Positions 1 to 64,000 of a stretch of 64,000 nt of DNA are shown one piece after another. The translations under genes were made by a program, and so were the position numbers. The notes beneath the pieces are model-generated. The model was not told the origin of the DNA. It worked only from the letters and a program-made list of their open reading frames with translations, and searched no databases. The stretch covers positions 124,001-188,000 of the forward strand of contig JABARV010000002.1 of the NCBI GenBank assembly GCA_019186965.1. The letters run 5' to 3'. Source of the stretch: Turneriella sp. (GTDB lineage Bacteria > Spirochaetota > Leptospiria > Turneriellales > Turneriellaceae). Within the stretch, counting starts at the first letter, position 1. Each line of letters opens with the position of its first letter.

Positions 1-2
1 TC

Positions 3-119
3 ATTCTCTTTGCGGCGGCTATCTATCTTTACTTGCGTTTTCGCGGCAAAGTGAAGTCCTCCTGCGAGCAGTGCAACCAGTCGATGGTGTCGCGTGCAAA
101 ATGGAATGTGCATGGGTAA
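3..119 (+). CDS. Small membrane protein, C-terminal part (possible FeoB-associated Cys-rich protein)
   Basis: The 5' end lies outside the window. The readable part (38 codons in frame 3, stop TAA at 117-119) is a hydrophobic stretch (ILFAAAIYLYLRF) followed by a basic segment and a CEQC pair. A short single-membrane-span protein ending in a cysteine cluster directly before feoA fits the FeoB-associated Cys-rich membrane proteins, which often sit in feo operons. The CxxC pair is less cysteine-rich than typical members, so family membership is an inference. It could equally be the tail of another membrane protein. The gap to feoA is 53 bases. Confidence 0.45.
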   Translation: MLFAAAIYLYLRFRGKVKSSCEQCNQSMVSRAKWNVHG

Positions 120-172
120 TCGTGTAGATATCCGGCGTGTAGGCGAAAACAGTAGCTCTGGAATTCCATAGC

Positions 173-421
173 ATGGTGCGCAAAAAAGAGAAAATCCCAC
201 TTTTAGAACGTTCGTTGAGTACGCTTGCGCTCGGCGAAAGTGGCGTCGTGGTACGCACTCCCACCCAAAACGAACGCCTTGCTGAAATCGGGATTGTCAA
301 AGGCGAAAAGGTAACCCTTGTCCAAGTGGCGCCTTTGGGAGATCCCGTTGTGGTAGAAGTGTTGGATACGCCGATTATCTTGCGCCGTTCTGATTTAGCC
401 GAGGTAATGGTGCACACATGA
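173..421 (+). CDS. feoA: Ferrous iron transport protein FeoA
   Basis: An 82-residue SH3-like cytoplasmic protein that assists FeoB in Fe(II) uptake. The segment LAEIGIVKGEKVTLVQVAPLGDPVVVEV is split here as LAEIGIVKGEKV, then APLGDPVVVEV, and matches the FeoA core; it is followed by the usual ILRRSDLAEV-type end. About 35 residues precede the core. The start is ATG 173. The stop TGA (419-421) overlaps the feoB ATG (418-420), giving the ATGA arrangement that implies translational coupling. No Fur box was recognised upstream, but most of the promoter region may lie before the window. Confidence 0.9.
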   Translation: MVRKKEKIPLLERSLSTLALGESGVVVRTPTQNERLAEIGIVKGEKVTLVQVAPLGDPVVVEVLDTPIILRRSDLAEVMVHT

Positions 422-2442
422 AAATAAAAATTGCGCTCGCGGGAAATCCCAACGCAGGTAAGACGACGGTCTTCAACGCGCTTTGCGGTGCGCGGCAACG
501 CACCGGCAACTTTGCGGGTGTCACCGTGGAAAAAAAATCTGGCACGTTAAAAGAACATTCAGAAATTGAAATCCTCGACGTACCGGGAACGTACAGCCTT
601 AAAGCAAAGTCAACCGACGAAACCATCGCGGCGAACGTGCTTACCGGCAATTACGCGGGTGAAACAAAACCTGATATTGTTTTGGTGATTATCGACGCCT
701 CGAACCTCAAGCGCTCGCTCTATTTAGTCGGCCAGCTCCAAGAGTTGGGCGTGCCGATGTTGGGCGCAGTTACAATGACTGACATCGCGGCGCGGCGGGG
801 ATTGACTCTCGACATCCAAAAACTCGAACACGCATTGGGATTTCCTCTGTGCGAAGTGACAAAGGCCACGGGGGATCAAATTGCAGCGCTCACCCAAAAG
901 ATTGTGACGAGTGCATCTTCTAAAACTATTTCGCAATCGAGTATAAGAAGAAATCATGCTAAAAAAGCAACACGCCCTCGATTCACCAACGACGCCAACG
1001 AAATGGAGGTGCGTTACCGTACCATCGATGCCATACTCAAAAAAGTAATCATAAAAGCATTGCGCCCACCCACGTCAATCACCGCGCGCATTGATCGTGT
1101 CTTGACACACCGCCTCTTTGGGCTTTTTGCATTTACAGTCATCATCGGCAGCGTATTTTTTAGCATCTACGCCGGTGCACAGCCGATGATGGACGGCATC
1201 GACGGCACGATGAAAATGTTTGGCGGTTGGGTGCGTTCGGGTCTTAGTAGTTATCCCGTGACCGCATCGCTCATCGCCGACGGTATGATTGCCGGCGCAG
1301 GGTCGGTCATCGTCTTTTTGCCGCAAATTATGATTTTATTCTTCTTTATATCTGTGCTTGAAGAGACGGGGTATATGGCGCGTGCGGCGTTTATGGTCGA
1401 TAAACTTTTGGGTTGGACTGGCCTCAATGGGCGCTCGTTTATTCCGCTCCTTTCGAGTTTTGCGTGCGCCATCCCTGGGATTTTGTCTGCGCGTGCGATG
1501 CCCAATGGCCGTGCGCGGATGGCAACAATTCTTGTTGCTCCGCTCATGTCGTGCTCGGCGCGGCTGCCGGTGTATGTTCTTTTTATCGGTGCGTTCATCG
1601 AGCCGCGTGCGGGGGCACTCTGGGCGGCGGTGGCGCTCTTTGGGATGCACCTTGTGGGCATCGTTGTCGCGCTGCCTTTAGCTTACTTACTCAACCGCAA
1701 AGTCTTGAAGGCAGGCGAAGGTACGTTTATGCTCGAGCTACCCGAATACCGCCTGCCGCACTGGCCCAATGTGTTCCGCCGTGTGTACGACGCGGGGAGT
1801 GATTTTATTAAAACCGTGGGGACGATTGTCTTTGCACTCTCGGTTGTAATTTGGGCGCTCGTTTATTTTCCGCACAGCGAAAAGACGTATAACAAAGAGC
1901 TATCTACCTTTGCGCAAAGTCTGCAACTCAACTCGGCGTCGCTCACTAAAATCTTAAACAAAGAAAAACCCACAGAGAAAGAAGAAGCCATCAAGACCGA
2001 TTTCAACAATGCTTTACGTGCTGCGTACTTACGTGACAGCCTTATGGGGCGCTTTGGCCGCACGATTGAGCCAATTTTTGAACCATTGGGGTTCGACTGG
2101 AAAATATCGGTCGCGGTGCTCTCTGCTTTTCCCGCACGCGAGGTTTTTGTGTCTACCTTGGGGATTATTTTCAGCGTCACCGATGCGGAAGATAATCCCA
2201 CTCAACTGGGTACGAAACTCGTGAACGAAAAGAAATCCGACGGTACACCGGCGTACAGTATTTTGGTGGCAATTTCAATCATGGTCTTTTTTGCGTTGTG
2301 TGCGCAATGCATGAGCACGTTGGCGACCATCCGCCGTGAACTCATGAGCACCCGCTGGGCAGTCACTGTTTTTGTGGTGCTGACGACGCTGGCGTATTTA
2401 GCGTCGTTGGGTGTGTACCAAATCGGACGGCTTTTTGTATAA
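418..2442 (+). CDS. feoB: Ferrous iron transporter FeoB
   Basis: Inner-membrane Fe(II) transporter of 674 residues with a cytosolic G domain. G1 is GNPNAGKT (residues 9-16) and G3 is DVPG (54-57). The G4 position, normally NxxD, reads TMTD (119-122), so the guanine-contacting Asn is replaced by Thr. The membrane part (from about residue 235) carries both Gate regions, around RSFIPLLSSFACAIPGI and APLMSCSARLPVYVLFIGAF, each with the conserved Cys. Length fits the shorter FeoB forms that lack a FeoC-linked extension. It is co-transcribed with feoA through a 4-base overlap and is convergent with rfbB 29 bases away. Confidence 0.95.
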   Translation: MKIKIALAGNPNAGKTTVFNALCGARQRTGNFAGVTVEKKSGTLKEHSEIEILDVPGTYSLKAKSTDETIAANVLTGNYAGETKPDIVLVIIDASNLKRSLYLVGQLQELGVPMLGAVTMTDIAARRGLTLDIQKLEHALGFPLCEVTKATGDQIAALTQKIVTSASSKTISQSSIRRNHAKKATRPRFTNDANEMEVRYRTIDAILKKVIIKALRPPTSITARIDRVLTHRLFGLFAFTVIIGSVFFSIYAGAQPMMDGIDGTMKMFGGWVRSGLSSYPVTASLIADGMIAGAGSVIVFLPQIMILFFFISVLEETGYMARAAFMVDKLLGWTGLNGRSFIPLLSSFACAIPGILSARAMPNGRARMATILVAPLMSCSARLPVYVLFIGAFIEPRAGALWAAVALFGMHLVGIVVALPLAYLLNRKVLKAGEGTFMLELPEYRLPHWPNVFRRVYDAGSDFIKTVGTIVFALSVVIWALVYFPHSEKTYNKELSTFAQSLQLNSASLTKILNKEKPTEKEEAIKTDFNNALRAAYLRDSLMGRFGRTIEPIFEPLGFDWKISVAVLSAFPAREVFVSTLGIIFSVTDAEDNPTQLGTKLVNEKKSDGTPAYSILVAISIMVFFALCAQCMSTLATIRRELMSTRWAVTVFVVLTTLAYLASLGVYQIGRLFV

Positions 2443-2471
2443 ACAGTGGCTGTGAATAGACTTGTTAGCTA

Positions 2472-3548
2472 TTAAAAAGAACCCAACCGTTCACGTTGGT
2501 AGCTGCCGTCTTGCACGCGGCGGCACCACTCAAGGTTTTCTAAATACCACTCGACAGTTTTTTTAAGTCCCGTTTCAAATGTTTCTTTGGGCTGCCATCC
2601 CAACTCGTGTGCAATTTTTTGTGCGTCGATTGCATAGCGTCGGTCGTGGCCAGGGCGATCTTTTACGTACGCAATTAAATTTTTGTACGAGTGGCCATCC
2701 GTACGTGGACGCAGCGTATCTAAAAGCGAGCAAATTGCTTCAACAACGTCCAAATTTTTTTTCTCATTGTGCCCGCCTATATTGTATGTTTCTCCGACTT
2801 TGCCATGTGACACTACCGTGTAAAGCGCACGTGCGTGATCTTCAACAAAAAGCCAGTCGCGGATTTGGTCGCCCCTACCGTATACCGGCAGCGGTTTTAA
2901 CTCCAATGCATTCAAAATCATGAGTGGGATTAACTTCTCGGGGAAATGGTATGGGCCGTAATTGTTGGAACAATTCGTGACTAGCGTGGGCAAACCATAG
3001 GTGCGCCGCCATGCACGTACCAAGTGGTCGGACGACGCTTTGCTGGCAGAATAGGGTGAGCTAGGCGCGTACGCGGTTTTTTCGGTGAAAAGAAAATTTT
3101 TGTAGTCGTAAGTCTCGTCAGGATGTGGCAGGTCTCCGTATACCTCGTCCGTGCTGGCATGGTGGAAGATAAAATTTTCGCGCACGCTCTTCTCCGCATC
3201 TTGAAGATACGTACGCGCTGCTTCTAAAAGTGTATACGTGCCGACGATGTTAGTTTGGATAAACGCCGTAGGGCCGTCAATCGAGCGGTCGACGTGCGAC
3301 TCGGCGGCAAGATGCATTACTCGATTGGGTCTATGTTCTGTGAAAACACGCGCTATCTCTTTTGCGTCGCAAATGTCAACACGCTCAAACGTGTAGCGCG
3401 AACTTTGGCGAACGCTGGCAAGCGATTCTAAATTGCCCGCGTAGGTAAGCTTATCGACATTCACGACATAATCTTCGGTGTGTTCAATAATGTAGCGTAC
3501 AACCGCAGAGCCAATAAACCCCGCGCCACCAGTGACAAGTATTTTCAT
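2472..3548 (-). CDS. rfbB: dTDP-glucose 4,6-dehydratase
   Basis: Short-chain dehydrogenase of 358 residues that converts dTDP-glucose to dTDP-4-keto-6-deoxyglucose in the cytoplasm, an early step in making dTDP-rhamnose and related surface sugars. NAD-binding motif TGGAGFIGS is at residues 6-14, the catalytic TDE triad at 133-135 (STDEVYG), and YxxxK is Tyr166/Lys170. The length is normal for RmlB/RfbB. It stands alone here: rfbA, rfbC and rfbD are not nearby, so the rest of the pathway must be elsewhere. No clear ribosome binding site is visible before ATG 3548. Confidence 0.93.
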
Positions 3549-3910
3549 TGCGTTATATAAGCCTTTATAAATGTATTAGCGCGATGGGTAAATCTTTGGC
3601 TTTCGTAGCTGCGACGGCAAGCGTTTCTTTGCCGCGGATTGTCTTTCTTAACTTATAAATTTGTCATATTGCAAACTGCAGCCAAGGTTTTAGCCATGAA
3701 AATCCATAGCTATACCGAATTATAGCGCCGGATTTCCATAGCTATGAAATACTGCCATAGCTATGGAATTTCATAGCTAAAACAGCTTTTTCCCAAAAAT
3801 TGTATTTTTTTTACCAAAAGTGAGAAAATTTACGTGTTTTCTGGTATTTAATATATAGGGGCAGATTGTTATCTACGCGAAAGTTAATCCGCCTGACAGG
3901 AGGAATTACA
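3549..3910. other. Intergenic region with palindrome array
   Basis: A 362-base gap between the divergent rfbB and the gene at 3911. No convincing coding region was found. The AT-rich right half holds the ATAGCTAT palindrome cluster (annotated separately) and, at 3898-3903, a perfect AGGAGG ribosome binding site for the next gene. The promoters of both flanking genes should lie here, but no hexamer pair was clear enough to call. Confidence 0.6.
3704..3779. repeat. Cluster of four CCATAGCTAT palindromic sites
   Basis: CCATAGCTAT occurs at 3704-3713, 3736-3745 and 3755-3764, and a shorter CATAGCTA at 3772-3779. The third copy is a perfect 12-base palindrome, CCATAGCTATGG (3755-3766). The second sits in a larger near-palindrome (ATTTCCATAGCTATGAAAT, 3732-3750). 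Several direct copies of a palindromic site just upstream of a probable DNA-binding protein suggest an operator array, possibly for autoregulation. The function is inferred. Confidence 0.6.
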
Positions 3911-4447
3911 ATGAAATGCAAAAAACAGCCGAAATTTTTGGAAAAACGGCCAGTTAAAATTGCCAATATTTTAGAAGTACACTTGTCGGCACGGCAGTGG
4001 AGCCGTGTTATAACATTGGCAGCGGTACGAAAGAAAACATTTTCGACGATGACGCGGTATTGCGTGCTACGTTTGGCGCGAAAAGAGCACCTGCGGTGGA
4101 CTCCGGTGTTGCGTAAGACGCGTGAAAAGCTAAAAGAGGAGATGCAAAACGTGGGTAAGGTGCACCGGCATGTTATGTGCCTCTATGGCGAGGACGAGAT
4201 GCTTGTTCGCTTAGCGTCGATGCGTCTTAGGATTACGATGTCGGCGTTTATAAGGCTTGCATTGGACTTGTTTCTGGAGCGATTAGCTATGGAAAAACAG
4301 GGCTATAGCGCGATAACTGATGAAAATCTCAAATGGCAAGCCATACGCTTCATCGAAAACTACACACCACACACACAAAATCTCTTCTCGCGGCCACACA
4401 CGCACCGCTTCAAGTGGTTTAATTTTGCTGTGTGTACGTATTGGTAA
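3911..4447 (+). CDS. Putative ribbon-helix-helix / DUF1564-like protein
   Basis: A 178-residue basic protein. ATG 3911 was chosen because AGGAGG lies at 3898-3903; a longer reading from 3866 has no such site. Two similar blocks are visible: an N-terminal one (about residues 15-55, strand then helices with many Arg/Lys) and a clearer one at about 95-135 (RHVMCLYGEDEMLVRLAS then LRITMSAFIRLALDLFL). The second has the strand-helix-turn-helix layout of ribbon-helix-helix DNA-binding proteins. The two-part layout also recalls the Leptospira DUF1564 family, but I cannot confirm either. The palindrome cluster upstream would fit as its operator. Confidence 0.5.
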   Translation: MKCKKQPKFLEKRPVKIANILEVHLSARQWSRVITLAAVRKKTFSTMTRYCVLRLARKEHLRWTPVLRKTREKLKEEMQNVGKVHRHVMCLYGEDEMLVRLASMRLRITMSAFIRLALDLFLERLAMEKQGYSAITDENLKWQAIRFIENYTPHTQNLFSRPHTHRFKWFNFAVCTYW

Positions 4448-4477
4448 TAAACAGATGCATTTAAGGTAAGCTATTTT

Positions 4478-5119
4478 TTAAAATTGATCGGCGAGCTTAT
4501 TACCCAATGTTTGTAGTTGAAGTTTTGCGGCATTACGAATTTCAACAGGCATTTGTTCTGCGATACGTAAAATTTTTTCCTGATTCATCATTACGTTGGC
4601 AATACTACCAACAATTTTCCCATCATGCAGTGCGTTGACAATACTGAGCAATACTTTATCTTCGAGAATATCTGCAAGTTCTCCAAGCTTTCCGGTGAAA
4701 TTTTTTGATGTTAAATCTTTTACAATCTGCGCAGTAATATTTGGGTCCATAAAATTGCCAATGCGTGCTGTTATTTCAGGTGCGGCGTAAAGCGCTACTT
4801 GGGCCATATAATCGATACGGAGCGACTTTGCAATTTTAGCGGCAGCTTTTGGATCCATATAGATGGTAACCTGTGCAATAATATACGGGGTGAGATAATC
4901 GTGTGCAAGCTTAGCGATAATAAAGTTTGGGATAAACTGGGTGGCAACCGCCATTACTTTGAAAACAGGTTTTTGTAGTTCTTCTGTACGGCTTATGTAA
5001 TCGTGAATTTCTTTATGTATTTTTTGCAAGGTTTCATCATCGACTTTTTCTAAAAAGTTCAAATCGCTTTTGGTGACCAAACTTTCTTTTATTTCCGAAA
5101 TAAAAATTTCTTTATTCAT
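4478..5119 (-). CDS. Hypothetical protein with internal alpha-helical repeats
   Basis: A 213-residue protein with no recognised family. The middle holds degenerate repeats of roughly 20-25 residues built around DP and A-x-I (for example YIIAQVTIYMDPKAAAKIAK, YMAQVALYAAPEITARI and FMDPNITAQIVKDL), suggesting a helical solenoid. No signal peptide and no convincing membrane span, so it is probably cytoplasmic. ATG 5119 is preceded by GAGG at a good distance. It lies 29 bases downstream of the methyltransferase gene on the same strand and is probably co-transcribed with it. Confidence 0.7.
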   Translation of the reverse strand: MNKEIFISEIKESLVTKSDLNFLEKVDDETLQKIHKEIHDYISRTEELQKPVFKVMAVATQFIPNFIIAKLAHDYLTPYIIAQVTIYMDPKAAAKIAKSLRIDYMAQVALYAAPEITARIGNFMDPNITAQIVKDLTSKNFTGKLGELADILEDKVLLSIVNALHDGKIVGSIANVMMNQEKILRIAEQMPVEIRNAAKLQLQTLGNKLADQF

Positions 5120-5148
5120 AAAGCCTCACTCATTTTATTGACGACTGT

Positions 5149-6000
5149 CTAAAATTCAAGAACAGCAACTGCAGCCGAGGTAAGTGGCAGTCGTGACGTC
5201 AACGAAAGTTTTTTCATCATTTGACTACCATTATACGACTCAAATTTTTTTGCGCCACAGTCGAGAGCAAGTTTGCGCATTCCATCGACTGTTTCACCAT
5301 ACGTAAATTTTTCGTTATAGATAATGTCCATTGCGTGTGGCAGTATCGCGTTTAAAACGCCTTTTATAGGATGATCGATTAGGGTTTGCCAATAGTCGTA
5401 AATAAGATAACTACCTTTGCCGAAATAATCGCGCACCGCTTCGATTGTCGAGCGTACAACTTCCTTTGTGACGTACATCGATACGCCTTCCCAAAGCACG
5501 AGGGTAGGTCTTTTTTCCAGTTTGGCGTGCACAAAAATTTCTGCAAGAGACTCTTTCATAAAATCAACTTCGCAATAGTGTACCTCGGCGCCTTTAGTTT
5601 GTTCGTTACGCAGATAAAATTTTTTACGGCGCTGTGTCGCAGGGAAATCAAATTCCCAAATACCATGTTTTATATAGTCGTTTAAGCGTAACGCACGCGA
5701 ATCGTATCCTGCTCCAAGAAGTAATACGGGCATTTGTGGTCCCAAATCTCTTACGTATTTATCCATAAAACCGTGGCGCAGCGAAATAAAGTCAAAAAGT
5801 CCAAGCGAAGTGGCGTTAACAAAAAAAGAAACAAAATCAGGTAAAACCGACAAGCGGTTGTAAATGGTCGTGTAAAAGTCGGAGAGAAAACGCACTGCGT
5901 ATTTATCTTTAAGAAGGCTTTTTTCACCGTAATACACATTTTCGAGCGCCCGTATAAGCGCTACAATTTCGGCGGTACGGCTGGGGGTATTGTCTAACAT
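5149..6000 (-). CDS. Class I SAM-dependent methyltransferase (TIGR00027 / COG3315 type)
   Basis: A 283-residue protein resembling the leucine carboxyl methyltransferase-like family often annotated as polyketide O-methyltransferase. The SAM-binding motif VLLLGAGYDSRALRL lies near residue 95, and the family's second signature, VLWEGVSMYVTKEVV, comes later with a YLIYDYW-type strand after it. The substrate cannot be told from the sequence. AAGGAA precedes ATG 6000. It shares a short divergent promoter region with the gene at 6042 and probably forms a transcription unit with the repeat protein at 4478-5119. Confidence 0.82.
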   Translation of the reverse strand: MLDNTPSRTAEIVALIRALENVYYGEKSLLKDKYAVRFLSDFYTTIYNRLSVLPDFVSFFVNATSLGLFDFISLRHGFMDKYVRDLGPQMPVLLLGAGYDSRALRLNDYIKHGIWEFDFPATQRRKKFYLRNEQTKGAEVHYCEVDFMKESLAEIFVHAKLEKRPTLVLWEGVSMYVTKEVVRSTIEAVRDYFGKGSYLIYDYWQTLIDHPIKGVLNAILPHAMDIIYNEKFTYGETVDGMRKLALDCGAKKFESYNGSQMMKKLSLTSRLPLTSAAVAVLEF

Positions 6001-6041
6001 ACGTTCCTTTTTTGCCGATAATTGACAGAGGCAAGTATTTT

Positions 6042-6842
6042 ATGCACTTTTCGATTTTTCAGAAAAAAAAGCCAACTTTTATACCAGAAAACCAAGGGGA
6101 GATTTTGGCCAAACTTTTAGAAAAATACCGCAATGCTGAATCCAAGTACGGCAAAAAATTTTTTGACAAGGCTAAACTCGACGAGCGTATCAAATTCCAT
6201 CAGGCGACAAAGTCCGATTTTGAGCGTTTTATTTTGGACGAAATGGAGTTTTTTAAGTCGATGGAAAAAAAAGCTGTTGAAGAAGAGGCGCGCCGTCGCC
6301 GCCAAGAGGAAGCCGATGCACGCATGCGTGAAATTATGGCAGAAAACGATGCACGTATTGCACATTACGAAGATACATTTTTCCATCCCCTTGCGACACT
6401 TGAATGCCGCCGTATCGTAAGCGCTATTTCGTCGCTTTTTCCCGAAGCCGAAGAAGATTTACGCTACGTTTTCCAAGGGCGAAAAGAGTGGCAAGAGATG
6501 AAATTTCATTTGGCGGATTTAGAGCGTTTTCTCTATAAGCCTCCAATGCGCCTAACGGCGTTTTTAGCGCACTATATCAATGATATACAAAAATGGGGTG
6601 AAGGAGGGCGTGACGAAGCCGATCGTAAATTTTTACAAACTGCCGCTATGTGTTTAACTGCATTGAGCAATGGAATAGCTACCTCGGTAGACTACCTTAG
6701 CGAAAAAGATAAAATAATAGCGAAAAAAATCCGTACTCGCCTCGATACAATTGTCGATGATTTTCGTTTAACCGATTTAGCGCAGCACGGGCTCAAAATG
6801 AAAATGCAACAAGCGCCTAAATCGAATACTCATCCAATTTAA
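6042..6842 (+). CDS. Hypothetical protein with coiled-coil segment
   Basis: A 266-residue protein of unknown function. ATG 6042 is preferred over an in-frame TTG at 6012 because AGAGG lies about 10 bases before it. Residues about 50-110 are charged and helical, with an Arg/Glu-rich stretch (EEEARRRRQEEADARMREI) typical of a coiled coil. The C-terminal part is a predicted all-alpha region without known motifs. There is no signal peptide or membrane span. It is divergent from the methyltransferase gene, convergent with the cyclase gene, and ends at a hairpin terminator. Confidence 0.7.
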   Translation: MHFSIFQKKKPTFIPENQGEILAKLLEKYRNAESKYGKKFFDKAKLDERIKFHQATKSDFERFILDEMEFFKSMEKKAVEEEARRRRQEEADARMREIMAENDARIAHYEDTFFHPLATLECRRIVSAISSLFPEAEEDLRYVFQGRKEWQEMKFHLADLERFLYKPPMRLTAFLAHYINDIQKWGEGGRDEADRKFLQTAAMCLTALSNGIATSVDYLSEKDKIIAKKIRTRLDTIVDDFRLTDLAQHGLKMKMQQAPKSNTHPI

Positions 6843-6844
6843 GC

Positions 6845-6874
6845 GGCTTTTACCGTTAAAAGCCTCCAATTTTT
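6845..6874. terminator. Probable bidirectional Rho-independent terminator
   Basis: A perfect 8-bp stem, GGCTTTTA (6845-6852) and TAAAAGCC (6857-6864), with a CCGT loop, followed by TTTTT at 6870-6874. It begins three bases after the stop of the gene at 6042 and lies just before the stop of the convergent cyclase gene, so it could serve both. Confidence 0.65.
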
Positions 6875-6880
6875 ATGGAA

Positions 6881-7957
6881 CTATGGAACTATTCCGTATA
6901 GTTTTACCGCCTCTTGCTTACCGCGTAAACGTGTTGTTTCAAGTTCTTTCAGGGTGCATTGGGGGTTACCCGCTATCCGTGTTGCTTCGTCGATAATAAT
7001 TGTATATGGTAGGGTTTTTGTAAGGTCTTGAATCCGCGCTGCTGTATTTACAGAGTCACCCATCACAGCGTACTTTATCATTCTTTCTGAGCCAATGTTG
7101 CCTGCAAAGATTCTTCCTGTAGCGATTCCGATGCCAAAGCCATATTCGACTTTATTTTGTTCTCTACGTTCCTTATTTATCTGTGCCATATATTTATGGA
7201 TTGCACAAGCAGTCCGCACAGCATTTCCAGCATCGTGTTCTTTGGGGATTGGGCACCCAAACGTCGCTAAAATACCGTCTCCTAAAAGTTCGTTGATGGA
7301 ACCACCGTTGTTGAAAATAATTTCCATTAACTTTCCAAAAAGTTTTGAAATTCTTTCTGCGTATGCTTGCGGACCAATTTTTTCGGCCATTGTTGTCGAG
7401 CCACGGATGTCAAAAAACATAAGCGACGCGGTAACAATTTGCCCGCCTAATTCGGTTGAAAATTCTTCGTTTAAAATTTTTTCAACTAAATCGCTGGAAA
7501 AATAGCGTTGAAGGCTTTTTTTATCTTTTTCTAATTTTGCATTCAGTTTTTGGATTTCTTTTCTATAGCTAACGCGTTCAAACGCTTGCTGAATTTTCAT
7601 TGAAACATCGGCAAAATTCAGTGGTTTAGGAAGAAAATCATCCGCGCCTGTAGACATACAAACAATACGGATTTCCGGAGAATCTTCTGCCGACATCATG
7701 AAGACAGGAACGGCTATGGGACCATCTGTATCGCGGATAAATTTTAAAATTTCCATTCCTGGATGGTCGGGTAGGTGTAAATCAATGAGAGCCATATCGA
7801 CTTCGTTTTTACTTAGCCAAGCCAATGCTTTCACCGCGCTATTTGCGGTAATGACTTCATAGCCCCAGTGCTGGATATAGGTTTCTAACGCTGTTAATTG
7901 GACGTCTTCGTCTTCAACGATAAGTATTTTTTGTTTGAGCATATTCGCGGTATCCAT
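6881..7957 (-). CDS. Response regulator with class III nucleotide cyclase domain
   Basis: A 358-residue cytoplasmic protein. REC domain: residues about 10-125, phospho-acceptor Asp59 (ALIDLHLPD) and Lys111 in FLPKPL. A short coiled linker (about 130-165) leads to a class III cyclase domain (about 170-358). Metal-binding Asp183 (FFDIRGST) and Asp227 (LLGDG) and the catalytic Asn304/Arg308 (SVNTAARI) are present, so it should be active. The base-selecting Lys position is Glu223 (INELLGDG) and the Asp/Thr position is Ala297 (KYAVMGD). Adenylate cyclases have Lys with Asp or Thr here; Glu is typical of guanylate cyclases. The product (cAMP or cGMP) is therefore open. It is the last gene of the minus-strand block that starts with nirK. 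Confidence 0.88.
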   Translation of the reverse strand: MDTANMLKQKILIVEDEDVQLTALETYIQHWGYEVITANSAVKALAWLSKNEVDMALIDLHLPDHPGMEILKFIRDTDGPIAVPVFMMSAEDSPEIRIVCMSTGADDFLPKPLNFADVSMKIQQAFERVSYRKEIQKLNAKLEKDKKSLQRYFSSDLVEKILNEEFSTELGGQIVTASLMFFDIRGSTTMAEKIGPQAYAERISKLFGKLMEIIFNNGGSINELLGDGILATFGCPIPKEHDAGNAVRTACAIHKYMAQINKERREQNKVEYGFGIGIATGRIFAGNIGSERMIKYAVMGDSVNTAARIQDLTKTLPYTIIIDEATRIAGNPQCTLKELETTRLRGKQEAVKLYGIVP

Positions 7958-7996
7958 TAACAGGGAGTAACAACCTTAAACGCCTTGGCGCATAAT

Positions 7997-8824
7997 TTAC
8001 AGCGTAGAAAGTTGTGCAAAAGGATGCGCCTCTATTCTTTTTTGTGCCTCAGGGGATGCATGCCGTATTAACACGTTCTGCTCTCCGCCTAAATCTTTAT
8101 AGCATTGTTGCGCAATGGTTTTTGCTGTATCTTTGGTAGAAATCCCCAAAAGAAGCGAAGCGCAAACGGCACCAATAAAAGTAGACTTTTCCAAAGGCGA
8201 TGTGAGAGACTCGTACGGGCTTGTAGCAGAAATTTCCATAAATTTTTGGAATTCGTCGGGCAGTTTCCATGTAGAAGCTGCCTTTTTTCCCAGTTCAATA
8301 TGCGTTATTCCATACGATTGTTTTTCCAGCTTTTGGAGATCCCATTTATTTTTTTCACACGCTTGTATCATGTCGCTATAGTGTCCCGCGTTTTGTAGCG
8401 CCATGATACTCATACCAATTTTATGGAGGAGCGCGGCCAAAAACGCTTCATCTGCTTCTTTACGCAGCGAAGTTTCCTGTGCGACCATTTGTGCGATGAG
8501 CGCTGCGTATATAGGGTAACGGCTTAGGTGTACCTTAAAAGTATCGCTTTTGTAAGTGGGCGCCATTGCCTTGGTGCTTAGATAAATAACGAGATTTTTT
8601 GTTGCCTTAATGCCTAAGACAGCGAGGGAATCGCGTAAAATTTTTACTTTTCCGGAGCGCCCGTAAAAAGCAGAATTTGCTACGCGTAGTAGCTCTGCAC
8701 TAATTGCCTTGTCGGGGAGCACTAATTTTTCTAAATCGCCAGCACCATTTTTTGGATTATTCGCATCGAATTGAATAACTTGCGCAACAATGGTCGGTAA
8801 CGGCGGAATCGCAAATGAATCCAT
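7997..8824 (-). CDS. HDOD domain signalling protein
   Basis: A 275-residue protein that is almost entirely an HDOD domain, a catalytically inactive relative of HD phosphodiesterases found in bacterial signalling. Recognisable parts are the opening IPPLPTIVAQVIQ, then LRVANSAFYG, and SLAVLGIKATKNLV. It has no attached output domain. ATG 8824 is preferred over GTG 8833; both lie inside an inverted repeat, and no ribosome binding site is evident. It sits 35 bases after a hemerythrin gene and 39 bases before the response-regulator cyclase, suggesting it works in the same pathway. Confidence 0.85.
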   Translation of the reverse strand: MDSFAIPPLPTIVAQVIQFDANNPKNGAGDLEKLVLPDKAISAELLRVANSAFYGRSGKVKILRDSLAVLGIKATKNLVIYLSTKAMAPTYKSDTFKVHLSRYPIYAALIAQMVAQETSLRKEADEAFLAALLHKIGMSIMALQNAGHYSDMIQACEKNKWDLQKLEKQSYGITHIELGKKAASTWKLPDEFQKFMEISATSPYESLTSPLEKSTFIGAVCASLLLGISTKDTAKTIAQQCYKDLGGEQNVLIRHASPEAQKRIEAHPFAQLSTL

Positions 8825-8850
8825 AAGATACACGCTTAATGTATCTTATG
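8822..8850. repeat. Perfect 11-bp inverted repeat at the HDOD start codon
   Basis: CATAAGATACA (8822-8832) and TGTATCTTATG (8840-8850) pair perfectly around a 7-base loop. It lies between the hemerythrin stop (8860) and the HDOD gene, and on the minus strand its distal arm ends in the HDOD ATG. No T-run follows, so it is not an ordinary terminator. It may be an operator or an mRNA hairpin that controls access to the start codon. Confidence 0.6.
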
Positions 8851-8859
8851 CAGTGCATA

Positions 8860-9276
8860 CTATTTTTTATTACTCGTCCTTTCTTTTGAAGAAAGTGCGG
8901 GAATATATTTCATGTCTTCGCGTAAAATGTGCAACTTGAGCCACGATTTCATGAACTCGACAAAGTCGGGAATTTCGAGTCCCCCCGCTTTAATTTCGGC
9001 AGCGTAGAGGAGTACTTGGTTTTTCAAAGTATCGTGTTTCTTTTTGTGTTCATCAAATAAACTAAAACCGACTTTCTGCATAATGGATTCTTCAAAACCA
9101 AAATGGTAAACGGTATAGTCGATAAGTTCTTCGATAATTTGTGAAATTTGTTTTTTACTTTCTTCTGCATTTGCTGCGCGAATTACACGGTTTACTAAAC
9201 CAAAAAGATAAATGTGTTGTTCATCAATTTCTTTGATACCCGTCGAGTAAGAATCACTCCACTCAAATTCGCTCAT
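8860..9276 (-). CDS. Bacteriohemerythrin (first copy)
   Basis: A 138-residue non-haem di-iron protein that binds O2 and in some bacteria NO. All seven expected ligands are present: His21 (IDEQH), His58 and Glu62 (YHFGFEE), His77 and His81 (HKKKH), His116 and Asp121 (HILRED). It is a stand-alone domain with no signal peptide, so cytoplasmic. It starts 14 bases after nnrS on the same strand and is very probably co-transcribed with it, which suggests a role in O2 or NO handling during nitrite respiration. The second copy at 10549-10968 has its ligands at exactly the same positions. Confidence 0.93.
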   Translation of the reverse strand: MSEFEWSDSYSTGIKEIDEQHIYLFGLVNRVIRAANAEESKKQISQIIEELIDYTVYHFGFEESIMQKVGFSLFDEHKKKHDTLKNQVLLYAAEIKAGGLEIPDFVEFMKSWLKLHILREDMKYIPALSSKERTSNKK

Positions 9277-9290
9277 GCAGCTTCACTTTG

Positions 9291-10478
9291 CTACCCAGGC
9301 CTTCCGTCGATGCGCGGACGTACAAGCATCGGTGTGTACTTGACTAGGTAGAGTACAAAAGTAATAAGCCATAGTGAGCCGGCAACTAAGTAACCTGTAT
9401 TTGCGTAGGTTATGCCGATAAGAGGGATGATAACGCGGGCAAGGAGCGCCAAGTTGAGCGTCAAGTATGCAAAGCTAATCGAAGGAGAAGCTTTAATTGG
9501 CCTTCCTGTGTGTCCCAGCGCCACGCGGGTAATCATCCCAAAAATAAACACACCTGCTGCGCCAATACCAAAAACATGCCATGCTGCACTGCGGTATGCG
9601 GCGTCGGTTGGAAGCGAAGCGAAAACCTTTGATAAATATAACGGCATAAAAAAGAAGCCAATAAATAACCAAAAATACCCTGCAAAAAGAATAACTAAGA
9701 TGGGGAATTTAAAAGAAGCAAAAGGGCGCCAGTTATACCAACGCACCGCGTGTAGAACTCCGTAAATAAAAAAAATACCCGCAGCAATGTACGACGCAAT
9801 ATTATGGAATTCAGAGGCAATAAACGCAACAATAGTAATTTGCGTTGCGGGCCAAATCCATTTTTCAAGGCCGGGACGAATTTTGGGCTTGTCGCCCGCC
9901 ATAACGACTCCTGCAAAAAAAGGTAAAATACGGCCTGCAATTATGGCGACTAAAAGTACCGTCATTAAAAGCCCTGTGCGCACCGCATGAAAATAATACT
10001 CTTGCCAAGTACCTACGTAGTGCGTTGCGATAGCCGCGAAAAGGGCTAATTGCATAAGTGTAATGAGATAGAAAGGAGGCCTATTATTTTTTTGTTTAAG
10101 GAGGGGGAGTAAACGATAAATTGCAAAAATACTCGCAGCTGCATCAAAGCCGAAAGATATAAGTGCGTAAGGCTCTGGTAAGTAGAAAGCGAAACGTCCT
10201 AAGAGCCACAGGATAAAAAGTATAAACGCTGATTTTCCGCCTAAAAGAAACTTGCCTGTCCAGTGCTGGCCAGCAGTAAATACAAACCCAAAAATAGCGG
10301 CACGGACAAAACCAAACACCATCTCGTAGGAGTGCCAGTCGGTTCCGCCCAACTGTGTTGTGACAACATGCACGCCGTGGAGCTTTATAAGCCACATCGT
10401 AATAATTGCAACTGCTTCCAGTGCGCTCATAAGAAAGAAAACGCGAAACGCGGTCGTAAATACAGGTAAATTGTACAT
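9291..10478 (-). CDS. nnrS: NnrS family membrane protein
   Basis: A 395-residue polytopic inner-membrane protein with about 12 hydrophobic segments. NnrS is a haem- and copper-containing protein linked to protection from nitrosative stress in denitrifiers. The family start (LPVFTTAFRVFFLMSA), the RILPFFAG segment and the C-terminal RVALGHTGRP motif are present. It lies in the nirK block. An FNR/Dnr-like box (10513-10526) is 35 bases before ATG 10478 and a TATAAT lies between them (10496-10501, minus strand), which would leave a very short leader; no ribosome binding site is visible. Confidence 0.92.
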   Translation of the reverse strand: MYNLPVFTTAFRVFFLMSALEAVAIITMWLIKLHGVHVVTTQLGGTDWHSYEMVFGFVRAAIFGFVFTAGQHWTGKFLLGGKSAFILFILWLLGRFAFYLPEPYALISFGFDAAASIFAIYRLLPLLKQKNNRPPFYLITLMQLALFAAIATHYVGTWQEYYFHAVRTGLLMTVLLVAIIAGRILPFFAGVVMAGDKPKIRPGLEKWIWPATQITIVAFIASEFHNIASYIAAGIFFIYGVLHAVRWYNWRPFASFKFPILVILFAGYFWLFIGFFFMPLYLSKVFASLPTDAAYRSAAWHVFGIGAAGVFIFGMITRVALGHTGRPIKASPSISFAYLTLNLALLARVIIPLIGITYANTGYLVAGSLWLITFVLYLVKYTPMLVRPRIDGRPG

Positions 10479-10512
10479 AGTGTTAATGAAGCCAAATTAT
10501 AGATTGTCGGCC

Positions 10513-10526
10513 TTGACGTAAATCAA
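10513..10526. promoter_or_regulatory. FNR/Dnr-type box upstream of nnrS
   Basis: TTGACGTAAATCAA is a one-base variant of the TTGAT-N4-ATCAA consensus used by FNR, Dnr and NnrR regulators. It is 35 bases upstream of the nnrS start codon, in the 70-base gap after the second hemerythrin gene, and closely resembles the box upstream of nirK. The Dnr-type gene at 13926 is the obvious candidate to bind it. Confidence 0.75.
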
Positions 10527-10548
10527 TAAAAGACAAAAAAGTATAAAA

Positions 10549-10968
10549 TTATAAGGGGCCTGTAGGGGGCTCAGAAAGTTTTGCGACAGCAGGGATAAAC
10601 CGCATATCTTCCATAATAATGTGTTCGGTAAGCCAGCTTTCCATAAACTCGACGAGGTCTTGCCGATTGAGTACACCCTGTTTCAATTGCTGCGTTAGTA
10701 AGTCGAGGCGTGTCCGCATCAATTCGTGCATTTGTTTGTGTTCTTCGTAGTGCTCGTAGTCTGCTTTTTTCAAAATAGCTTCTTCGTAAGCAAAGTGCGT
10801 ATCGACATACCTGTGGAGTTCTGCAATTGTGTCGTCGATAATTTGTGTAGCATCGGGCATTCCCATGTGCTGGAACAAGCGATTGGCAAGCTCGAAAAGG
10901 TATGCATGCTGTTGGTCAATTTTGGGCACGCCAACACTATATTCAATAGTCCATTCTAATCGTGTCAT
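10549..10968 (-). CDS. Bacteriohemerythrin (second copy)
   Basis: A 139-residue stand-alone hemerythrin, diverged from the copy at 8860-9276 but with the full ligand set at the same numbers: His21, His58, Glu62, His77, His81, His116 and Asp121. It follows the SCO gene after 34 bases and precedes nnrS, so it is part of the same nitrite/NO gene group. An O2- or NO-binding role is likely from the family and the context; the sequence does not distinguish between them. Confidence 0.93.
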   Translation of the reverse strand: MTRLEWTIEYSVGVPKIDQQHAYLFELANRLFQHMGMPDATQIIDDTIAELHRYVDTHFAYEEAILKKADYEHYEEHKQMHELMRTRLDLLTQQLKQGVLNRQDLVEFMESWLTEHIIMEDMRFIPAVAKLSEPPTGPL

Positions 10969-11002
10969 TTACGCCCCTTTACTTGCCCACTTTGGCTTAA
11001 GC

Positions 11003-11590
11003 CTAAGGACGTATTTTTTCACGAAACGCCGCTATATCCATGCTTAAACCTGTGTGCTGTGCAATAATTTCTCCTGTTGGGGAAAGTAAAGTAAAAATCG
11101 ACGAATGCGAATATTCCCCATCGTCCAGCTTTTTGTAATTTACCCCAAGCGCGGCGGCAATTTCACGAACAGTATTTTCTTCTCCAGTAAGTAGTGTAAA
11201 CGCATCGGATAATTTCATTTTGTTTTTAAATTTTGTTAAGTTAGCTGGGTTGTCTCTTTGTGGATCAAACGAAATAAGCGCAAAGCGGGTATTCTTGCGT
11301 TGTGCATCGCTGAGCCCTTTTTCTAAACGAGACATTTCTGCCGCGATGCGGGGGCAAATTGCCGTACACGTTGCATAGAACATCGAAAGCACGATGTACT
11401 TGCCCTCCATTTGGTGTAGCATCATTTTTTTCCCGTCTTGGTCGGTAAGCATGTCGTGGAACTCGTAAAGCGACGCACCGGATGCTTTGCCTGCGTCCAT
11501 TTTATGGTGCGCGTGTGGATCTTTTTCTTTGCACGAAAATAATACTCCTAAAAATAAAAATCCAAACGCCAAATTTTTTACTGTTTTCAT
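11003..11590 (-). CDS. SCO1/SenC/PrrC family lipoprotein
   Basis: A 195-residue thioredoxin-fold protein that handles copper or thiol redox on the outside of the inner membrane. The copper-binding CxxxC is Cys75/Cys79 (FYATCTAICPRI) and the third ligand is His162 (GEYSHSS). A lipobox ends at Cys20 (FLFLGVLFSC), so it is probably a lipoprotein; a His-rich HAHHK follows. ATG 11590 is supported by AGGAG just upstream, and its ATGA overlaps the nirV stop. Placed after nirK and nirV, it may help assemble the copper centres of NirK; that role is inferred. Confidence 0.9.
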   Translation of the reverse strand: MKTVKNLAFGFLFLGVLFSCKEKDPHAHHKMDAGKASGASLYEFHDMLTDQDGKKMMLHQMEGKYIVLSMFYATCTAICPRIAAEMSRLEKGLSDAQRKNTRFALISFDPQRDNPANLTKFKNKMKLSDAFTLLTGEENTVREIAAALGVNYKKLDDGEYSHSSIFTLLSPTGEIIAQHTGLSMDIAAFREKIRP

Positions 11591-12333
11591 TTTATCTCCT
11601 TTGCACAACGAAATCCTAAATTAAGTCCAGTGTAATTACCTTTAAGCGAGCTACGCATTCCATAACGCATGTACGCAGTATAGTTTCGTAAATCGCTTCC
11701 CGTGAGGGCAGTTGCTCCACAAAACATATTCGAGTTGGTGTCAGTGTCGGCGCGCGAATCGCCGGTTACCGTCGACGAATTGAAATCTTCGACCCATTCC
11801 CAAATAAGCCCATGCAAATCGTAAACTCCTTGCGGGCTTTTAAGGCCAGTGCCCAAGCGGGGTACAGGCATAGTGTCGTTGGGTTGTGCAAACCATTTTA
11901 AGATACGTTCGTTGTTTGCGGGCAGCGCGTCCCATTTATTGTACGTGGCGACGTATTCCCATTCGTTGAGTGTCGGCAAACGTTTACCCTTAGCGCGGCA
12001 ATACGCACGCGCCGCGTACCACGAAACTTGTGTCATAGCAACACCTTGCAAGGGTGGATTTAATGCAACCCCTTGGAGGTATCCTTTGTCGGCACGGATA
12101 CGCGAAATTTTTTCTTTTTGCCAAGCAGGATTTTTCTCTAAAAAAGCGGCAAAATCCGCCGTCGAAACCGGATATTTATCAATCTGGAATCGGCGTATTT
12201 TGGCGTTCTTCTGATCTTTCGCTAAATCGAAAGGGCGAAAACTGCCTGAAGGTATTGTTACCATATCCTCAGCAAAAAGTGGGACGGCAAAAAATGCCGC
12301 CACCACTATAGTCGGAAGTGCAATCCTGCGCAT
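11587..12333 (-). CDS. nirV: NirV-like formylglycine-generating-enzyme family protein
   Basis: A 248-residue protein of the FGE-sulfatase (SUMF1-like) fold. Seen: VTIPSGSFRPF, VSWYAARAYCRAKGKRLPT (split here as VSWYAARAYCRAKG and KRLPTLNEWEY), GVYDLHGLIWEWVEDF and the ending GLNLGFRCAKE. This matches NirV, the FGE-like protein typically encoded beside nirK; its biochemical role is not settled. ATG 12333 gives a clean signal peptide (MRRIALPTIVVAAFFAVPLFA), while a longer reading would overlap nirK by 77 bases. The start codon lies inside a perfect hairpin (12321-12349). It overlaps the SCO gene by four bases. Confidence 0.85.
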   Translation of the reverse strand: MRRIALPTIVVAAFFAVPLFAEDMVTIPSGSFRPFDLAKDQKNAKIRRFQIDKYPVSTADFAAFLEKNPAWQKEKISRIRADKGYLQGVALNPPLQGVAMTQVSWYAARAYCRAKGKRLPTLNEWEYVATYNKWDALPANNERILKWFAQPNDTMPVPRLGTGLKSPQGVYDLHGLIWEWVEDFNSSTVTGDSRADTDTNSNMFCGATALTGSDLRNYTAYMRYGMRSSLKGNYTGLNLGFRCAKEIK

Positions 12334-12349
12334 ATAATGCGCAGGATTG
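12321..12349. repeat. Perfect 13-bp inverted repeat over the nirV start codon
   Basis: CAATCCTGCGCAT (12321-12333) and ATGCGCAGGATTG (12337-12349) pair perfectly around a 3-base loop (ATA). On the minus strand the nirV ATG is the first codon of the 3' arm. It lies in the nirK-nirV gap and has no T-run after it. It may be an mRNA hairpin that protects the nirK transcript end or limits nirV translation, or an operator. Confidence 0.7.
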
Positions 12350-12361
12350 TTAAAGATTTTC

Positions 12362-13756
12362 TTAATGGCCACCACGCTGTGCAGCGACTTCAGCGGAAGT
12401 AATATCACCACCTGAGTTACCCCATGAATTGAGTACATAGGTCAACACGCTGGCAATGTCGTCGTTCGACAAACCGAGTGCAGGCATGATGCTATCGTAT
12501 TTTTCTTTATTTACCGTTACAGGACCGGATAAACCGTTCATGACTACATGAATCGCCCGTTTTTTATCTGCGTTCAAGAAGTCAGACTTTGCAAGCGGTG
12601 GGAAAGCTTTTGGCACACCCTGCCCTTGGCTCATGTGGCAAGCGGCGCAGGTGGTGTCATAAATGCGTTTACCCACAACCAAACGTTCTTCTTTGTTTTT
12701 GGGACCTGGAGAAGGTACTGTTTCAGAGGGAATTGTTTGCGTCGCGCCCCCTTCTGGGAGGTACACTGTATCGGACTGTTTGCCCGAGTAAATGCTGGGC
12801 ACTGCGTCGCCTTCGGCTTTAATTAAACCCAACGCGCCTTTGTTGAACGTACGGAAAATCGAGTGGTCGACGATGACGTGGTCGCCCGGGACTTCCATTT
12901 TGAATTCAACAATCGCCGAACCACCCGCAGGGATGAGTGTAGTTTGTACGTTCTTTTGGTTACGTTCTGCGCCGCCTTCAGTGTATACCGCGTCGAAAAT
13001 TTCACCAATGACGTGGAACGAGGAAACGAGGTTTGGACCACCGTTACCCACGAACATACGCACTTTGTCGCCCACTTTTGCCTTGAGTGTTTTTTCTTTT
13101 GTCATTGAACCAACGGAACCGTTAAAAACAACGTATTCAGGTTTTTCGTCGAGCGCTTTATCCATATCAAAACCTTGGAGCCCGGCTTGGCCGTGTTTAC
13201 CTTTAGTATAGAATTCTGATTGCATAATGTAAAATTCTTTATCCACCTTGGGTAATCCACCTTTGGGTTCAACTAAAATTAAACCGTACATACCGTTGGC
13301 GATGTGCATACCTACGGGAGCAGTCGCGCAGTGGTAAACATAAAGCCCTGAGTTGAGTGCTTTGAACGAAAATTGCGAGCTGTGGCCGGGAGTTGTAAGC
13401 GAAGATGCTGCTCCACCGCCGGGGCCTGTAACCGCGTGCAAGTCAATGTTATGCGGCATTTTACTTGTAGGATGGTTTGAGAGATGAAACTCAACATCAT
13501 CCCCTTCGCGGATACGGATCATTGGGCCTGGAACGGTACCACCAAATGTCCAAAAGGTGTACTCGACCCCATCAGCAAGACGCCCTTTCAATTCTTTTGT
13601 CTCAAGGTTAATAATCACCTTGGCGTTACCGCTACGGTTCAATTGTGGCGGCACATTGGGGGCATACGCCAAAACAGCCTTTTCTACTTTCTTTGAGCAA
13701 CCCACCGCCAAGAAGGCAAGCGCGGAACTCATCCAGAACACATACTTGAGTTTCAT
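12362..13756 (-). CDS. nirK: Copper nitrite reductase NirK with C-terminal cytochrome c domain
   Basis: A 464-residue lipoprotein reducing nitrite to NO in the periplasm. Lipobox LAVGC puts the lipid on Cys20. Type 1 copper ligands: His102, Cys143, His151, Met156; type 2: His107, His142, His298; catalytic pair Asp105 and His248. All are present. The shortened loop CATAPVGMH lacks the Trp of class I enzymes. After a linker (about 330-355) a c-type cytochrome domain follows, with CAACH (370-374) and a probable axial Met in DSIMPAL. Such fusions carry their own electron donor, as in Ralstonia pickettii NirK. GGAGA precedes ATG 13756. An FNR/Dnr-like box lies 89 bases upstream. Confidence 0.96.
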
Positions 13757-13844
13757 AAACTCTCCTTTAAAAAATTATTAGACAGCGCGTAAACGATACT
13801 TATCTGTCCAGCCCAAGCCCTAAACACGGCTCGAAGAAATCGCA

Positions 13845-13858
13845 TTGACCTATATCAA
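13845..13858. promoter_or_regulatory. FNR/Dnr-type box between nirK and the Crp/Fnr gene
   Basis: TTGACCTATATCAA differs from TTGAT-N4-ATCAA by one base in one half-site. It sits in the divergent region between nirK (start 13756) and the Crp/Fnr gene (start 13926), so it could control nirK, the regulator itself, or both. Confidence 0.78.
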
Positions 13859-13925
13859 TCGGTGATAATTATTTTTATTAGGCTTGTCGAGGACTGTCAA
13901 AGCTATAAATGCCCGTTGTGATGCC

Positions 13926-14543
13926 ATGACTTCGATCAAGTTTGACAAATTAAATCCAGAAAAAGCAGAGCTCTTACAAAATATCGCCCATTACCGACGC
14001 TATACCAAAACGGAGGTTGTATTCGAAGAGGGCGATGCGTATAAGGGACCGTTTATTGTCGCCGAAGGCCAATTTAAGGTTTTTGTAATGGGCGATGCTG
14101 GTAAAGAAAGTATTTTGCATGTTTTTCGGGAAGGTGAGCTTTTGGCGGGGGGGCCACTTTTCTTAGGTGGCTCATACCCAGCGTCATGCGCTGCGCTCAG
14201 CGATGGTTGCCTCATCGCGTTTGAGCACGACCGTCTCAAAAAAATTACCGAGGCCGACGAATCCATACACAACTACTTCCTCCAACGTACGCTTAAGCTA
14301 TTACCCCACCTAAAACAAAAAATCGAAAGTCTTGCGCTCAAAAGTGCAGAACAACGTATTATAAATTATTTTATTTCATTGGGCGCCGATAGAGATTCGG
14401 TTATACTCGATATACCCAAAAACCAAATCGCCGCGCTCTTGGATCTTACACCCGAGTCGGTAAGCCGTGTGTTAAACCAGCTTACGGCGCGCTCCATTCT
14501 TATCGTAGATGACAAAACATACCGGCTTGTCGGAAAACCATAA
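13926..14543 (+). CDS. Crp/Fnr family regulator, Dnr/NnrR type
   Basis: A 205-residue transcription factor with an N-terminal cyclic-nucleotide-binding-like beta-roll and a C-terminal helix-turn-helix. The recognition region reads IPKNQIAALLDLTPESVSRV, with the Glu-Ser-x-x-Arg pattern that reads TTGA half-sites. There is no N-terminal cysteine cluster, so it is not an iron-sulphur FNR; Dnr/NnrR proteins sense NO, often through haem. ATG 13926 is preferred over an upstream in-frame TTG (13884). It is divergent from nirK and two matching boxes lie at 13845 and 10513, so it is the likely regulator of the nitrite/NO genes. Confidence 0.87.
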   Translation: MTSIKFDKLNPEKAELLQNIAHYRRYTKTEVVFEEGDAYKGPFIVAEGQFKVFVMGDAGKESILHVFREGELLAGGPLFLGGSYPASCAALSDGCLIAFEHDRLKKITEADESIHNYFLQRTLKLLPHLKQKIESLALKSAEQRIINYFISLGADRDSVILDIPKNQIAALLDLTPESVSRVLNQLTARSILIVDDKTYRLVGKP

Positions 14544-14589
14544 GAATGCTTTTTGCTTGACCTACCGAACAGGTAGGAAATCTTTCGCT

Positions 14590-15087
14590 ATGCTTCCTGT
14601 AAAAGTAATCCATCTTATTAAACGTGTCGAACAAATCGACCGTGAAGTAAACGAGCTACACGGCCTTGTTGACGGCATCGACGAAAACCGTTCGTACCGC
14701 AATACGATGAAAATTGCAGCAGAAAAAAAGATTAACGACCTTGTGGGTGAGCGCGTTAAACTAATGGAACTTACAATTGGTAATCCTCCCGAATTTTTAT
14801 CAAAATATGCTTGGCCAGAAGACAAAAAAGAACCTTCGCAGCCACGTATTGCTTTGGAACAACTTTTGGGTTCGTCAAATTCAACATACGAACCCATGCA
14901 CTACGCTGAAAAAGAGCGGAGTGCAGAAAGCCAACCTAAAAATTCTCTTAAAGAATTTACGCGAATGATGAACGTCGACGAAATTTTACCCCGTGCAGTG
15001 GCGGACGCGCACAATAAACCGCGGCAAAAAACACAAACAAAAACCCGTGCAGAGATCTTAAGAGACCTCCCGCCGATGCAGTACTAA
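14590..15087 (+). CDS. Hypothetical protein
   Basis: A 165-residue protein of unknown function. ATG 14590 was chosen because GTAGGAAA lies before it and the sequence further upstream overlaps the Crp/Fnr gene. The first 60 residues form a probable coiled coil (VIHLIKRVEQIDREVNELHG). The rest is polar and low in hydrophobic residues, probably disordered, and ends in EILRDLPPMQY. No signal peptide. It follows the Crp/Fnr gene closely and may share its transcript. Its stop codon is the first part of an IS-end-like repeat. Confidence 0.65.
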   Translation: MLPVKVIHLIKRVEQIDREVNELHGLVDGIDENRSYRNTMKIAAEKKINDLVGERVKLMELTIGNPPEFLSKYAWPEDKKEPSQPRIALEQLLGSSNSTYEPMHYAEKERSAESQPKNSLKEFTRMMNVDEILPRAVADAHNKPRQKTQTKTRAEILRDLPPMQY

Positions 15088-15101
15088 CAGGCTGTTGAAA
15101 A
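15085..15101 (+). repeat. IS-end-like repeat, copy 1
   Basis: TAACAGGCTGTTGAAAA begins exactly at the stop codon of the preceding gene. A 16/17 match lies at 44939-44955, also starting at a stop codon. CAGGCTGTTGAAAA-like sequences are common at the ends of IS1182-type and related insertion sequences. No transposase is attached here, so this is probably a relic. Confidence 0.45.
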
Positions 15102-15154
15102 TTTCCTCCTGTTTTTAAGGCCTGCGTTTTCGATTACGCCCGAAAAACAGTGGA

Positions 15155-15467
15155 ATGCTGATGCCTGTTTCGGCGGCTTGTCAAAGCGGGCAACCTTATG
15201 CCGCGCAAAAAAAACTCGGCGACGATTTTTTTTCCATGCCGCTATCTATCGACAAGAAAGCCTCGGTGCGTGCCGCCCTTATCGAAGAGCACCGCACGCA
15301 TTTTGCGCACGCATCCCCTAAGATGCGCCGACTCGCTACAATTGGCTGCTGCCCTCGTAGCGGGTGGTAACGATCCGTCGCAAATTAATTTTCTCAGTTA
15401 CGACGAGCGCTTAAGTGAAACGGCAGTGCGAGAAGGGTTGTCGGTAATTTATAGTTCGGTTGAGTGA
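15155..15467 (+). pseudogene. PIN-domain (VapC-like) toxin remnant
   Basis: The last part, frame ending at TGA 15465-15467, reads CADSLQLAAALVAGG and then INFLSYDERLSETAVREGL, which matches the C-terminal half of VapC-type PIN ribonucleases (A-D-A-L-Q-L-A-A-A and the FxTFDxRL-type strand with its acidic residue). The N-terminal half with the first catalytic Asp is missing. Plausible upstream residues are in another frame (15155-15370), implying a frameshift. No antitoxin gene is present. It lies next to an IS-end-like repeat, consistent with decay of a mobile toxin-antitoxin pair. The 491 bases between 15088 and 15578 hold nothing else recognisable. Confidence 0.6.
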
Positions 15468-15578
15468 CAGGAATACAAGTGTGATTAGATAAGAAATCTA
15501 AACTCGGCAAAATGTTTAAAACTTCTTAGTACAGCATAATTGGTATCGTTGTTATGAGCGTTAGCTCTACAACTTTAG

Positions 15579-16190
15579 TTATTGGCCACGAAAATCGGTA
15601 TCGTAGTCCTCGATTGCAGCTTGTATTACTTTATATGCAGTGTCGCGTTCATAGACTGCGCCGATTTCAATAATCGGTGCTTTCCCTGAGGCAATTTCTT
15701 TGTACGTCAGGAAATAGTGGCGTAGCCTATCGACGAGCGCAGGTGGCATATCGCTTAAGGTGTTGACGTGAGCGTAAAGGGGGTCATCCGCCATGACCGC
15801 GATAATTTTATCGTCGGCTTCTTTTTTGTCGATGAGACGAAAGCCGCCAATCGGCCGTGCGCGTACAAGAAAGCCATTCGCGACGATGGCACGTTCTGTA
15901 AAAACACAGATATCGAGCGGATCGCCGTCGCCGCGCTCGACACGTGGATCATTCGCGAGCGTGGCGATATTTTTTCCGCAGTATGTTTGCGGTACAAAGC
16001 CGTAGAGCGTTGGAGAGAGCGACGAAAATTTTTGCGGTCTATCGACTTTCATGATGCCTGAAGGTTTGTCGATTTCGTACTTGATTGTATCGGACGGGAC
16101 GATTTCAATGAATGCTGTTACCGTCGCGGGGGCTTCGCTGCCAACCGACACGCCATGCCAAGGATGCGCAGTTTGTAAGGGGGCTTTCAT
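15579..16190 (-). CDS. ppa: Inorganic pyrophosphatase, family I
   Basis: A 203-residue soluble pyrophosphatase hydrolysing PPi to phosphate and driving biosynthetic reactions. Metal-binding Asp88, Asp90 and Asp93 are in RGDGDPLDICV; the KYEIDKPSG segment (37-45) and YGFVPQTYCG also match the family. The C-terminal part (HYFLTYKEI) is normal. It is slightly longer than the bacterial average because of about 20 extra N-terminal residues. Single gene, divergent from the thiolase operon 129 bases away. Confidence 0.93.
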   Translation of the reverse strand: MKAPLQTAHPWHGVSVGSEAPATVTAFIEIVPSDTIKYEIDKPSGIMKVDRPQKFSSLSPTLYGFVPQTYCGKNIATLANDPRVERGDGDPLDICVFTERAIVANGFLVRARPIGGFRLIDKKEADDKIIAVMADDPLYAHVNTLSDMPPALVDRLRHYFLTYKEIASGKAPIIEIGAVYERDTAYKVIQAAIEDYDTDFRGQ

Positions 16191-16281
16191 ACGGCATCTT
16201 ATGCCTAAACGATAGAATGGAAAGAGGATTTACCCTGTATATAAGCAACCCGTCGAAAGTTATCGACGCGTTGTCTCAGGT

Positions 16282-16309
16282 TTTTATTGTAGCGTACGCT
16301 ACAATAAAA
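16282..16309. promoter_or_regulatory. Perfect 28-bp palindrome upstream of the thiolase gene
   Basis: The strand reads TTTTATTGTAGCGT and then its exact reverse complement, with no loop; the centre is between 16295 and 16296. It ends 10 bases before the thiolase ATG, covering the ribosome-binding and promoter-proximal area. Loopless palindromes of this size are usual for dimeric repressors such as the TetR-type regulators of fatty acid and acyl-CoA genes. The cognate regulator is not identified; the TetR gene at 48927 is one candidate without direct support. Confidence 0.7.
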
Positions 16310-16319
16310 GGGGGATCTC

Positions 16320-17501
16320 ATGAGAGAAGTGTATATTATCGGTGCCGATGAAACAGAGCACGGCAGCTTCAAAGATAAAAATTTTCGCCACTTGATTGCC
16401 GAAGCAGGTAACGGCGCCATCAAAGATGCGGGTATCGACCGTAAAGAAATCCAGGCGTTGTATTTAGGCAACTATAACGGCAATGGTCTCAACAACCAAA
16501 ACACAATGGCTGCGCTTGCGGCAACGTCGCTCGGTATGCCACACGCAGCGACGCTGCGCTTTGAAGCGGCGTGCGCGTCGGGGGGAGTGGCTTTTCGCAA
16601 TGCGATGATTGCCGTTGCTGCCGGTGTGTACGACACCGTCATGGTGATGGGCGTTGAAAAAATGAATATGTCTCCCGAAGAAGTGCCGTACGAAGACCAA
16701 ATGAAAGCTGCGCTCTCAGGCGTGGACTATCTCTATGAGGCGGGTTCTGGCATGAACGGCTCGACGATGTTCGCGATGTTCGCGCACCGCCACATGCACG
16801 AATTTGGTACGACGCGCAAACAGCTCGCCGAGGTCGCGACCAAAAATAAATACCACGGCAGCTTAAATCCGTATGCATACAAACAACGCGAAGTGCCGCT
16901 CGAGAAAATTTTGAAATCACCCATCATCGCTTCGCCTTTTAGCGCGCAAGAAGTATCACTCATCACCGATGGCGCTGCTGCGGTGATTCTCACCACCAAA
17001 GACCGTGCGAAAGCGCTCGGCAAAAAAAATGCGGTGAAGGTCATGGGCTCTGGTCACGGCGGTGCATCGTTCTCGGTCGCGTTTCGCGCGAAGCACACGG
17101 AATCGGAAGCGACAAAAGCGGCCGCAGCCGAGGCGTATAAAATGGCGAACTTAAAGCCATCCGACATATCGGTCGCCGAATGCCACGACTGCTTCAGCTT
17201 CACCGAAATTATGAACGTCGAAGATTTGGGATTTACCGAAAAAGGTAAGGGCGGATTTTTTGCCGAAGAAGGCCATTCACGCTTAGGCGGAAAACTCCCC
17301 ATCAACACGTCGGGTGGGCTCACCGCAAAAGGACATCCCATCGGTGCTACGGGCGTTGGCCAAATCGTCGAGATGGCATGGCAGCTCCAAGATAAATCGG
17401 ACAAGCGGCAAGTGAAAGACGCGAAGTTCGCACTCACCCACGTCTTGGGCGGCCCTGCATCGGTTTCGACCGTGCACATTTTGGGTAGGGGGGATATATG
17501 A
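16320..17501 (+). CDS. Thiolase / acetyl-CoA C-acetyltransferase, SCP2-thiolase type
   Basis: A 393-residue enzyme of the thiolase fold. The nucleophile is Cys85 (FEAACASGGVA). The second active-site region is AECHDCFSFTE, the form seen in SCP2-type thiolases rather than the NEAFA of classical ones. The His loop is GGLTAKGHPIGATG. It lacks the second conserved Cys motif (CxG) typical of FadA/AtoB. With the adjacent DUF35 protein this matches two-subunit thiolase systems described in archaea and some bacteria. GGGGG precedes ATG 16320. Substrate (acetoacetyl-CoA or longer) cannot be told. Confidence 0.9.
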   Translation: MREVYIIGADETEHGSFKDKNFRHLIAEAGNGAIKDAGIDRKEIQALYLGNYNGNGLNNQNTMAALAATSLGMPHAATLRFEAACASGGVAFRNAMIAVAAGVYDTVMVMGVEKMNMSPEEVPYEDQMKAALSGVDYLYEAGSGMNGSTMFAMFAHRHMHEFGTTRKQLAEVATKNKYHGSLNPYAYKQREVPLEKILKSPIIASPFSAQEVSLITDGAAAVILTTKDRAKALGKKNAVKVMGSGHGGASFSVAFRAKHTESEATKAAAAEAYKMANLKPSDISVAECHDCFSFTEIMNVEDLGFTEKGKGGFFAEEGHSRLGGKLPINTSGGLTAKGHPIGATGVGQIVEMAWQLQDKSDKRQVKDAKFALTHVLGGPASVSTVHILGRGDI

Positions 17502-17519
17502 AATTTCAACAAGCAAAAG

Positions 17520-17548
17520 CGCTCCCTGAGCGCAGTCGAAGGGGAGCG
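17520..17548 (+). repeat. REP-like hairpin between thiolase and DUF35 genes
   Basis: CGCTCCC (17520-17526) pairs with GGGAGCG (17542-17548) around a CCTGAGCGCAGTCGAAGGG-like core, a widespread small intergenic repeat type. It lies inside the 49-base gap of the two-gene operon and contains the GGGGAG ribosome binding site of the DUF35 gene. An 18-codon reading frame (17498-17554) runs through it, overlapping the thiolase stop and the DUF35 start by ATGA at both ends. Confidence 0.6.
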
Positions 17549-17550
17549 AT

Positions 17551-17877
17551 ATGAGTATTCCAGCCGTTAAATGTAAAGACTGTGGAACTCCACACCCACA
17601 AGGGATTGCATGCTGCCCCGCGTGTGGCTCTATGAATCTCGAAAATTACGAGGCGAAAGATACTGGTGCGATTTATACGTACACGGTCAATACGTTCGTA
17701 CCGATGGGAAAAAACAAAGCGCGCGCACCGTATTGTCTTGCAGTAGTCGAAACCGACGACAAGATGCGCATGACGGCGATTGTCGAAATGGCAGATGCCA
17801 ACACGGCAAAAATCGGCGACAAAGTACGCTTCAAAGCGTATGAAGACAAACTCACGCCGATTTTCGAGCGGGTGTGA
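17551..17877 (+). CDS. Zn-ribbon/OB-fold DUF35 (ChsH2-type) acyl-CoA-binding protein
   Basis: A 108-residue protein with an N-terminal zinc ribbon (Cys8, Cys11, Cys22, Cys25) and an OB-fold (YTYTVNTFVP, then YCLAVVET, GDKVRF). DUF35 proteins pair with SCP2-type thiolases and help acyl-CoA binding. It follows the thiolase gene on the same strand. ATG 17551 has GGGGAG at the right distance, although that site lies within a hairpin repeat. The length is normal for the family. Confidence 0.87.
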   Translation: MSIPAVKCKDCGTPHPQGIACCPACGSMNLENYEAKDTGAIYTYTVNTFVPMGKNKARAPYCLAVVETDDKMRMTAIVEMADANTAKIGDKVRFKAYEDKLTPIFERV

Positions 17878-17883
17878 TAGAAT

Positions 17884-17911
17884 GTCCCGCAGGTCGACGG
17901 CCATGCGGGAC
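17884..17911 (+). terminator. Hairpin after the thiolase-DUF35 operon
   Basis: GTCCCGCA (17884-17891) and TGCGGGAC (17904-17911) form a perfect 8-bp stem with a 12-base loop, starting 7 bases after the DUF35 stop. There is no T-run, so termination would be weak or Rho-assisted. It could also be a second REP-like element. Confidence 0.45.
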
Positions 17912-17917
17912 TACAAT

Positions 17918-17939
17918 GGAGCCTCATGCGCCAACTCGC
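17918..17939 (+). repeat. 22-bp direct repeat with start-codon context, copy 1
   Basis: A 22-base sequence beginning GGAGCCTCATGCGCC and ending CAACTCGC is repeated exactly at 35837-35858. It contains a ribosome-binding-like GGAG and an ATG that would encode MRQLA. In this copy the reading frame continues for 52 codons, in the other for only 10. The repeat may mark duplicated or transferred gene starts. Confidence 0.6.
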
Positions 17940-18084
17940 TGGAGCAATTTTTTTGCCCACGTCGGGGATGGTAGCGACGACGCAGAGTTCCGACTCAGCG
18001 AACCACAAAAGTTCTACACGGCAGTACCAAGCCTTCATGGGGTGCTATAACACTCTTCGTACCGACGAAAATAATTGGTTATGA
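17926..18084 (+). CDS. Possible small protein of 52 residues
   Basis: An open frame from ATG 17926 with GGAG six bases upstream (17918-17921) to TGA 18082-18084. The predicted product starts MRQLAGAIFLPTSG and is Ser/Thr/Asn-rich with one Cys. No family recognised and no independent coding evidence apart from the ribosome-binding-like context, part of which is a 22-bp repeat. It may be a degenerated gene start rather than a real gene. Confidence 0.25.
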   Translation: MRQLAGAIFLPTSGMVATTQSSDSANHKSSTRQYQAFMGCYNTLRTDENNWL

Positions 18085-18150
18085 ACAGCCCTATGTCGTG
18101 ACTGCAAAGCAAATGCCAAGTGCCTGCCCCGTAGCCTCCGCGGCAATCGT

Positions 18151-18768
18151 CTAGTTAGTCAGATGCTTTTCCCAGAAGTGAAAAAAAGCAAGCCATGTCG
18201 CTATCGTCACTGCCGTAACAGACAGCGACATCACCAGGTTAGCCAGGCGTGAGCGACGCAATGTCTCGGCCGACACACCCTGTACCGGCTTTGCCATAAA
18301 AACCAGCGCCAACGCCCAGCCGATCGCGCCAGGCAGCAATCCCAAGAACCAAGCTTCGATACCGTAAGCCACCATCGAGAGGCTGTGTAGCGATGGTTTT
18401 CCATCGGGCAACAATAGCGCACGCAGATTCGGCAGGTTCATGTTTCCGCGTGGCCAGACAACGCCGCGCATGGTGAGTTCGAGCGAAATGCCCGACTTGA
18501 ATTCGATCGTCCAGAAGTCCTTGGTGGATTTTGAACGCTGCGTGGTGGTCGTGCTGACTCCCCAATGCACGGCCGCAATTTGCGAACGGGAAAATTTCCT
18601 CTCTTCTGTTTTGGTCGCCGTACGCTTCTTAAGGTAACAATCAACCGATGTGTCGCGCTCCACTGCACAAGTTACCTGCGCTCCATGGCCAAAGGCAACG
18701 AACACGGCTATACCTGCGACGGTGCCAATAGTCCACGCCAAGATGCCGCGCAACGGATGACCTCCCAT
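18151..18768 (-). CDS. Hypothetical membrane protein
   Basis: A 205-residue protein of unknown function. One membrane segment near the N-terminus (about residues 8-27, WTIGTVAGIAVFVAFG) is followed by a roughly 100-residue polar region with WTIEFKSGISLEL, then two C-terminal segments (about 133-155 and 172-196). The base composition and codon choice are more GC-rich than in the flanking spirochaete-type genes, which suggests acquisition by transfer. It stands alone between the hairpin-rich region and the SpiroCoCo gene. Confidence 0.65.
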   Translation of the reverse strand: MGGHPLRGILAWTIGTVAGIAVFVAFGHGAQVTCAVERDTSVDCYLKKRTATKTEERKFSRSQIAAVHWGVSTTTTQRSKSTKDFWTIEFKSGISLELTMRGVVWPRGNMNLPNLRALLLPDGKPSLHSLSMVAYGIEAWFLGLLPGAIGWALALVFMAKPVQGVSAETLRRSRLANLVMSLSVTAVTIATWLAFFHFWEKHLTN

Positions 18769-18956
18769 ACGCTACTCTGTTTCGCTTAACGCGGATGTCA
18801 AGTGCAAGAAACGCTGGGGCAATTGTGATTGAGGTTATGTGGGTAGGCCGGAACTCGCTGAGGCAAAATTTTATATTTTTAAGCGAACCGCGTACAAAAA
18901 TTTGCAAATTAAAAAAAGCTTGTAGACGCAGAGGCAAGATTGTAATGTGACATAAT

Positions 18957-21900
18957 ATGCTCGAGTACGCCCTACCGGTAGCGGCAGCCGTTTTTGTTAC
19001 ATTGCTCCTGCGCCGGCTCGACAAATCTAATATTAACCTAAAAAAAGTTAAAGCGATTGCAGAGCGCGCAGAACGCGAACTTGCAGAAATTACTCTAAAA
19101 AAAAAGGAAGAACTCAAAGACGCAACCATCCGTTTTGATTCTATTTTGATAAACGCCGATAAATACCTTGCGGCGCTTACGGAAAAGTTGGAGCAAGCTA
19201 AAACCGATTTAACTTCGGTTGAAAATACGCGGCAGAGTTTACGCGTCATGGATTCAGAATTGCAGTCTTTGGATAATACGACGCGTTCGGTTAAAGACCA
19301 ATTAAAATTTATCAACGATTCTCTCGACAAAATCGACCAGCAACAAAAACGGATAAAAAAATTACAAGAGCACGTTAAGCAGGTCGACGACGAAGCCGCC
19401 CACATGATAGATGTATTCCAAGCGGCTCTTAAAGACAAATCGAGCGAGATACTTTCTGTACTTGAAAAAAAATTCGAAGAAGTAACAAGTGAGACCCTAA
19501 AGGTGCAGAGCGATTTACGCGAAGATTTAATGGCACGCCATGTTGATCTTAAAGCGGAAGTCGAGGCGAGTTACGAAGAGCTTGAAAGTAGCCTTAAAAA
19601 AAGCGCACAGGACTTAACTCTTAATATCGAAAACCGCATACACGTACAAATACAAGCGGTGAGCGATTTACAAGAGCGCATTTTTTCTGCAGAAAAAAAT
19701 CTCGAAGTTACCGTGCCCGATATGATTCGTGATATTAAAGACGATATTATTCGCGACATGCAAGAGCAGGCGCAAAAACTTGAAACGCTAAAAATAAACC
19801 TGAGCGGTACAGAAGACACAATGCGCAAAAGGCTGCAAGCTTTTCGTGAAGAACTCGACCAGCAACGCTCGCTCCTTTTCCACGAGATTGCTACAGAGGC
19901 AGAGCGCATACGCGACCAAATATCCAATATCGATTTAGATACCCTTGCGAAAAAAGACGAAATTATAAAATCTGCGCGTGGTGAAGCGCAAAAAATCCAA
20001 AAAAACATTACGGAATTTAACGACCAATACGCCCGCGCACGTGAAACCCTCTTCCAAGAGGCGGCACGGCGGGAAAGCGAACTCTCCCAAAAACTTGACG
20101 AAATCGAAGAAATTAGTAAATCGCTTAGTACACAGCTTTTAACGAACCGTTCCCGCGCAATGGAAGAGTTACAAAGTGAATTGCAAAAATCTTTAAGCGA
20201 AATTAAATCCGCGTCGCGTGAACTTTTTAGCGACATTGAAGAAGAGGTAACACGCGAATCGTCAATTTTACGCGATAAATTGAGCGCTGTCCAAAACGAA
20301 GTAACCAGTATCGTCCAAAAAACAGAAGAACGTTGCGAAAACTTAGAGGCCAAAGTTTCGGATATTTCTGCAAGTACGGAACGTGAATTTGCAAATTACT
20401 TAAAAGAGCTTAAAAAAGCTGCTGAGAAGGGGCTTAACGATTACCGCGAGGAACTCGCCGAACGTGAACGGCAGTTTATGCAAGGAATAAGCAACCTTGA
20501 TAAGGGCCTGCGTGAAAAAATAGCCGATGCAGACCGCCATTTTGAAAGCGCACAGGTGCGTTTAGAAGAAATTGTTAAAGATGCACGAAATGCACACCAC
20601 AAGAATAATCTTGAAATTGAAAAAAATCGCGCAGACATGATGCGTGACATGGATATGGAGTTAAGCGACGCAGTGCAAAAATTCCGTACGCGTATTGAAG
20701 AAAAAGAAAACGAGTTTAGCGCGAAGATTGAACTCAATATTGCGCGGTTTTTTGATATGAAAAAGGGGTTAGAGACGTCGCAAGAGACACTCGTCGAAAA
20801 TCTCCAAGCAGAAAAACGGCGTATTGAAGGTGAAATCCGCCAGGCAAACGACCAACAATTAAAGCTTTTTGACCAAGAAATGGCTGAACGGGAAGCGCGC
20901 TATAAAGCACAACTAACAGCGCTTTCCGCAGATTCGGCAAGTGACTTTCGTTCACGTGTTTCAGATTTAATGGACCGCCTTATCGCGATGAAATCGGAAA
21001 CAACATCAACTTTTAACGAATTCCAAGAAAACCAGCAAGAGGTTTACGCTGCTATTGTCGAAGAAACGCGCTCGACAGGACAAGAAATTCGCGAGCTTAA
21101 AGAAGCATTGAGTGAACTTAAAAGCGAGGGGCTTAGCCTTGAAAAGAGCCAAAAGGCTGCGGAAAATTTACGCACGCTTATACGCGAACTTTCACAAAAA
21201 ATTGAACAAGCCGAAGGGCGCAACCAAACCCTCGCGGATGTTTACCAGAAAGTAGAAGAGCTTAAAGAATTGCGCACAAAGTTAGAAACAGAACTCTTGA
21301 TGCTCAAAGACAAACGCGACAAAGTAGACCGTTTAGAAGAAAGTATCCATTTCGTTTTAGGGATGCAAAACGAAATTGAAGCTAAAGCAATTAACTTAAA
21401 AAAATTACAAGCGAATCTGGATGAAATTGAAGCGCATTACGGACGTCTCGATAAAGAAAGACAAAAAGCGGATGAGCTTTTCCAAAACCTTATTGACGAG
21501 AACCGTTTAATACAAAAAACTATCGAGAAAATAGAAGCGCAAGACAAGCACATCGATTCGTTAAACGATGGCATCCAACAGCTCAATGGATTTTTCCAGC
21601 GTGTTGAGCAGCGTTCACACCTTCTTAAAGAACAACTCGATAGCATTACAGACCAGATGGTGGGGCTGCATAAAAACGAACACGAGCTTAAGTCTCTCCA
21701 AAGCCGTTTTATGGAAATCGAAGATTTGATGGCGGATATAGAAAAGAAAAAGACGCAGATAATCCAGTTCAATAAACAATTTGAGGAGTTGCGTAAGTCG
21801 ATGTCGACGAGCGTGCAACAAATTGAAAAAATTGAGCAAAACGCCGAATCTAAAGTACGGCAACTTTCCGAATTTATGAAGGCGTTGGACGACGACCGCT

Positions 21901-22064
21901 CGAATAAAGTTACCCTTACGAAAACACTTTCGCCAGCTGGAGTAGGCGATAAAAAAGAAATGGTACGCCAACTTGCAAATTTTGGATGGACATCCGAGGA
22001 AATAGCGCAGCGCATTAATTTGGATATCCACACCATCGAAACTATTTTAGGTCTTGAGTCGTAA
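18957..22064 (+). CDS. SpiroCoCo-type membrane-anchored coiled-coil protein
   Basis: A 1035-residue protein with one N-terminal membrane span (YALPVAAAVFVTLLL, residues 4-18) and nearly 950 residues of charged, heptad-rich coiled coil. The C-terminal 40 residues are different: MVRQLANFGWTSEEIAQRI and then TIETILGL, a small helix-turn-helix-like cap seen in the SpiroCoCo proteins of Leptospira and Treponema. The family is confined to spirochaetes, to my knowledge, and its function is unknown; a structural role at the inner membrane is plausible. It is 39 bases upstream of recG on the same strand. Several long antisense frames inside it are shadows of the biased codon use. Confidence 0.85.
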   Translation: MLEYALPVAAAVFVTLLLRRLDKSNINLKKVKAIAERAERELAEITLKKKEELKDATIRFDSILINADKYLAALTEKLEQAKTDLTSVENTRQSLRVMDSELQSLDNTTRSVKDQLKFINDSLDKIDQQQKRIKKLQEHVKQVDDEAAHMIDVFQAALKDKSSEILSVLEKKFEEVTSETLKVQSDLREDLMARHVDLKAEVEASYEELESSLKKSAQDLTLNIENRIHVQIQAVSDLQERIFSAEKNLEVTVPDMIRDIKDDIIRDMQEQAQKLETLKINLSGTEDTMRKRLQAFREELDQQRSLLFHEIATEAERIRDQISNIDLDTLAKKDEIIKSARGEAQKIQKNITEFNDQYARARETLFQEAARRESELSQKLDEIEEISKSLSTQLLTNRSRAMEELQSELQKSLSEIKSASRELFSDIEEEVTRESSILRDKLSAVQNEVTSIVQKTEERCENLEAKVSDISASTEREFANYLKELKKAAEKGLNDYREELAERERQFMQGISNLDKGLREKIADADRHFESAQVRLEEIVKDARNAHHKNNLEIEKNRADMMRDMDMELSDAVQKFRTRIEEKENEFSAKIELNIARFFDMKKGLETSQETLVENLQAEKRRIEGEIRQANDQQLKLFDQEMAEREARYKAQLTALSADSASDFRSRVSDLMDRLIAMKSETTSTFNEFQENQQEVYAAIVEETRSTGQEIRELKEALSELKSEGLSLEKSQKAAENLRTLIRELSQKIEQAEGRNQTLADVYQKVEELKELRTKLETELLMLKDKRDKVDRLEESIHFVLGMQNEIEAKAINLKKLQANLDEIEAHYGRLDKERQKADELFQNLIDENRLIQKTIEKIEAQDKHIDSLNDGIQQLNGFFQRVEQRSHLLKEQLDSITDQMVGLHKNEHELKSLQSRFMEIEDLMADIEKKKTQIIQFNKQFEELRKSMSTSVQQIEKIEQNAESKVRQLSEFMKALDDDRSNKVTLTKTLSPAGVGDKKEMVRQLANFGWTSEEIAQRINLDIHTIETILGLES

Positions 22065-22103
22065 ATAGCGCTGCTCCACTTTTTATATTGAAGGAGTGCT
22101 GCG

Positions 22104-24197
22104 GTGATTTCGCTTGAGGCAACAGGTTTATTTACTTCTGCACAGCTTAAAACACTTAGCCGCCTAAAAGTACGCGACGTTCGTGATCTCCTTTATTACC
22201 TCCCGCGTAAATATATTGACCGTAGCCAAACCCTTAACCTGCGCAATTCGCAGCACGGCGATTTTGTTACCGTTGTTGGAAGGATTGTCCATAACGAACT
22301 ACGTTTTGCAGGACGCAAAAGACTCACCGTTAAAATTGATACGAACGGCTTTATTGTGTATGCAACATTTTTTAACGCCGGTGCGTATTTGCAGAAAACG
22401 TTAAAAGTTGGTTCTGAAATTGCGTGTTGGGGAAAGCTTGAAGTTTTCCGCGGGCGTTTGAGTTTTATGCATCCCGAATGGGAGCTTCTCACCGACGAAT
22501 TTTTCTCCAGTACAGCGCCGCGCACAACGCATACGGGACGCATTGTTCCCATTTACCGTATAACAGAAGCAATGCGTAACTCTTTCCTTACCGTTAAGGT
22601 GTTACGCGAAAAAATTGATACAACTTTAAAAAGGTACGAGTCACGCATTATCGATTACCTTCCCCAAGAAATTACCAAAAAGGCAAGCTTGCTCTCAACC
22701 CAAGATGCCCTCCACAAGGTACATTTTCCAGAAACTTTAGAAGAAACAGAAGAAGCCAGAAAGAGATTAGCCTTCGACGAGCTTGTTATTTTTTCTGTGC
22801 TTACAGAAGAGAAAAAAAACGCAGTACGAAAAATCCAGAAGGGGTTTAGTCTACGCGTTACAGAAGAAATCCGCAGAGAGATGGATTCTGTTGTTCGTGG
22901 GCTTCCCTTTAAATTAACCCATGACCAAGAAATAGCGGTAGATACTCTTCTTAAAAATTCGACAGCGCCGTATCCGGTAAACCATCTGCTCATGGGAGAT
23001 GTGGGTAGCGGAAAAACGCTGGTTGCGCTTCTCCTTGCGCTTTTCTATATGCGGCACCAGCTACAGGTGGCGTATCTTGCGCCAACAGAAATTTTGGCAC
23101 GACAACACTACCAAACCTTTTTAAATATTCTTCCCAAGGGCGGTTTTGAAGGCGTGGAATTAATTTTAGGTAAAGAAGCGGCGAAAGAAAAAAGAGCAAA
23201 GTTGGATCGTCTTGCGCGAGGGGAGTCGTACCTCGCAATTGGTACGCATGCCCTTATCCAAAACGAAGTATCGTTCCATAATTTATCACTTCTAATAATC
23301 GACGAACAACACCGCTTTGGTGTCGAACAGAGAGAAAAATTGCGTGGCAAAGGTACAAACCCCGATTTACTTTCGATGACTGCAACACCGATACCAAGAA
23401 CTCTTACTTTGGCTTACTATGGCGACCTTGAACCTATTTTTTTACGTAAAAAGCCGAAGTCTCGAATAAAAATTGATACACGTATTTTTCCAGAAAGAGA
23501 CCTCGACCGTATTTATAAGGCGGTTAGAAAATACATACTCCAAGGAAGGCAAGCGTATATTATTTATCCTGTAATCGATGGTGGCGAAGACGAAGAAGGG
23601 AACGCCACGATTGCGTCTTTAATGAACGAATACGCAACTTTAGAAAAAAAAATTTTTCCCGATTTACGCTTGGGACTTTTGCACGGAAGGCTTGCTAGCG
23701 ACGAAAAAGACCGCGCAATGCAAAAGTTTAAAGAAGGGTTAATCCAAGTTCTTGTTTCAACGACTGTCGTTGAAGTAGGAATCGACGTTCCAAATGCAAA
23801 TGTGATTGTGGTGCGTAACCCCGAAAGGTTTGGTCTTTCGCAGTTGCACCAGTTGCGAGGGCGTGTGGGACGCGGGAACCACCAAAGTTTTTGCATTCTT
23901 GTTGCCCCCGAACGTTTAACTACCGATGGAGAAGCACGCCTTCAGGCGATGGTTAAAAGCGACGACGGCTTTGAACTTGCCGAAATTGATTTTAAACTAC
24001 GCGGTGCAGGCGAAATTACTGGAGTACGGCAATCGGGAGTATCGGAGTTCCGTATTGCAGATTTACGAACCCACGGCGCCCTTATGGAAATGGCGGTAGA
24101 CTTTTTGCACAGCCACCCCGAAATCCATGCGCGTTTTGCAGCGATGAAAAACATTAAGCAGGCACTCGAAAAGGGCTTGGTTCTTTTTGCAAATTAA
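22104..24197 (+). CDS. recG: ATP-dependent DNA helicase RecG
   Basis: A 697-residue branch-migration helicase that remodels stalled replication forks and Holliday junctions. It has the N-terminal wedge/OB region, then Walker A (MGDVGSGKT, about 297-305), the DEQH box (IIDEQHRFG, about 400), motif [14 protein letters not shown], and the motif VI region ([10 protein letters not shown]). The start is GTG 22104, supported by GAAGGAG ten bases upstream. It follows the SpiroCoCo gene and precedes infA. Confidence 0.97.
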
Positions 24198-24250
24198 AGC
24201 AGTGTACTCCAAATTGTTCGACGCGGAGACTCAATTTTCTCGAATGCCGC

Positions 24251-24469
24251 GTGGCCAAAGAAGAGGCAATTACCGTAAACGGCACCATTAAAAAAGCACT
24301 CCCTAACGCGATGTTTCTTGTCGAGTTAGAAAACGGCCATGAAATTCTTGGCCACATCTCGGGAAAAATGCGCAAGCACTACATCCGTATAAATCCGGGT
24401 GACAAAGTCTCCGTAGAGCTTTCGCCGTACGATTTAACGCGTGGGCGCATTACGTACCGTGTTGCGTAA
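24251..24469 (+). CDS. infA: Translation initiation factor IF-1
   Basis: A 72-residue S1-type OB-fold protein that binds the 30S A site during initiation. It has the family sequence [19 protein letters not shown] and then [14 protein letters not shown] and GDKV. Start is GTG 24251 (MAKEEAI). Full length, with the expected short C-terminus. It lies 53 bases after recG and ends 7 bases from the convergent murC stop. It is not in a ribosomal-protein cluster here. Confidence 0.96.
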
Positions 24470-24476
24470 AATTTAT

Positions 24477-25838
24477 TTATTGCGTTTCTAAAAATTGTAC
24501 AAACTCGTGTGCGTATTTACTGCTTAACCCTGCACCCATAAAAACCGCTGCTTTTTTTCGTTTATCGGCAGTAGAGAAAATATTTTTAAAATTAGCGTTT
24601 GATGCAATATGCGTATACGGCGCTACTTTAAAAGGGGTAAATAATGTTTCTGCCGAAGGGTAATCTGCCCACAAATCGCCCGATGCATAAATGGGGAAAG
24701 TAAAGAGCGTGTGTTTTTTTACGTACGGTTGAAAAACATTTTTAAATTCGTTATGGAAGTGTACAAAGCGGCTAAGGCGGTGCGGTTCCCAAAAAATCCA
24801 AAGCGTCTCGTAAATAGCATCGAGCGTAGCAAGCGTCGCTTCTACTTCGTGTGGATGGTGCGCGTAGTCGTCGATGATGGTTAAATTGAATTGTGGAAAA
24901 ATTTTAAGGGTTTCGATACGCCGGCTTACCCCAGAAAATTCCCACAACGATGCAGCAGTTATTTCGGAAGAAATTTTTAATGCAAGAGATAAGCCTAAAA
25001 CGGCAGTAGCGTTCATTAAATTATGGTACCCAGGAAGGCCTACACTGTAATTTTTTCCTTGCGCTTTAACGGAATGTAAATGGGCATCGACGCTAATAGA
25101 ATTATGAATCTCTTTTTCTTCTTTTGAAAGATTTTTTTCTAAAATTCTGTTGCACTCGTGGCTTAAAATAATATAGCCATTATTTTTTTTTGCACGTATA
25201 GCAAACTCTTGAAATTCATTCTCGAGAGAGTTTAAATTTGCGTGGATGTCGGTATGGTCCAAATCAATGTTTGTGATGAGGGCAATATCTACGTCTATCG
25301 ACAAAAAACTGTGGTCGGATTCATCTGCTTCAATAACTAAAATGGGTTTTCCGTTAATCTCTCCTTTCCCTTCGCGAAAATTAGATTCCCAAGCAGGGAC
25401 TGTTCCACCAATAAGCGCAGTAGGGTCAAAACCTGCACGCGTAAGTAAATCGGCAACCCACGCACTCGTTGTTGTTTTGCCATGGCAACCCGCGATGGCG
25501 ATTGTGTAGAAATCCGCTGTGATGGTTTCGAGAAGAAGGTGGCGCGAATGGCATGGCATGCTTTTCGAATGGGCATATTTTCTTTCGGCGTCGGTTTCTT
25601 TAACTGCACTCGAATAGAAGACATGCGCATCGGGGTGTATTTTTTCCGGATGCGAGCCCACCCACGTTTCAATTCCCATGGAAGAAAGTTTTTTTAAGTA
25701 AGGAGAATCATTTTTATCGGAAGCAGTGATGAGTCCACCACGGCGCTTTAAAAGAAGAGCGAGCCCACTCATACCAACGCCGCCAGCGCCAATGATGTGG
25801 TAACGGTTGGGAAGAGAAGGTTTTGGAACTATTTCCAC
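24477..25838 (-). CDS. murC: UDP-N-acetylmuramate--L-alanine ligase
   Basis: A 453-residue cytoplasmic ligase that adds L-Ala to UDP-MurNAc in peptidoglycan synthesis. N-terminal UDP-binding GAGGVGMSG (17-25), P-loop GCHGKTT (117-123), the catalytic EADESD segment, NIDLDHTD, and the C-terminal DDYAHHPHEV. The start is GTG 25838, overlapping the preceding small gene by 10 bases. It is not in an mra/mur cluster but is the last gene of a minus-strand run that begins near 32854. Confidence 0.94.
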   Translation of the reverse strand: MEIVPKPSLPNRYHIIGAGGVGMSGLALLLKRRGGLITASDKNDSPYLKKLSSMGIETWVGSHPEKIHPDAHVFYSSAVKETDAERKYAHSKSMPCHSRHLLLETITADFYTIAIAGCHGKTTTSAWVADLLTRAGFDPTALIGGTVPAWESNFREGKGEINGKPILVIEADESDHSFLSIDVDIALITNIDLDHTDIHANLNSLENEFQEFAIRAKKNNGYIILSHECNRILEKNLSKEEKEIHNSISVDAHLHSVKAQGKNYSVGLPGYHNLMNATAVLGLSLALKISSEITAASLWEFSGVSRRIETLKIFPQFNLTIIDDYAHHPHEVEATLATLDAIYETLWIFWEPHRLSRFVHFHNEFKNVFQPYVKKHTLFTFPIYASGDLWADYPSAETLFTPFKVAPYTHIASNANFKNIFSTADKRKKAAVFMGAGLSSKYAHEFVQFLETQ

Positions 25839-26155
25839 GGCTCGAGAGTACAGCCGTACCTGTCACCTGTATACGTCGCTGTTGTTGTTACAAAAAGTCC
25901 TGTTACTGTAACAGAGCGCTTTTCTTTATCGAGAGAAAAAGAGTGGATAGGTACGTACTGCCGTGCAAAGTTGTGGCATTCGTCTATAGTTCCTTCGGTT
26001 ACAAAATAGCATGAACAGAATTCTTTGCTATAAAATGCAGAGATAATTTTAGGAAACGCAGCGGCGTGGCGAAAGTTAATAAGAAGATACACACCCACTC
26101 CAACAACAATCAACGCAAGCAATTGTAAAAAACGTTTTAATATTTTTTTAATCAT
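25829..26155 (-). CDS. Small membrane-anchored Cys-containing protein, serine-hydrolase partner
   Basis: A 108-residue protein with one N-terminal membrane segment (LLALIVVGVGVYLLI, about 12-26). The outer part holds CSCYFV, a later ECHNFA, and the ending GDRYGCTLEPW. This pattern of cysteines with a terminal GCTL(E/I)P is one I associate with small proteins encoded directly beside beta-lactamase-like serine hydrolases in several Gram-negative groups. The function is unknown. It overlaps the hydrolase gene by 8 bases and murC by 10, indicating tight co-expression. Confidence 0.7.
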   Translation of the reverse strand: MIKKILKRFLQLLALIVVGVGVYLLINFRHAAAFPKIISAFYSKEFCSCYFVTEGTIDECHNFARQYVPIHSFSLDKEKRSVTVTGLFVTTTATYTGDRYGCTLEPWK

Positions 26156-27359
26156 TTTTCTTCTCCAAACTTTGCGTAATTAGGTATAGATAACGGTTCT
26201 TATCAAAAGAACCATCGCGGTCGTCGGCAAGGCGTACAGCGACAATATCCAAAGAAGGTATCACGAACAACGATTGCCCCCAATGCCCCAAAGCGGCAAA
26301 CGTATCTGGAGGTGCATCCTTCCAAGGACGTTCTTGGTTTCTTTCGGGAATTCCTTGGTTTATGTACCACTGCGCTCCAGGATTGTCCTCTTTATCTTCT
26401 TCGTTGAGTTCGGTAGTGTAATACGCGGGAGCCATTGTTGTCGTATAGCGAACCCATTTTTCTGGCAGAAGGCGGCGTGCTTGCCAAACACCATCGTGTA
26501 GGTAGAGGTAACCAAGCCTTGCAAGGTCTTGTCCAGTGGTATAAAGATACGAAGAACCCACAGGGGTTAATGCACCGTCGCGTTCAAATGTGGTAAACCG
26601 CATACCGATTGTTTTAAAAAGCCGTTGGAAAATTAAATTTTCAAAATCGTTCCCGTAAATATTTTTTAAAATCGCTGTAAGGATATTGGTTGTTCCGCTG
26701 GAATAGTACCAGTGCGTTCCTGGGGTATATTCCAAATCCTGCGATGCAGCAAAAGTAGCCATGTCGTTACGCCCACGTGTGTAGAGCATAGCAATTACGG
26801 ATGATTTAAGCGGCGATGCCTCGTAACCTTCCGACCAGAAAAGTCCTGAGCTCATGCGTAAAAGGTGGTCGATCAAAATATTATTTTTTCCCTCTGTTGC
26901 AAGAGGAGTAAAGTATGTTGCTGCTTTATCTTCAGGTTTAATTTTTCCGTCTAATACGGCCATCCCCGTAAGTGTATTGATAAAACTTTTGGTTACAGAC
27001 CAAACCAAGTGTTTACGATTTTTATGGAAAGCACGCCCGTATTTTTCAAAAACAATATTACCGTTACGCACAAGCACAAAAACGTCTGTGCGGATTCCTT
27101 TACGTTCTTCCTCTTTTCCTGTTGTGGTAAAAAGATATTCTTCGAGCATTTTGAGCTTCTCGCGGTTAATGCCCATTTTTTCAGGCGCAGTGCGTGGCCA
27201 TTCTGCACCGGGGTATGCACTTGTCTTTGCCTGCGCTTCAAAAGTAGGCGGTAGGGCTTCGCGTACAGCTGCTGGTACAAGTGGTTTTTTGGAACAGCTA
27301 AAGAAAGCAATAAACGCAAAGGCGCATAAGAGAATGAATTTCTTTTTGGGTGGTAGCAT
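26148..27359 (-). CDS. Serine hydrolase, beta-lactamase class C / PBP fold, lipoprotein
   Basis: A 403-residue lipoprotein. The lipobox ends at Cys22 (FIAFFSC). The catalytic SxxK is Ser121-Lys124 (VWSVTKSF). The Tyr motif, usually YxN, is in HWYYSSGTTN, and the third motif region reads GHWGQS. This family includes penicillin-binding proteins, esterases and amidases; the substrate cannot be told, but cell-envelope placement and the murC neighbour make a peptidoglycan-related role plausible. ATG 27359 is preferred over GTG 27362. It is coupled to the small protein downstream. Confidence 0.87.
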   Translation of the reverse strand: MLPPKKKFILLCAFAFIAFFSCSKKPLVPAAVREALPPTFEAQAKTSAYPGAEWPRTAPEKMGINREKLKMLEEYLFTTTGKEEERKGIRTDVFVLVRNGNIVFEKYGRAFHKNRKHLVWSVTKSFINTLTGMAVLDGKIKPEDKAATYFTPLATEGKNNILIDHLLRMSSGLFWSEGYEASPLKSSVIAMLYTRGRNDMATFAASQDLEYTPGTHWYYSSGTTNILTAILKNIYGNDFENLIFQRLFKTIGMRFTTFERDGALTPVGSSYLYTTGQDLARLGYLYLHDGVWQARRLLPEKWVRYTTTMAPAYYTTELNEEDKEDNPGAQWYINQGIPERNQERPWKDAPPDTFAALGHWGQSLFVIPSLDIVAVRLADDRDGSFDKNRYLYLITQSLEKKND

Positions 27360-27415
27360 CACGCCATTTTTGTGATTGCCTTTGCGCTTTCAACCGATTC
27401 TGTGTACTGGAGTTG

Positions 27416-27883
27416 TCACCCCTTTGTTAAACGCGCAATCAATTCTTCAAGAACAGCCGCATTTTCATGCTTTTTAGCTTCTTTCTTAGTTAAGACAGGT
27501 GTGTTTTCTACAGGAGTGCTTGGTTTCTTCCAATCGATACGCGGCACAGTCTTGCACTGGATTTGGAGTGAAAAACCGTAAGAAGAAGAAATTTTTTTTT
27601 CGACTACGGGGGCAAGAAGCATTAGTTCGCTGGCAAATGCGTTGTGGTCGCATGCGACCAAAAGTTTTTTAAAGGTCCAGTCGACGGGAAGAGTGTGTGT
27701 TGCTAAAATGGGGGTTGTTAGCGACGCCCAGTCGGCGGACAGGCAGTTTAACAGGTATTCGCGTTCTGCTTTTTCTGCCTGCGCGGGATGGACTACCTGC
27801 AAAAATTCGATCCAGTCGCGGTTTTTAAGACGCTCCGCCTTTTGCGTATTGTGCCTACCGAAAATTGGGCGGATGGACCTCAT
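27416..27883 (-). CDS. DUF721 (DciA-like) protein
   Basis: A 155-residue protein whose central part (about residues 50-105) fits DUF721: DWASLTTPILATHTLPVDW and then FKKLLVACDHNAFASEL. DciA proteins help load the replicative helicase in bacteria that lack DnaC. The sequence match is visible but the N-terminal extension and the low-complexity C-terminus (KKEAKKHENAAV) are not informative. Its ATG overlaps the stop of the penicillin acylase gene as TAATG, so translation is probably coupled. The pairing with an acylase is unusual. Confidence 0.7.
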   Translation of the reverse strand: MRSIRPIFGRHNTQKAERLKNRDWIEFLQVVHPAQAEKAEREYLLNCLSADWASLTTPILATHTLPVDWTFKKLLVACDHNAFASELMLLAPVVEKKISSSYGFSLQIQCKTVPRIDWKKPSTPVENTPVLTKKEAKKHENAAVLEELIARLTKG

Positions 27884-30621
27884 TATTCTTTAATAAGAAC
27901 AAAGTGCCGCGAGTATTGTTTAAGAACGCTTTTACTTTTTAAGGGAAGCGGCGAATATTTTACTTCGGTAAAAAGGGGAATCATATCGGCGTAGTGTTGT
28001 GAAGAAGGATTTCCCGAAAGCCCCATGTGTATAATAAGTTCAGCGCCATCTTCACGCGAGAAATCGACAATAAAACGCATCGCTGGAATAAGCCATACGT
28101 CGTGGGCATCTCCCCAGAGGTTTCCGGCTTGGTTAAGCGTGTGCATATCTCCACCTGCATCTACAGGGCCACGGTTAAGGTAGCCTTTGAGAAAACTTGC
28201 TTTTAGGCTAAAGGGGTGTTTCCAGTGGTACTGGTGTATTTTACCCCATGCCCAGTTGGCGCGATTTTTGCCCATCGAATCTTCCGAAAGGACAATCGAT
28301 TTTGCAAGCGCTGCAGCTAAAATACTAGCTTTCGTTTCTTTTTCATTCGTTGCTATATTATCCCAAAATGGGCTTTCTTCGCGTCCTAAAATATGGTCGT
28401 GCACGGCACTGTAAGAGCGTTTATTGATTGCTTGAAAATTTGTCCAAAGCGCAGAGGTATGGCCGTCCATCTCATCGGCGAAAGTGAGGAGAGCGACAGA
28501 AGAGGCAAAGTTTTCGTAGACTGCAGCGGCAGCGGAGGATTTACTCAGGTTGCCGTCAAATTTTTCAAAAAATTGGAGCGCTTCTTTGGCGCGTTCTCGG
28601 TCTTTTTCTGGAAGTTGTTGGATTGCACTATTTAGTTTAGCGCTAAACACAGATTTCAAAAGGTATTCCTTTGTTTCTTTTGCGCTAATAGAAACGGTAT
28701 CTGCTTGGAAGCGTTCCATATCTTCTTGCGTTAAATATTTTTTTTGTGAAAGGAGTTCTTTTGCGCGGTCTGCACGGTCGGGGCTATACCACGACGCAGA
28801 AATCCATAAATCCGTATCCGCATCGGGTCCCCAAATACGGTTGTTTGCAGTGGCTATATAACCTTCTTTAGGGTTTATCGACGAAGGGTTTTCCGAAGGA
28901 AGAAAGTAACCATCCCAATCGTCTTCGCCCGTCCACCCAATGCGCGGTAGTTGCCCCGTTACTCCTTTACGTACGGGGTATTTTCCTGTGGCGACGTGTG
29001 CGATATTTTTTGCATCTGCGTATACAATATTTAAATAGATACCAGTTACCTTGTCGAGCGCCGTACGGGCTTGCTTCATTGTGCGTGCAGACGCCATATC
29101 GAAAATGCCTTGTAGCGTCGTTTCTTTAGAGCCGACCGTTGTGCTAAACGCAAGGCCGTATTCGCTCTTGAAATTGATGCTTAAATATTTATCGGGAAAC
29201 GTATAAAGTAGCGCTTCGTTTACCAAAACGCCATGCCGTGTGGTTATGCGCTTAAAGGTGTGCTCCGCGCCGCCCTTAATTTTTATTTTTTGTTCCTCGA
29301 TTTTTGCGTCGAGCCATTTACCCTTGTAAAGATACTGTTTTTTTCCGTCTTGCTCGCGCATTTGTTCCAAAAAAATATCTTGGTTATCTGCCATAACCAT
29401 TGTCGCGCCCCACGCAATTGTACCGTTTGTACCCAAGGCGACAATAGGTGTTCCGGGAAGCGCAACACCCGCTGCACGGTATTCAGGGCATTCAAGGTTC
29501 ATCATGTACCACATTGCGGGAACAGTAAGCTGTAAGTGGGTGTCGTTTGCGAGAAGCGTTTTGCCGCTTTGCGTACGCTTGGGGGAAACAGCCCAGTTAT
29601 TCGACGCTGGTAAAGCAGGTTCGGGAAGAAGCATTTTCCAATCAAAAGGCGGATTAAAATCGGCGTTGGAAGCGCTCTTCGTGCCGTCGATTGCTACAAT
29701 TTTTGTCCAATCGATATTTTTGAGGTGCGTGGCCTCGCTAAAGGGAAGGTTTTCATCGGGATAAACAGGAAAGAGGTATGCCGCTTTTTCTGCTCCAAAA
29801 CGCGCAGCAAATTTTAGAAAGCCCAATTCTTCGGTAAGGTTGGTCGCCAAAAGGAATGAAAAAAGTTGGTAGAGTGCAAGTGAATCCTGTGGTTTCCACT
29901 TAGCGGGGGTAAGCCCAAGGAGCATAAATTCGATTTCGCGTTTGGGAAATGCTTCTCGTTGCGCATTTATCCCTTTAGCGTATGCATCCAAAACACCGCG
30001 CAATTTGGGTGAAAGGGTTTGGTAGTTACGTTCTGTAAGCGCACGAAAACCAAGCGAGCGCATAAAAATATCCAGCCCCAACGCGTCTTTTCCCAAAACT
30101 TCAGAAAGTTCACCCAACGCCATGCGGCGTAAAAATTCGAGCTGGAAGTTGCGGTCCGATGCCATCGCGAACCCTGCGCCAAACGCAAGGTCTTCCAAGT
30201 TCTCGGCTTTGATGTGTGGTACACCATAGTCGTCACGGCTAATTGTTATGTTTGCAGTAACCCCTTTAACGATTGCAGAACCTTCTTCGGGAACAATGCT
30301 TTGGTTAAGCCGCGACTTTAACCAAAGGTAAGAGCCACCAACAAAAAATACAAGAAGAAGGGCTACGTACTTCCATAAACGCTTTTTTTTACGAGATGTT
30401 TTTACGGGAGTAATTTTTTCTTTAGGTTGCTCGTTGGTGTCGTGGGGTTCGAAAAGCGCACGCAGTTCGGTTTCAGAAGTGGGACTTCCTTCGTGGCGTG
30501 GTATAGCAGGAGGTACCAGGGAGCTTCCTGTGTATTGTTTACTTTTTACCGTGCGTTTGGTTGCTTTTTTCTTTGTAGGAGTTTTTTTTGTAGATTTTTT
30601 TACAGGTTTTTTCGTCGCCAT
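27883..30621 (-). CDS. Penicillin acylase family protein with lysine-rich N-terminal extension
   Basis: A 912-residue Ntn-hydrolase of the family that includes penicillin, cephalosporin and acyl-homoserine-lactone acylases. The autoproteolysis and nucleophile site is Ser340 in ASNNWAVSP; later IAWGATMVMADNQD and the C-terminal beta-subunit regions match. Substrate unknown. The N-terminus is odd: about 80 residues of Lys/Pro/Thr-rich, histone-H1-like sequence (for example KKPVKKSTKKTPTKKK) precede a membrane segment (YVALLLVFFVGGSYLWL, 85-101). The enzyme would thus be anchored in the inner membrane facing the periplasm, with a basic cytoplasmic tail. It is the third gene of a minus-strand run. 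Confidence 0.88.
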   Translation of the reverse strand: MATKKPVKKSTKKTPTKKKATKRTVKSKQYTGSSLVPPAIPRHEGSPTSETELRALFEPHDTNEQPKEKITPVKTSRKKKRLWKYVALLLVFFVGGSYLWLKSRLNQSIVPEEGSAIVKGVTANITISRDDYGVPHIKAENLEDLAFGAGFAMASDRNFQLEFLRRMALGELSEVLGKDALGLDIFMRSLGFRALTERNYQTLSPKLRGVLDAYAKGINAQREAFPKREIEFMLLGLTPAKWKPQDSLALYQLFSFLLATNLTEELGFLKFAARFGAEKAAYLFPVYPDENLPFSEATHLKNIDWTKIVAIDGTKSASNADFNPPFDWKMLLPEPALPASNNWAVSPKRTQSGKTLLANDTHLQLTVPAMWYMMNLECPEYRAAGVALPGTPIVALGTNGTIAWGATMVMADNQDIFLEQMREQDGKKQYLYKGKWLDAKIEEQKIKIKGGAEHTFKRITTRHGVLVNEALLYTFPDKYLSINFKSEYGLAFSTTVGSKETTLQGIFDMASARTMKQARTALDKVTGIYLNIVYADAKNIAHVATGKYPVRKGVTGQLPRIGWTGEDDWDGYFLPSENPSSINPKEGYIATANNRIWGPDADTDLWISASWYSPDRADRAKELLSQKKYLTQEDMERFQADTVSISAKETKEYLLKSVFSAKLNSAIQQLPEKDRERAKEALQFFEKFDGNLSKSSAAAAVYENFASSVALLTFADEMDGHTSALWTNFQAINKRSYSAVHDHILGREESPFWDNIATNEKETKASILAAALAKSIVLSEDSMGKNRANWAWGKIHQYHWKHPFSLKASFLKGYLNRGPVDAGGDMHTLNQAGNLWGDAHDVWLIPAMRFIVDFSREDGAELIIHMGLSGNPSSQHYADMIPLFTEVKYSPLPLKSKSVLKQYSRHFVLIKE

Positions 30622-30662
30622 TAAGGCAAGTTCAACTCTTAGAGTCTCGGTGAGAACTCATT

Positions 30663-31907
30663 TTATGTGGGGAGCTCTATTTCAAAAGCAATTAAGTCAT
30701 TTTTTGTATCGTTACCACTTTCAAAATCGCGGATTGCCGTGCAGCGAATACTTCCCTTATGCATTTGTATAATCTTATCGACGAGGGTAAGCCCTAAACC
30801 GTATTCGAGCGTTTGGTAATCCTCATTGAGTGTGCGCGAAATACGAAAAAAGGGTTCAAAAATAAGACGGCGGAATTCTTCGGGAATGCCTAAAGTTTCA
30901 CCTTTGTGCGCTGCGTAGGGTTTGTTAATCACAGTTACTAAAATACGTGTGTGAAGGTATTCAATAAGCACGGTAACAGTCGATTCGGGTGGAGAAAACT
31001 TGAGCGCATTGACGAGTAGTTCCCAAATGGCTTTGCGCATAAATTCCCAGTTGAGCTTGAGTCTTTTACCAGCGAAACGTGGGGGCAGATTACTTATAAT
31101 AATTTCGTGGCGTTTTAATTCTGCAAGAGGTTTTATATCTTGCGCGATCGTTTTTATTATTTCGTGAAATTCGCCTAACGTAACATCGAAAAGGGCAAAA
31201 TCTTGTGAAACGAGTTCTTTAAGCTCGCCGAAGACACTAACCATTTGCGTGAGTGATTTTTCATTCTCAAGAATCAATTCTATTGTGTCTACAGGGACGA
31301 TGAAGTTTTTTCCATCGTCTGTTTTGGGAAGCCCCGCAAGCATCGAAAGGAGGGTTGCGAGTGCGCCAATACCTTTTCCTTGGGTAAAAGACGTGTAGAT
31401 GTTTCCGAATAGCGCTCGAGCAACTTTATCATTTTGCCTGCGCATGAGGTTTTGTGCAATGCGTTGGGTTGCTTGCTGTGTTTCAAGTTGGCGCGTGCGT
31501 TCCATTTCGGCATCGCGCAAATAGCTTATTTTATGCGCCTCGGTAAATGCCGTTTTGACTACCTGCCGCAGCCCTTCGGGGACAATCGGTTTTATAATGT
31601 AATCGTATGCCCCCATACGCAAACACTGGATAATTTGGCGGATGCCTCCTTCAACGGTTTGCATGACAACCACGGGAGGATTAGGTTTCTCCATGAGGCT
31701 TTTTAGGACATCCACCCCGGAGCTATTTCCCCTAAGGTGTATGTCGCATAGAACAACATGGTGGCCTATTTTGTCAAAGGCCTCAATAGCTTCATCTTTA
31801 CTTTCGGCAAAAGTAAGCGCATAGGGTAAATCGCTTAAAATACGCTCGATGAGTTCGCGTTGTACAGAGTCGTCTTCGATAATTAAGATAGGCTCGCGTG
31901 TCGACAT
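30663..31907 (-). CDS. Response regulator receiver fused to histidine-kinase-like ATPase
   Basis: A 414-residue cytoplasmic protein. REC domain: residues about 5-120, Asp55 (VVLCDIHLRG), Thr84, Lys106. A linker helix leads to a DHp-like region (about 155-270), whose expected phospho-His position is not evident (LFGNIYTSFTQGKGIGAL has none). The ATPase domain follows: N box ELLVNALKFSPPES, F-box region IFEPFFRISR, G2 box YGLGLTLVDKI. So the ATP site looks intact but the substrate His is missing. It may phosphorylate a partner, act as a phosphate sink, or signal by binding. It lies 41 bases upstream of the acylase. Confidence 0.83.
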   Translation of the reverse strand: MSTREPILIIEDDSVQRELIERILSDLPYALTFAESKDEAIEAFDKIGHHVVLCDIHLRGNSSGVDVLKSLMEKPNPPVVVMQTVEGGIRQIIQCLRMGAYDYIIKPIVPEGLRQVVKTAFTEAHKISYLRDAEMERTRQLETQQATQRIAQNLMRRQNDKVARALFGNIYTSFTQGKGIGALATLLSMLAGLPKTDDGKNFIVPVDTIELILENEKSLTQMVSVFGELKELVSQDFALFDVTLGEFHEIIKTIAQDIKPLAELKRHEIIISNLPPRFAGKRLKLNWEFMRKAIWELLVNALKFSPPESTVTVLIEYLHTRILVTVINKPYAAHKGETLGIPEEFRRLIFEPFFRISRTLNEDYQTLEYGLGLTLVDKIIQMHKGSIRCTAIRDFESGNDTKNDLIAFEIELPT

Positions 31908-31963
31908 AGATTATTTGATTGTCGGTTTTTCCATTGGCAAAATTAACCTATGGAAGCTTTTGT

Positions 31964-32854
31964 TTAAACAATGTGGATGTCTATTTTTTTACCTACACCG
32001 ATACCGTTGCTGGTGAGTTCTATTTCGTAATCGCCCATGGCAAGCTGTGCAAACCAGGCAAAATCGTCGCGTAAGGGTAATGACTGTAAAAGCCTACCGT
32101 CGCGGCGTAGGTTTATAAATTGAGGACGCGGGCGATAATTTTGCAACTTAACAGTAAGCATAACTGTGTCTTTGCCATCTTTGACAACGTGGTAGACGAC
32201 TTCGCCCATTTGTGGATCGCTAGTGAGAAATTGGAGCGCACCTGTAGTTGGAGTATCCGTACTTACACCTGTACGGACTTGCACCATTGCATCGGCGTTT
32301 GTAAGATCGTATAAATTTTTAATTTGCCCTGCGATAAGCCGTAGTCCATTTTCTAAGCGGATAACAATTGAATTTTCGCTTTGCGCGGGAGAAGGCGCGT
32401 AAAGACGATTTTTTACAATTTGTTTTAAATACGCAGGCGTTTTAAGGAGGGGTTTTTCAAACCAAATAAAGTAGAACGATAAAATATCTTGGAATAGGGA
32501 GAAATCGGCCTGGCTTGCCTTGAGCTTATGCCACTTATTGTTTTTAGCTAGAAATTTTTCAATATCTTGAGGCTCTTCAATGCTGAAGAATTTTTCTGCA
32601 ATTTCGGCTACCTCGTGGATTTCTAGTTGGTACGTTGCTTCTTTACTAGTACCGTGGTTTAGTTTGGGGACGCCGCCGGTTTGGCGTTTATGGAGGGCAA
32701 GTACCGTTTCAAATTGCACAAGCATTTCAAGGGATTTTATGTCTTTTGTTGCTTGTTTTGCTGCCTTGACGCGTGTTTTATCGTCCAGATATAGTTTGAG
32801 TATTGCCGCCAAGCTATTTGCTTCTGTTTTTATTCCTTTTTTGCTCTTTTGCAT
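31964..32854 (-). CDS. Hypothetical protein with C-terminal beta domain
   Basis: A 296-residue protein of unknown function without signal peptide. The first 150 residues are predicted helical and Lys-rich. The last 90 contain a probable beta-sandwich: FINLRRDGRLLQSLPLRDDF, then AQLAMGDYEIEL and KKIDIHIV. A similar ending occurs in proteins beside bacterial sigma-factor and CHAT-protease genes, but that likeness is a loose impression. It lies 56 bases upstream of the REC-ATPase gene on the same strand, so it may start this operon. Confidence 0.65.
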   Translation of the reverse strand: MQKSKKGIKTEANSLAAILKLYLDDKTRVKAAKQATKDIKSLEMLVQFETVLALHKRQTGGVPKLNHGTSKEATYQLEIHEVAEIAEKFFSIEEPQDIEKFLAKNNKWHKLKASQADFSLFQDILSFYFIWFEKPLLKTPAYLKQIVKNRLYAPSPAQSENSIVIRLENGLRLIAGQIKNLYDLTNADAMVQVRTGVSTDTPTTGALQFLTSDPQMGEVVYHVVKDGKDTVMLTVKLQNYRPRPQFINLRRDGRLLQSLPLRDDFAWFAQLAMGDYEIELTSNGIGVGKKIDIHIV

Positions 32855-32980
32855 AGTTTTTGCTTTACTACTTCCTTACTTATGGTAGACGCCGTGGGAA
32901 GAATTTTTACGACAATTTTTTATATTGTAGGCCTGCGAGCCTGTGGCGCACACGGAGTTTTCTCAACGCCCTACGAACCT

Positions 32981-35398
32981 CTACTGGCACACAACCCCTT
33001 GGGGCAACAATGCTGCACCCACACATTGCGCATTACCAGGGTCGGCGCAGCACAGTGGCCAGGCAGTCGCTTGGTTGTTGGTAAGGGGTACGTCAAAGGC
33101 ACCGCCGCTTTTAGAGCAATAGCTGCCTGCATCGCTGCATTTTGTGGCTGCCGATAAATCGGTGCCCCAAAAGTTGTTATCGACTGTGTAGGTTGCAGTT
33201 TCTTCGCTATAAAGAACATTGTCGGTGGCGCCATTCACTTTTGAGTTAATGAAGTTGTTGTGCGTGATTTCTGGGTTATTTACATTTGTACCTAAAATAC
33301 TAATGGCGCCACCATTCGTTTTTGCTTGGCTATCGTAGAAATGATTATAATTCACCTTAACTGAAGACGACGGATTGTCGTATGTAGCTCTTAACAGAAG
33401 TGCACCGCCAGTCATATTATTTGCATAAGTAGCTTTTGAACTATAAAAAGAATTATGAGTAATTATCGTGGTTGAGTTATTGCCATAATCAATCCCGATT
33501 GCTCCACCATGTGATATGCCGGGGAAATTTTGTTCCATAAAACAATTTTCAAAAATGTTTTCTGAAATAGTAGTGTTTACAGCACCACTGTTTAATGAAA
33601 TTGCACCGCCTGCAAAACTGTAATGAGAGCCTAAACCTTTTGTATTTTTGAAATAGTTACCAGTGATAACCACGCCATTACCTGCACCAACATAAATCGC
33701 ACCACCACCATTACTATACGTGCTATCAAAAACATTATTTTCAATTCGGTTCGCACCAGAATTAGCATCAATAAAGATAGCCCCCCCTTGGCATGCAGCA
33801 AAGCCAATAGTACAACCATTGGTCGAAGTGCCTTTGAAAAGATTTTGTTTAATGATGTTATTGATATTTTTTATAACAAGAGCGCCTCCACGTTTATCGA
33901 TTGTGTTAAAAAAGAGGTTTCCAGCAAAGGTTGAGGCACCCATGGTACTTGCTGTACTAATAGAGCCGCCATTTGAATTGCTGTCAGCTATAGAATTATA
34001 AAAAGAATTAGACTTCAGTACTGCTCGTCCGTTATTAAGAAAAACATCGGCGGGGGTCGTACCACAGTTACCTGCCTTGTTTTCTAAAAAATGGTTTGAA
34101 CGTAAAATAACCCAAGTATTGACATTTGTATCTACAAAGATTCCGGCACTACCACCTGAACAGTTTGTTCTTTGTAAAAAACGAAACTGTGAATATTCAA
34201 TCCATATAGGCACTCTTGCTCTTATAGCGCTGCCATCGGCATTGCTACCGTTTACACCGGAATACTCAAAAACCGTGTAAATAAAGCTGCTACCCGTCGT
34301 GCCATTTGTTTCAGAAATTGCTTCATTACCCGAAACGGTTACGCTTAAATTATTTATTTCAGCATTCGTATCGATAAGCACCCCTGACCAGTCTTTTGGT
34401 GCCGCGTTTGGTTTTGCAGAGGTAAATATAACCGGCTCCGCCATAGTACCTACTGACTGAATTGATGCACCTGAACTTACCGAAACTCCATAGGTGGCAG
34501 CATTAAACAATAAAGTAACCCCTGGTTCAATTGTCAATCGCGTGCCTGTACCCGTGACGGTCACATTCGCATTGATGCAATACGGTGCACTCGCTTTTGT
34601 CCAAGTGGTGCTGGTCGAAATTGCCGCAGCACCACCCGAAATATCAGTACAATTTTTTAACGTAATGCTTGCTGGTGCTTGGCGGATGAGATTGCCCCCC
34701 GAATCATACACATCGACGCGGTAACGGTAGTCATTCCCCACTGTTAGACCATTATGGCGATACGTCTGCACTGTTTCTGTTGAGAGTAGCTCACTGGCAC
34801 TAAAATCACCATCGCCGTCATCGTCGTAGTAAATTTTGAAATTTTGAGCACCCACCGGTCTTGAATAGGTCAGCCTTGCCGCATCCATTGTGCCGTCTGA
34901 GTCTAAATCGACTGGCACAGCTATTACGTTAAAGTCGTTACCGAACACGTTCACCAAGTTCGATTTACCGGTTTTGGTTGCGTCGGTGGTGTCGGTAGCG
35001 GCGATGCGAAGGCTCGCTACGCCGACGGAAAATTTTACATTATTGAGTGTCACCGAACCCGAAGTAAAGCCGGTCGCCGCTGACGGAGTGAGAGTACCCG
35101 TTACATAATTATTCGGCACCAAAGCAGATAAATTCACGCTGCCGTTGTAATTCGTGAGTGGTTGGCCGTCGGTGCCCATGGCGGTAATGGTGATGGAAAA
35201 TTCATCACCGGCATAAGCCCTGTCGGGTGCGGTAATCTTAAACGATTTGAGTTCCACTTTTTTGCGCACGGTGATGGGCTGGCTTTGGCCACTCAATGCG
35301 CCGTCGGTCGCATCGCTGCAACGGATTAAAATCGTGTCGGTTGAGCCATCGAGGAGCGCAGGGTTCGAGTACACAAGTTTGGCCATGCCCGCCCCCAT
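32981..35398 (-). CDS. Parallel beta-helix surface protein, main part (separated from its N-terminus by a stop codon)
   Basis: An 805-residue frame. In order: an Ig/invasin-like domain (FKITAPDRAYAGDEFSITIT, about 50-150), a second beta domain with ARLTYSRPVGAQNFKIYYDD, then from about 270 a long right-handed parallel beta-helix with repeated asparagine-rich rungs (for example NRIENNVFDST, ITGNYFKNT, ITHNSFYSS), ending in a small Cys-rich tail (CCADPGNAQC). It has no signal peptide of its own. The frame upstream is the same, interrupted only by TAA at 35402-35404, so this and 35402-35770 were one lipoprotein gene. A paralogue lies at 42617. Such proteins are usually exported; the ligand is unknown. 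Confidence 0.75.
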   Translation of the reverse strand: MGAGMAKLVYSNPALLDGSTDTILIRCSDATDGALSGQSQPITVRKKVELKSFKITAPDRAYAGDEFSITITAMGTDGQPLTNYNGSVNLSALVPNNYVTGTLTPSAATGFTSGSVTLNNVKFSVGVASLRIAATDTTDATKTGKSNLVNVFGNDFNVIAVPVDLDSDGTMDAARLTYSRPVGAQNFKIYYDDDGDGDFSASELLSTETVQTYRHNGLTVGNDYRYRVDVYDSGGNLIRQAPASITLKNCTDISGGAAAISTSTTWTKASAPYCINANVTVTGTGTRLTIEPGVTLLFNAATYGVSVSSGASIQSVGTMAEPVIFTSAKPNAAPKDWSGVLIDTNAEINNLSVTVSGNEAISETNGTTGSSFIYTVFEYSGVNGSNADGSAIRARVPIWIEYSQFRFLQRTNCSGGSAGIFVDTNVNTWVILRSNHFLENKAGNCGTTPADVFLNNGRAVLKSNSFYNSIADSNSNGGSISTASTMGASTFAGNLFFNTIDKRGGALVIKNINNIIKQNLFKGTSTNGCTIGFAACQGGAIFIDANSGANRIENNVFDSTYSNGGGAIYVGAGNGVVITGNYFKNTKGLGSHYSFAGGAISLNSGAVNTTISENIFENCFMEQNFPGISHGGAIGIDYGNNSTTIITHNSFYSSKATYANNMTGGALLLRATYDNPSSSVKVNYNHFYDSQAKTNGGAISILGTNVNNPEITHNNFINSKVNGATDNVLYSEETATYTVDNNFWGTDLSAATKCSDAGSYCSKSGGAFDVPLTNNQATAWPLCCADPGNAQCVGAALLPQGVVCQ

Positions 35399-35401
35399 CG
35401 A

Positions 35402-35770
35402 TTAAGTATAGCTTACAAGTGAAAGACTACCGTTACCCAAAACCGAACACACAACTTGTGTAGGTATTTTGCCCAACGTTGCATTGCCCGCACTATCGGC
35501 AGCGCGTACTTCTACGGTAAAGTCGACACCTGTTTGTATATTTTGAGGCGCAGTCACTGCCAAGTGTGCGCCATTTTTTAAAAAGTCGCCGTCGAGCAAC
35601 TCCTGTGTGGAATACTTAGCACAAACCGTTATCGATAGAGCAAAACAAAATAGCCCGAAAGCTCGAAAGTGGGATTTTCTTTTTAACCAAAATAATTTTT
35701 TCTGTAATGCGTGCAAAGACGCCGATACAAAAAATAAAACAAAAAAAACAAAGCACAGACTCTTGCCCAT
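35402..35770 (-). CDS. N-terminal part of the split beta-helix lipoprotein
   Basis: A 122-residue frame with two hydrophobic segments; the second (FGLFCFALSITVC) ends in a cysteine followed by AKYSTQELLDG. That resembles the start of the paralogue at 42617 (CSRTSTEDLLAG), so it is probably the lipobox and the true translation start may be internal. The end (FTVEVRAADSAGNATLG) belongs to an Ig-like domain that continues in frame after the TAA. Only one sense codon (TCG) separates the stop from the ATG of the downstream frame. Either a pseudogene, a sequence error, or recoding. Confidence 0.6.
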   Translation of the reverse strand: MGKSLCFVFFVLFFVSASLHALQKKLFWLKRKSHFRAFGLFCFALSITVCAKYSTQELLDGDFLKNGAHLAVTAPQNIQTGVDFTVEVRAADSAGNATLGKIPTQVVCSVLGNGSLSLVSYT

Positions 35771-35836
35771 GGCATACGCTTATCTGCCCCTCTCAAGCCG
35801 TCAAGAAAATCAACCTTACCCTCGTGGGAAAGAGAA

Positions 35837-35858
35837 GGAGCCTCATGCGCCAACTCGC
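35837..35858 (+). repeat. 22-bp direct repeat with start-codon context, copy 2
   Basis: Exact copy of 17918-17939, with GGAG and ATG (MRQLA). Here the frame ends after 10 codons (MRQLAILVHK). It lies in the 671-base region between the split beta-helix gene and the phosphatase gene, 35 bases before the transposase remnant. Confidence 0.6.
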
Positions 35859-35892
35859 AATTCTCGTGCACAAATAGCGGTGCTTTTTAATT

Positions 35893-36296
35893 ATGTCACA
35901 CGAATCGTCTTCTACGTGCCGACAGAGATCAAATGGTTTTACATTCGCGAACGACCAAACATATACGCGTCAAGAATTAGAGGCGCGTAAAGCTGAGTTA
36001 AAGAAAAAATCGTGGACTACCTTAACGGAGGCATCGAAGACGACAAGCGCGATGATGCAGAGTTAGGTGAAGAACACGCGCTCAAGCATGCGATGATTTT
36101 AAAAATGAAATCGGACGAAGCGAAAAAAAACTCCAAGCGCCGTGGAGCAGAGATTGAACCTCTTTTCGGAAATTGGAAATCTATACGAAATTTTTGGTTT
36201 TTTCTCCTGCGAGGGCGAAAAAAGGTTCTCACAGAAGTCAAAATCACCGCTACAGCAACGAACTTCGGCAAATTAGTCCGCCTCGCAATCGCATAA
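35893..36296 (+). mobile_element. IS1182-type transposase remnant, frameshifted
   Basis: The first piece (frame of 35893) reads FANDQTYTRQELEARKAELKK, recalling the segment of IS1182-type DDE transposases that precedes the last catalytic Glu; key residues QTYTRQELEARK are enough to see it. The frame then shifts and the second piece (36012-36296) reads DYLNGGIEDDKRD, then KRRGAEIEPLFGNWK and NFWFFLLRGRKKV, the C-terminal region with the family's E-P-x-F-G and F-L-L-R-G motifs. The N-terminal two-thirds are absent and terminal repeats were not found. The rest of 35771-36441 contains one 22-bp repeat and nothing else recognised. Confidence 0.65.
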
Positions 36297-36441
36297 TCCA
36301 CCAAGTTTCACGAAATTTTGATTTTTAGGGGGGAAGAAGGTTTTGGTGCGCGATATCTGCGTCAAGCAAAACAACAAATGTATGTAAAAATACGATATGT
36401 CTTTACAAATTCACGAAAAGAGATAAGCATACGCACAAACT

Positions 36442-37986
36442 ATGTTTCGCCGAATGTCACTTATTGGCCGGTTGAGCCTTAGTTTTTTTATATTCACGCT
36501 TATAAATTTGCTTCTTTTTTGGTTGGCTTCCGGTTCAAACCAAATGCGCCTCATCGCCGAAAAATCTTCTTTAGAGATGTACCGCTCCCTTACAGATACC
36601 GAAGCAAGGTTAAAGCAAACATTGCGTGAAAATAGCGCCGCCACGCATGTTTCATTTTACCGCAACGAAAAGGCTGTGGCTGTTCTTGCAGATGCGTTAA
36701 AACCAAGCACTAAAAGCAACGCACACACGTTGATCGAATTTGGTGTAGTTTCAAACGACAACACTATTTATCTTTCTTGGCCTAAAAAAAACACAAACGC
36801 CACCTTAGAACCTACAGAGCTACAAAATCTTATCAAGGCGCTACGTCTTAAAGAATTTAACAACGAACCTTTTTATAGCGCAGCGAACGTGCTCGACTAC
36901 CAACTTACTGTCTACATCCCATTTTTTTCCGAAAACGGCCGCGAAATTATTTTGCGTGCCGTTTACAGTATGGACTCGATGCGCACAGAGCTTATGAATT
37001 TAATGCGGCTGGGGATTGCAATCGTTGCGCTTCTTCTCCTTGTCCAAGCGGGGCTTGCGTTTATCCTCTACCGCTTTCTTGTTCGTCCGCTTAAAAAACT
37101 CCGCGTCGCCTCAGAGGTTATTGGCCGCGGAGAATTAGCACAGGTTAAAGGTTACGAAAAACGCGGTGACGAAATTGGATCTCTTGTCCACACATTTAAC
37201 AAAATGTCGACCGACATTACAGAACAAAAAGAAACCATCCAAAAAAATTTCGAAGAGATAAAAGCGCGTGACGCAGTTATGCAACACGAACTTATGATTG
37301 CCAAGCAAATCCAAAAGAGTATTATCCCTAAAGGTAAGTTTCCACACCCCATTGCAATCGAATTTAAACCACTCGTCGCCGTCTCGGGAGATTTTTACGA
37401 TGTTTACAAATTCAAAGATGGAAGTTTTGGGTATGTTGTATGCGACGCCTCTGGCCATGGAGTTCCGGCAGCGCTACTTACAATGCTCGCAAAAGCAGCG
37501 TTTTTAAACGTCGTTGAAAACACACAAGACCCTGCAGAAATTATGTCACAGGTAAACAACCAGCTTGCCGAATCGCTCGACATGACAGGGCAATACCTGA
37601 CTGCATTTTTTTTACACGTTACCGATAGTGAAATTGTGTATTGTAATGCAACACACCCCGAACCGCTACTTGTATACCAAGGTGTTGAAAAACTAAAATC
37701 TACCGGTTTCTATGTCGGTATGATGTTGGATACTCCTTTCCCTTTTGAAAAAGCTATTCTTCCACGCAAAAGCGGACAAAAAATAATTTTGTATACCGAT
37801 GGCATAACAGAGGCGCGTAACAAAGAGGGAGTTCTTTTTGGAATCAATAGGCTATCCACTCTTGTCCAAGAAAATAAAAGCGAATCGGTCGAGTATATTA
37901 AACAAAAAATCTTGGATGCGCTCGCAACATTCACAGAAGGCGTATCCATAGAAGACGATATAACGCTCATGGTATTGGAGCTATGA
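36442..37986 (+). CDS. Membrane sensor with HAMP and RsbU/SpoIIE-type PP2C phosphatase
   Basis: A 514-residue signalling protein. Membrane spans at about 11-30 and 188-210 flank a periplasmic sensor of about 155 residues. A HAMP region follows (FLVRPLKKLRVASEVIGRGE), then a coiled linker and a PP2C-type phosphatase (about 300-512) with SGDFYDV, VCDASGHGVPAALL, LYTDGITEARN and EDDITLMVLEL, so the metal-binding Asp residues are present. Such phosphatases usually dephosphorylate anti-anti-sigma factors; no partner is encoded here. Its stop overlaps the next gene's start (ATGA). Confidence 0.92.
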   Translation: MFRRMSLIGRLSLSFFIFTLINLLLFWLASGSNQMRLIAEKSSLEMYRSLTDTEARLKQTLRENSAATHVSFYRNEKAVAVLADALKPSTKSNAHTLIEFGVVSNDNTIYLSWPKKNTNATLEPTELQNLIKALRLKEFNNEPFYSAANVLDYQLTVYIPFFSENGREIILRAVYSMDSMRTELMNLMRLGIAIVALLLLVQAGLAFILYRFLVRPLKKLRVASEVIGRGELAQVKGYEKRGDEIGSLVHTFNKMSTDITEQKETIQKNFEEIKARDAVMQHELMIAKQIQKSIIPKGKFPHPIAIEFKPLVAVSGDFYDVYKFKDGSFGYVVCDASGHGVPAALLTMLAKAAFLNVVENTQDPAEIMSQVNNQLAESLDMTGQYLTAFFLHVTDSEIVYCNATHPEPLLVYQGVEKLKSTGFYVGMMLDTPFPFEKAILPRKSGQKIILYTDGITEARNKEGVLFGINRLSTLVQENKSESVEYIKQKILDALATFTEGVSIEDDITLMVLEL

Positions 37987-39461
37987 CGCTCGCATTGCGA
38001 AAAATCCGTATAAACGAGTTTTTTATCAATCTCATTTTAGGGAGCGTGCTTCTTGTTTTCGCTTTTGTTCTTATGCGTACAGTTACACACCTACGCATGT
38101 ACGAATTGCGCGATTCGCTACAGTCTTTTAACGAAAAAAATGACGAAGTGCGTAACATCTCTCTGCTTTCACGCATTCAACTTTTGTCACAAAGTGCAAT
38201 CGATGGCAACCGCGAAAGTGCAGAGCGCTATAGACAAGAAGCCGAAAGCGCACTCATTGCCATCCGACAGACGCATGCAAATAGCGAAAGTCCGTCGTTT
38301 GTCGATACGCTTGCACTACCTGTCCTTAACGTCTTTAATTTTATTACAGGTTTACCGCGACTCCACTTGGAAACTACATCGAAAAAAGATTTAGTGCTCG
38401 ATCTTGCGTTCCAGTTCGAAAGCTTTCGTGAATACGTCAAAGCGGTAAAAAGTTATAGCGTATACCTTACTGACTTTAGGCTTAGCGACACCGAACGCGA
38501 TTTTGCTCTTCTACACCGAGGTTTTTCGTACGCGATGTTGGGCAATTTAAATAGCGCAGAGCAAGATTTCCAAAGCGTTGTTTCTATGCCGCATTCGCAA
38601 AGCCAATGGATTGCAAAAAAACTTATCGCCTTTTTACGTGCGCTCGATACGCAAATAAAAGCGATAGAAAGCGAAAGCGATAACGCGCGGCGGGGCGAGC
38701 TTTACTACAACGCAGCGGCATACAACAAAGCACTCGAAAATTTTGCACAAATAGATAAGAACTTACAATCCGAAAAAGTACGCTTTTTAACTGCACGCTC
38801 TTTGGAAGAAACGGGACGTTCGGCAGAGGCGGTGGCTATTTACCGTAACCTTGTTAAGATAAACTCCCCCTACGCAGTAAACGCAAATAGGCGGATGTAT
38901 CTCTTGGGGACATTCTTAGGGAGCGACAAAAGCCTTGCACAAGAATCAAAAACCAATTCAGAAACAGTGGTTAAAGATTCTGAATTTATGGAAAAATTCC
39001 AGAACTTAGAAAAATCCGCCGAAAAATTACAGAGTGCGGCGAAGGTAGCGCAAGAGAAAGATAAAACTAAAATAGAAGAAGTGAACAGTCTTATCCAAAC
39101 GGCAGAGCCACAGAAAACGATTCCACAAACCCCACTACTACCTAAAGAAAAAAAGACTATAGTATTACCGCCCGCTAAACCTAAAGCCAAAAAGGCAGAA
39201 CAAAAAACCGTTAATTTGCGTAATGAAAAAATTGCGCAAACTGCCGAAAAGTTAACGCTGAAGAAAAAAGAGACGCTCATTAAAGAACAAAAAGAAAAAA
39301 TAGATAAAATAACTATGGCCGACGGCAATGTATTTATTGGGGTCGTTTATAAAGAAAATGCGGAAGTTCTTTTTTTATATTCTGTGTTGGGCAATTTAGA
39401 GTTAGACAAAACAAATATAAAACTACGCGAAAAAATTGACGCTTCGCAAGCGCTTAAATGA
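37983..39461 (+). CDS. Membrane-anchored TPR-like protein with C-terminal small beta domain
   Basis: A 492-residue protein. One membrane span (about 13-33), then about 270 mostly helical residues with TPR-like repeats (FALLHRGFSYAMLGNLNSAE; YYNAAAYNKALENFAQI; RSLEETGRSAEAVAIYRNL). Residues about 320-445 are Lys/Glu/Pro-rich and probably disordered. The last 40 (ITMADGNVFIG, then VLGNLELDKTNI) form a small domain that also occurs in the next gene's product. It overlaps both neighbours by four bases (ATGA), so the phosphatase, this protein and the outer-membrane protein are probably made together. Confidence 0.75.
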   Translation: MTLALRKIRINEFFINLILGSVLLVFAFVLMRTVTHLRMYELRDSLQSFNEKNDEVRNISLLSRIQLLSQSAIDGNRESAERYRQEAESALIAIRQTHANSESPSFVDTLALPVLNVFNFITGLPRLHLETTSKKDLVLDLAFQFESFREYVKAVKSYSVYLTDFRLSDTERDFALLHRGFSYAMLGNLNSAEQDFQSVVSMPHSQSQWIAKKLIAFLRALDTQIKAIESESDNARRGELYYNAAAYNKALENFAQIDKNLQSEKVRFLTARSLEETGRSAEAVAIYRNLVKINSPYAVNANRRMYLLGTFLGSDKSLAQESKTNSETVVKDSEFMEKFQNLEKSAEKLQSAAKVAQEKDKTKIEEVNSLIQTAEPQKTIPQTPLLPKEKKTIVLPPAKPKAKKAEQKTVNLRNEKIAQTAEKLTLKKKETLIKEQKEKIDKITMADGNVFIGVVYKENAEVLFLYSVLGNLELDKTNIKLREKIDASQALK

Positions 39462-40210
39462 AAAAAACGTTTATTGCATTTTTCATTTTTTCTTTTCCGT
39501 TACTTAGTTTAGAAAATGGACGCGCTTACGATTTTATGCAAAAAAATGGACAAAACGTTTTAGCCGCAGAGCTTTTAGAAGAAAACGAAACAACTTACAC
39601 CGTACGTTTGGCATACCTTAAAAAGCCAATACTAATCGAAAAGACGAACCTCGCCACCCCCCCTACGCTATCAGCAAAGCAACCGCCAAGAAAATTTTCT
39701 TTTCCAAAAATGTACCCCCATTTTTCTCTACACTTAAGCTTGGGTATGGCGTACCCCACGTTTGGACCTATAGCGTATATCTTCAAAAATGGATTTGATT
39801 TTCGTGCGGGTGCAGATTGGCTTCCTTTCGAGAAAACTTTTTTCGGGGTGCGTGCCTTAAGCTTTTATACAAGCTACTCCCTCTACCTCAACTCACCACG
39901 GCGCATTGAGCTCATCTCCGGTTTTTTGGGTCCAAAGTTTTTTCTCTACCGATGGGAAACTTTAGACGCCACGCTTTCATTTTCCTCTTTGGCGGGGCTA
40001 AGTAACACGCGCCTTAAGGGATATACTTTTGAAGAGAACTATTTTTCTTTCACTGCTTTAGGTATTGTGCAAATGGAAAAACGATTTGGTAGCACTTCTT
40101 TAGCACTACAACTTTATATAAATTATCTGTTCGACACCTCTCTACCTTTTGTAACGACCGGATTAAGCGTCGCTGTGTACTATCCTTTAGTTAACGCTCC
40201 GTCTTTTTAA
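39458..40210 (+). CDS. Probable outer-membrane beta-barrel protein
   Basis: A 250-residue protein with a signal peptide (KKTFIAFFIFSFPLLS). After it comes a 40-residue domain (YDFMQKNGQNVLAAEL, then PILIEKTNL) resembling the C-terminus of the preceding gene's product. Residues about 85-250 alternate hydrophobic and polar positions with many aromatics (FSLHLSLGMAYPTFG, FFGVRALSFYTSYSLYL) and fit an eight-stranded or similar barrel. Function unknown. It is translationally coupled to the TPR protein and is followed after one base by the FtsB/DivIC-like gene. Confidence 0.65.
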   Translation: MKKTFIAFFIFSFPLLSLENGRAYDFMQKNGQNVLAAELLEENETTYTVRLAYLKKPILIEKTNLATPPTLSAKQPPRKFSFPKMYPHFSLHLSLGMAYPTFGPIAYIFKNGFDFRAGADWLPFEKTFFGVRALSFYTSYSLYLNSPRRIELISGFLGPKFFLYRWETLDATLSFSSLAGLSNTRLKGYTFEENYFSFTALGIVQMEKRFGSTSLALQLYINYLFDTSLPFVTTGLSVAVYYPLVNAPSF

Positions 40211-40211
40211 C

Positions 40212-40532
40212 ATGTTTCGCGCAAGGGAAAAATACGAAGATTTAAAAAACTTAATCGCGTTGGCGTTAGTCATTGTGCTTTCAGGAGGCATCGTATTCGC
40301 GATTTTGTACCGCAACATTCGGATGGCAATCGTAACTTATGATATTGAACGCCTCAAAAAAGAACGCCGTGCGGTTTACATTGAAACAGAAGAGCTGCGT
40401 ATTAAAGTAGCGCAGCACTCCTCTGCAGACCGCATGGAAAAACTTTTTCGTGAAAAACATGGATTTCTTCCCGTTGAGGTAAGCCAAAAAATTAGTACGT
40501 ACATACTGCCGCGCATCGACACTACAAAATGA
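40212..40532 (+). CDS. FtsB/DivIC-like septum formation initiator
   Basis: A 106-residue bitopic membrane protein: a short basic cytoplasmic end, one span ([20 protein letters not shown], about 14-33), then a coiled coil ([20 protein letters not shown]) and a conserved-looking end ([13 protein letters not shown]) comparable to the ARE.GF. region of FtsB/DivIC. These proteins form a complex with FtsL and FtsQ in cell division. Assignment rests on size, topology and the coiled coil. Its stop overlaps the uvrB start (ATGA). Confidence 0.65.
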
Positions 40533-42517
40533 AGTTTAAACTCCACGCGCCGTTTGCTCCTGCGGGCGACCAGCCACAGGCAATTGAAGAACTTTCCGAA
40601 ACTCTGCGGGCACACGATAGCAAAGCGACGCTTATCGGCGTCACGGGTTCGGGAAAAACAATGACAATGGCGGCGGTAGTGGAAAAACTCCAAAGACCAA
40701 CTTTGGTTATCACGCACAACAAATCGCTTGCCGCACAGCTTTACCGCGAGTTCTGCGAGTTTTTTCCTGAAAATGCCGTCGAATACTTTATTAGCTACTA
40801 CGATTACTACCAACCCGAGGCGTACGTTCCCACGACAGATACATACATTGAAAAAGAGTCCTCGATCAACGATGAAATTGACAGGCTTCGTTTACGCGCA
40901 ACTGCATCCCTAATCGAGCGGCAAGACGTTATCATTGTCGCCTCGGTAAGCTGCATTTATGGTTTAGGTTCACCCGATACTTACAAAGACGCTGTGCTCA
41001 TGGTTGATAAAGCGGTCGCTGCAAGCCGCGACGAAATAATGATGCGCCTTATGCGGATGCAGTACGCACGCAACGACACCGACCTTATGCAAGGTAAGTT
41101 TCGTGTACGCGGCGACGTACTCGATATTTTTCCCGCTTATGCAAACGACCCTATACGCGTCGAGTTTTTTGGAAAAGAAATCGAAGCGATCCACCGTTTC
41201 GATTTGGTCACGGGAAAAAAGAAAGAATCTCTTAAACGCGTTCCCGTGTATCCTGCGAAACACTTCATCACCTCTCCAGCGACGCTGGAAAATGCAATCG
41301 AACAAATTAAAGCTGAACTCAGCGCACAATTGGAGTACTTCAAAGAAACAAACAAACCCCTCGAAGCCGAAAGGTTGCGGCAAAGAACAACGTACGATAT
41401 TGAAATGCTACGCGAAATGGGATACTGTAGTGGTATCGAAAATTATTCACGCATCCTCACAGGGCGTGCCCCTGGAGAAAGGCCAGAGTGCCTTATCGAC
41501 TACTTTAACGATGATATGCTTGTGATTATCGACGAAAGCCACGTTACTGTACCACAAATTGGCGCAATGTTTGCAGGCGACCGTACACGCAAACAAACCC
41601 TTGTCGATTTCGGGTTTCGTCTTCCTTGTGCGCTCGATAACCGCCCACTCAAATTTGAAGAATTTGAAACCCTTGCAACAAACATACTCTACGTGTCCGC
41701 GACCCCTGCTGAGTACGAACTTAAAAAAAGCGACGCTCATGTGGAGCAAATTATACGACCCACCGGCCTTCTCGACCCCGAAATTGAAATCCACCCGAGC
41801 GAAGGGCAAATTGACCATCTTATTTTAGAAATTGATAAACGCGTAAAAGTGGGCGAACGCGTGCTGATTACAACACTCACCAAAAAAATGGCGGAAGAAC
41901 TAACAAATTACCTTACGAAGGCGATGGTAAAAGTTCGCTACTTGCATTCCGACATTGACGCGTTGGCGCGCCTTGAAATTTTACGCGATTTGCGCAAAGG
42001 TGAGTTTGATGTACTCGTTGGTATAAACCTTTTACGTGAAGGTCTTGACTTACCCGAGGTATCTCTCGTCGCGATTCTTGACGCCGATAAAGAAGGCTTT
42101 TTGCGTTCGCACCGTTCGCTAATACAAACAATGGGACGTGCAGCACGCAACGCTAACGGCAAAGTAATCCTCTACGCAGATATAGTTACCAACTCGATGC
42201 AATCCGCCATCGACGAAACAACACGCCGGCGTACGCTACAAATGGCGTTTAACCAAAAACACGGTATTACCCCGCAAACAATCCAAAAAGAAGTGAAAGA
42301 TTTTGTCGAACGCGAAAAAAAATTAGAGGCACAGCACTGGCATCGCGTCGAAGAAAACCTCAAAGAATTTTCGCGTAAAAAATATAAATCTACCGACACG
42401 TGGAAAAAGGCAGTTGAAAAGGCAATGTTCGACGCGGCAAAAGAACTCAACTTTGAAAGGGCAGCAGAGCTACGTGATTTGCTTAAGGAAGACGTTGGTG
42501 GTTTAAGTAGTAAATAG
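40529..42517 (+). CDS. uvrB: Excinuclease ABC subunit B
   Basis: A 662-residue nucleotide-excision-repair helicase-like protein. Walker A GVTGSGKT (37-44), the beta-hairpin with [13 protein letters not shown] and [14 protein letters not shown] box (VIIDESH), TATPAEYE-type motif (SATPAEYEL), [23 protein letters not shown], and a C-terminal UVR motif ([14 protein letters not shown]). Length is normal. It is coupled to the FtsB-like gene in the chain that starts at 36442; uvrA and uvrC are not in the window. Confidence 0.98.
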
Positions 42518-42616
42518 CTAACCCTAAGCATGTATTGACGTTATGTTGCCACAATACAATGCACTCTACATTTTGGAGTTCACAACTTATTCAATACCTT
42601 AGACAGGACTCTATTT

Positions 42617-44941
42617 ATGAAACGTTACCTTTTGCAAAAACTCGTATCCCTTTTATTCGTTTGTGCGTGTTCGCGCACCAGTACAGAAGATTTACTCGCG
42701 GGTAAAAATTTATTGGCAGGTGCAACGCCAGTCGACCTACTTGCGCCAGCAAATTTTACGGTAGCAAAAGAAATGCCTACCTTAGTTTGGAGCGCACGTA
42801 CGGGAGTTGTTACATACCGTGTGCAGGTTTCTCCAGTAAACGATTTTTCGCAGCTACTGGTAAATAAACCCATTAAAAACACAAGCTACCAAATTGCTGC
42901 TAGTGATTTGATAGGTGCAACCGAACTCGACGCCCGCATTTATTACTGGCGCATTATTGTTGATCAAAGTGAAAAACTTACCAGCAACGTATTTGCTTTC
43001 CATAAACTTAGCAACCATACCCTCTATGTCAATGGCGCATCGACAAGTACGCTGCAGGTAGGGAACAAGTCTGCTCCGTTTAAAACGATATCATCCGCCA
43101 TTATCCAGGCAGACTTATTACGCAACGGAGATACTTCTGAGACATGGGACATCATGGTTGCTGCAGGTACCTACGCAGACGAACTTTCAATGCGTTCCGG
43201 TATTCGCGTGTTCGGCGGTTACAATGCCGCAGACTGGACACGAAATATTGTAACCAACCTAACCCAAATAAATGGCATCGGAGACAGGGTTGTAGCATTT
43301 TTAAATCTTGGCAACACGCACGCAACGACTACGGGATTCGACGGATTGACTCTTATAGGTGCAGCAAATTTTTCGATTGCCTATGCAGTTTTTGCATCCA
43401 ATTCAGGATATTTTATCACGAATAGTGTCGTCGATTCAGGGCCTGGCACTCCAGCAGGGATAGCGGCGGCGTATGGAGTAGCGCATTACGGCACAGGAAA
43501 TGCAACTATCGAGAATAACACAATCCATAGTTCTTGCCCTAACTATGGCTCTGGTGGTGGTGGCGTGGGGGTTTACGTACAAAATTCAACAAGCACAATC
43601 CGAAACAACACGATTAATTTCAAAAATATCGCTTGCATAGGAGGTGGTAGCCCTGGGGTTGTAGCAGTTTTCGTTGAGGGAGCATCTACGGTAGCTGTGG
43701 AAAACAATTTCTTTACGCGCACGAACGGTAGTCGTGTCGGCATGGCTTTGAAGGTTTACCATACATTGTCTGGAGCAAGTGTCACTTTCAAAAACAACAT
43801 AGTTGTGTATCCTGCAAGCCAAAACTCTTCAAGTTCAACTCTGTTATCAATCAACAATGGAAATGTGGAGGTTGTTGATAACACCTTCGACGTGGCCTTT
43901 CACACCAATGCACACAGTTCATTGCTGTCCCAAAGTTATAGCCAATTAACTGTGGCAAGAAACAAGTTTCATGCATATTCGACACTCAACCTAACAGCAT
44001 TGAGTACCAGCTATACGAGTCCAAATTTTTTAAATAATGAAATTCTTGTCGTGGCGCCTTTAGCAAAAGGCGTACGAGCTAGCAATTCATCGACACCTGT
44101 GGTTGTAAACAACACAATTTGCGCTGTTTCAACTTTAGATAGCGTAAGCCAGCAAGCACACAGTATATCGTTGGCGACAAGTGGGGCAAGTGTTGTAAAC
44201 AATATTTTATGCACCGGTGCACAGGGTACCACGACGCCGCGATTTGCATTCTTTGAAGAGTTCAGCTCGTCAAACCCAAAACCTCCGCTAAACAATGCGA
44301 TATGGGATTTTCTGGGCGCGACAGGCGCCAACACCTACCTTGATTATGGAACAGGAACGGCCTGTGGTTCCAATGCGACTTGCTACACAAATCTCACTTT
44401 TGAAGGTATATCTCCTTGGCAAGGAGGAGGCACTTCGTCGGGAAATATCCTTCTGCCACCTGGCGCATCGGGAAACCCTTTTGCAAATATTCCCAAAAGT
44501 TTTTCCATCACAACCGCCGCAGGCACAACGACAACCGTTGCCGTTTTTAGCGGAGCCGGTTTTGCAAACAACGATTATATCGAACTGGATGGTGACGGCG
44601 TTGCTCGGCAAATTACGTTGGGCGGCGGCACAACTACATTAACATTTACCCCGCCCCTTGCAGTTGCATCCACCATGGGAACCCCCATACGCAATTGGGG
44701 AAACAACAACACAAATTTGGCGATGAGCTTTATCTTGCAACAAAACGCGCTCCCTTCCGCCGACTGGCTCAATATACGCTATGGTGGTCGCAATACAGCA
44801 AATAGCGTTTGCGGCAATGGTGCTGAATCTTGTGGCAATGTCACCGTCGATCGCGCAAACGCCATCCGTACAGCGGTTGCTGGTGGCGCAGCAAACGCTG
44901 GGGCAGCAGGCTACTCGATAGGCGCTCAAGAGAGCGACTAA
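42617..44941 (+). CDS. Parallel beta-helix lipoprotein
   Basis: A 774-residue lipoprotein. Signal peptide and lipobox (LVSLLFVCAC) lead into SRTSTEDLLAGKN. An Ig/Fn3-like domain follows (about 45-125: PANFTVAKEMPTLVW, YRVQVSPVNDF), then a DUF1565-like opening (YVNGASTSTLQVGNKSAPFK, ISSAIIQADL) and a right-handed parallel beta-helix with many Asn/Ser/Thr rungs (IENNTIHSS, IRNNTINFKN). It is the intact relative of the split gene at 32981-35770. Likely surface-exposed; function unknown. A 99-base upstream gap should hold its promoter. Confidence 0.8.
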   Translation: MKRYLLQKLVSLLFVCACSRTSTEDLLAGKNLLAGATPVDLLAPANFTVAKEMPTLVWSARTGVVTYRVQVSPVNDFSQLLVNKPIKNTSYQIAASDLIGATELDARIYYWRIIVDQSEKLTSNVFAFHKLSNHTLYVNGASTSTLQVGNKSAPFKTISSAIIQADLLRNGDTSETWDIMVAAGTYADELSMRSGIRVFGGYNAADWTRNIVTNLTQINGIGDRVVAFLNLGNTHATTTGFDGLTLIGAANFSIAYAVFASNSGYFITNSVVDSGPGTPAGIAAAYGVAHYGTGNATIENNTIHSSCPNYGSGGGGVGVYVQNSTSTIRNNTINFKNIACIGGGSPGVVAVFVEGASTVAVENNFFTRTNGSRVGMALKVYHTLSGASVTFKNNIVVYPASQNSSSSTLLSINNGNVEVVDNTFDVAFHTNAHSSLLSQSYSQLTVARNKFHAYSTLNLTALSTSYTSPNFLNNEILVVAPLAKGVRASNSSTPVVVNNTICAVSTLDSVSQQAHSISLATSGASVVNNILCTGAQGTTTPRFAFFEEFSSSNPKPPLNNAIWDFLGATGANTYLDYGTGTACGSNATCYTNLTFEGISPWQGGGTSSGNILLPPGASGNPFANIPKSFSITTAAGTTTTVAVFSGAGFANNDYIELDGDGVARQITLGGGTTTLTFTPPLAVASTMGTPIRNWGNNNTNLAMSFILQQNALPSADWLNIRYGGRNTANSVCGNGAESCGNVTVDRANAIRTAVAGGAANAGAAGYSIGAQESD

Positions 44942-44955
44942 CAGGGTGTTGAAAA
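44939..44955 (+). repeat. IS-end-like repeat, copy 2
   Basis: TAACAGGGTGTTGAAAA, 16 of 17 bases identical to 15085-15101 and likewise beginning at a stop codon. No transposase gene is next to it. Probably an insertion-sequence end relic. Confidence 0.45.
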
Positions 44956-45001
44956 AATCTCGTGCGTGTGCTTGGTAGGTAGATTCAACGTTCTATAACG
45001 C

Positions 45002-45601
45002 TCAATTTTTCAAAAAATTTTTGAGCATCACTTTACCGCCCTCGGTTGCAAACGATTCGGGATGGAACTGTATCCCTTCGATGGGAAGGTTTTTATGGCG
45101 CAACCCCATAATCTCGCGTGAAGCGTCGGCGGTGCGTGCAGTGATAACAAGCGAAAGGGGGAGCGTTGCTTCTTCGGCGACAAGGCTATGGTAGCGCATC
45201 ACTTCGACACCTTGCGGTAACCCAGAAAAAATACCGCATGCGTCGTGCTCAATCGGCGACGTTTTGCCGTGCATTGGCTGGTGTGCTTTAATTACCTTGC
45301 CACCAAAGACATGCGCCATGCCTTGCATCCCCAAGCAAACACCCAAAATCTTTTGTGTTGGCGCAGGGGTTTGCAAAATTTGTGCGCACACACCAAAATA
45401 TTTTGGATCGGCTGGATGGCCAGGTCCTGGAGAAATAATAATTCGATCAAATGTGTGCGTATGTAAATCGCTGTACGGTTTTTCGTCGTTGCGTACAACG
45501 CTTATAGAAAAATCTATTCCAAGCTCTTCCAATACCTCACCCGTATATTGGTAAAGGTTGTATGTAAACGAATCGTAATTATCGACGATGAGCACTTTCA
45601 T
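45002..45601 (-). CDS. trpG: Anthranilate synthase component II / glutamine amidotransferase
   Basis: A 199-residue class I amidotransferase that supplies ammonia to the TrpE partner. The catalytic triad is Cys89 (GVCLGMQG), His179 and Glu181 (IQFHPESF). The opening VLIVDNYDSFTYNL is typical of TrpG/PabA; one such subunit can serve both pathways. The ATG overlaps the stop of the upstream component I gene (ATGA), so the two subunits are made together. trpG is chosen because component I looks like TrpE. Confidence 0.9.
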   Translation of the reverse strand: MKVLIVDNYDSFTYNLYQYTGEVLEELGIDFSISVVRNDEKPYSDLHTHTFDRIIISPGPGHPADPKYFGVCAQILQTPAPTQKILGVCLGMQGMAHVFGGKVIKAHQPMHGKTSPIEHDACGIFSGLPQGVEVMRYHSLVAEEATLPLSLVITARTADASREIMGLRHKNLPIEGIQFHPESFATEGGKVMLKNFLKN

Positions 45602-46968
45602 AAAAACTCCGCGAGCGCTTTTTTTGAGGCAGCCAGTTTATTTTGGATTTCTTGGTACTCGCCTTCCGCTGTCGAATCGTAAACAACCCCCCCTGAAGCA
45701 CGTACAAAAGCTTTGCCGTCGACGCCAAAAATCGTGCGTATAGGGATGGCAAACGTCGAATCTCCGTTAAAACCAAAATGGCCAATTGCGCCTCCGTAAG
45801 GACCGCGTGGTTCTTTTTCAATTCGCTCTATAATTTTCATCGATTCAATTTTTGGCGCCCCCGAGAGTGTGCCTGCTGGAAAAGAAGACGCAAGTGCGGT
45901 AAACATATCTTCGTTGCGGGCAAGCAGCCCCACAACTTCGCTTGAGATATGTTGTACGTGTGAAAATTTTTTGATGTCAAAAATACGACGCACTTTCACA
46001 GAACCAAACCGAGCCACACGGCCTAAATCGTTACGGTGTAAATCGACAAGCATGTTGTGTTCGGCAATTTCTTTGGGATTAGAAAGAAGCGTACGCGCAA
46101 GTTCGCGGTCTTCTTCAACCGTTGTACCGCGTTTTGCTGTTCCCGCCAGCGGAAAAGACTCCATTTCGCCTTGGCGTTGGCGGTACAAAAGTTCGGGGCT
46201 TGCGCCGATTAAATGGCGAGTTTTTTTTCCATCAAAAAATTTCATAAAGAACATGTGCGGTGATGGATTTATTTTTCGTAGGCTTGCATAAATTTGTAAC
46301 CAGTCCCCTTCAACTTTATACGCTTCGCTCAAACCAATTTGCACTTGAAAAGTGTTTCCTGCAAGGATTTCTTTTTTCGCTTCTTCGACCATCTGCGCGT
46401 GTTCTTCACGGCTTTTGGATTGCCCCAAGGGGGTTGCCCGTGTAGAAATCTTTGGACGTGCGTCTTTAATAGATGCTTCTAAAAGAGGGCGCCTGTCTTC
46501 TAAAAAATAAAAGTACGTTGTTTCTCCCGTCATTTTGTCGTAAATGAGTCCATCGGTATAAAGTCCCATGTGAAACGAAGGGAAATCATTGTGCGGCACA
46601 AGGTTTAAAGAGGGCTCAAAAAAATTCGCTGCGTCGTATCCCAAGTAGCCCACAAGCCCGCCTGCATAATGCCGCGTGAGGATGCCTTGCTGCAAAATTT
46701 TACGCAAGTAGAAGTAGGGATTTAAAGTATCGACACGTTCTGTTTTGTCTTTCGCGTGGATGGACAACCCACCTTTTTCAGCAATAAAGTCGAAATCGGG
46801 CGAAAAACCGATAACCGAATACCGCGAATCGTAGCTTTCTTCTCCCAAAGATTCGAGCAAAAAACAGTTAGCAAAATTTGCTTCGAGGCGCCCAAAGAGC
46901 GTAAAAAAATCCAAGGGTGTTTTGAAAAAATGGTAGTGTGGTTTTGCCGGTAAATGCGGAATTTGCAT
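45598..46968 (-). CDS. trpE: Anthranilate synthase component I (TrpE; PabB possible)
   Basis: A 456-residue chorismate-binding enzyme. C-terminal motifs: FPLAGTAKRG, DLHRNDLGRV, HISSEVVG, GTLSGAPKIE, GPYGGAIGHFG. In FPLAGT the residue before Gly is Ala, as in anthranilate synthases; PabB enzymes usually have Lys there. The N-terminal LLESLGEE and SRYSVIGFSP recall the Trp-feedback and core regions of TrpE. ATG 46968 is preferred; an upstream GTG (47046) would add 26 unconserved-looking residues. Coupled to trpG downstream. The other trp genes except trpB2 are not nearby. Confidence 0.87.
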   Translation of the reverse strand: MQIPHLPAKPHYHFFKTPLDFFTLFGRLEANFANCFLLESLGEESYDSRYSVIGFSPDFDFIAEKGGLSIHAKDKTERVDTLNPYFYLRKILQQGILTRHYAGGLVGYLGYDAANFFEPSLNLVPHNDFPSFHMGLYTDGLIYDKMTGETTYFYFLEDRRPLLEASIKDARPKISTRATPLGQSKSREEHAQMVEEAKKEILAGNTFQVQIGLSEAYKVEGDWLQIYASLRKINPSPHMFFMKFFDGKKTRHLIGASPELLYRQRQGEMESFPLAGTAKRGTTVEEDRELARTLLSNPKEIAEHNMLVDLHRNDLGRVARFGSVKVRRIFDIKKFSHVQHISSEVVGLLARNEDMFTALASSFPAGTLSGAPKIESMKIIERIEKEPRGPYGGAIGHFGFNGDSTFAIPIRTIFGVDGKAFVRASGGVVYDSTAEGEYQEIQNKLAASKKALAEFL

Positions 46969-47094
46969 TTTAGGCAGGATTACGTACTGCGACAGGCGGA
47001 AAACCTGAAACTTATTTAAGAGCGAAGTGGATAAAAATCCACACACCAGTCCTAATGTTTAGATTTACACCGTTTTTTGCCGATATTAAAACGG

Positions 47095-48234
47095 ATGCCG
47101 CGTGAAAACGAGGAACAATACTATCTTTCATTAGGCGCGGGAGAAAACCAACTTCCACTTATCCGTGCAGCGCGTGCTCACGGTTTAAAGGTAATAGCGG
47201 TCGACCAGAATATTTCGTCGCCCGGGTTTAAAGAAAGCGATCTCCGGATACAAGAGTCCATTTTAAACTATAGAAAAATTTATTACAAAATTGTGGGGGT
47301 GGTAGACCAAACGCAAATTATCGGCGGTTATGCTGCTACCTACGGAGCAGCGCTCCAAAGCTTTGCGTTCCTTTGTGAACGCCTGCGGCTAATTGGGTTA
47401 AGTAGAACTCTCATTGAAACCGTTCAAGATAAATTACAGGTGCGTAAACTTGTTGCGTCGATTGAGCATAATTCATTTGCACAACCCCTCTTTTTAGAAA
47501 TCACGCAAAGCATCCGCCGTGAAGAAGTTGAACAATTGGGATTTCCACTTATCGCCAAAATTCGTCGTGGCGCTTCAAAACGGCACGTCTATAAACTCGA
47601 TAACTGGGGAGAGGTTCGTAATTTTCTCAGTAGGCGAAATCTTGCGGAGCTTGGCATTCGTGGGAGCGATTTCATTTTAGAACAATTTATTGAGGGCGAC
47701 GAAATTATCGTTACGGGTTTTGCACAAAATTTCAACTTCCATTTAATTTCAATACACGATCGCATTGCAAGCAAAAATCCGCCCTTCATTGATTTAGAAC
47801 ACAAATTCCCGTCTAAGTATAAAAATTTAGCGCAAAACATCCGCGAGGTGCACAACCAAGTTTGCGTAAAATTGCAACTTGCAGATACCCCCGTCGTAAG
47901 CGAGTGGAAAGTCGTCGCTGGCCGTTTATACCTTGTTGAGTTTTCTGCACAAATACCCGGAGAACACGTTGCGGATTTTCTTATCCCTAAAGGACTTAAG
48001 TACGACTATTTCCAAAATCTTGTTCGCTTAACCATTGGCGAAAAAGTAGAAGCTCCCATCGAAAAAAATCCACAGCAAATCACTATCAAATTTTGGCCGC
48101 AGAACCCTGGTTCAAGCCAATGGCAAGAAGCTATTCAACGCGCAGCATTTGCACGTATCTTAAATGATAACAGTCCAAAAAAAATCAGCTCCAATTTAGA
48201 CCGTTATGCCGTTGCTGGTTTTATAGGCTCGTAA
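47095..48234 (+). CDS. ATP-grasp family protein
   Basis: A 379-residue enzyme resembling the carbamoyl-phosphate-synthase/PurK branch of ATP-grasp ligases. It starts with a Rossmann-like pre-ATP domain (LSLGAGENQLPLIRAAR, then LKVIAVDQN), followed by TVQDKLQVRKLV, the ATP-binding FPLIAKIRRGASKRHVYKL and FILEQFIEGDEIIVTG, and a metal-binding region (YLVEFSAQIPGEHVADFL). The acid and amine substrates cannot be deduced. ATG 47095 is preferred over an in-frame TTG at 47077. It is divergent from trpE and convergent with pdxH. Confidence 0.8.
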   Translation: MPRENEEQYYLSLGAGENQLPLIRAARAHGLKVIAVDQNISSPGFKESDLRIQESILNYRKIYYKIVGVVDQTQIIGGYAATYGAALQSFAFLCERLRLIGLSRTLIETVQDKLQVRKLVASIEHNSFAQPLFLEITQSIRREEVEQLGFPLIAKIRRGASKRHVYKLDNWGEVRNFLSRRNLAELGIRGSDFILEQFIEGDEIIVTGFAQNFNFHLISIHDRIASKNPPFIDLEHKFPSKYKNLAQNIREVHNQVCVKLQLADTPVVSEWKVVAGRLYLVEFSAQIPGEHVADFLIPKGLKYDYFQNLVRLTIGEKVEAPIEKNPQQITIKFWPQNPGSSQWQEAIQRAAFARILNDNSPKKISSNLDRYAVAGFIGS

Positions 48235-48247
48235 CCTTTAGGTTGTT

Positions 48248-48874
48248 TTACGGTTGTAACCAAGTACGGCTATACTCACCGTTTTTTTCGCGTGCATAGA
48301 AAAGGCGTTGGTGTAACCGGTTTGGTTGTCCCTGCCAAAACTCAATGCGCTCTAACGCAATCCTGTAGCCTTGCCACTTTGGTGGCCTTGGGACTGGCAA
48401 TAATTCTAACACACGCTTCGCATTTTCAAAATCCGTATGGAGTTTTTGGTACGATTCGACAGGCCTACTTTGCGCTGAAATATACGAGGCAACACGCGAG
48501 TCGTGCGGACGGCTTGCAAAATATTCCTCTGCATCGTCAATAGAAAGCAAAGTTACCGCCCCTTCAAACCGTAGCTGCCGATGGAGTTTTGGCCAAAAGA
48601 AGACTCCAGCCGCAATGTGGGTTGCGTTTAGTTGTTCGCCCTTTATGCTATCCCCGTTTGTGTAAAAAGTAATTCCATCTGCAGATAAATCTTTTGCAAG
48701 CACCATACGCACCGAAACACGGTCGGATGTATGTGTCGCAAGGGCGAACGCCGTCGCATCGTCTTCAGTTTTCATAGCCTCACTTAACCAAATTTCAAAA
48801 GCCCGAAAAGGCTCACGCGGTAACGACGCAATATCGTCGCCCGTATACTCCATGCGCACACTATGTAAATCCAT
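48248..48874 (-). CDS. pdxH: Pyridoxamine 5'-phosphate oxidase
   Basis: A 208-residue FMN enzyme that makes pyridoxal phosphate from PNP or PMP. Matching regions: SVRMVLAKDLSADGITFYTN, FFWPKLHRQLRFEGAV, SRPHDSRVASYISAQS, and the C-terminal EFWQGQPNRLHQRLFY, whose R-L-H is part of the substrate site. Normal length. The gene ends 14 bases from the convergent ATP-grasp gene and is divergent from tetR, 52 bases away. Confidence 0.95.
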   Translation of the reverse strand: MDLHSVRMEYTGDDIASLPREPFRAFEIWLSEAMKTEDDATAFALATHTSDRVSVRMVLAKDLSADGITFYTNGDSIKGEQLNATHIAAGVFFWPKLHRQLRFEGAVTLLSIDDAEEYFASRPHDSRVASYISAQSRPVESYQKLHTDFENAKRVLELLPVPRPPKWQGYRIALERIEFWQGQPNRLHQRLFYAREKNGEYSRTWLQP

Positions 48875-48926
48875 AGAGAAGACTTGGTTTTTGTGTACAA
48901 GCTGTCTTCCAAAAAAATATTTGCTA

Positions 48927-49544
48927 ATGCCAAACGAGACTCATCCTCAGAAAGGGAAGACGCCTCTTGGTAAGCGTGACCAAACAAAATTGCAAAACCG
49001 TTTGCAAATTCTCGATTCTGCAAAAACACTGTTTGCCGAAAAAGGATTTGAAGGCACCAATGTTCGGGATATAATTAACGAAAGCGGTCTTTCGCCTGGA
49101 ACTTTTTACAACTACTTCCAAAGTAAAGAAGAAATTTTTGAAGTACTTACCACCGACATCATCAACGAAGTACGCGCTGAAATTCGACGCTCGACTAAAG
49201 ATGTCAAAATGGACGAAAAAGAAATTCGTACGGCTTTACAAAAGTTTTTTCAAGTTTTTATTGGCGACACAAGGCTAATGAAGTTTCTTTCGCGCAACCA
49301 ATCGTATCTACGCGAATTGCGTAGTAGCGGCCGTTTTGACGCAATTTTGGTCGATTTAGAAGAAGCTTTAGAAAATGGAATAAAAAACGGTATGCTTCCA
49401 CAACTTCCCGTAAAAATTGTCGCAATCGCCGTTTTTGGTGCCGTGTTTGAAATTATTGCGACAATGGTAGTTACACCTAATTTTGCAGTTGGTAAAGCTA
49501 TCGATACACTCTCGCAACTTTTGTTCGTAAACACTGGAAAATAG
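48927..49544 (+). CDS. TetR family transcriptional regulator
   Basis: A 205-residue repressor. The helix-turn-helix is at about 20-65: QILDSAKTLFAEKGFEGTNV, RDIINESGLSPGTFYNYF, with the usual YYYF-like FYNYFQSKEE end. The C-terminal ligand domain is not classifiable. ATG 48927 is preferred because the sequence before it overlaps the divergent pdxH start region and is not TetR-like. Its target is unknown; candidates are the convergent tolC-lysE unit, pdxH, or the palindrome upstream of the thiolase gene. Confidence 0.9.
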   Translation: MPNETHPQKGKTPLGKRDQTKLQNRLQILDSAKTLFAEKGFEGTNVRDIINESGLSPGTFYNYFQSKEEIFEVLTTDIINEVRAEIRRSTKDVKMDEKEIRTALQKFFQVFIGDTRLMKFLSRNQSYLRELRSSGRFDAILVDLEEALENGIKNGMLPQLPVKIVAIAVFGAVFEIIATMVVTPNFAVGKAIDTLSQLLFVNTGK

Positions 49545-49546
49545 CG

Positions 49547-50872
49547 TTATTTTTTGGGGACAGGGAATAAATATCCCAACGACACAAAATAGCGTAGCCG
49601 TGAAATTTTCTCTTGGTACTCTGCGTTAGAAAACGAATACCGTGCTGTCTGCAAGTCCTGTAGCGCTTGAATAACATCAAGAATAGTTGCAATGGAAGTA
49701 CGTAAGTCACTCAACTGCGCGTAGTAGTTTTTTTCTGCTGCAGAAGCCGATTTTGCATAAGCTTCTCTCTCTGCAGTTGTTTTTACGTACGCATCACGTG
49801 CATCTTCAATTTCGGTAAGGGCGCGGCGCTCGGCTAACTTTAGCTGTAATTCCGCTTGCCGTAAATTTGAAGCGGCAATGTTTTGCGACTCCAAAACTTG
49901 GCCGCCTTGGAACAAAGGTAACTCCGCGACAACCCCACCGAAATAACCACTGGGCTGGCTTGCGTCTAAAGAAGGACGAAAAGAACCGTCGAGGTAAACG
50001 TTAGGCAAATGCCCGCCAAACGCAGCAGTAGCTTCATTTTTTCGGATATCGACAAGCGTTTTTCCCAGTGCAATATCAGCGCGAAGGGATAAATCAGGCT
50101 TTTCGTCTCCCGATAAATTCTGCGTAAAATTCAGTACATCTGTATTGACGGTAAAGTCTCCAACTATTCCCGTTAAAAAAGCAAGGTAGCGCCGTTGTTG
50201 CGCTTCTCTTTGTTGGATTAAGAGTAAATCCGCCTCTTTTTGCCGAAGAAGGGCTTCTGCTTTAAGTGCGTCGGCGCGTTTATTGCGCCCAATACTTACA
50301 CGGCGACGAATTTCTGCAAGGTTTGACTTAGAGAGCTTAACGACTTCAGAGGTTTGCTCTACAATATCTTGGCTAAGTTTAAGTTGCAGTGCAGCGTCGG
50401 CGATATTGAGAAGGTGTGCCGCCATTTGCGCACGCAAATTTTGTTCCTCGGAAACCCTCGTTAGCCTTGCCCCGACAATGCCCGTGTATTCGTTAAGCCC
50501 TGTCATAATGTTATGCCGTGCAGAAAAACGAACACCGGGGACAACGAAGCCGGGTGCAATTGGGGCGTATTGCGACGCAATCACTGAAACTCGAGGCAAC
50601 CACGCACCAAAACTTTTTCGTACCTGCGCATCTGCCGCGGTTGTTTTTTCAGCGGCAATGGCTAATTGTTCAGTACGGTCGAGCGAGAGAACAAACAATT
50701 CTTCAATAGTAAAATTTTTTGACGCTATATCGATATCGAATAATTTTTTTTTAATTGTGGAGCTTTTGAGCATAGCCTCGTATGCAGATTCAATTTTGTT
50801 ATCGTTTAACGTTACAGGAGCGCTACTACAAACCCAAAAAACAGGGATACAAAAAAGAACAGCTCGCTTCAT
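49547..50872 (-). CDS. TolC family outer-membrane protein
   Basis: A 441-residue outer-membrane efflux channel protein. It has a signal sequence (RAVLFCIPVFWVCSS) that may be a lipobox, then the two TolC repeats of long helices and strand pairs: FTIEELFVLSLDRTEQLAIA, YTGIVGARLTRVSEEQ, ALQLKLSQDIVEQTSEVV, and in the second half NEATAAFGGHLPNVYLDG and ERRALTEIEDARDAYV. No inner-membrane pump or adaptor is adjacent. Its ATG region overlaps the stop of the LysE-type gene by four bases, so the two are coupled. Confidence 0.88.
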   Translation of the reverse strand: MKRAVLFCIPVFWVCSSAPVTLNDNKIESAYEAMLKSSTIKKKLFDIDIASKNFTIEELFVLSLDRTEQLAIAAEKTTAADAQVRKSFGAWLPRVSVIASQYAPIAPGFVVPGVRFSARHNIMTGLNEYTGIVGARLTRVSEEQNLRAQMAAHLLNIADAALQLKLSQDIVEQTSEVVKLSKSNLAEIRRRVSIGRNKRADALKAEALLRQKEADLLLIQQREAQQRRYLAFLTGIVGDFTVNTDVLNFTQNLSGDEKPDLSLRADIALGKTLVDIRKNEATAAFGGHLPNVYLDGSFRPSLDASQPSGYFGGVVAELPLFQGGQVLESQNIAASNLRQAELQLKLAERRALTEIEDARDAYVKTTAEREAYAKSASAAEKNYYAQLSDLRTSIATILDVIQALQDLQTARYSFSNAEYQEKISRLRYFVSLGYLFPVPKK

Positions 50873-51492
50873 TTATTCACCTGCACCAACATATAAATTC
50901 CAAGGCCAATCAGCAACAATGCTGCGCCGCGGATTGCGTAGTACCCAATAATTGCACCTATTTTCGCTCGGTATTTTTTAAAAATTTCTAAAAGAAGAAG
51001 AAACCAACAGACAATCCCAAACCCCGCTGCAATGGGAAAGAGCACCATATCGATAAGCGAGATCTTCTCAAACCAGGAAAAAATCATCGAGGTTGCGCTC
51101 CCCCACGTAAGAAAAAGCGTTGGGTTAAGGAGAGAAATCATAAACCCGATAACGAATCCTCCTTCTTTTTGATTTTTTACATCTGGCGGAGCACCGTCGT
51201 CTACAATTGCAATTTTTTGGAATAGAAAAAAAATGCCCAAAAAAAGTAAAAAAACCGCGCTTATGTAACGGATATATTTTGTAAGGTATGGGTACATTGC
51301 AATAATTTGTATATACCCAAACGTCGCAAGTGCGCAATACAACATTTCTGCAATAGAAGCCCCAAACACAATACGCATTGCGGATGCAAAACTACCGCGG
51401 AGGCTTGAACGAAAAACTAAAAGCGCAATTGGGCCTGTTACAGGCATCGAACCCAAAAAACCGCTTGCAAAACCTAAAACAGTACCTAACAA
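50869..51492 (-). CDS. LysE family transporter
   Basis: A 207-residue inner-membrane protein with six hydrophobic segments. The N-terminal FASGFLGSMPVTGPIALLVF corresponds to the LysE/RhtB opening (G-x-x-P-G-P), here with PVTGP, and the fourth span contains FMISLLNPTLFLTWG, matching the N-P motif of the family. Exported substrate unknown; amino acids are typical. It is translationally coupled to the TolC-type gene downstream, an unusual pair that may be functional or only positional. Confidence 0.85.
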   Translation of the reverse strand: MLGTVLGFASGFLGSMPVTGPIALLVFRSSLRGSFASAMRIVFGASIAEMLYCALATFGYIQIIAMYPYLTKYIRYISAVFLLFLGIFFLFQKIAIVDDGAPPDVKNQKEGGFVIGFMISLLNPTLFLTWGSATSMIFSWFEKISLIDMVLFPIAAGFGIVCWFLLLLEIFKKYRAKIGAIIGYYAIRGAALLLIGLGIYMLVQVNK

Positions 51493-51506
51493 TGCTAATT
51501 TCGTCC

Positions 51507-52007
51507 TTAGCGCAACACACGTTCGGACACTTGCGCTCCATTTAATTTTCCAAAAATATCTACATATAAAACAGTGGGTTTTACTAAACCCTCTTTTGCA
51601 AAAACATAAATGTGTGTAAGTATACTTTCTTTGCCGTTAATGCTAAGGTACGGTGTGAATTGGCATTTCGCGCCTTTCTCAAAATGCAGGCGGATAAGGC
51701 GCTCTGGAAACGCACGTAGTCTAATAAAATAGTTTTTACCGTTGCGTTCTTGCGAAGAAATTCCATAAGCAAGACTCTCAAAACGCCCAATGGGTTCGTA
51801 TGCATGCGGTCCAATTTCTAAATTACGCCAATAACCAAAAATGGGATTTCTCCCTTTGGGCTCGCATGTTTTTTTGTCAAAGCGTAGGGCGTAGTGTACC
51901 TCGTTTTTATTTTTATTGCGTTGGATGAAAAAAAAATCTTTTTGCCCTTCTGCTTGTAAGCTAAATACAATTCCCGCAGCAGCAAATAAGGAAAAAACGG
52001 CTTTCAT
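51507..52007 (-). CDS. DUF4833 domain protein
   Basis: A 166-residue exported protein with a signal peptide (KAVFSLFAAAGIVFSLQA). The mature part has the DUF4833 pattern: FFFIQRNKNKNEVHYAL, then PIFGYWRNLEIGPHAYEP, ESLAYGISSQE, and a C-terminal HIYVFA strand. The family is common in spirochaetes and bacteroidetes and has no known function. It lies 14 bases upstream of the LysE gene and 18 downstream of the acidic coiled-coil gene, all on one strand. Confidence 0.8.
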   Translation of the reverse strand: MKAVFSLFAAAGIVFSLQAEGQKDFFFIQRNKNKNEVHYALRFDKKTCEPKGRNPIFGYWRNLEIGPHAYEPIGRFESLAYGISSQERNGKNYFIRLRAFPERLIRLHFEKGAKCQFTPYLSINGKESILTHIYVFAKEGLVKPTVLYVDIFGKLNGAQVSERVLR

Positions 52008-52025
52008 TAAAGCCTGTTTTACTAA

Positions 52026-52691
52026 CTATTTTTTTCCCGTTGATTTATCTGCCATTTCTTCTTCGACAATAAGAAAGTCGTCATCGTCATCGTCGTCAAA
52101 AACTCCCAAGACGTCGTCGTCTTCGATAATAATTTCATCGGATGGAGTCGATGCGACTTCTTTTTTTTCTTCGGTTTTTGTTTCTGCTGGCTGAGGAGCT
52201 TTATCTGCAATAATATCTTCTTCGTCGTCAAGAAGGATAATTTCGTCGTCATCTTCGTGGACAACGACTTCTTCATCGTTATCCGTGTCTACTTTAGTAT
52301 CTTTAGGTTTTTCTTCTGTATAAGAAGCGCTTGCCGACACGCTCTGCTGGGCCTGCCCCGACGCCGATGGACTTTTTTCTTGATCTGCTGATGGCTTTTC
52401 GGGCGCTTTGAGGTTGTCCAATTTAGCTATAATGGAAAGTATACGCGTTTCAAGTTCTTGTTCTTTTGATTTAAGTCGGCTTAGCTCTTGCGTAGCCTCT
52501 TGCAATTGCTGTTGCCATTTTGCCGCCTCGCGTTCGCGCTTTTCTGCAGTTAACCTTAGTTGATCATTGCTAGCTTTTAACCTTTCTGCTTCCGATTCGA
52601 GGTGGCTATTTTCAACGCGTAAATCTGATATAAGTTCAAGAGCCTTGACAATACGTCCTTCGAGTTGCTCCAATTGTTCCATCGTTACCAT
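52026..52691 (-). CDS. Coiled-coil protein with acidic C-terminus
   Basis: A 221-residue protein. Residues 4-95 are a continuous coiled coil (EQLEGRIVKALELISDLRVE and onward), with a ZapB-like look. The second half is low complexity: Ser/Ala/Gln, then several clusters of Asp and Glu, including a run of eight Asp near residue 200, interleaved with hydrophobic patches (EIILLDDEEDI, DEIIIEDDDVLGVF, FLIVEEE). There is no signal peptide. Such spaced acidic-hydrophobic patches may bind basic partners. A second in-frame ATG lies at 52682. Function unknown. Confidence 0.68.
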   Translation of the reverse strand: MVTMEQLEQLEGRIVKALELISDLRVENSHLESEAERLKASNDQLRLTAEKREREAAKWQQQLQEATQELSRLKSKEQELETRILSIIAKLDNLKAPEKPSADQEKSPSASGQAQQSVSASASYTEEKPKDTKVDTDNDEEVVVHEDDDEIILLDDEEDIIADKAPQPAETKTEEKKEVASTPSDEIIIEDDDVLGVFDDDDDDDFLIVEEEMADKSTGKK

Positions 52692-52874
52692 GTCTCGGCT
52701 TTAATCTTACTCAACGCATGCGGGCAAGCGTTTTTTTAAGAGACGCTGATGTCTACCTTAAAATAATCCTGTGCGAGTTGCATAAGGTTCAAACCCTACT
52801 CACTTGACGCACTAATTAAAGAGACGAGTTTGGCAAACTTAAAACTTGCGTTAAACCCATATTAAAGGAGTCCC

Positions 52875-54227
52875 ATGAATACACGTAAAATTATCCTCTC
52901 TGAAAAAGAGATGCCCACAAAATGGTACAATATTACAGCAGATATGCCAAACCCACCGCAGCCTGTTTTGCACCCAGGAACAAAACAACCCGTTGGGCCA
53001 CAGGACTTGGCGCCACTTTTTCCGATGGCCCTTATCGAGCAGGAAGTCTCGACACAAAAATTTATCGATATTCCCGAAGAAATCCTTAACCACCTAACGC
53101 TGTGGAGGCCATCGCCAGTTTTTCGTGCGTATAATTTAGAAAAAGCGCTGGGCACCAAAAGCCATATCTATTATAAATACGAAGGAGGCTCTCCTGCAGG
53201 TAGCCATAAACCAAATACCGCAATTGCTCAGGCGTATTACAACAAGAAAGAAGGCGTAAAGCGGCTATCGACCGAAACTGGTGCAGGCCAATGGGGTTCG
53301 TCGCTTGCCCTTGCAGGTACGCTTTTTGGCCTTGAGGTAAAAGTCTACATGGTGAAAGTCTCGTACGAGCAAAAACCGTACCGCCGTGCACTCATGGAAA
53401 CATGGGGTGCATCTGTCGTGGCGTCGCCATCGAAAGATACAAACGCAGGGCGCAAAATTCTCGAAGCAGACCCCAACTCGAACGGCTCTTTGGGAATCGC
53501 AATCTCCGAAGCGGTTGAAGACGCTGTAGGCCGTGAGGATACGAAGTACGCTTTAGGTTCGGTTTTAAACCACGTCTTGCTCCACCAAACCATCATAGGC
53601 GAAGAGGCATTGAAGCAAATGGCAATCGCAGGAGAGTATCCCGACGTTGTTGTTGCTTCGCACGGTGGCGGTAGCAACTTTGCTGGGCTTGCATTCCCTT
53701 TTTTACGCGAAAAAATCCACGGTAAAAAAGTACGTGTTGTTGCGGTTGAACCTGCGGCATGCCCAACGCTTACACGCGGCCAGTATACGTACGACTTTGG
53801 CGACACAGTCGGATTAACCCCGCTCGTTAAAATGTACACCTTAGGCCACGATTTTATGCCCGCAGGCATCCACGCAGGGGGCTTGCGCTACCACGGTGCG
53901 TCCGCACTTGTATCGCAGCTTGTCCACGAGGGGCTTATCGAAGCAACAGCAGTTAAGCAAAACGACGTCTTTGCCTCTGCAATTACTTTTGCGCGTTCAG
54001 AAGGTATTTTGCCTGCGCCCGAATCGTCTCACGCAATACACCAAGCGGTTCTCGAAGCGAAACAAGCCGACGAAGAAGGTAAAAGCCGCGTCATCTTGTT
54101 TAACCTTTCGGGACATGGCCACTTTGACCTTACTGCGTTTACACAGTACCTTGCGGGCCAAATGAAAGACTCGTCGATTAGCGATGCCGATTTGAAAAAA
54201 GGCCTCGCAACGATACCCGTCGTTTAA
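52875..54227 (+). CDS. trpB2: Tryptophan synthase beta-like protein TrpB2
   Basis: A 450-residue PLP enzyme of the TrpB2 type, which condenses indole with serine and often works without TrpA. The PLP Lys is Lys112 in GSHKPNTAIAQ, the catalytic-region ETGAGQWG follows, and the phosphate loop is SHGGGSNFAG. TrpB2 features are the longer N-terminus with WYNITADMP and the large insert. AAGGAG lies before ATG 52875. It is single, not beside trpA. The 183-base upstream gap contains a TTGACG (52804) but no clear -10, and no leader peptide or riboswitch was recognised. Confidence 0.92.
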   Translation: MNTRKIILSEKEMPTKWYNITADMPNPPQPVLHPGTKQPVGPQDLAPLFPMALIEQEVSTQKFIDIPEEILNHLTLWRPSPVFRAYNLEKALGTKSHIYYKYEGGSPAGSHKPNTAIAQAYYNKKEGVKRLSTETGAGQWGSSLALAGTLFGLEVKVYMVKVSYEQKPYRRALMETWGASVVASPSKDTNAGRKILEADPNSNGSLGIAISEAVEDAVGREDTKYALGSVLNHVLLHQTIIGEEALKQMAIAGEYPDVVVASHGGGSNFAGLAFPFLREKIHGKKVRVVAVEPAACPTLTRGQYTYDFGDTVGLTPLVKMYTLGHDFMPAGIHAGGLRYHGASALVSQLVHEGLIEATAVKQNDVFASAITFARSEGILPAPESSHAIHQAVLEAKQADEEGKSRVILFNLSGHGHFDLTAFTQYLAGQMKDSSISDADLKKGLATIPVV

Positions 54228-54235
54228 GAGAGAAT

Positions 54236-54367
54236 TTACAGCATCGACAAAACGCCTCGGCGCACCATCATCACGGCAATCGACGCTAAAAGAAGGCTCG
54301 TGATTTTGGAAAGCGCCGCAGAGCCAGATTCTCCCAAAACACGCGCAGACGGGAACCCATAAAAAAA
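54236..54367 (-). pseudogene. MarC family protein remnant (C-terminal fragment)
   Basis: On the minus strand about 43 codons ending at 54236 read YLFFYGFPSARVLGES and then ALSKITSLLLASIAVMMVRRG, which resembles the last two membrane segments of MarC-family proteins (LGETG-x-x-A-L-x-R-x-x-x-L-L-L-A-A-I-A-V). The frame stays open further upstream, but that part lies antisense to the MBL hydrolase gene and has no MarC character, so the 5' portion was lost. It probably records a deletion. Confidence 0.5.
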
Positions 54368-54407
54368 TAAATAATTGCAAATGCGTAAGGGGTATTGACT
54401 TAGGAAG

Positions 54408-55364
54408 ATGATTATCCGTTTTTGGGGAGTTCGTGGTTCTTTAGCCGCTCCGATTACAGCGCACCACGTTGAAGAAAAAATCCGTAGGGTGCTCGAACTT
54501 GCAAGCCCCGCCGATTTACTCTCCAAAGAAGCAATTACAAGTTTTATGCAAAACTTGCCGCTTTCTCTTCGCGGTACATACGGGGGTAACACCACCTGCG
54601 TCGAAATACAAACAAGCGAGAACAAAACCATCATCATCGATGCCGGAACAGGTTTGCGCACCCTTGGCAACGCACTTATGGCCCGTGGAAAACTAACGGG
54701 TAAAGACGAGGCAGCATTCTTTTTTACACACTCGCACTGGGACCATATCCAAGGGTTAATGTTCTTCGTACCCATTTTTATTCCCGGAAACACTTTCCAT
54801 TTCTATTCGTGTTTTCCCGACATTGAAACACGTTTACGCTACCAAATGGTTACAACGCACTTCCCCCTTACATTCGATGAGCTTAACTCGGCAAAAAAAT
54901 TCTATCCGTTTACGGAAGAAGAAAGCGTCGACGCCTACGGGCTTTCCGTTTCCGCAAAAGCTGTACGCCACCCAGGGGGTTGCTATTCGTACAAATTTAA
55001 GCAGGCAAATGGGAAAACTTTTATTTTTTGTTCCGATGCAGAATTTAATCTTGAAATTTTAGAAGATATTGGCCCTTTTATCGATTATTTTTTTGGGGCT
55101 GATGTACTCGTTTTTGATACACAGTACACATTTGAAGAAAGCCTCCAAAAAATCGACTGGGGGCATTCATCCGCTGCTATCGCAACCGACATTGCGATAA
55201 AGAGCGAAGTAAAGAAGCTCGTATTGTACCACCACGATCCTTCGTACGACGACACCAAAATGGATAGTGTACTTTTGCAAGCGATTAAATACAAAAGCAT
55301 GATGGCGCCAAACCATCCTTTAGAAATTGTCGCAGCCTACGAGGGGCTCGAAATCGAATTATAG
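54408..55364 (+). CDS. MBL-fold metallo-hydrolase
   Basis: A 318-residue metallo-beta-lactamase-fold protein. It opens IRFWGVRGS and has GGNTTCVEI and IIIDAGTGLR, then the zinc motif H-x-H-x-D-H as His108, His110, Asp112, His113 (THSHWDH), a later His in VRHPGGCYSY and Asp in FCSDAEFN. The WGVRGS opening is typical of a group sometimes annotated as cAMP-phosphodiesterase class II-like or phosphoribosyl hydrolases; the substrate is not known. It begins the plus-strand operon that runs to 63671. Confidence 0.85.
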   Translation: MIIRFWGVRGSLAAPITAHHVEEKIRRVLELASPADLLSKEAITSFMQNLPLSLRGTYGGNTTCVEIQTSENKTIIIDAGTGLRTLGNALMARGKLTGKDEAAFFFTHSHWDHIQGLMFFVPIFIPGNTFHFYSCFPDIETRLRYQMVTTHFPLTFDELNSAKKFYPFTEEESVDAYGLSVSAKAVRHPGGCYSYKFKQANGKTFIFCSDAEFNLEILEDIGPFIDYFFGADVLVFDTQYTFEESLQKIDWGHSSAAIATDIAIKSEVKKLVLYHHDPSYDDTKMDSVLLQAIKYKSMMAPNHPLEIVAAYEGLEIEL

Positions 55365-55368
55365 CGAA

Positions 55369-57942
55369 ATGCCCGTCGCAAGAATTCTATTTCTTTTTTT
55401 TCTATTTTTTTTGCAAAACGCTCTCGCCGCTGCGCCCATTGGTTGGGGTGACGCAATACTTGTAGAGCCAAAAGCTGAAGAATACGGGGTATGCTGCCAC
55501 GAAGGCGAGGGGCAAATCTACGCAGTAAGTACGCGGCTAAAAACACATTTTGTTAAAAATGCTTCAACTGTTCTTGAAATTGTGCTGAGCTATACCGAAA
55601 ATGGGCGCTTCGCACGGTATGTTGTTAGCGAAATAACCCTTGCGCCTTCGACGGATCTTTTTCCCGTATACCCTTCGGTATCAGTACTGGGTAACGAAAT
55701 ACTTATTGCGTGGCAAGAAACTTCGCCTTCTGGCAACGCTTCGGGGATTTACTACCTCTATAGCGCAAGTGGCCCCACAGGTTTTGGCACTAAACGTGTT
55801 TTGCCGTCGAGCGCAGGGAAATTAAACGCGATTTTGCCTTTGGCAAAAATGGTTGCTCCCGGGCAGCACGTCATCTTTTACCAAGAGCCTTCCGCAGCTA
55901 ACCGCTTTATGCTTTCGGCGGCAATTGGTTCACGCGGTGTTTTTACTGCACTAACAACTGTAGCGCAAATTTCTGGCGGGGTAAGGGGAGCGCTTTTTCC
56001 GAATGTGCTGCGCCAAAAAAATCGCTTGGATATTCTATACCAAAACCGTGCGGCGGCAACGCTTATCGACGATATCTTTCGCGCCTTTAGTATCGACAAC
56101 GGAAAAACTTGGTCGGGTAATCTGCGCATTACGGAAAACGGAAACCAAAATTTTTCAGGAAAAATTACAAACACAAAAGAAAAGCTTGTTTTTACGTGGC
56201 AATCCAACCCACGAAAAGTTTGGACAATTTTTGCCGCTCCCGAAGGCGGGGAAGCCGTGCAAGTAAACGATAGCGATGCTCCCAGTTTTTTACCGACGAT
56301 TGTTGCAAGCCACGATGCGCTTGTTGTCGCTTGGCAAGACATGCGCGGGGGCACCCCACAAATTTATGCTAAATTTTTAAACAGGGCGGAAAATAGCAAT
56401 GTCGGGGTTGACCACCGCGTTACCAAGGAGGGCATCTCGGGAAAGCCTTTAGACTTTGTGCGCTGGGGAGAAAGGCCATTCCTTTTTTATGGTTGTGGTC
56501 CAGGCCTTTGCGTACGCGAAACGGATACTTTGGCGGTACCAATAAGTATTAGCTCAAAAACGCATGCCTTGGGCATGGTCTCCAAGTCAAGCGACGCTAT
56601 TTTTACTTGGGCAAAAATTAACGACCTTTCTGGCATCGAAAGCTATGCATGGACGCTTGACGACGTAAAAGACACAGACCCCGATTTATACAACTTGAAT
56701 GCACGGGCGACACAAATTACCGTTCCCGGATTAAACGGGGGCGCATACTTTATGCACATAAAGTACAGGGATCTTGCAGGTAATGTTTCGCCAGTAACAC
56801 ATTACCCTTTTGTTGTCGATTCGGTGCCGCCAAGCCGCCCCATTATTAAAAGCCCCACACACGAAAGCGGAATTCCTGATTCACGGCAAAATGTTGTGCT
56901 GCAGTTTTCATCATCCGACGACAGCGGAATCCAATTTTATCGGTATGCGTTTGCGGAACAACTGCCGCGTGTGTTTACAGAGACAACAGAAAAAGGTGAA
57001 CTTACATTTTCGGATGTTCCTTTTGGGTCATATTTTTTTGCTGTGGAGGCTGTCGACTTAGGAGGTAACACTTCCGAACGTGCGTTTTTTAAAATTGAAA
57101 TCGGCGCAAATGAAAGGAACGATTTAACTATACGCCATAACGCAGAAGCTGATGTAATTACACGATCCGATATTGCGTTTACAATCCAAGATATGGCAAA
57201 GCGCGGTATACGAGAAGTATACTACCAGTTTGGGTTTGACATCAAAGATCCTTTTGCGGGAAAAAAGGCTACGCTTGAAAACGTCGACAATATTTATACG
57301 GCGCGGATTAGCCATTTAGAAAAAGGGATTAGCGTTATCTCTTTGGGTATTGTATATACAGACGGCACCCATGCGCCTGCGCGGCATTTTTATTTCGACT
57401 CAAACGACCCGCGTGCGCGTAAAAAATTTGAATTTATCGATGTTGAGTACGAAAAGTTACCGACGGTAAAACCCCGTAAACCCTTTGAGGTAGGTGGACG
57501 TGCAGAACTTATTAGCTCTGCCTTTGATAGGGGAATTTTAGAAATTCGGTTAAACTACGACCCAACGACTATATGCGGCATTGTACGCACACAGGCTTCT
57601 AAAAAGCCATGCGAGGCAGCAAAAAAAGTAAAGGTTAAAGGGTATGTTTGGGAAATTGCAAGCGCGGATAGAATACCGCAAGGAGAAATAAATTTTTCTG
57701 GTAAGGTAGAATTTATTTATCTACAAAAACCAGGAACGTATTTTTTAAATGCAAAAACAATTTTTCGTGGTCCTGAGCGCGAACAGTTTGCATACGATTC
57801 GACGCGTATCGAAGTTCCCGATTTACGCAAGGAGTTTCGCAAAAATGTATACTATGGCGTTGCTACTCTTCTTGTAATTTTTCTTCTTGCGCTTCTTTGG
57901 CAACGCAAACGAATAATTTTTTATGCAGGGGCATGGGCGTGA
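55369..57942 (+). CDS. Exported multi-domain protein with sialidase-like repeats, membrane-anchored
   Basis: An 857-residue protein. ATG 55369 gives a signal peptide (PVARILFLFFLFFLQNALA) and lies 4 bases after the preceding stop. Residues about 25-340 hold repeats of a sialidase/BNR-like beta-propeller (SIDNGKTWSGNLRI, LVVAWQDMRGGTPQIYAK). Several Fn3/Ig-like domains follow (WAKINDLSGIESYAWTLDD; DSVPPSRPIIKSP). A C-terminal membrane span (YGVATLLVIFLLALLW) anchors it, so the bulk would face the periplasm. No catalytic sialidase residues were identified. It overlaps the next gene by four bases. Confidence 0.72.
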   Translation: MPVARILFLFFLFFLQNALAAAPIGWGDAILVEPKAEEYGVCCHEGEGQIYAVSTRLKTHFVKNASTVLEIVLSYTENGRFARYVVSEITLAPSTDLFPVYPSVSVLGNEILIAWQETSPSGNASGIYYLYSASGPTGFGTKRVLPSSAGKLNAILPLAKMVAPGQHVIFYQEPSAANRFMLSAAIGSRGVFTALTTVAQISGGVRGALFPNVLRQKNRLDILYQNRAAATLIDDIFRAFSIDNGKTWSGNLRITENGNQNFSGKITNTKEKLVFTWQSNPRKVWTIFAAPEGGEAVQVNDSDAPSFLPTIVASHDALVVAWQDMRGGTPQIYAKFLNRAENSNVGVDHRVTKEGISGKPLDFVRWGERPFLFYGCGPGLCVRETDTLAVPISISSKTHALGMVSKSSDAIFTWAKINDLSGIESYAWTLDDVKDTDPDLYNLNARATQITVPGLNGGAYFMHIKYRDLAGNVSPVTHYPFVVDSVPPSRPIIKSPTHESGIPDSRQNVVLQFSSSDDSGIQFYRYAFAEQLPRVFTETTEKGELTFSDVPFGSYFFAVEAVDLGGNTSERAFFKIEIGANERNDLTIRHNAEADVITRSDIAFTIQDMAKRGIREVYYQFGFDIKDPFAGKKATLENVDNIYTARISHLEKGISVISLGIVYTDGTHAPARHFYFDSNDPRARKKFEFIDVEYEKLPTVKPRKPFEVGGRAELISSAFDRGILEIRLNYDPTTICGIVRTQASKKPCEAAKKVKVKGYVWEIASADRIPQGEINFSGKVEFIYLQKPGTYFLNAKTIFRGPEREQFAYDSTRIEVPDLRKEFRKNVYYGVATLLVIFLLALLWQRKRIIFYAGAWA

Positions 57943-59732
57943 AGCATAGCGTAGATAAGTTTGTGCTAAAAAAAATTAATCTTTGTTCTTTTTTATTCTT
58001 TGTCGCCCTTTTTGTTTTAAGTGCACGCCTTCAAGCAGCATCGGCATGGCCCATTAGCGGCCTTACGTTAATCAAGACACAATGGAATTCGTGGATTACG
58101 CGCTTTTTTGCAATGGACGAAAAAAATAATTTATACTACGCCCGTGTCGTCGATCAAGAAAATTCATTGATAAAAATCCACAGGTTTCGTCGCACGCCTG
58201 ATTTAGTAAAACACTTTCCCTTAAGCGATGGTGATTTAATTGTAAGCATCTATAACGAGAATAAAATAATGCAGTTTATTGCTGTAGATTTTGAAGGTGA
58301 AATTCGTTATTCAAATGAATTTGCGCTCACCTTCAATGTGTACGATGTTGACGCACGCATAAATATCAAACAAGGAAATCCGTCGTGCCTTTTTTACGCG
58401 TACGATAAACGCACATACTCGCTAAAATACTGGAGCGAACTTAAAACGAAAGACATTCTGGTAAGCCGTGACCCCATTGAGCTTATGTTTTTGCAATGGG
58501 GAGATGGCGGAGTACACTATGTAAGTTCTGCGTATTCTAAACTCACGTGGACTTTTTGGAAAGACGGGGAGTACCGTTCGTATCCATTACCGTTTGCGAT
58601 AAAAAATGCGCGTTTTTATAACTACCGCAATTCTATAAATTTGATTGGCTTAGACCACGAAGGGGGGTTATGGCAGTTTGATATAGCGGGAGGCGCTGTT
58701 CGCCGCAACCTCTTAATTAAAGACCGAAGGTTGGTTGGTGTTGAGCGTGTTATTGCATTTAATTTTAATAGAGAACTCAATATTATCCTTACGGGAGAAC
58801 ACCTAAGTTCTGCTTACAGACTTACCTTTGATGATTTCCCAAAACCACGAAGAAAACCAATTTTGGACGAACGAAAACTTTTTTGGCCAGGACGTGTTTT
58901 TCCTTTAATTGATAATTCAAACCAACTCAATTTTCTTTTGGAAACGGAAATACGCCATATTTTTCTTGAAACATGGAATGCGCCGACGACAATCATCAAC
59001 GATATTTCATGGAGTCTTGACCTGAAAATGAACCCTCCAACGATGATTGTAAGTTGGTCGCGCCCCAAAGGGAGCGAATACGCATACCGTTACCTTTTAG
59101 ACCAAAACCCCGACGGCGAGCCACTCAACGATGCGAAACTTATTCCCACCGATACCCTACGTTTTTCTGCGCGTAAAGAGGGTACATACGTTTTGCACTT
59201 ACAAGTACGCAACATACGCACAGGATCTCTTTCGCGTATATACCATATCCCAATTGTATGGCAGTACCAGCCTCCCGAACCTGAGGTTATACTCCTTGGG
59301 CAAGTTTCTCCGCGCATGGTAAACCCCGGAAGGGTTGAATTTGTATTGCAGCAGTTAGAACCAGGACCTTACTACGCCGCTGTTGATAACAAACCGGATA
59401 CTATTCCCGCCAAGGCTGTTGATGTCTCAAGCGGTAGGTACGCGGTAAAAGTTGGCCGTCCCGGCAAGTACTACCTTCATCTTGCTAACCGCGACCCTAA
59501 AAGTTTTGTCCTAAGTCCAGTAATGCATTTCCTTTTTTTCGTAACTCCTTTTGACGTCGAAGAAGATCCCACCCTTTCGCAAACACACCGCCTTATCGAA
59601 GAAATCCAACGAATCAAGAAAAAAATTATACGCGCAAATGGCGATCCTGCGGCGACACAACTGTGGATTAACCGCTTGGAAGATATCGAAGAACAGATAA
59701 AAGAAAATGCGAAGAGCAAAAGCGAATCCTGA
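57939..59732 (+). CDS. Exported hypothetical protein, partner of the preceding gene
   Basis: A 597-residue protein. GTG 57939 is chosen over ATG 57933 because AGGGG (57927-57931) is 7 bases before GTG but only 1 before ATG, and GTG overlaps the previous stop as GTGA. A signal peptide (FLFFVALFVLSARLQAASA) is followed by a beta-rich region (about 40-370) and Fn3-like segments (DISWSLDLKMNPPTMIVSW; GTYVLHLQVRNI; GKYYLHLANRD). The last 60 residues are a coiled coil (LIEEIQRIKKKIIR). Family unknown. Its domain style matches the preceding protein, suggesting joint function in the envelope. Confidence 0.7.
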   Translation: MKHSVDKFVLKKINLCSFLFFVALFVLSARLQAASAWPISGLTLIKTQWNSWITRFFAMDEKNNLYYARVVDQENSLIKIHRFRRTPDLVKHFPLSDGDLIVSIYNENKIMQFIAVDFEGEIRYSNEFALTFNVYDVDARINIKQGNPSCLFYAYDKRTYSLKYWSELKTKDILVSRDPIELMFLQWGDGGVHYVSSAYSKLTWTFWKDGEYRSYPLPFAIKNARFYNYRNSINLIGLDHEGGLWQFDIAGGAVRRNLLIKDRRLVGVERVIAFNFNRELNIILTGEHLSSAYRLTFDDFPKPRRKPILDERKLFWPGRVFPLIDNSNQLNFLLETEIRHIFLETWNAPTTIINDISWSLDLKMNPPTMIVSWSRPKGSEYAYRYLLDQNPDGEPLNDAKLIPTDTLRFSARKEGTYVLHLQVRNIRTGSLSRIYHIPIVWQYQPPEPEVILLGQVSPRMVNPGRVEFVLQQLEPGPYYAAVDNKPDTIPAKAVDVSSGRYAVKVGRPGKYYLHLANRDPKSFVLSPVMHFLFFVTPFDVEEDPTLSQTHRLIEEIQRIKKKIIRANGDPAATQLWINRLEDIEEQIKENAKSKSES

Positions 59733-60702
59733 GAATTTACCCTTTACCGAATATGAAGATTTTTCACAGGATGCATTTGGTATTAAAAAAACGCTTTGCC
59801 GCTTTTATGGAAAATTACGCGACATCCGTGCACATTCAAAACCCAATGGCATTGCCGTCGAATACGTACGTATGCACAACATCGAAGTTTTTCGCGAAAA
59901 CTTAAGCGGCGATATACGTTTTGCAGTTTCTTTCGATGTAGATTATCTTGTTTTTCAAAAAGGTGTAAAAAAGCCGAAGGCGCTACAAAACGGCACTACG
60001 CAGGTGCGGTATTGGAATTTTCCAGAACAGCAGTTTTACCGCCTCTATTTTCTGCGCAGCATTGAAGACAAAAAGTTATTTATTGCAAATTTTAATCAGC
60101 CGGATTTACTCCTCCAAATTGCCGCAAATTTTTTGCCAAGCGAGCCTCGGTTAGAAGAGGCGGCATTTTTACGTGCAAAAAAAATACTTACAACAAATGG
60201 TATTTTAGAAGGAGCGTATTTAGCTTTTATAAACTATATACAACGGCAATTGAAAAAAGGCACGCAAGGCACAGCGCAAACAATTGCTGTCTTTTGCAAT
60301 CTTGACTACAATGGAATCTATACTCCACACCTTCTTATTCTATTACAAAAAAAAAATTACAGTAAAGAACAAATAAAAAAAGCTTTCAATGTTGCGTTCG
60401 CTAAACTTATACGAAAAAAGTCAAAAGGGCACTCGACGAGCCTATTTATTTTATTAGATATTCGATTAAAAAATATTTGGATTCTATCAAGTATTGAAAA
60501 ACTTTTATGGCAAACGTACCTTGCAGCCGCATCTGAACGCAATGTCGATATTTTACGCCGCGTTTGGTTGCGTGCGCGAAAGCTCAATGCAGACAAGGAA
60601 ACACTACACCTTATTTATAGCACGTGGCGGGGGTTTGCCGAACCACAACGCCAGCTTACACAACCTAATGCGTCTAACGCTTTGGAGCGCCATGCCCGCT
60701 GA
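59707..60702 (+). CDS. Hypothetical protein
   Basis: A 331-residue protein of unknown function, starting at ATG 59707, 26 bases inside the preceding gene, and ending 11 bases inside folC. No signal peptide or membrane span, so probably cytoplasmic. The first 140 residues look like a mixed alpha/beta domain (FAVSFDVDYLVFQKG; VRYWNFPEQQFYRLYFLRSI), the rest mainly helical. No motif was recognised. Its position suggests it serves the same envelope-related operon. Confidence 0.65.
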   Translation: MRRAKANPENLPFTEYEDFSQDAFGIKKTLCRFYGKLRDIRAHSKPNGIAVEYVRMHNIEVFRENLSGDIRFAVSFDVDYLVFQKGVKKPKALQNGTTQVRYWNFPEQQFYRLYFLRSIEDKKLFIANFNQPDLLLQIAANFLPSEPRLEEAAFLRAKKILTTNGILEGAYLAFINYIQRQLKKGTQGTAQTIAVFCNLDYNGIYTPHLLILLQKKNYSKEQIKKAFNVAFAKLIRKKSKGHSTSLFILLDIRLKNIWILSSIEKLLWQTYLAAASERNVDILRRVWLRARKLNADKETLHLIYSTWRGFAEPQRQLTQPNASNALERHAR

Positions 60703-61882
60703 CATACCACCTAACCCCACGCAAACCGAAAGCGAAATTTTAGATTTTTTTTCAGAACGCAATTTTGAACGTAGCCGACGCTTTGGTAATGGAGCATATT
60801 CACCAGAGCACCTTAAGAATTTTTTATCGAGTTTGGGCAATCCACAGTTTTCGTATAAAACAATCCATGTTGCAGGGACAGTTGGGAAAGGAAGTGTTAC
60901 AACATACCTTTCGCGTGCTTTAAGTTGCATGGGGTATAAAACCGGTGCGTATTTTTCTCCACATTTTGTAAGTTTAAGAGAGCGTTTTACGATTAACGGC
61001 GAACCTATAGAAGAAGAATACCTCCGCAGGTTATGGGATACGTTAAAAACAGAAGATGCACTCCGCAATCTTTCATTTTTTGACGCAATGACTGCCCTTG
61101 CCTTTCTTTATTTCCAAAAAGAAAAATGCGATTGGGCTGTTGTAGAGACCGGCTTGGGCGGAAGGCTTGATTCGACAAATAATTTGCATGCCGAATTTGC
61201 GGTGGTAAGCCGTGTCGACTTGGATCACCAAAATATCCTTGGAGGTACGCTCGAAAGTATTGCATACGAAAAGGCGGGAATTTTCCACAAGAAGCAACGG
61301 GCGTACACACTATTACAAAATGGACGTGTTATAACAACGCTCAAAAATTATTCAAATGAAGTAGGAGCATATTTAAGTGTAATTGATACGAGTGCCAAAA
61401 ATTTTATTGAAGAGAACCGCGCTCTTGTAAAAGAAATTCTTGAGCGCGAATTTTCTCTCGATTTAAAGAAAAACACAGGTATTGAAGCAGAATTGCAAAA
61501 ACCCATTTTTGGAAGGCTAACGCTTTTGCGTAAAAAGCCACGTGTGTTTTTTGACGGAGGGCACAACGCTGTTGCGATGCGTGCTCTTTCTACTTTTGTT
61601 AATAGCTGCGAGGAGTCGTGTTGCCGTATTTTTTTAAACACAATGCTCGAGCGTAACTTACAAGAGCTTTCGCATATACTAAAAGAGGAAATTCAAAAAC
61701 ATCTCGAATTATTTTTTTTCCCTATGCAAGCAAAAAATTATTATACATCCCCCCCCAATAGTTCTTTAAAAGTAGCAAGTGACTCTGAAATTAAGCTATT
61801 TTTGGAAAAAGAAGGAATGCTGAATCTCTTTACCGGTAGTATGGGAATTTATAAAGAACTTAGAGTACGTTTTTCTTTATGA
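60692..61882 (+). CDS. folC: Folylpolyglutamate synthase / dihydrofolate synthase
   Basis: A 396-residue Mur-ligase-fold enzyme that adds glutamate to folates. P-loop GTVGKGS (62-68), YFSPHFVSLRERFTING, the VVETGLGGRLDSTN motif, VSRVDLDHQNILG and the C-terminal VFFDGGHNAVAM are all present. ATG 60692 has GGAG five bases upstream and gives the expected N-terminus; longer readings run into the previous gene. The last 100 residues are somewhat diverged and short. It overlaps both neighbouring genes in the operon. Confidence 0.93.
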   Translation: MPADIPPNPTQTESEILDFFSERNFERSRRFGNGAYSPEHLKNFLSSLGNPQFSYKTIHVAGTVGKGSVTTYLSRALSCMGYKTGAYFSPHFVSLRERFTINGEPIEEEYLRRLWDTLKTEDALRNLSFFDAMTALAFLYFQKEKCDWAVVETGLGGRLDSTNNLHAEFAVVSRVDLDHQNILGGTLESIAYEKAGIFHKKQRAYTLLQNGRVITTLKNYSNEVGAYLSVIDTSAKNFIEENRALVKEILEREFSLDLKKNTGIEAELQKPIFGRLTLLRKKPRVFFDGGHNAVAMRALSTFVNSCEESCCRIFLNTMLERNLQELSHILKEEIQKHLELFFFPMQAKNYYTSPPNSSLKVASDSEIKLFLEKEGMLNLFTGSMGIYKELRVRFSL

Positions 61883-63207
61883 AGTTTTTGAAGCCTGTTT
61901 CCATTTTTTTTATTTTTTCGCACGTGTTTATTTTCGCAATAGATACGGAGGTAAAAACGGCGATAGATACAAATAATCCAGATAAAATACTTGCGCTTGT
62001 ACAACGAAAGACGCTCAGCGACGAAGATTTTGATTCCCTCTTTAAATACTTTGCTACCCAAAAAGAAAAATTGCGTAAAGCATACTTGTATGCTATCCGT
62101 GACAAAAATATAACCAACGCAGCGGCGGGAAAACATATACACCGTGAAATAATGCGGCTTATTAAAGAAGGGCTTGTTGAAGATGACTTACCGTACACCC
62201 TTGCATGCTTAGATGCTGCCCGCGAAAATAAAAATTCTGATCTTATTTATGCAGTTGCTCCTTTTTTGGTGCATCCCCGCGAAAAGTTGCGTATAGAGGC
62301 AAACAAAATAATCGCAATAAAAAAAGATGAACGCATTTATCCCCTCGTTGGCCAACTTCTTGCGGGCGAAAACGATATCGACAAAATTTATGCCATGGAA
62401 ACTCTTACGGCGCTTAAAGACGAACGCGCAGTACCACTTCTCTTACAACAACTTATGCATCCCAATAAAAATATACGCTATTATGCGCTAAAAAGTTTAG
62501 AAGCTATTGGCTCTGATAAAGCACAGCACGGAGTTATCCGCGTTGCTGAAAGCGACTCTGTGGATGAAGTACGCCTCAAGGCTGTCGAAGTTTTACGAGA
62601 GTTTAAAACTAACACCGTAGTTTCTGCATTACAAAAATTAATTGCCGATAAAAATATAGCTGTACGGCGGCTTGCTCTCGAATCTGCGCTTTACCAAAAA
62701 AATAAATCGTACGCACCTACAATTTCCGATCAACTTGCACGTGAAACGGAACCCGAACTAAAAGATAAATTTCTACACGCCCTTTTTACTTTGGGTTCGG
62801 GCGGTGGAATGGGCGGTATTTTAAAAATCCTCAAAGAGGATAACGACGAAAATCTACTTTTGTGGGCTGCCTACGGGTGTAACCGGTTTAACGAAACTAA
62901 GTGTACCGAAACGCTCATTTCACGTATTGAAAAAGAAAAATCTGAACCGCTGCTTGTGGAGTTTATCTATACTTTGGGTGAATACGAATCAAAAAAAAAT
63001 CTTCCTCTTCTAATAACTATTTTACAAAACCAGAATCAATCAGACTTGGTCAGATTAACTGCGCTTAATGCAATCCGCAAGTACGATGGACAAGCAACTA
63101 TTTTACCGCTATTTGAAATTTATTCTTTTGAAAAAAATCAAGCATTGCGGGCACAAATGCAAGAGCTTATAGCAGACCTAATGCGCCGCAAACTTAAAAA
63201 ACTATAA
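61879..63207 (+). CDS. Exported HEAT-repeat protein
   Basis: A 442-residue protein with a signal peptide (KFLKPVSIFFIFSHVFIFA). Most of the rest is HEAT repeats of about 30 residues: ETLTALKDERAVPLLLQQLM, LKSLEAIGSDKAQHGVI, VEVLREFKTNTVVSALQKLI, and later copies. HEAT solenoids bind proteins; the partner is unknown. It overlaps folC by four bases (ATGA) and is followed by the DUF4416-like gene with a shared A (TAATG), so it is embedded in the operon. Confidence 0.85.
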   Translation: MKFLKPVSIFFIFSHVFIFAIDTEVKTAIDTNNPDKILALVQRKTLSDEDFDSLFKYFATQKEKLRKAYLYAIRDKNITNAAAGKHIHREIMRLIKEGLVEDDLPYTLACLDAARENKNSDLIYAVAPFLVHPREKLRIEANKIIAIKKDERIYPLVGQLLAGENDIDKIYAMETLTALKDERAVPLLLQQLMHPNKNIRYYALKSLEAIGSDKAQHGVIRVAESDSVDEVRLKAVEVLREFKTNTVVSALQKLIADKNIAVRRLALESALYQKNKSYAPTISDQLARETEPELKDKFLHALFTLGSGGGMGGILKILKEDNDENLLLWAAYGCNRFNETKCTETLISRIEKEKSEPLLVEFIYTLGEYESKKNLPLLITILQNQNQSDLVRLTALNAIRKYDGQATILPLFEIYSFEKNQALRAQMQELIADLMRRKLKKL

Positions 63208-63671
63208 TGCAGTACTGCCGATTTATTTTACTTATCGAATACACCAACGACGAAGAACTTATCGAAGGAATTCGTCTTATAGAAAAATCGCTTCCCCCAT
63301 ACGATTACGCTTCACGTCCCTTGCGTTATACAGACGGCAAAGTGGGCGGCTTTAAGTTTTTATCCTTTAAAGAAATAAAACCAGTTTCGGTGTTTCCAAA
63401 ATTTGCCACACATATTTTTAAATTCGCCCTCAAAATTCCTGCAATTCGTATTTCTCCTGCGTATGTATCACTTACGAATGTTGTGTCTGTTTCTACGCAT
63501 ACAATTATGGGCGCAATTCTTGGAGAAAAAAATCTCCATTACAAATTACAATTAGCTTTTTCTGAAAAAAAATTAGTACCGTATACTCTCACCGATGGTG
63601 TATTTAAAGATAAGCGTACAATCTTGTACCTTAACGATGTATGGCAACTTGTGCGCGGTGCGCACAGGTAA
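63207..63671 (+). CDS. DUF4416-like protein
   Basis: A 154-residue soluble protein. The middle (IRISPAYVSLTNVVSVSTH, then a region ending YKLQLAFSEKKLVPYTLTDG) resembles the NPGY-x-x-x-x-N-V-V-x-x-T and W-T-Y-P-D-Y regions of DUF4416, though the match is weaker than usual. DUF4416 has no known function. ATG 63207 shares its A with the stop of the HEAT gene. It ends the operon, 17 bases from the convergent mreB stop. Confidence 0.5.
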   Translation: MQYCRFILLIEYTNDEELIEGIRLIEKSLPPYDYASRPLRYTDGKVGGFKFLSFKEIKPVSVFPKFATHIFKFALKIPAIRISPAYVSLTNVVSVSTHTIMGAILGEKNLHYKLQLAFSEKKLVPYTLTDGVFKDKRTILYLNDVWQLVRGAHR

Positions 63672-63687
63672 ATTGTGGCAAAGATTA

Positions 63688-64000
63688 TTAACGCGCTTTT
63701 AGGTATTTAAGCTCGTCGAGGTATTTTCCTGTACCTTCAACAACGCAGTTGAGTGGATTTTCAGCGCGTATCACGGGAACTCCTGTTTCGCGTGAAAGAT
63801 GTTTATCAAGCCCCTTGAGTAAACAACCGCCTCCAGTCATAACAATACCGCGCTCTACAATATCTGCAGCAAGTTCGGGAGGAGTTTTCTCTAAAGCAAT
63901 TTTTGTCGCTTCGACAACGGCGTCGATGGGTTCTTTGAGCGCTTTACGTACTTCTGCGCTGTCGATAATCACAGTACGGGGAAGTCCTGTACCAGCGTCG
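63688..64000 (-). CDS. mreB: Rod shape-determining protein MreB, C-terminal part
   Basis: The last 104 codons of an actin-like protein; the rest lies beyond the window. Seen: [55 protein letters not shown] (split as [20 protein letters not shown] and LLKGLDKHL), [21 protein letters not shown]. The MTGGG adenosine-phosphate motif and the final VVEGTG are diagnostic for MreB. MreB forms filaments that direct side-wall synthesis. The frame is open to the window edge. Confidence 0.95.

Follow-up and report, generated by a model that had tools for sequence, protein, structure and literature searches.

A response-regulator class III cyclase with guanylate-cyclase-type substrate-selecting residues in Turneriella sp. 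and related spirochaetes

Few bacterial guanylate cyclases have been characterised so far, and their roles are described as poorly understood (PMC4215837, PMC3770947). In guanylyl cyclases, the first substrate-selecting position is occupied by Glu and the second by Cys, Ser, Thr, His, Ala or Gly (PMC4215837). In a GTP-bound guanylate cyclase, the Glu provides the main specificity contact to N1/N2 and the second residue may give shape only; a Lys at the first position contacts adenine N1 (PMC7384201). For Cya2, the exchange E488K is reported to lead to cAMP, the Glu and Lys forms being specific each for its own nucleotide, and phytochrome-cyclase fusions use Cya2 E488K for adenylate cyclase activity (PMC5995499). 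Furthermore, the double exchange E497K/C566D turns a rhodopsin guanylyl cyclase into an adenylyl cyclase (PMC5967339). In Ma1120, the variant K101E/D157G shows an increased cGMP output yet still prefers ATP as judged by kcat/Km, and addition of the Tyr of Cya2 renders the enzyme indifferent between the nucleotides (PMC4215837). XC_0250 makes cGMP and not cAMP and has Ala at a substrate-specifying position; the linked XC_0249 binds cGMP (PMC3770947). From Leptospira, a cyclase making cAMP has been described (PMC9043183). A receiver-coupled guanylate cyclase of bacteria is not apparent among the titles listed in searches of open-access literature.

Here, we present a computational analysis of a cyclase gene of Turneriella sp. 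and its relatives. The gene lies in a stretch of 64,000 nt (assembly GCA_019186965.1, contig JABARV010000002.1, positions 124,001 to 188,000), called the window in the following; its features are listed in Table 1. An initial annotation had noticed a response-regulator cyclase at this site and had not named the strand. The gene exists, is encoded on the minus strand and starts with ATG. Its product, P0001, matches the Pfam models Response_reg (81.5 bits) and Guanylate_cyc (69.2 bits, cut-off 21.9), each clearly above the threshold of the model, and all six residues named in the annotation (D183, E223, D227, A297, N304, R308) are present in the residue table. The receiver shows the conserved Asp and Lys and the acidic pocket of response regulators. 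In the cyclase domain, the metal Asp residues D183/D227 and the pair N304/R308 sit on the columns of Cya2, as befits a class III nucleotidyl cyclase, and the metal and transition-state residues are complete in P0001 and in 16 of 16 orthologs. In some relatives, the receiver has lost the phosphoacceptor Asp, which is Asn in L040 and L041 and Glu in L044, so that phosphorylation appears dispensable in some family members. Structure predictions of P0001 from four sequences (window and L015-L017) were too poor for use: the full protein reached a mean pLDDT of 53.2 and the cyclase domain one of 59.2, with active-site stretches largely below 50.

Table 1. Features of the cyclase locus, in window coordinates
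Feature	Coordinates	Strand	Basis
Response-regulator class III cyclase, predicted guanylate cyclase (P0001, 358 aa)	6881..7957	-	ORF, Pfam, residue table
Cyclase domain, residues 177-350; D183, E223, D227, K295, A297, N304, R308	6908..7429	-	Pfam, PDB alignments
Receiver domain, residues 11-120; D16, D59, S89, K111 = canonical phosphoacceptor set	7598..7927	-	Pfam, alignment
HDOD-domain gene, directly upstream of cyclase, 39-base gap	7997..8833	-	Pfam, neighbourhoods
Hemerythrin-domain protein	8860..9276	-	Pfam
NnrS family protein	9291..10478	-	Pfam
FNR-type palindrome TTGACGTAAATCAA, 34 bases before NnrS start	10513..10526	-	Pattern count
Hemerythrin-domain protein	10549..10968	-	Pfam
SCO1/SenC family protein	11003..11608	-	Pfam
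FGE-sulfatase (SUMF1-like) domain protein	11587..12438	-	Pfam
Copper nitrite reductase (nirK) fused to C-terminal cytochrome c domain	12362..13756	-	NCBIfam, Pfam
FNR-type palindrome TTGACCTATATCAA, between nirK and Crp/Fnr gene	13845..13858	+	Pattern count
Crp/Fnr-family regulator, divergent from nirK	13884..14543	+	Pfam

Among PDB chains, Cya2 (2w01) is the best match for the cyclase domain of P0001 alone (E 4.7e-26). The phmmer alignment places 'SINELLGDGIL' of P0001 opposite 'TIDEFMGDGIL' of Cya2; 6fht, in which a bacteriophytochrome is joined to a cyclase domain that hardly differs from Cya2 in this alignment, has 'TIDKFMGDGIL', with Lys in the column of E223. The annotation had proposed an alignment with cyclases of known specificity, in which Glu223 might have fallen off the substrate-selecting column; it is found on that column, opposite the Glu of Cya2, and the Cya2 precedent named there proved correct (2w01 alignment; PMC5995499). 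A297 stands opposite the Gly of Cya2 'TKYGVVG', and the GTP-favouring Tyr of Cya2, which precedes the catalytic Arg, corresponds to Ala307. At the first selecting position, P0001 has Glu instead of Lys, and so do 16 of 16 orthologs. The second residue is likewise neither Asp nor Thr (A297, 16/16), a soft criterion because some published guanylate cyclases have Thr or Ser there (PMC4215837). Judged from the sequences, Ala at the second position alone is uninformative on the likely product, as Lys/Ala relatives show.

The distribution of the enzyme was determined by searching P0001 against 61 genomes and against 48 genomes of its class. An ortholog with Glu and Ala at the selecting positions (Glu/Ala) occurs in 16 of the 48 class genomes, six of them from the source genus (window included) and the other ten from a different family of the class; one genus member, G002, yielded no P0001 ortholog in the search of class genomes. 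E223, K295 and A297 are identical in 16/16, down to about 50% identity. A tree was calculated from these 16 rows and 15 other response-regulator cyclases, namely 14 loci from other genomes (L035-L048) and the paralog L010 of the window genome, 12 of which are Lys/Thr and three Lys/Ala; duplicates (L015-L017, L019) and L018, with receiver-only similarity, had been removed before. The Glu/Ala rows form one clade on one side of a branch with a support of 100/99, nested inside the Lys/Ala and Lys/Thr rows. Nearest to it are the three Lys/Ala rows, with a support of 80/87 for full-length sequences and 99/92 for domains only; some placements in the tree are unsure owing to the long branches of L010, L042, L041 and L045. 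The simplest reading of the sequences would be an order from Lys/Thr over Lys/Ala to Glu/Ala. The Lys/Ala cyclases L035, L037 and L038 have Glu at residue 295 and appear as intermediates between the Lys/Thr and Glu/Ala types.

Residue 295, two positions before A297, was compared in 49 domains comprising the 16 Glu/Ala rows, six Glu/Gly cyclases from another family of the class, Cya2, the 15 response-regulator cyclases of the Lys type and another 11 cyclase domains from the source genome; L012, which duplicates P0001, and the short outlier L014 were not included. It is Lys in 23 of 23 rows with Glu at the first selecting position and basic in none of the 26 others, 21 of which have an acidic residue. 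Since Glu at this position was gained at least two times in the domain tree, the association with Lys295 rests on at least two events and not on 23. Within columns 165-355, the Glu/Ala clade and the 15 Lys-type members share no residue in only five: 199, 223, 295, 309 and, loosely, 342. In eukaryotic guanylate cyclases, the residue corresponding to 295 is typically Arg. In the rhodopsin cyclase, a six-fold variant with residues in 564-568 changed to QYDIW, made to lower dark activity, is described in PMC5967339; this stretch takes in the position corresponding to 295, two residues ahead of the second selecting one.

Cyclases with Glu at the first position are rare in the surveyed genomes. Among the 14 cyclase domains of the source genome, this position is Lys in 12, Ala in one (L013) and Glu in P0001 only; L013 (G000:C2:190452-191075) combines Ala at the first with Thr at the second selecting position. 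A degenerate DNA pattern, which misses cyclases with different flanking residues and thus gives lower bounds, matched 28 times in its Glu form, in 27 of 247 phylum genomes, and in its Lys form matched 47 of the 48 class genomes. Sixteen of the 28 matches are P0001 orthologs by coordinates; the remaining 12, identified by translation and reading, are six Cya2-like Glu/Gly cyclases and six unrelated proteins. The six Glu/Gly cyclases (L108-L113, in G037, G022, G025, G019, G035 and G047) represent a further Glu-type cyclase, independent of the first, from another family of the class, with frames of 725-747 residues and Lys at the position of 295, and group with Cya2 at 100/100. From their sequences, they are likely guanylate cyclases as well.

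Neighbourhoods of about 9 kb on either side, where contigs allow, were compared for 19 regions and the window. In all 20 regions (16 Glu/Ala, four Lys-type), the gene immediately upstream of the cyclase is an HDOD gene on the same strand, in L064 apparently in pieces, and the two genes thus constitute a conserved unit. Inspection of plus-strand frames by eye revealed none resembling HDOD upstream of the paralog L010. An EAL-domain-like gene is located near the pair in nine of the ten other-family regions (L054-L061 and L063; Pfam EAL on that of L054), hinting at a connection to c-di-GMP. In the window, a 12-pair inverted repeat (8822-8850) between the hemerythrin and HDOD genes extends over the HDOD start. 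Its RNA fold has -16.6 kcal/mol (z -2.2), 7 of 200 shuffles were equally stable, and it could allow the HDOD and cyclase genes to be expressed separately from the operon.

The annotation had described the cyclase as the end of a nitrite/NO gene block, and this setting is real in the window: eight codirectional genes with gaps of -77 to 70 bases run from nirK (NCBIfam Cu_nitrite_red, 365 bits vs cut-off 296.3) through the FGE-like, SCO, hemerythrin, NnrS, hemerythrin and HDOD genes to the cyclase. It holds for the genus only, however, as no NO genes adjoin the cyclase at any of the ten orthologs outside it. The block order of the window recurs with small differences in G001 and G006, G004 retains NnrS and the hemerythrins, and G005 retains the block with other genes between, one of them on the opposite strand; the contig of G003 stops at HDOD. 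NnrS is near the cyclase in five of the six Glu/Ala genus members; it was not found in G003 or G002. In the other family, nine of the ten Glu/Ala genomes carry NnrS, always elsewhere in the genome, and the link to NO is therefore local to the genus. The motif TTGA-N6-TCAA occurs six times in the window as a raw pattern count, two of these at the block, and similar FNR-type boxes were found near nirK or NnrS in L049, L051, L052 and L053. The palindromes and the divergent Crp/Fnr gene suggest Fnr-type control of the nitrite/NO operon. We rejected the reading as an NO-sensing cyclase of the H-NOX kind, as Pfam detects no H-NOX (HNOB) domain in P0001 and PF07700 has no match in the source genome (control match in one of 14 genomes).

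Genes for possible receptors of the product were found in several congeners. A gene for a single-domain cNMP-binding protein lies directly downstream of the cyclase in four of the six genus members with the enzyme (G001, G003, G005, G006). It overlaps the cyclase stop by 4 bases in G003 and G005 and follows after a gap of 31 bases in G006; in these three, it encodes one cNMP-binding domain in 121-124 residues and is followed by a second, more divergent one (Pfam check of both of G006 and the second of G005). The contig of G001 ends inside the apparent copy. In the window genome (G000) and in G004, no cNMP-binding gene adjoins the cyclase, the best genome matches having 39% and 41% identity, respectively, and G002, which is devoid of the cyclase, has no close copy either. 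With 16 cNMP_binding matches in the window genome, other receptors are possible. In five of the ten other-family genomes, a divergent gene for a PrsW-type membrane protein with a C-terminal cNMP-binding domain adjoins HDOD (Pfam on that of L054). For one neighbour binding protein, the top four distinct sequences among the PDB matches are cGMP-dependent kinases (E 1.8e-14 and weaker), which weakly favours cGMP binding by this putative receptor. In cyclic-nucleotide-binding proteins, the usual hint at cGMP binding is a pocket Arg followed by Thr or Ser. This sign was dropped, as it is common in the other binding domains of the source genome and does not discriminate. The adjoining Crp/Fnr protein is an unlikely cGMP receptor: its pocket reads GGSYPAS where cyclic-nucleotide binders typically have Arg, and the phosphate-binding Arg motif is absent.

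Taken together, P0001 is probably a phosphorylation-controlled guanylate cyclase. This reading draws on the Glu in the Cya2 column, the invariance of Glu and Ala, Lys295 in 23/23, the rarity of the Glu form (one of 14 domains), the adjoining binding genes and the published precedents. The view of Glu223 as a guanylate-cyclase-type residue, put forward in the annotation, has gained in strength through conservation in the whole clade, the charge swap at 295, its rarity in genome and phylum and the cyclic-nucleotide-binding neighbours. Counting against it would be the persistent ATP preference of Ma1120 K101E/D157G, Ala307 in place of the Cya2 Tyr and the lack of an adjoining receptor gene in the enzyme's own genome. 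In the proposed mechanism, a histidine kinase would phosphorylate D59 of the receiver, and dimerisation of the receivers via the linker would unite two cyclase domains. D183/D227 would then bind two metal ions and N304/R308 position the ribose and the transition state, with E223 bonding to guanine N1/N2, A297 providing space for the keto group of guanine and K295 replacing the acid found in the Lys223 relatives. The product cGMP would be read by cyclic-nucleotide-binding proteins, presumably those encoded directly downstream in four of six genus members, the window genome not being among them, and the HDOD protein would be the constant partner of the cyclase. In the genus, the HDOD-cyclase pair would end the nitrite/NO operon, probably driven by the Crp/Fnr-type regulator, so that nitrite/NO or oxygen conditions may be reflected in the amount of enzyme and not in its activity.

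Several other readings have to be weighed against a guanylate cyclase. Ma1120 double and triple mutants with E/G or E/G/Y use both nucleotides (PMC4215837), and P0001 lacks the GTP-favouring Tyr of Cya2; a dual-specificity enzyme forming cGMP and cAMP in proportions that depend on nucleotide pools, metal or pH would agree with both. We regard it as unlikely, since Cya2 and E488K are each specific despite a one-residue change (PMC5995499), the Ma1120 variants are engineered, and the retention of E223, K295 and A297 in all 16 orthologs points to selection for a definite product. That strict conservation across the clade also speaks against an ordinary adenylate cyclase tolerating Glu223, a very improbable reading although the family's closest paralogs are of the Lys/Thr type and 12 of the 13 other cyclase domains of the source genome have the adenylate-cyclase Lys: Lys contacts adenine N1, and Glu should not do so likewise (PMC7384201).

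Decay of parts does occur in the family, as the degenerate receivers (N59 in L040 and L041, E59 in L044) indicate, and could have left a catalytically silent protein with a cyclase fold of regulatory function only; with the metal and transition-state residues all in place in P0001 and its orthologs, we consider this extremely improbable. At the bottom of the PDB list stand the cytidylate cyclase entry 8jsf (E 0.14) and the bacterial cyclase entry 7r65 (E 0.0045), both of which we take to be Pycsar enzymes. A Pycsar-like pyrimidine-nucleotide cyclase is nevertheless scarcely credible, as these matches are marginal compared with Cya2 and no common defence-type partner gene is apparent in the compared neighbourhoods. 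For the guanylate cyclase reading, the result is a strong specificity prediction, made from sequence, for a new clade of a known kind of enzyme, with no new mechanism. The sequences show the anatomy, the selecting residues with their conservation and rarity, and the neighbourhoods; we infer GTP preference, control by phosphorylation, the receptor and the link to NO. A wider scenario is possible, if speculative: a new, phosphotransfer-controlled guanylate cyclase lineage, paired with HDOD and single-domain cGMP receptors, would have arisen inside an adenylate cyclase family through Lys/Thr, Lys/Ala and Glu/Ala steps and an acid-to-Lys exchange at 295, and would have been captured in one genus by a nitrite/NO operon, giving an NO-linked cGMP pathway that works without a haem sensor of the H-NOX kind.

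The prediction would extend to spirochaetes a mode of signalling, by cGMP, that has seldom been documented in bacteria. Congeners encode a candidate receptor beside the enzyme, and in one genus the predicted guanylate cyclase is placed inside a nitrite-reduction operon. In addition, extant Lys/Thr, Lys/Ala and Glu/Ala relatives open the order of the change in substrate preference and the role of residue 295 to direct test. Compared with known systems, P0001 resembles Cya2, a class III guanylyl cyclase of Synechocystis, in the Glu at the first and a small residue at the second selecting position, the Lys two positions before the latter, and the metal and Asn/Arg residues. Cya2 differs in its Gly, where P0001 has Ala, and in its Tyr, and the match is limited to the cyclase domain. 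In the tree, P0001 groups with response-regulator cyclases and not with the Cya2 subfamily; as the two stand in separate clades, their Glu residues go back to independent gains within the tree sampled. XC_0250 of Xanthomonas campestris shares with the P0001 clade the Ala at the second position and a linked partner gene with a cNMP-binding domain, but is described as having Leu157/Ala161 instead of the Asn/Arg pair and TPR repeats instead of a receiver, and its partner XC_0249 has a GGDEF domain (PMC3770947). In gcyB-gcyC-cgrA of Rhodospirillum centenum, genes for guanylyl cyclase subunits adjoin that of a cNMP-binding regulator, an arrangement comparable to that in the congeners; CgrA is reported as a DNA-binding CRP homolog (PMC4681086), whereas the congeners have bare cNMP-binding domains. 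The Lys/Thr and Lys/Ala response-regulator cyclases of the same spirochaete class (L035-L048, L010) have the architecture of P0001, full-length homology at 37-48% identity and, in the four Lys-type neighbourhoods examined (L064-L067), HDOD upstream. They differ from it in combining Lys223 with Glu295, as in adenylate cyclases.
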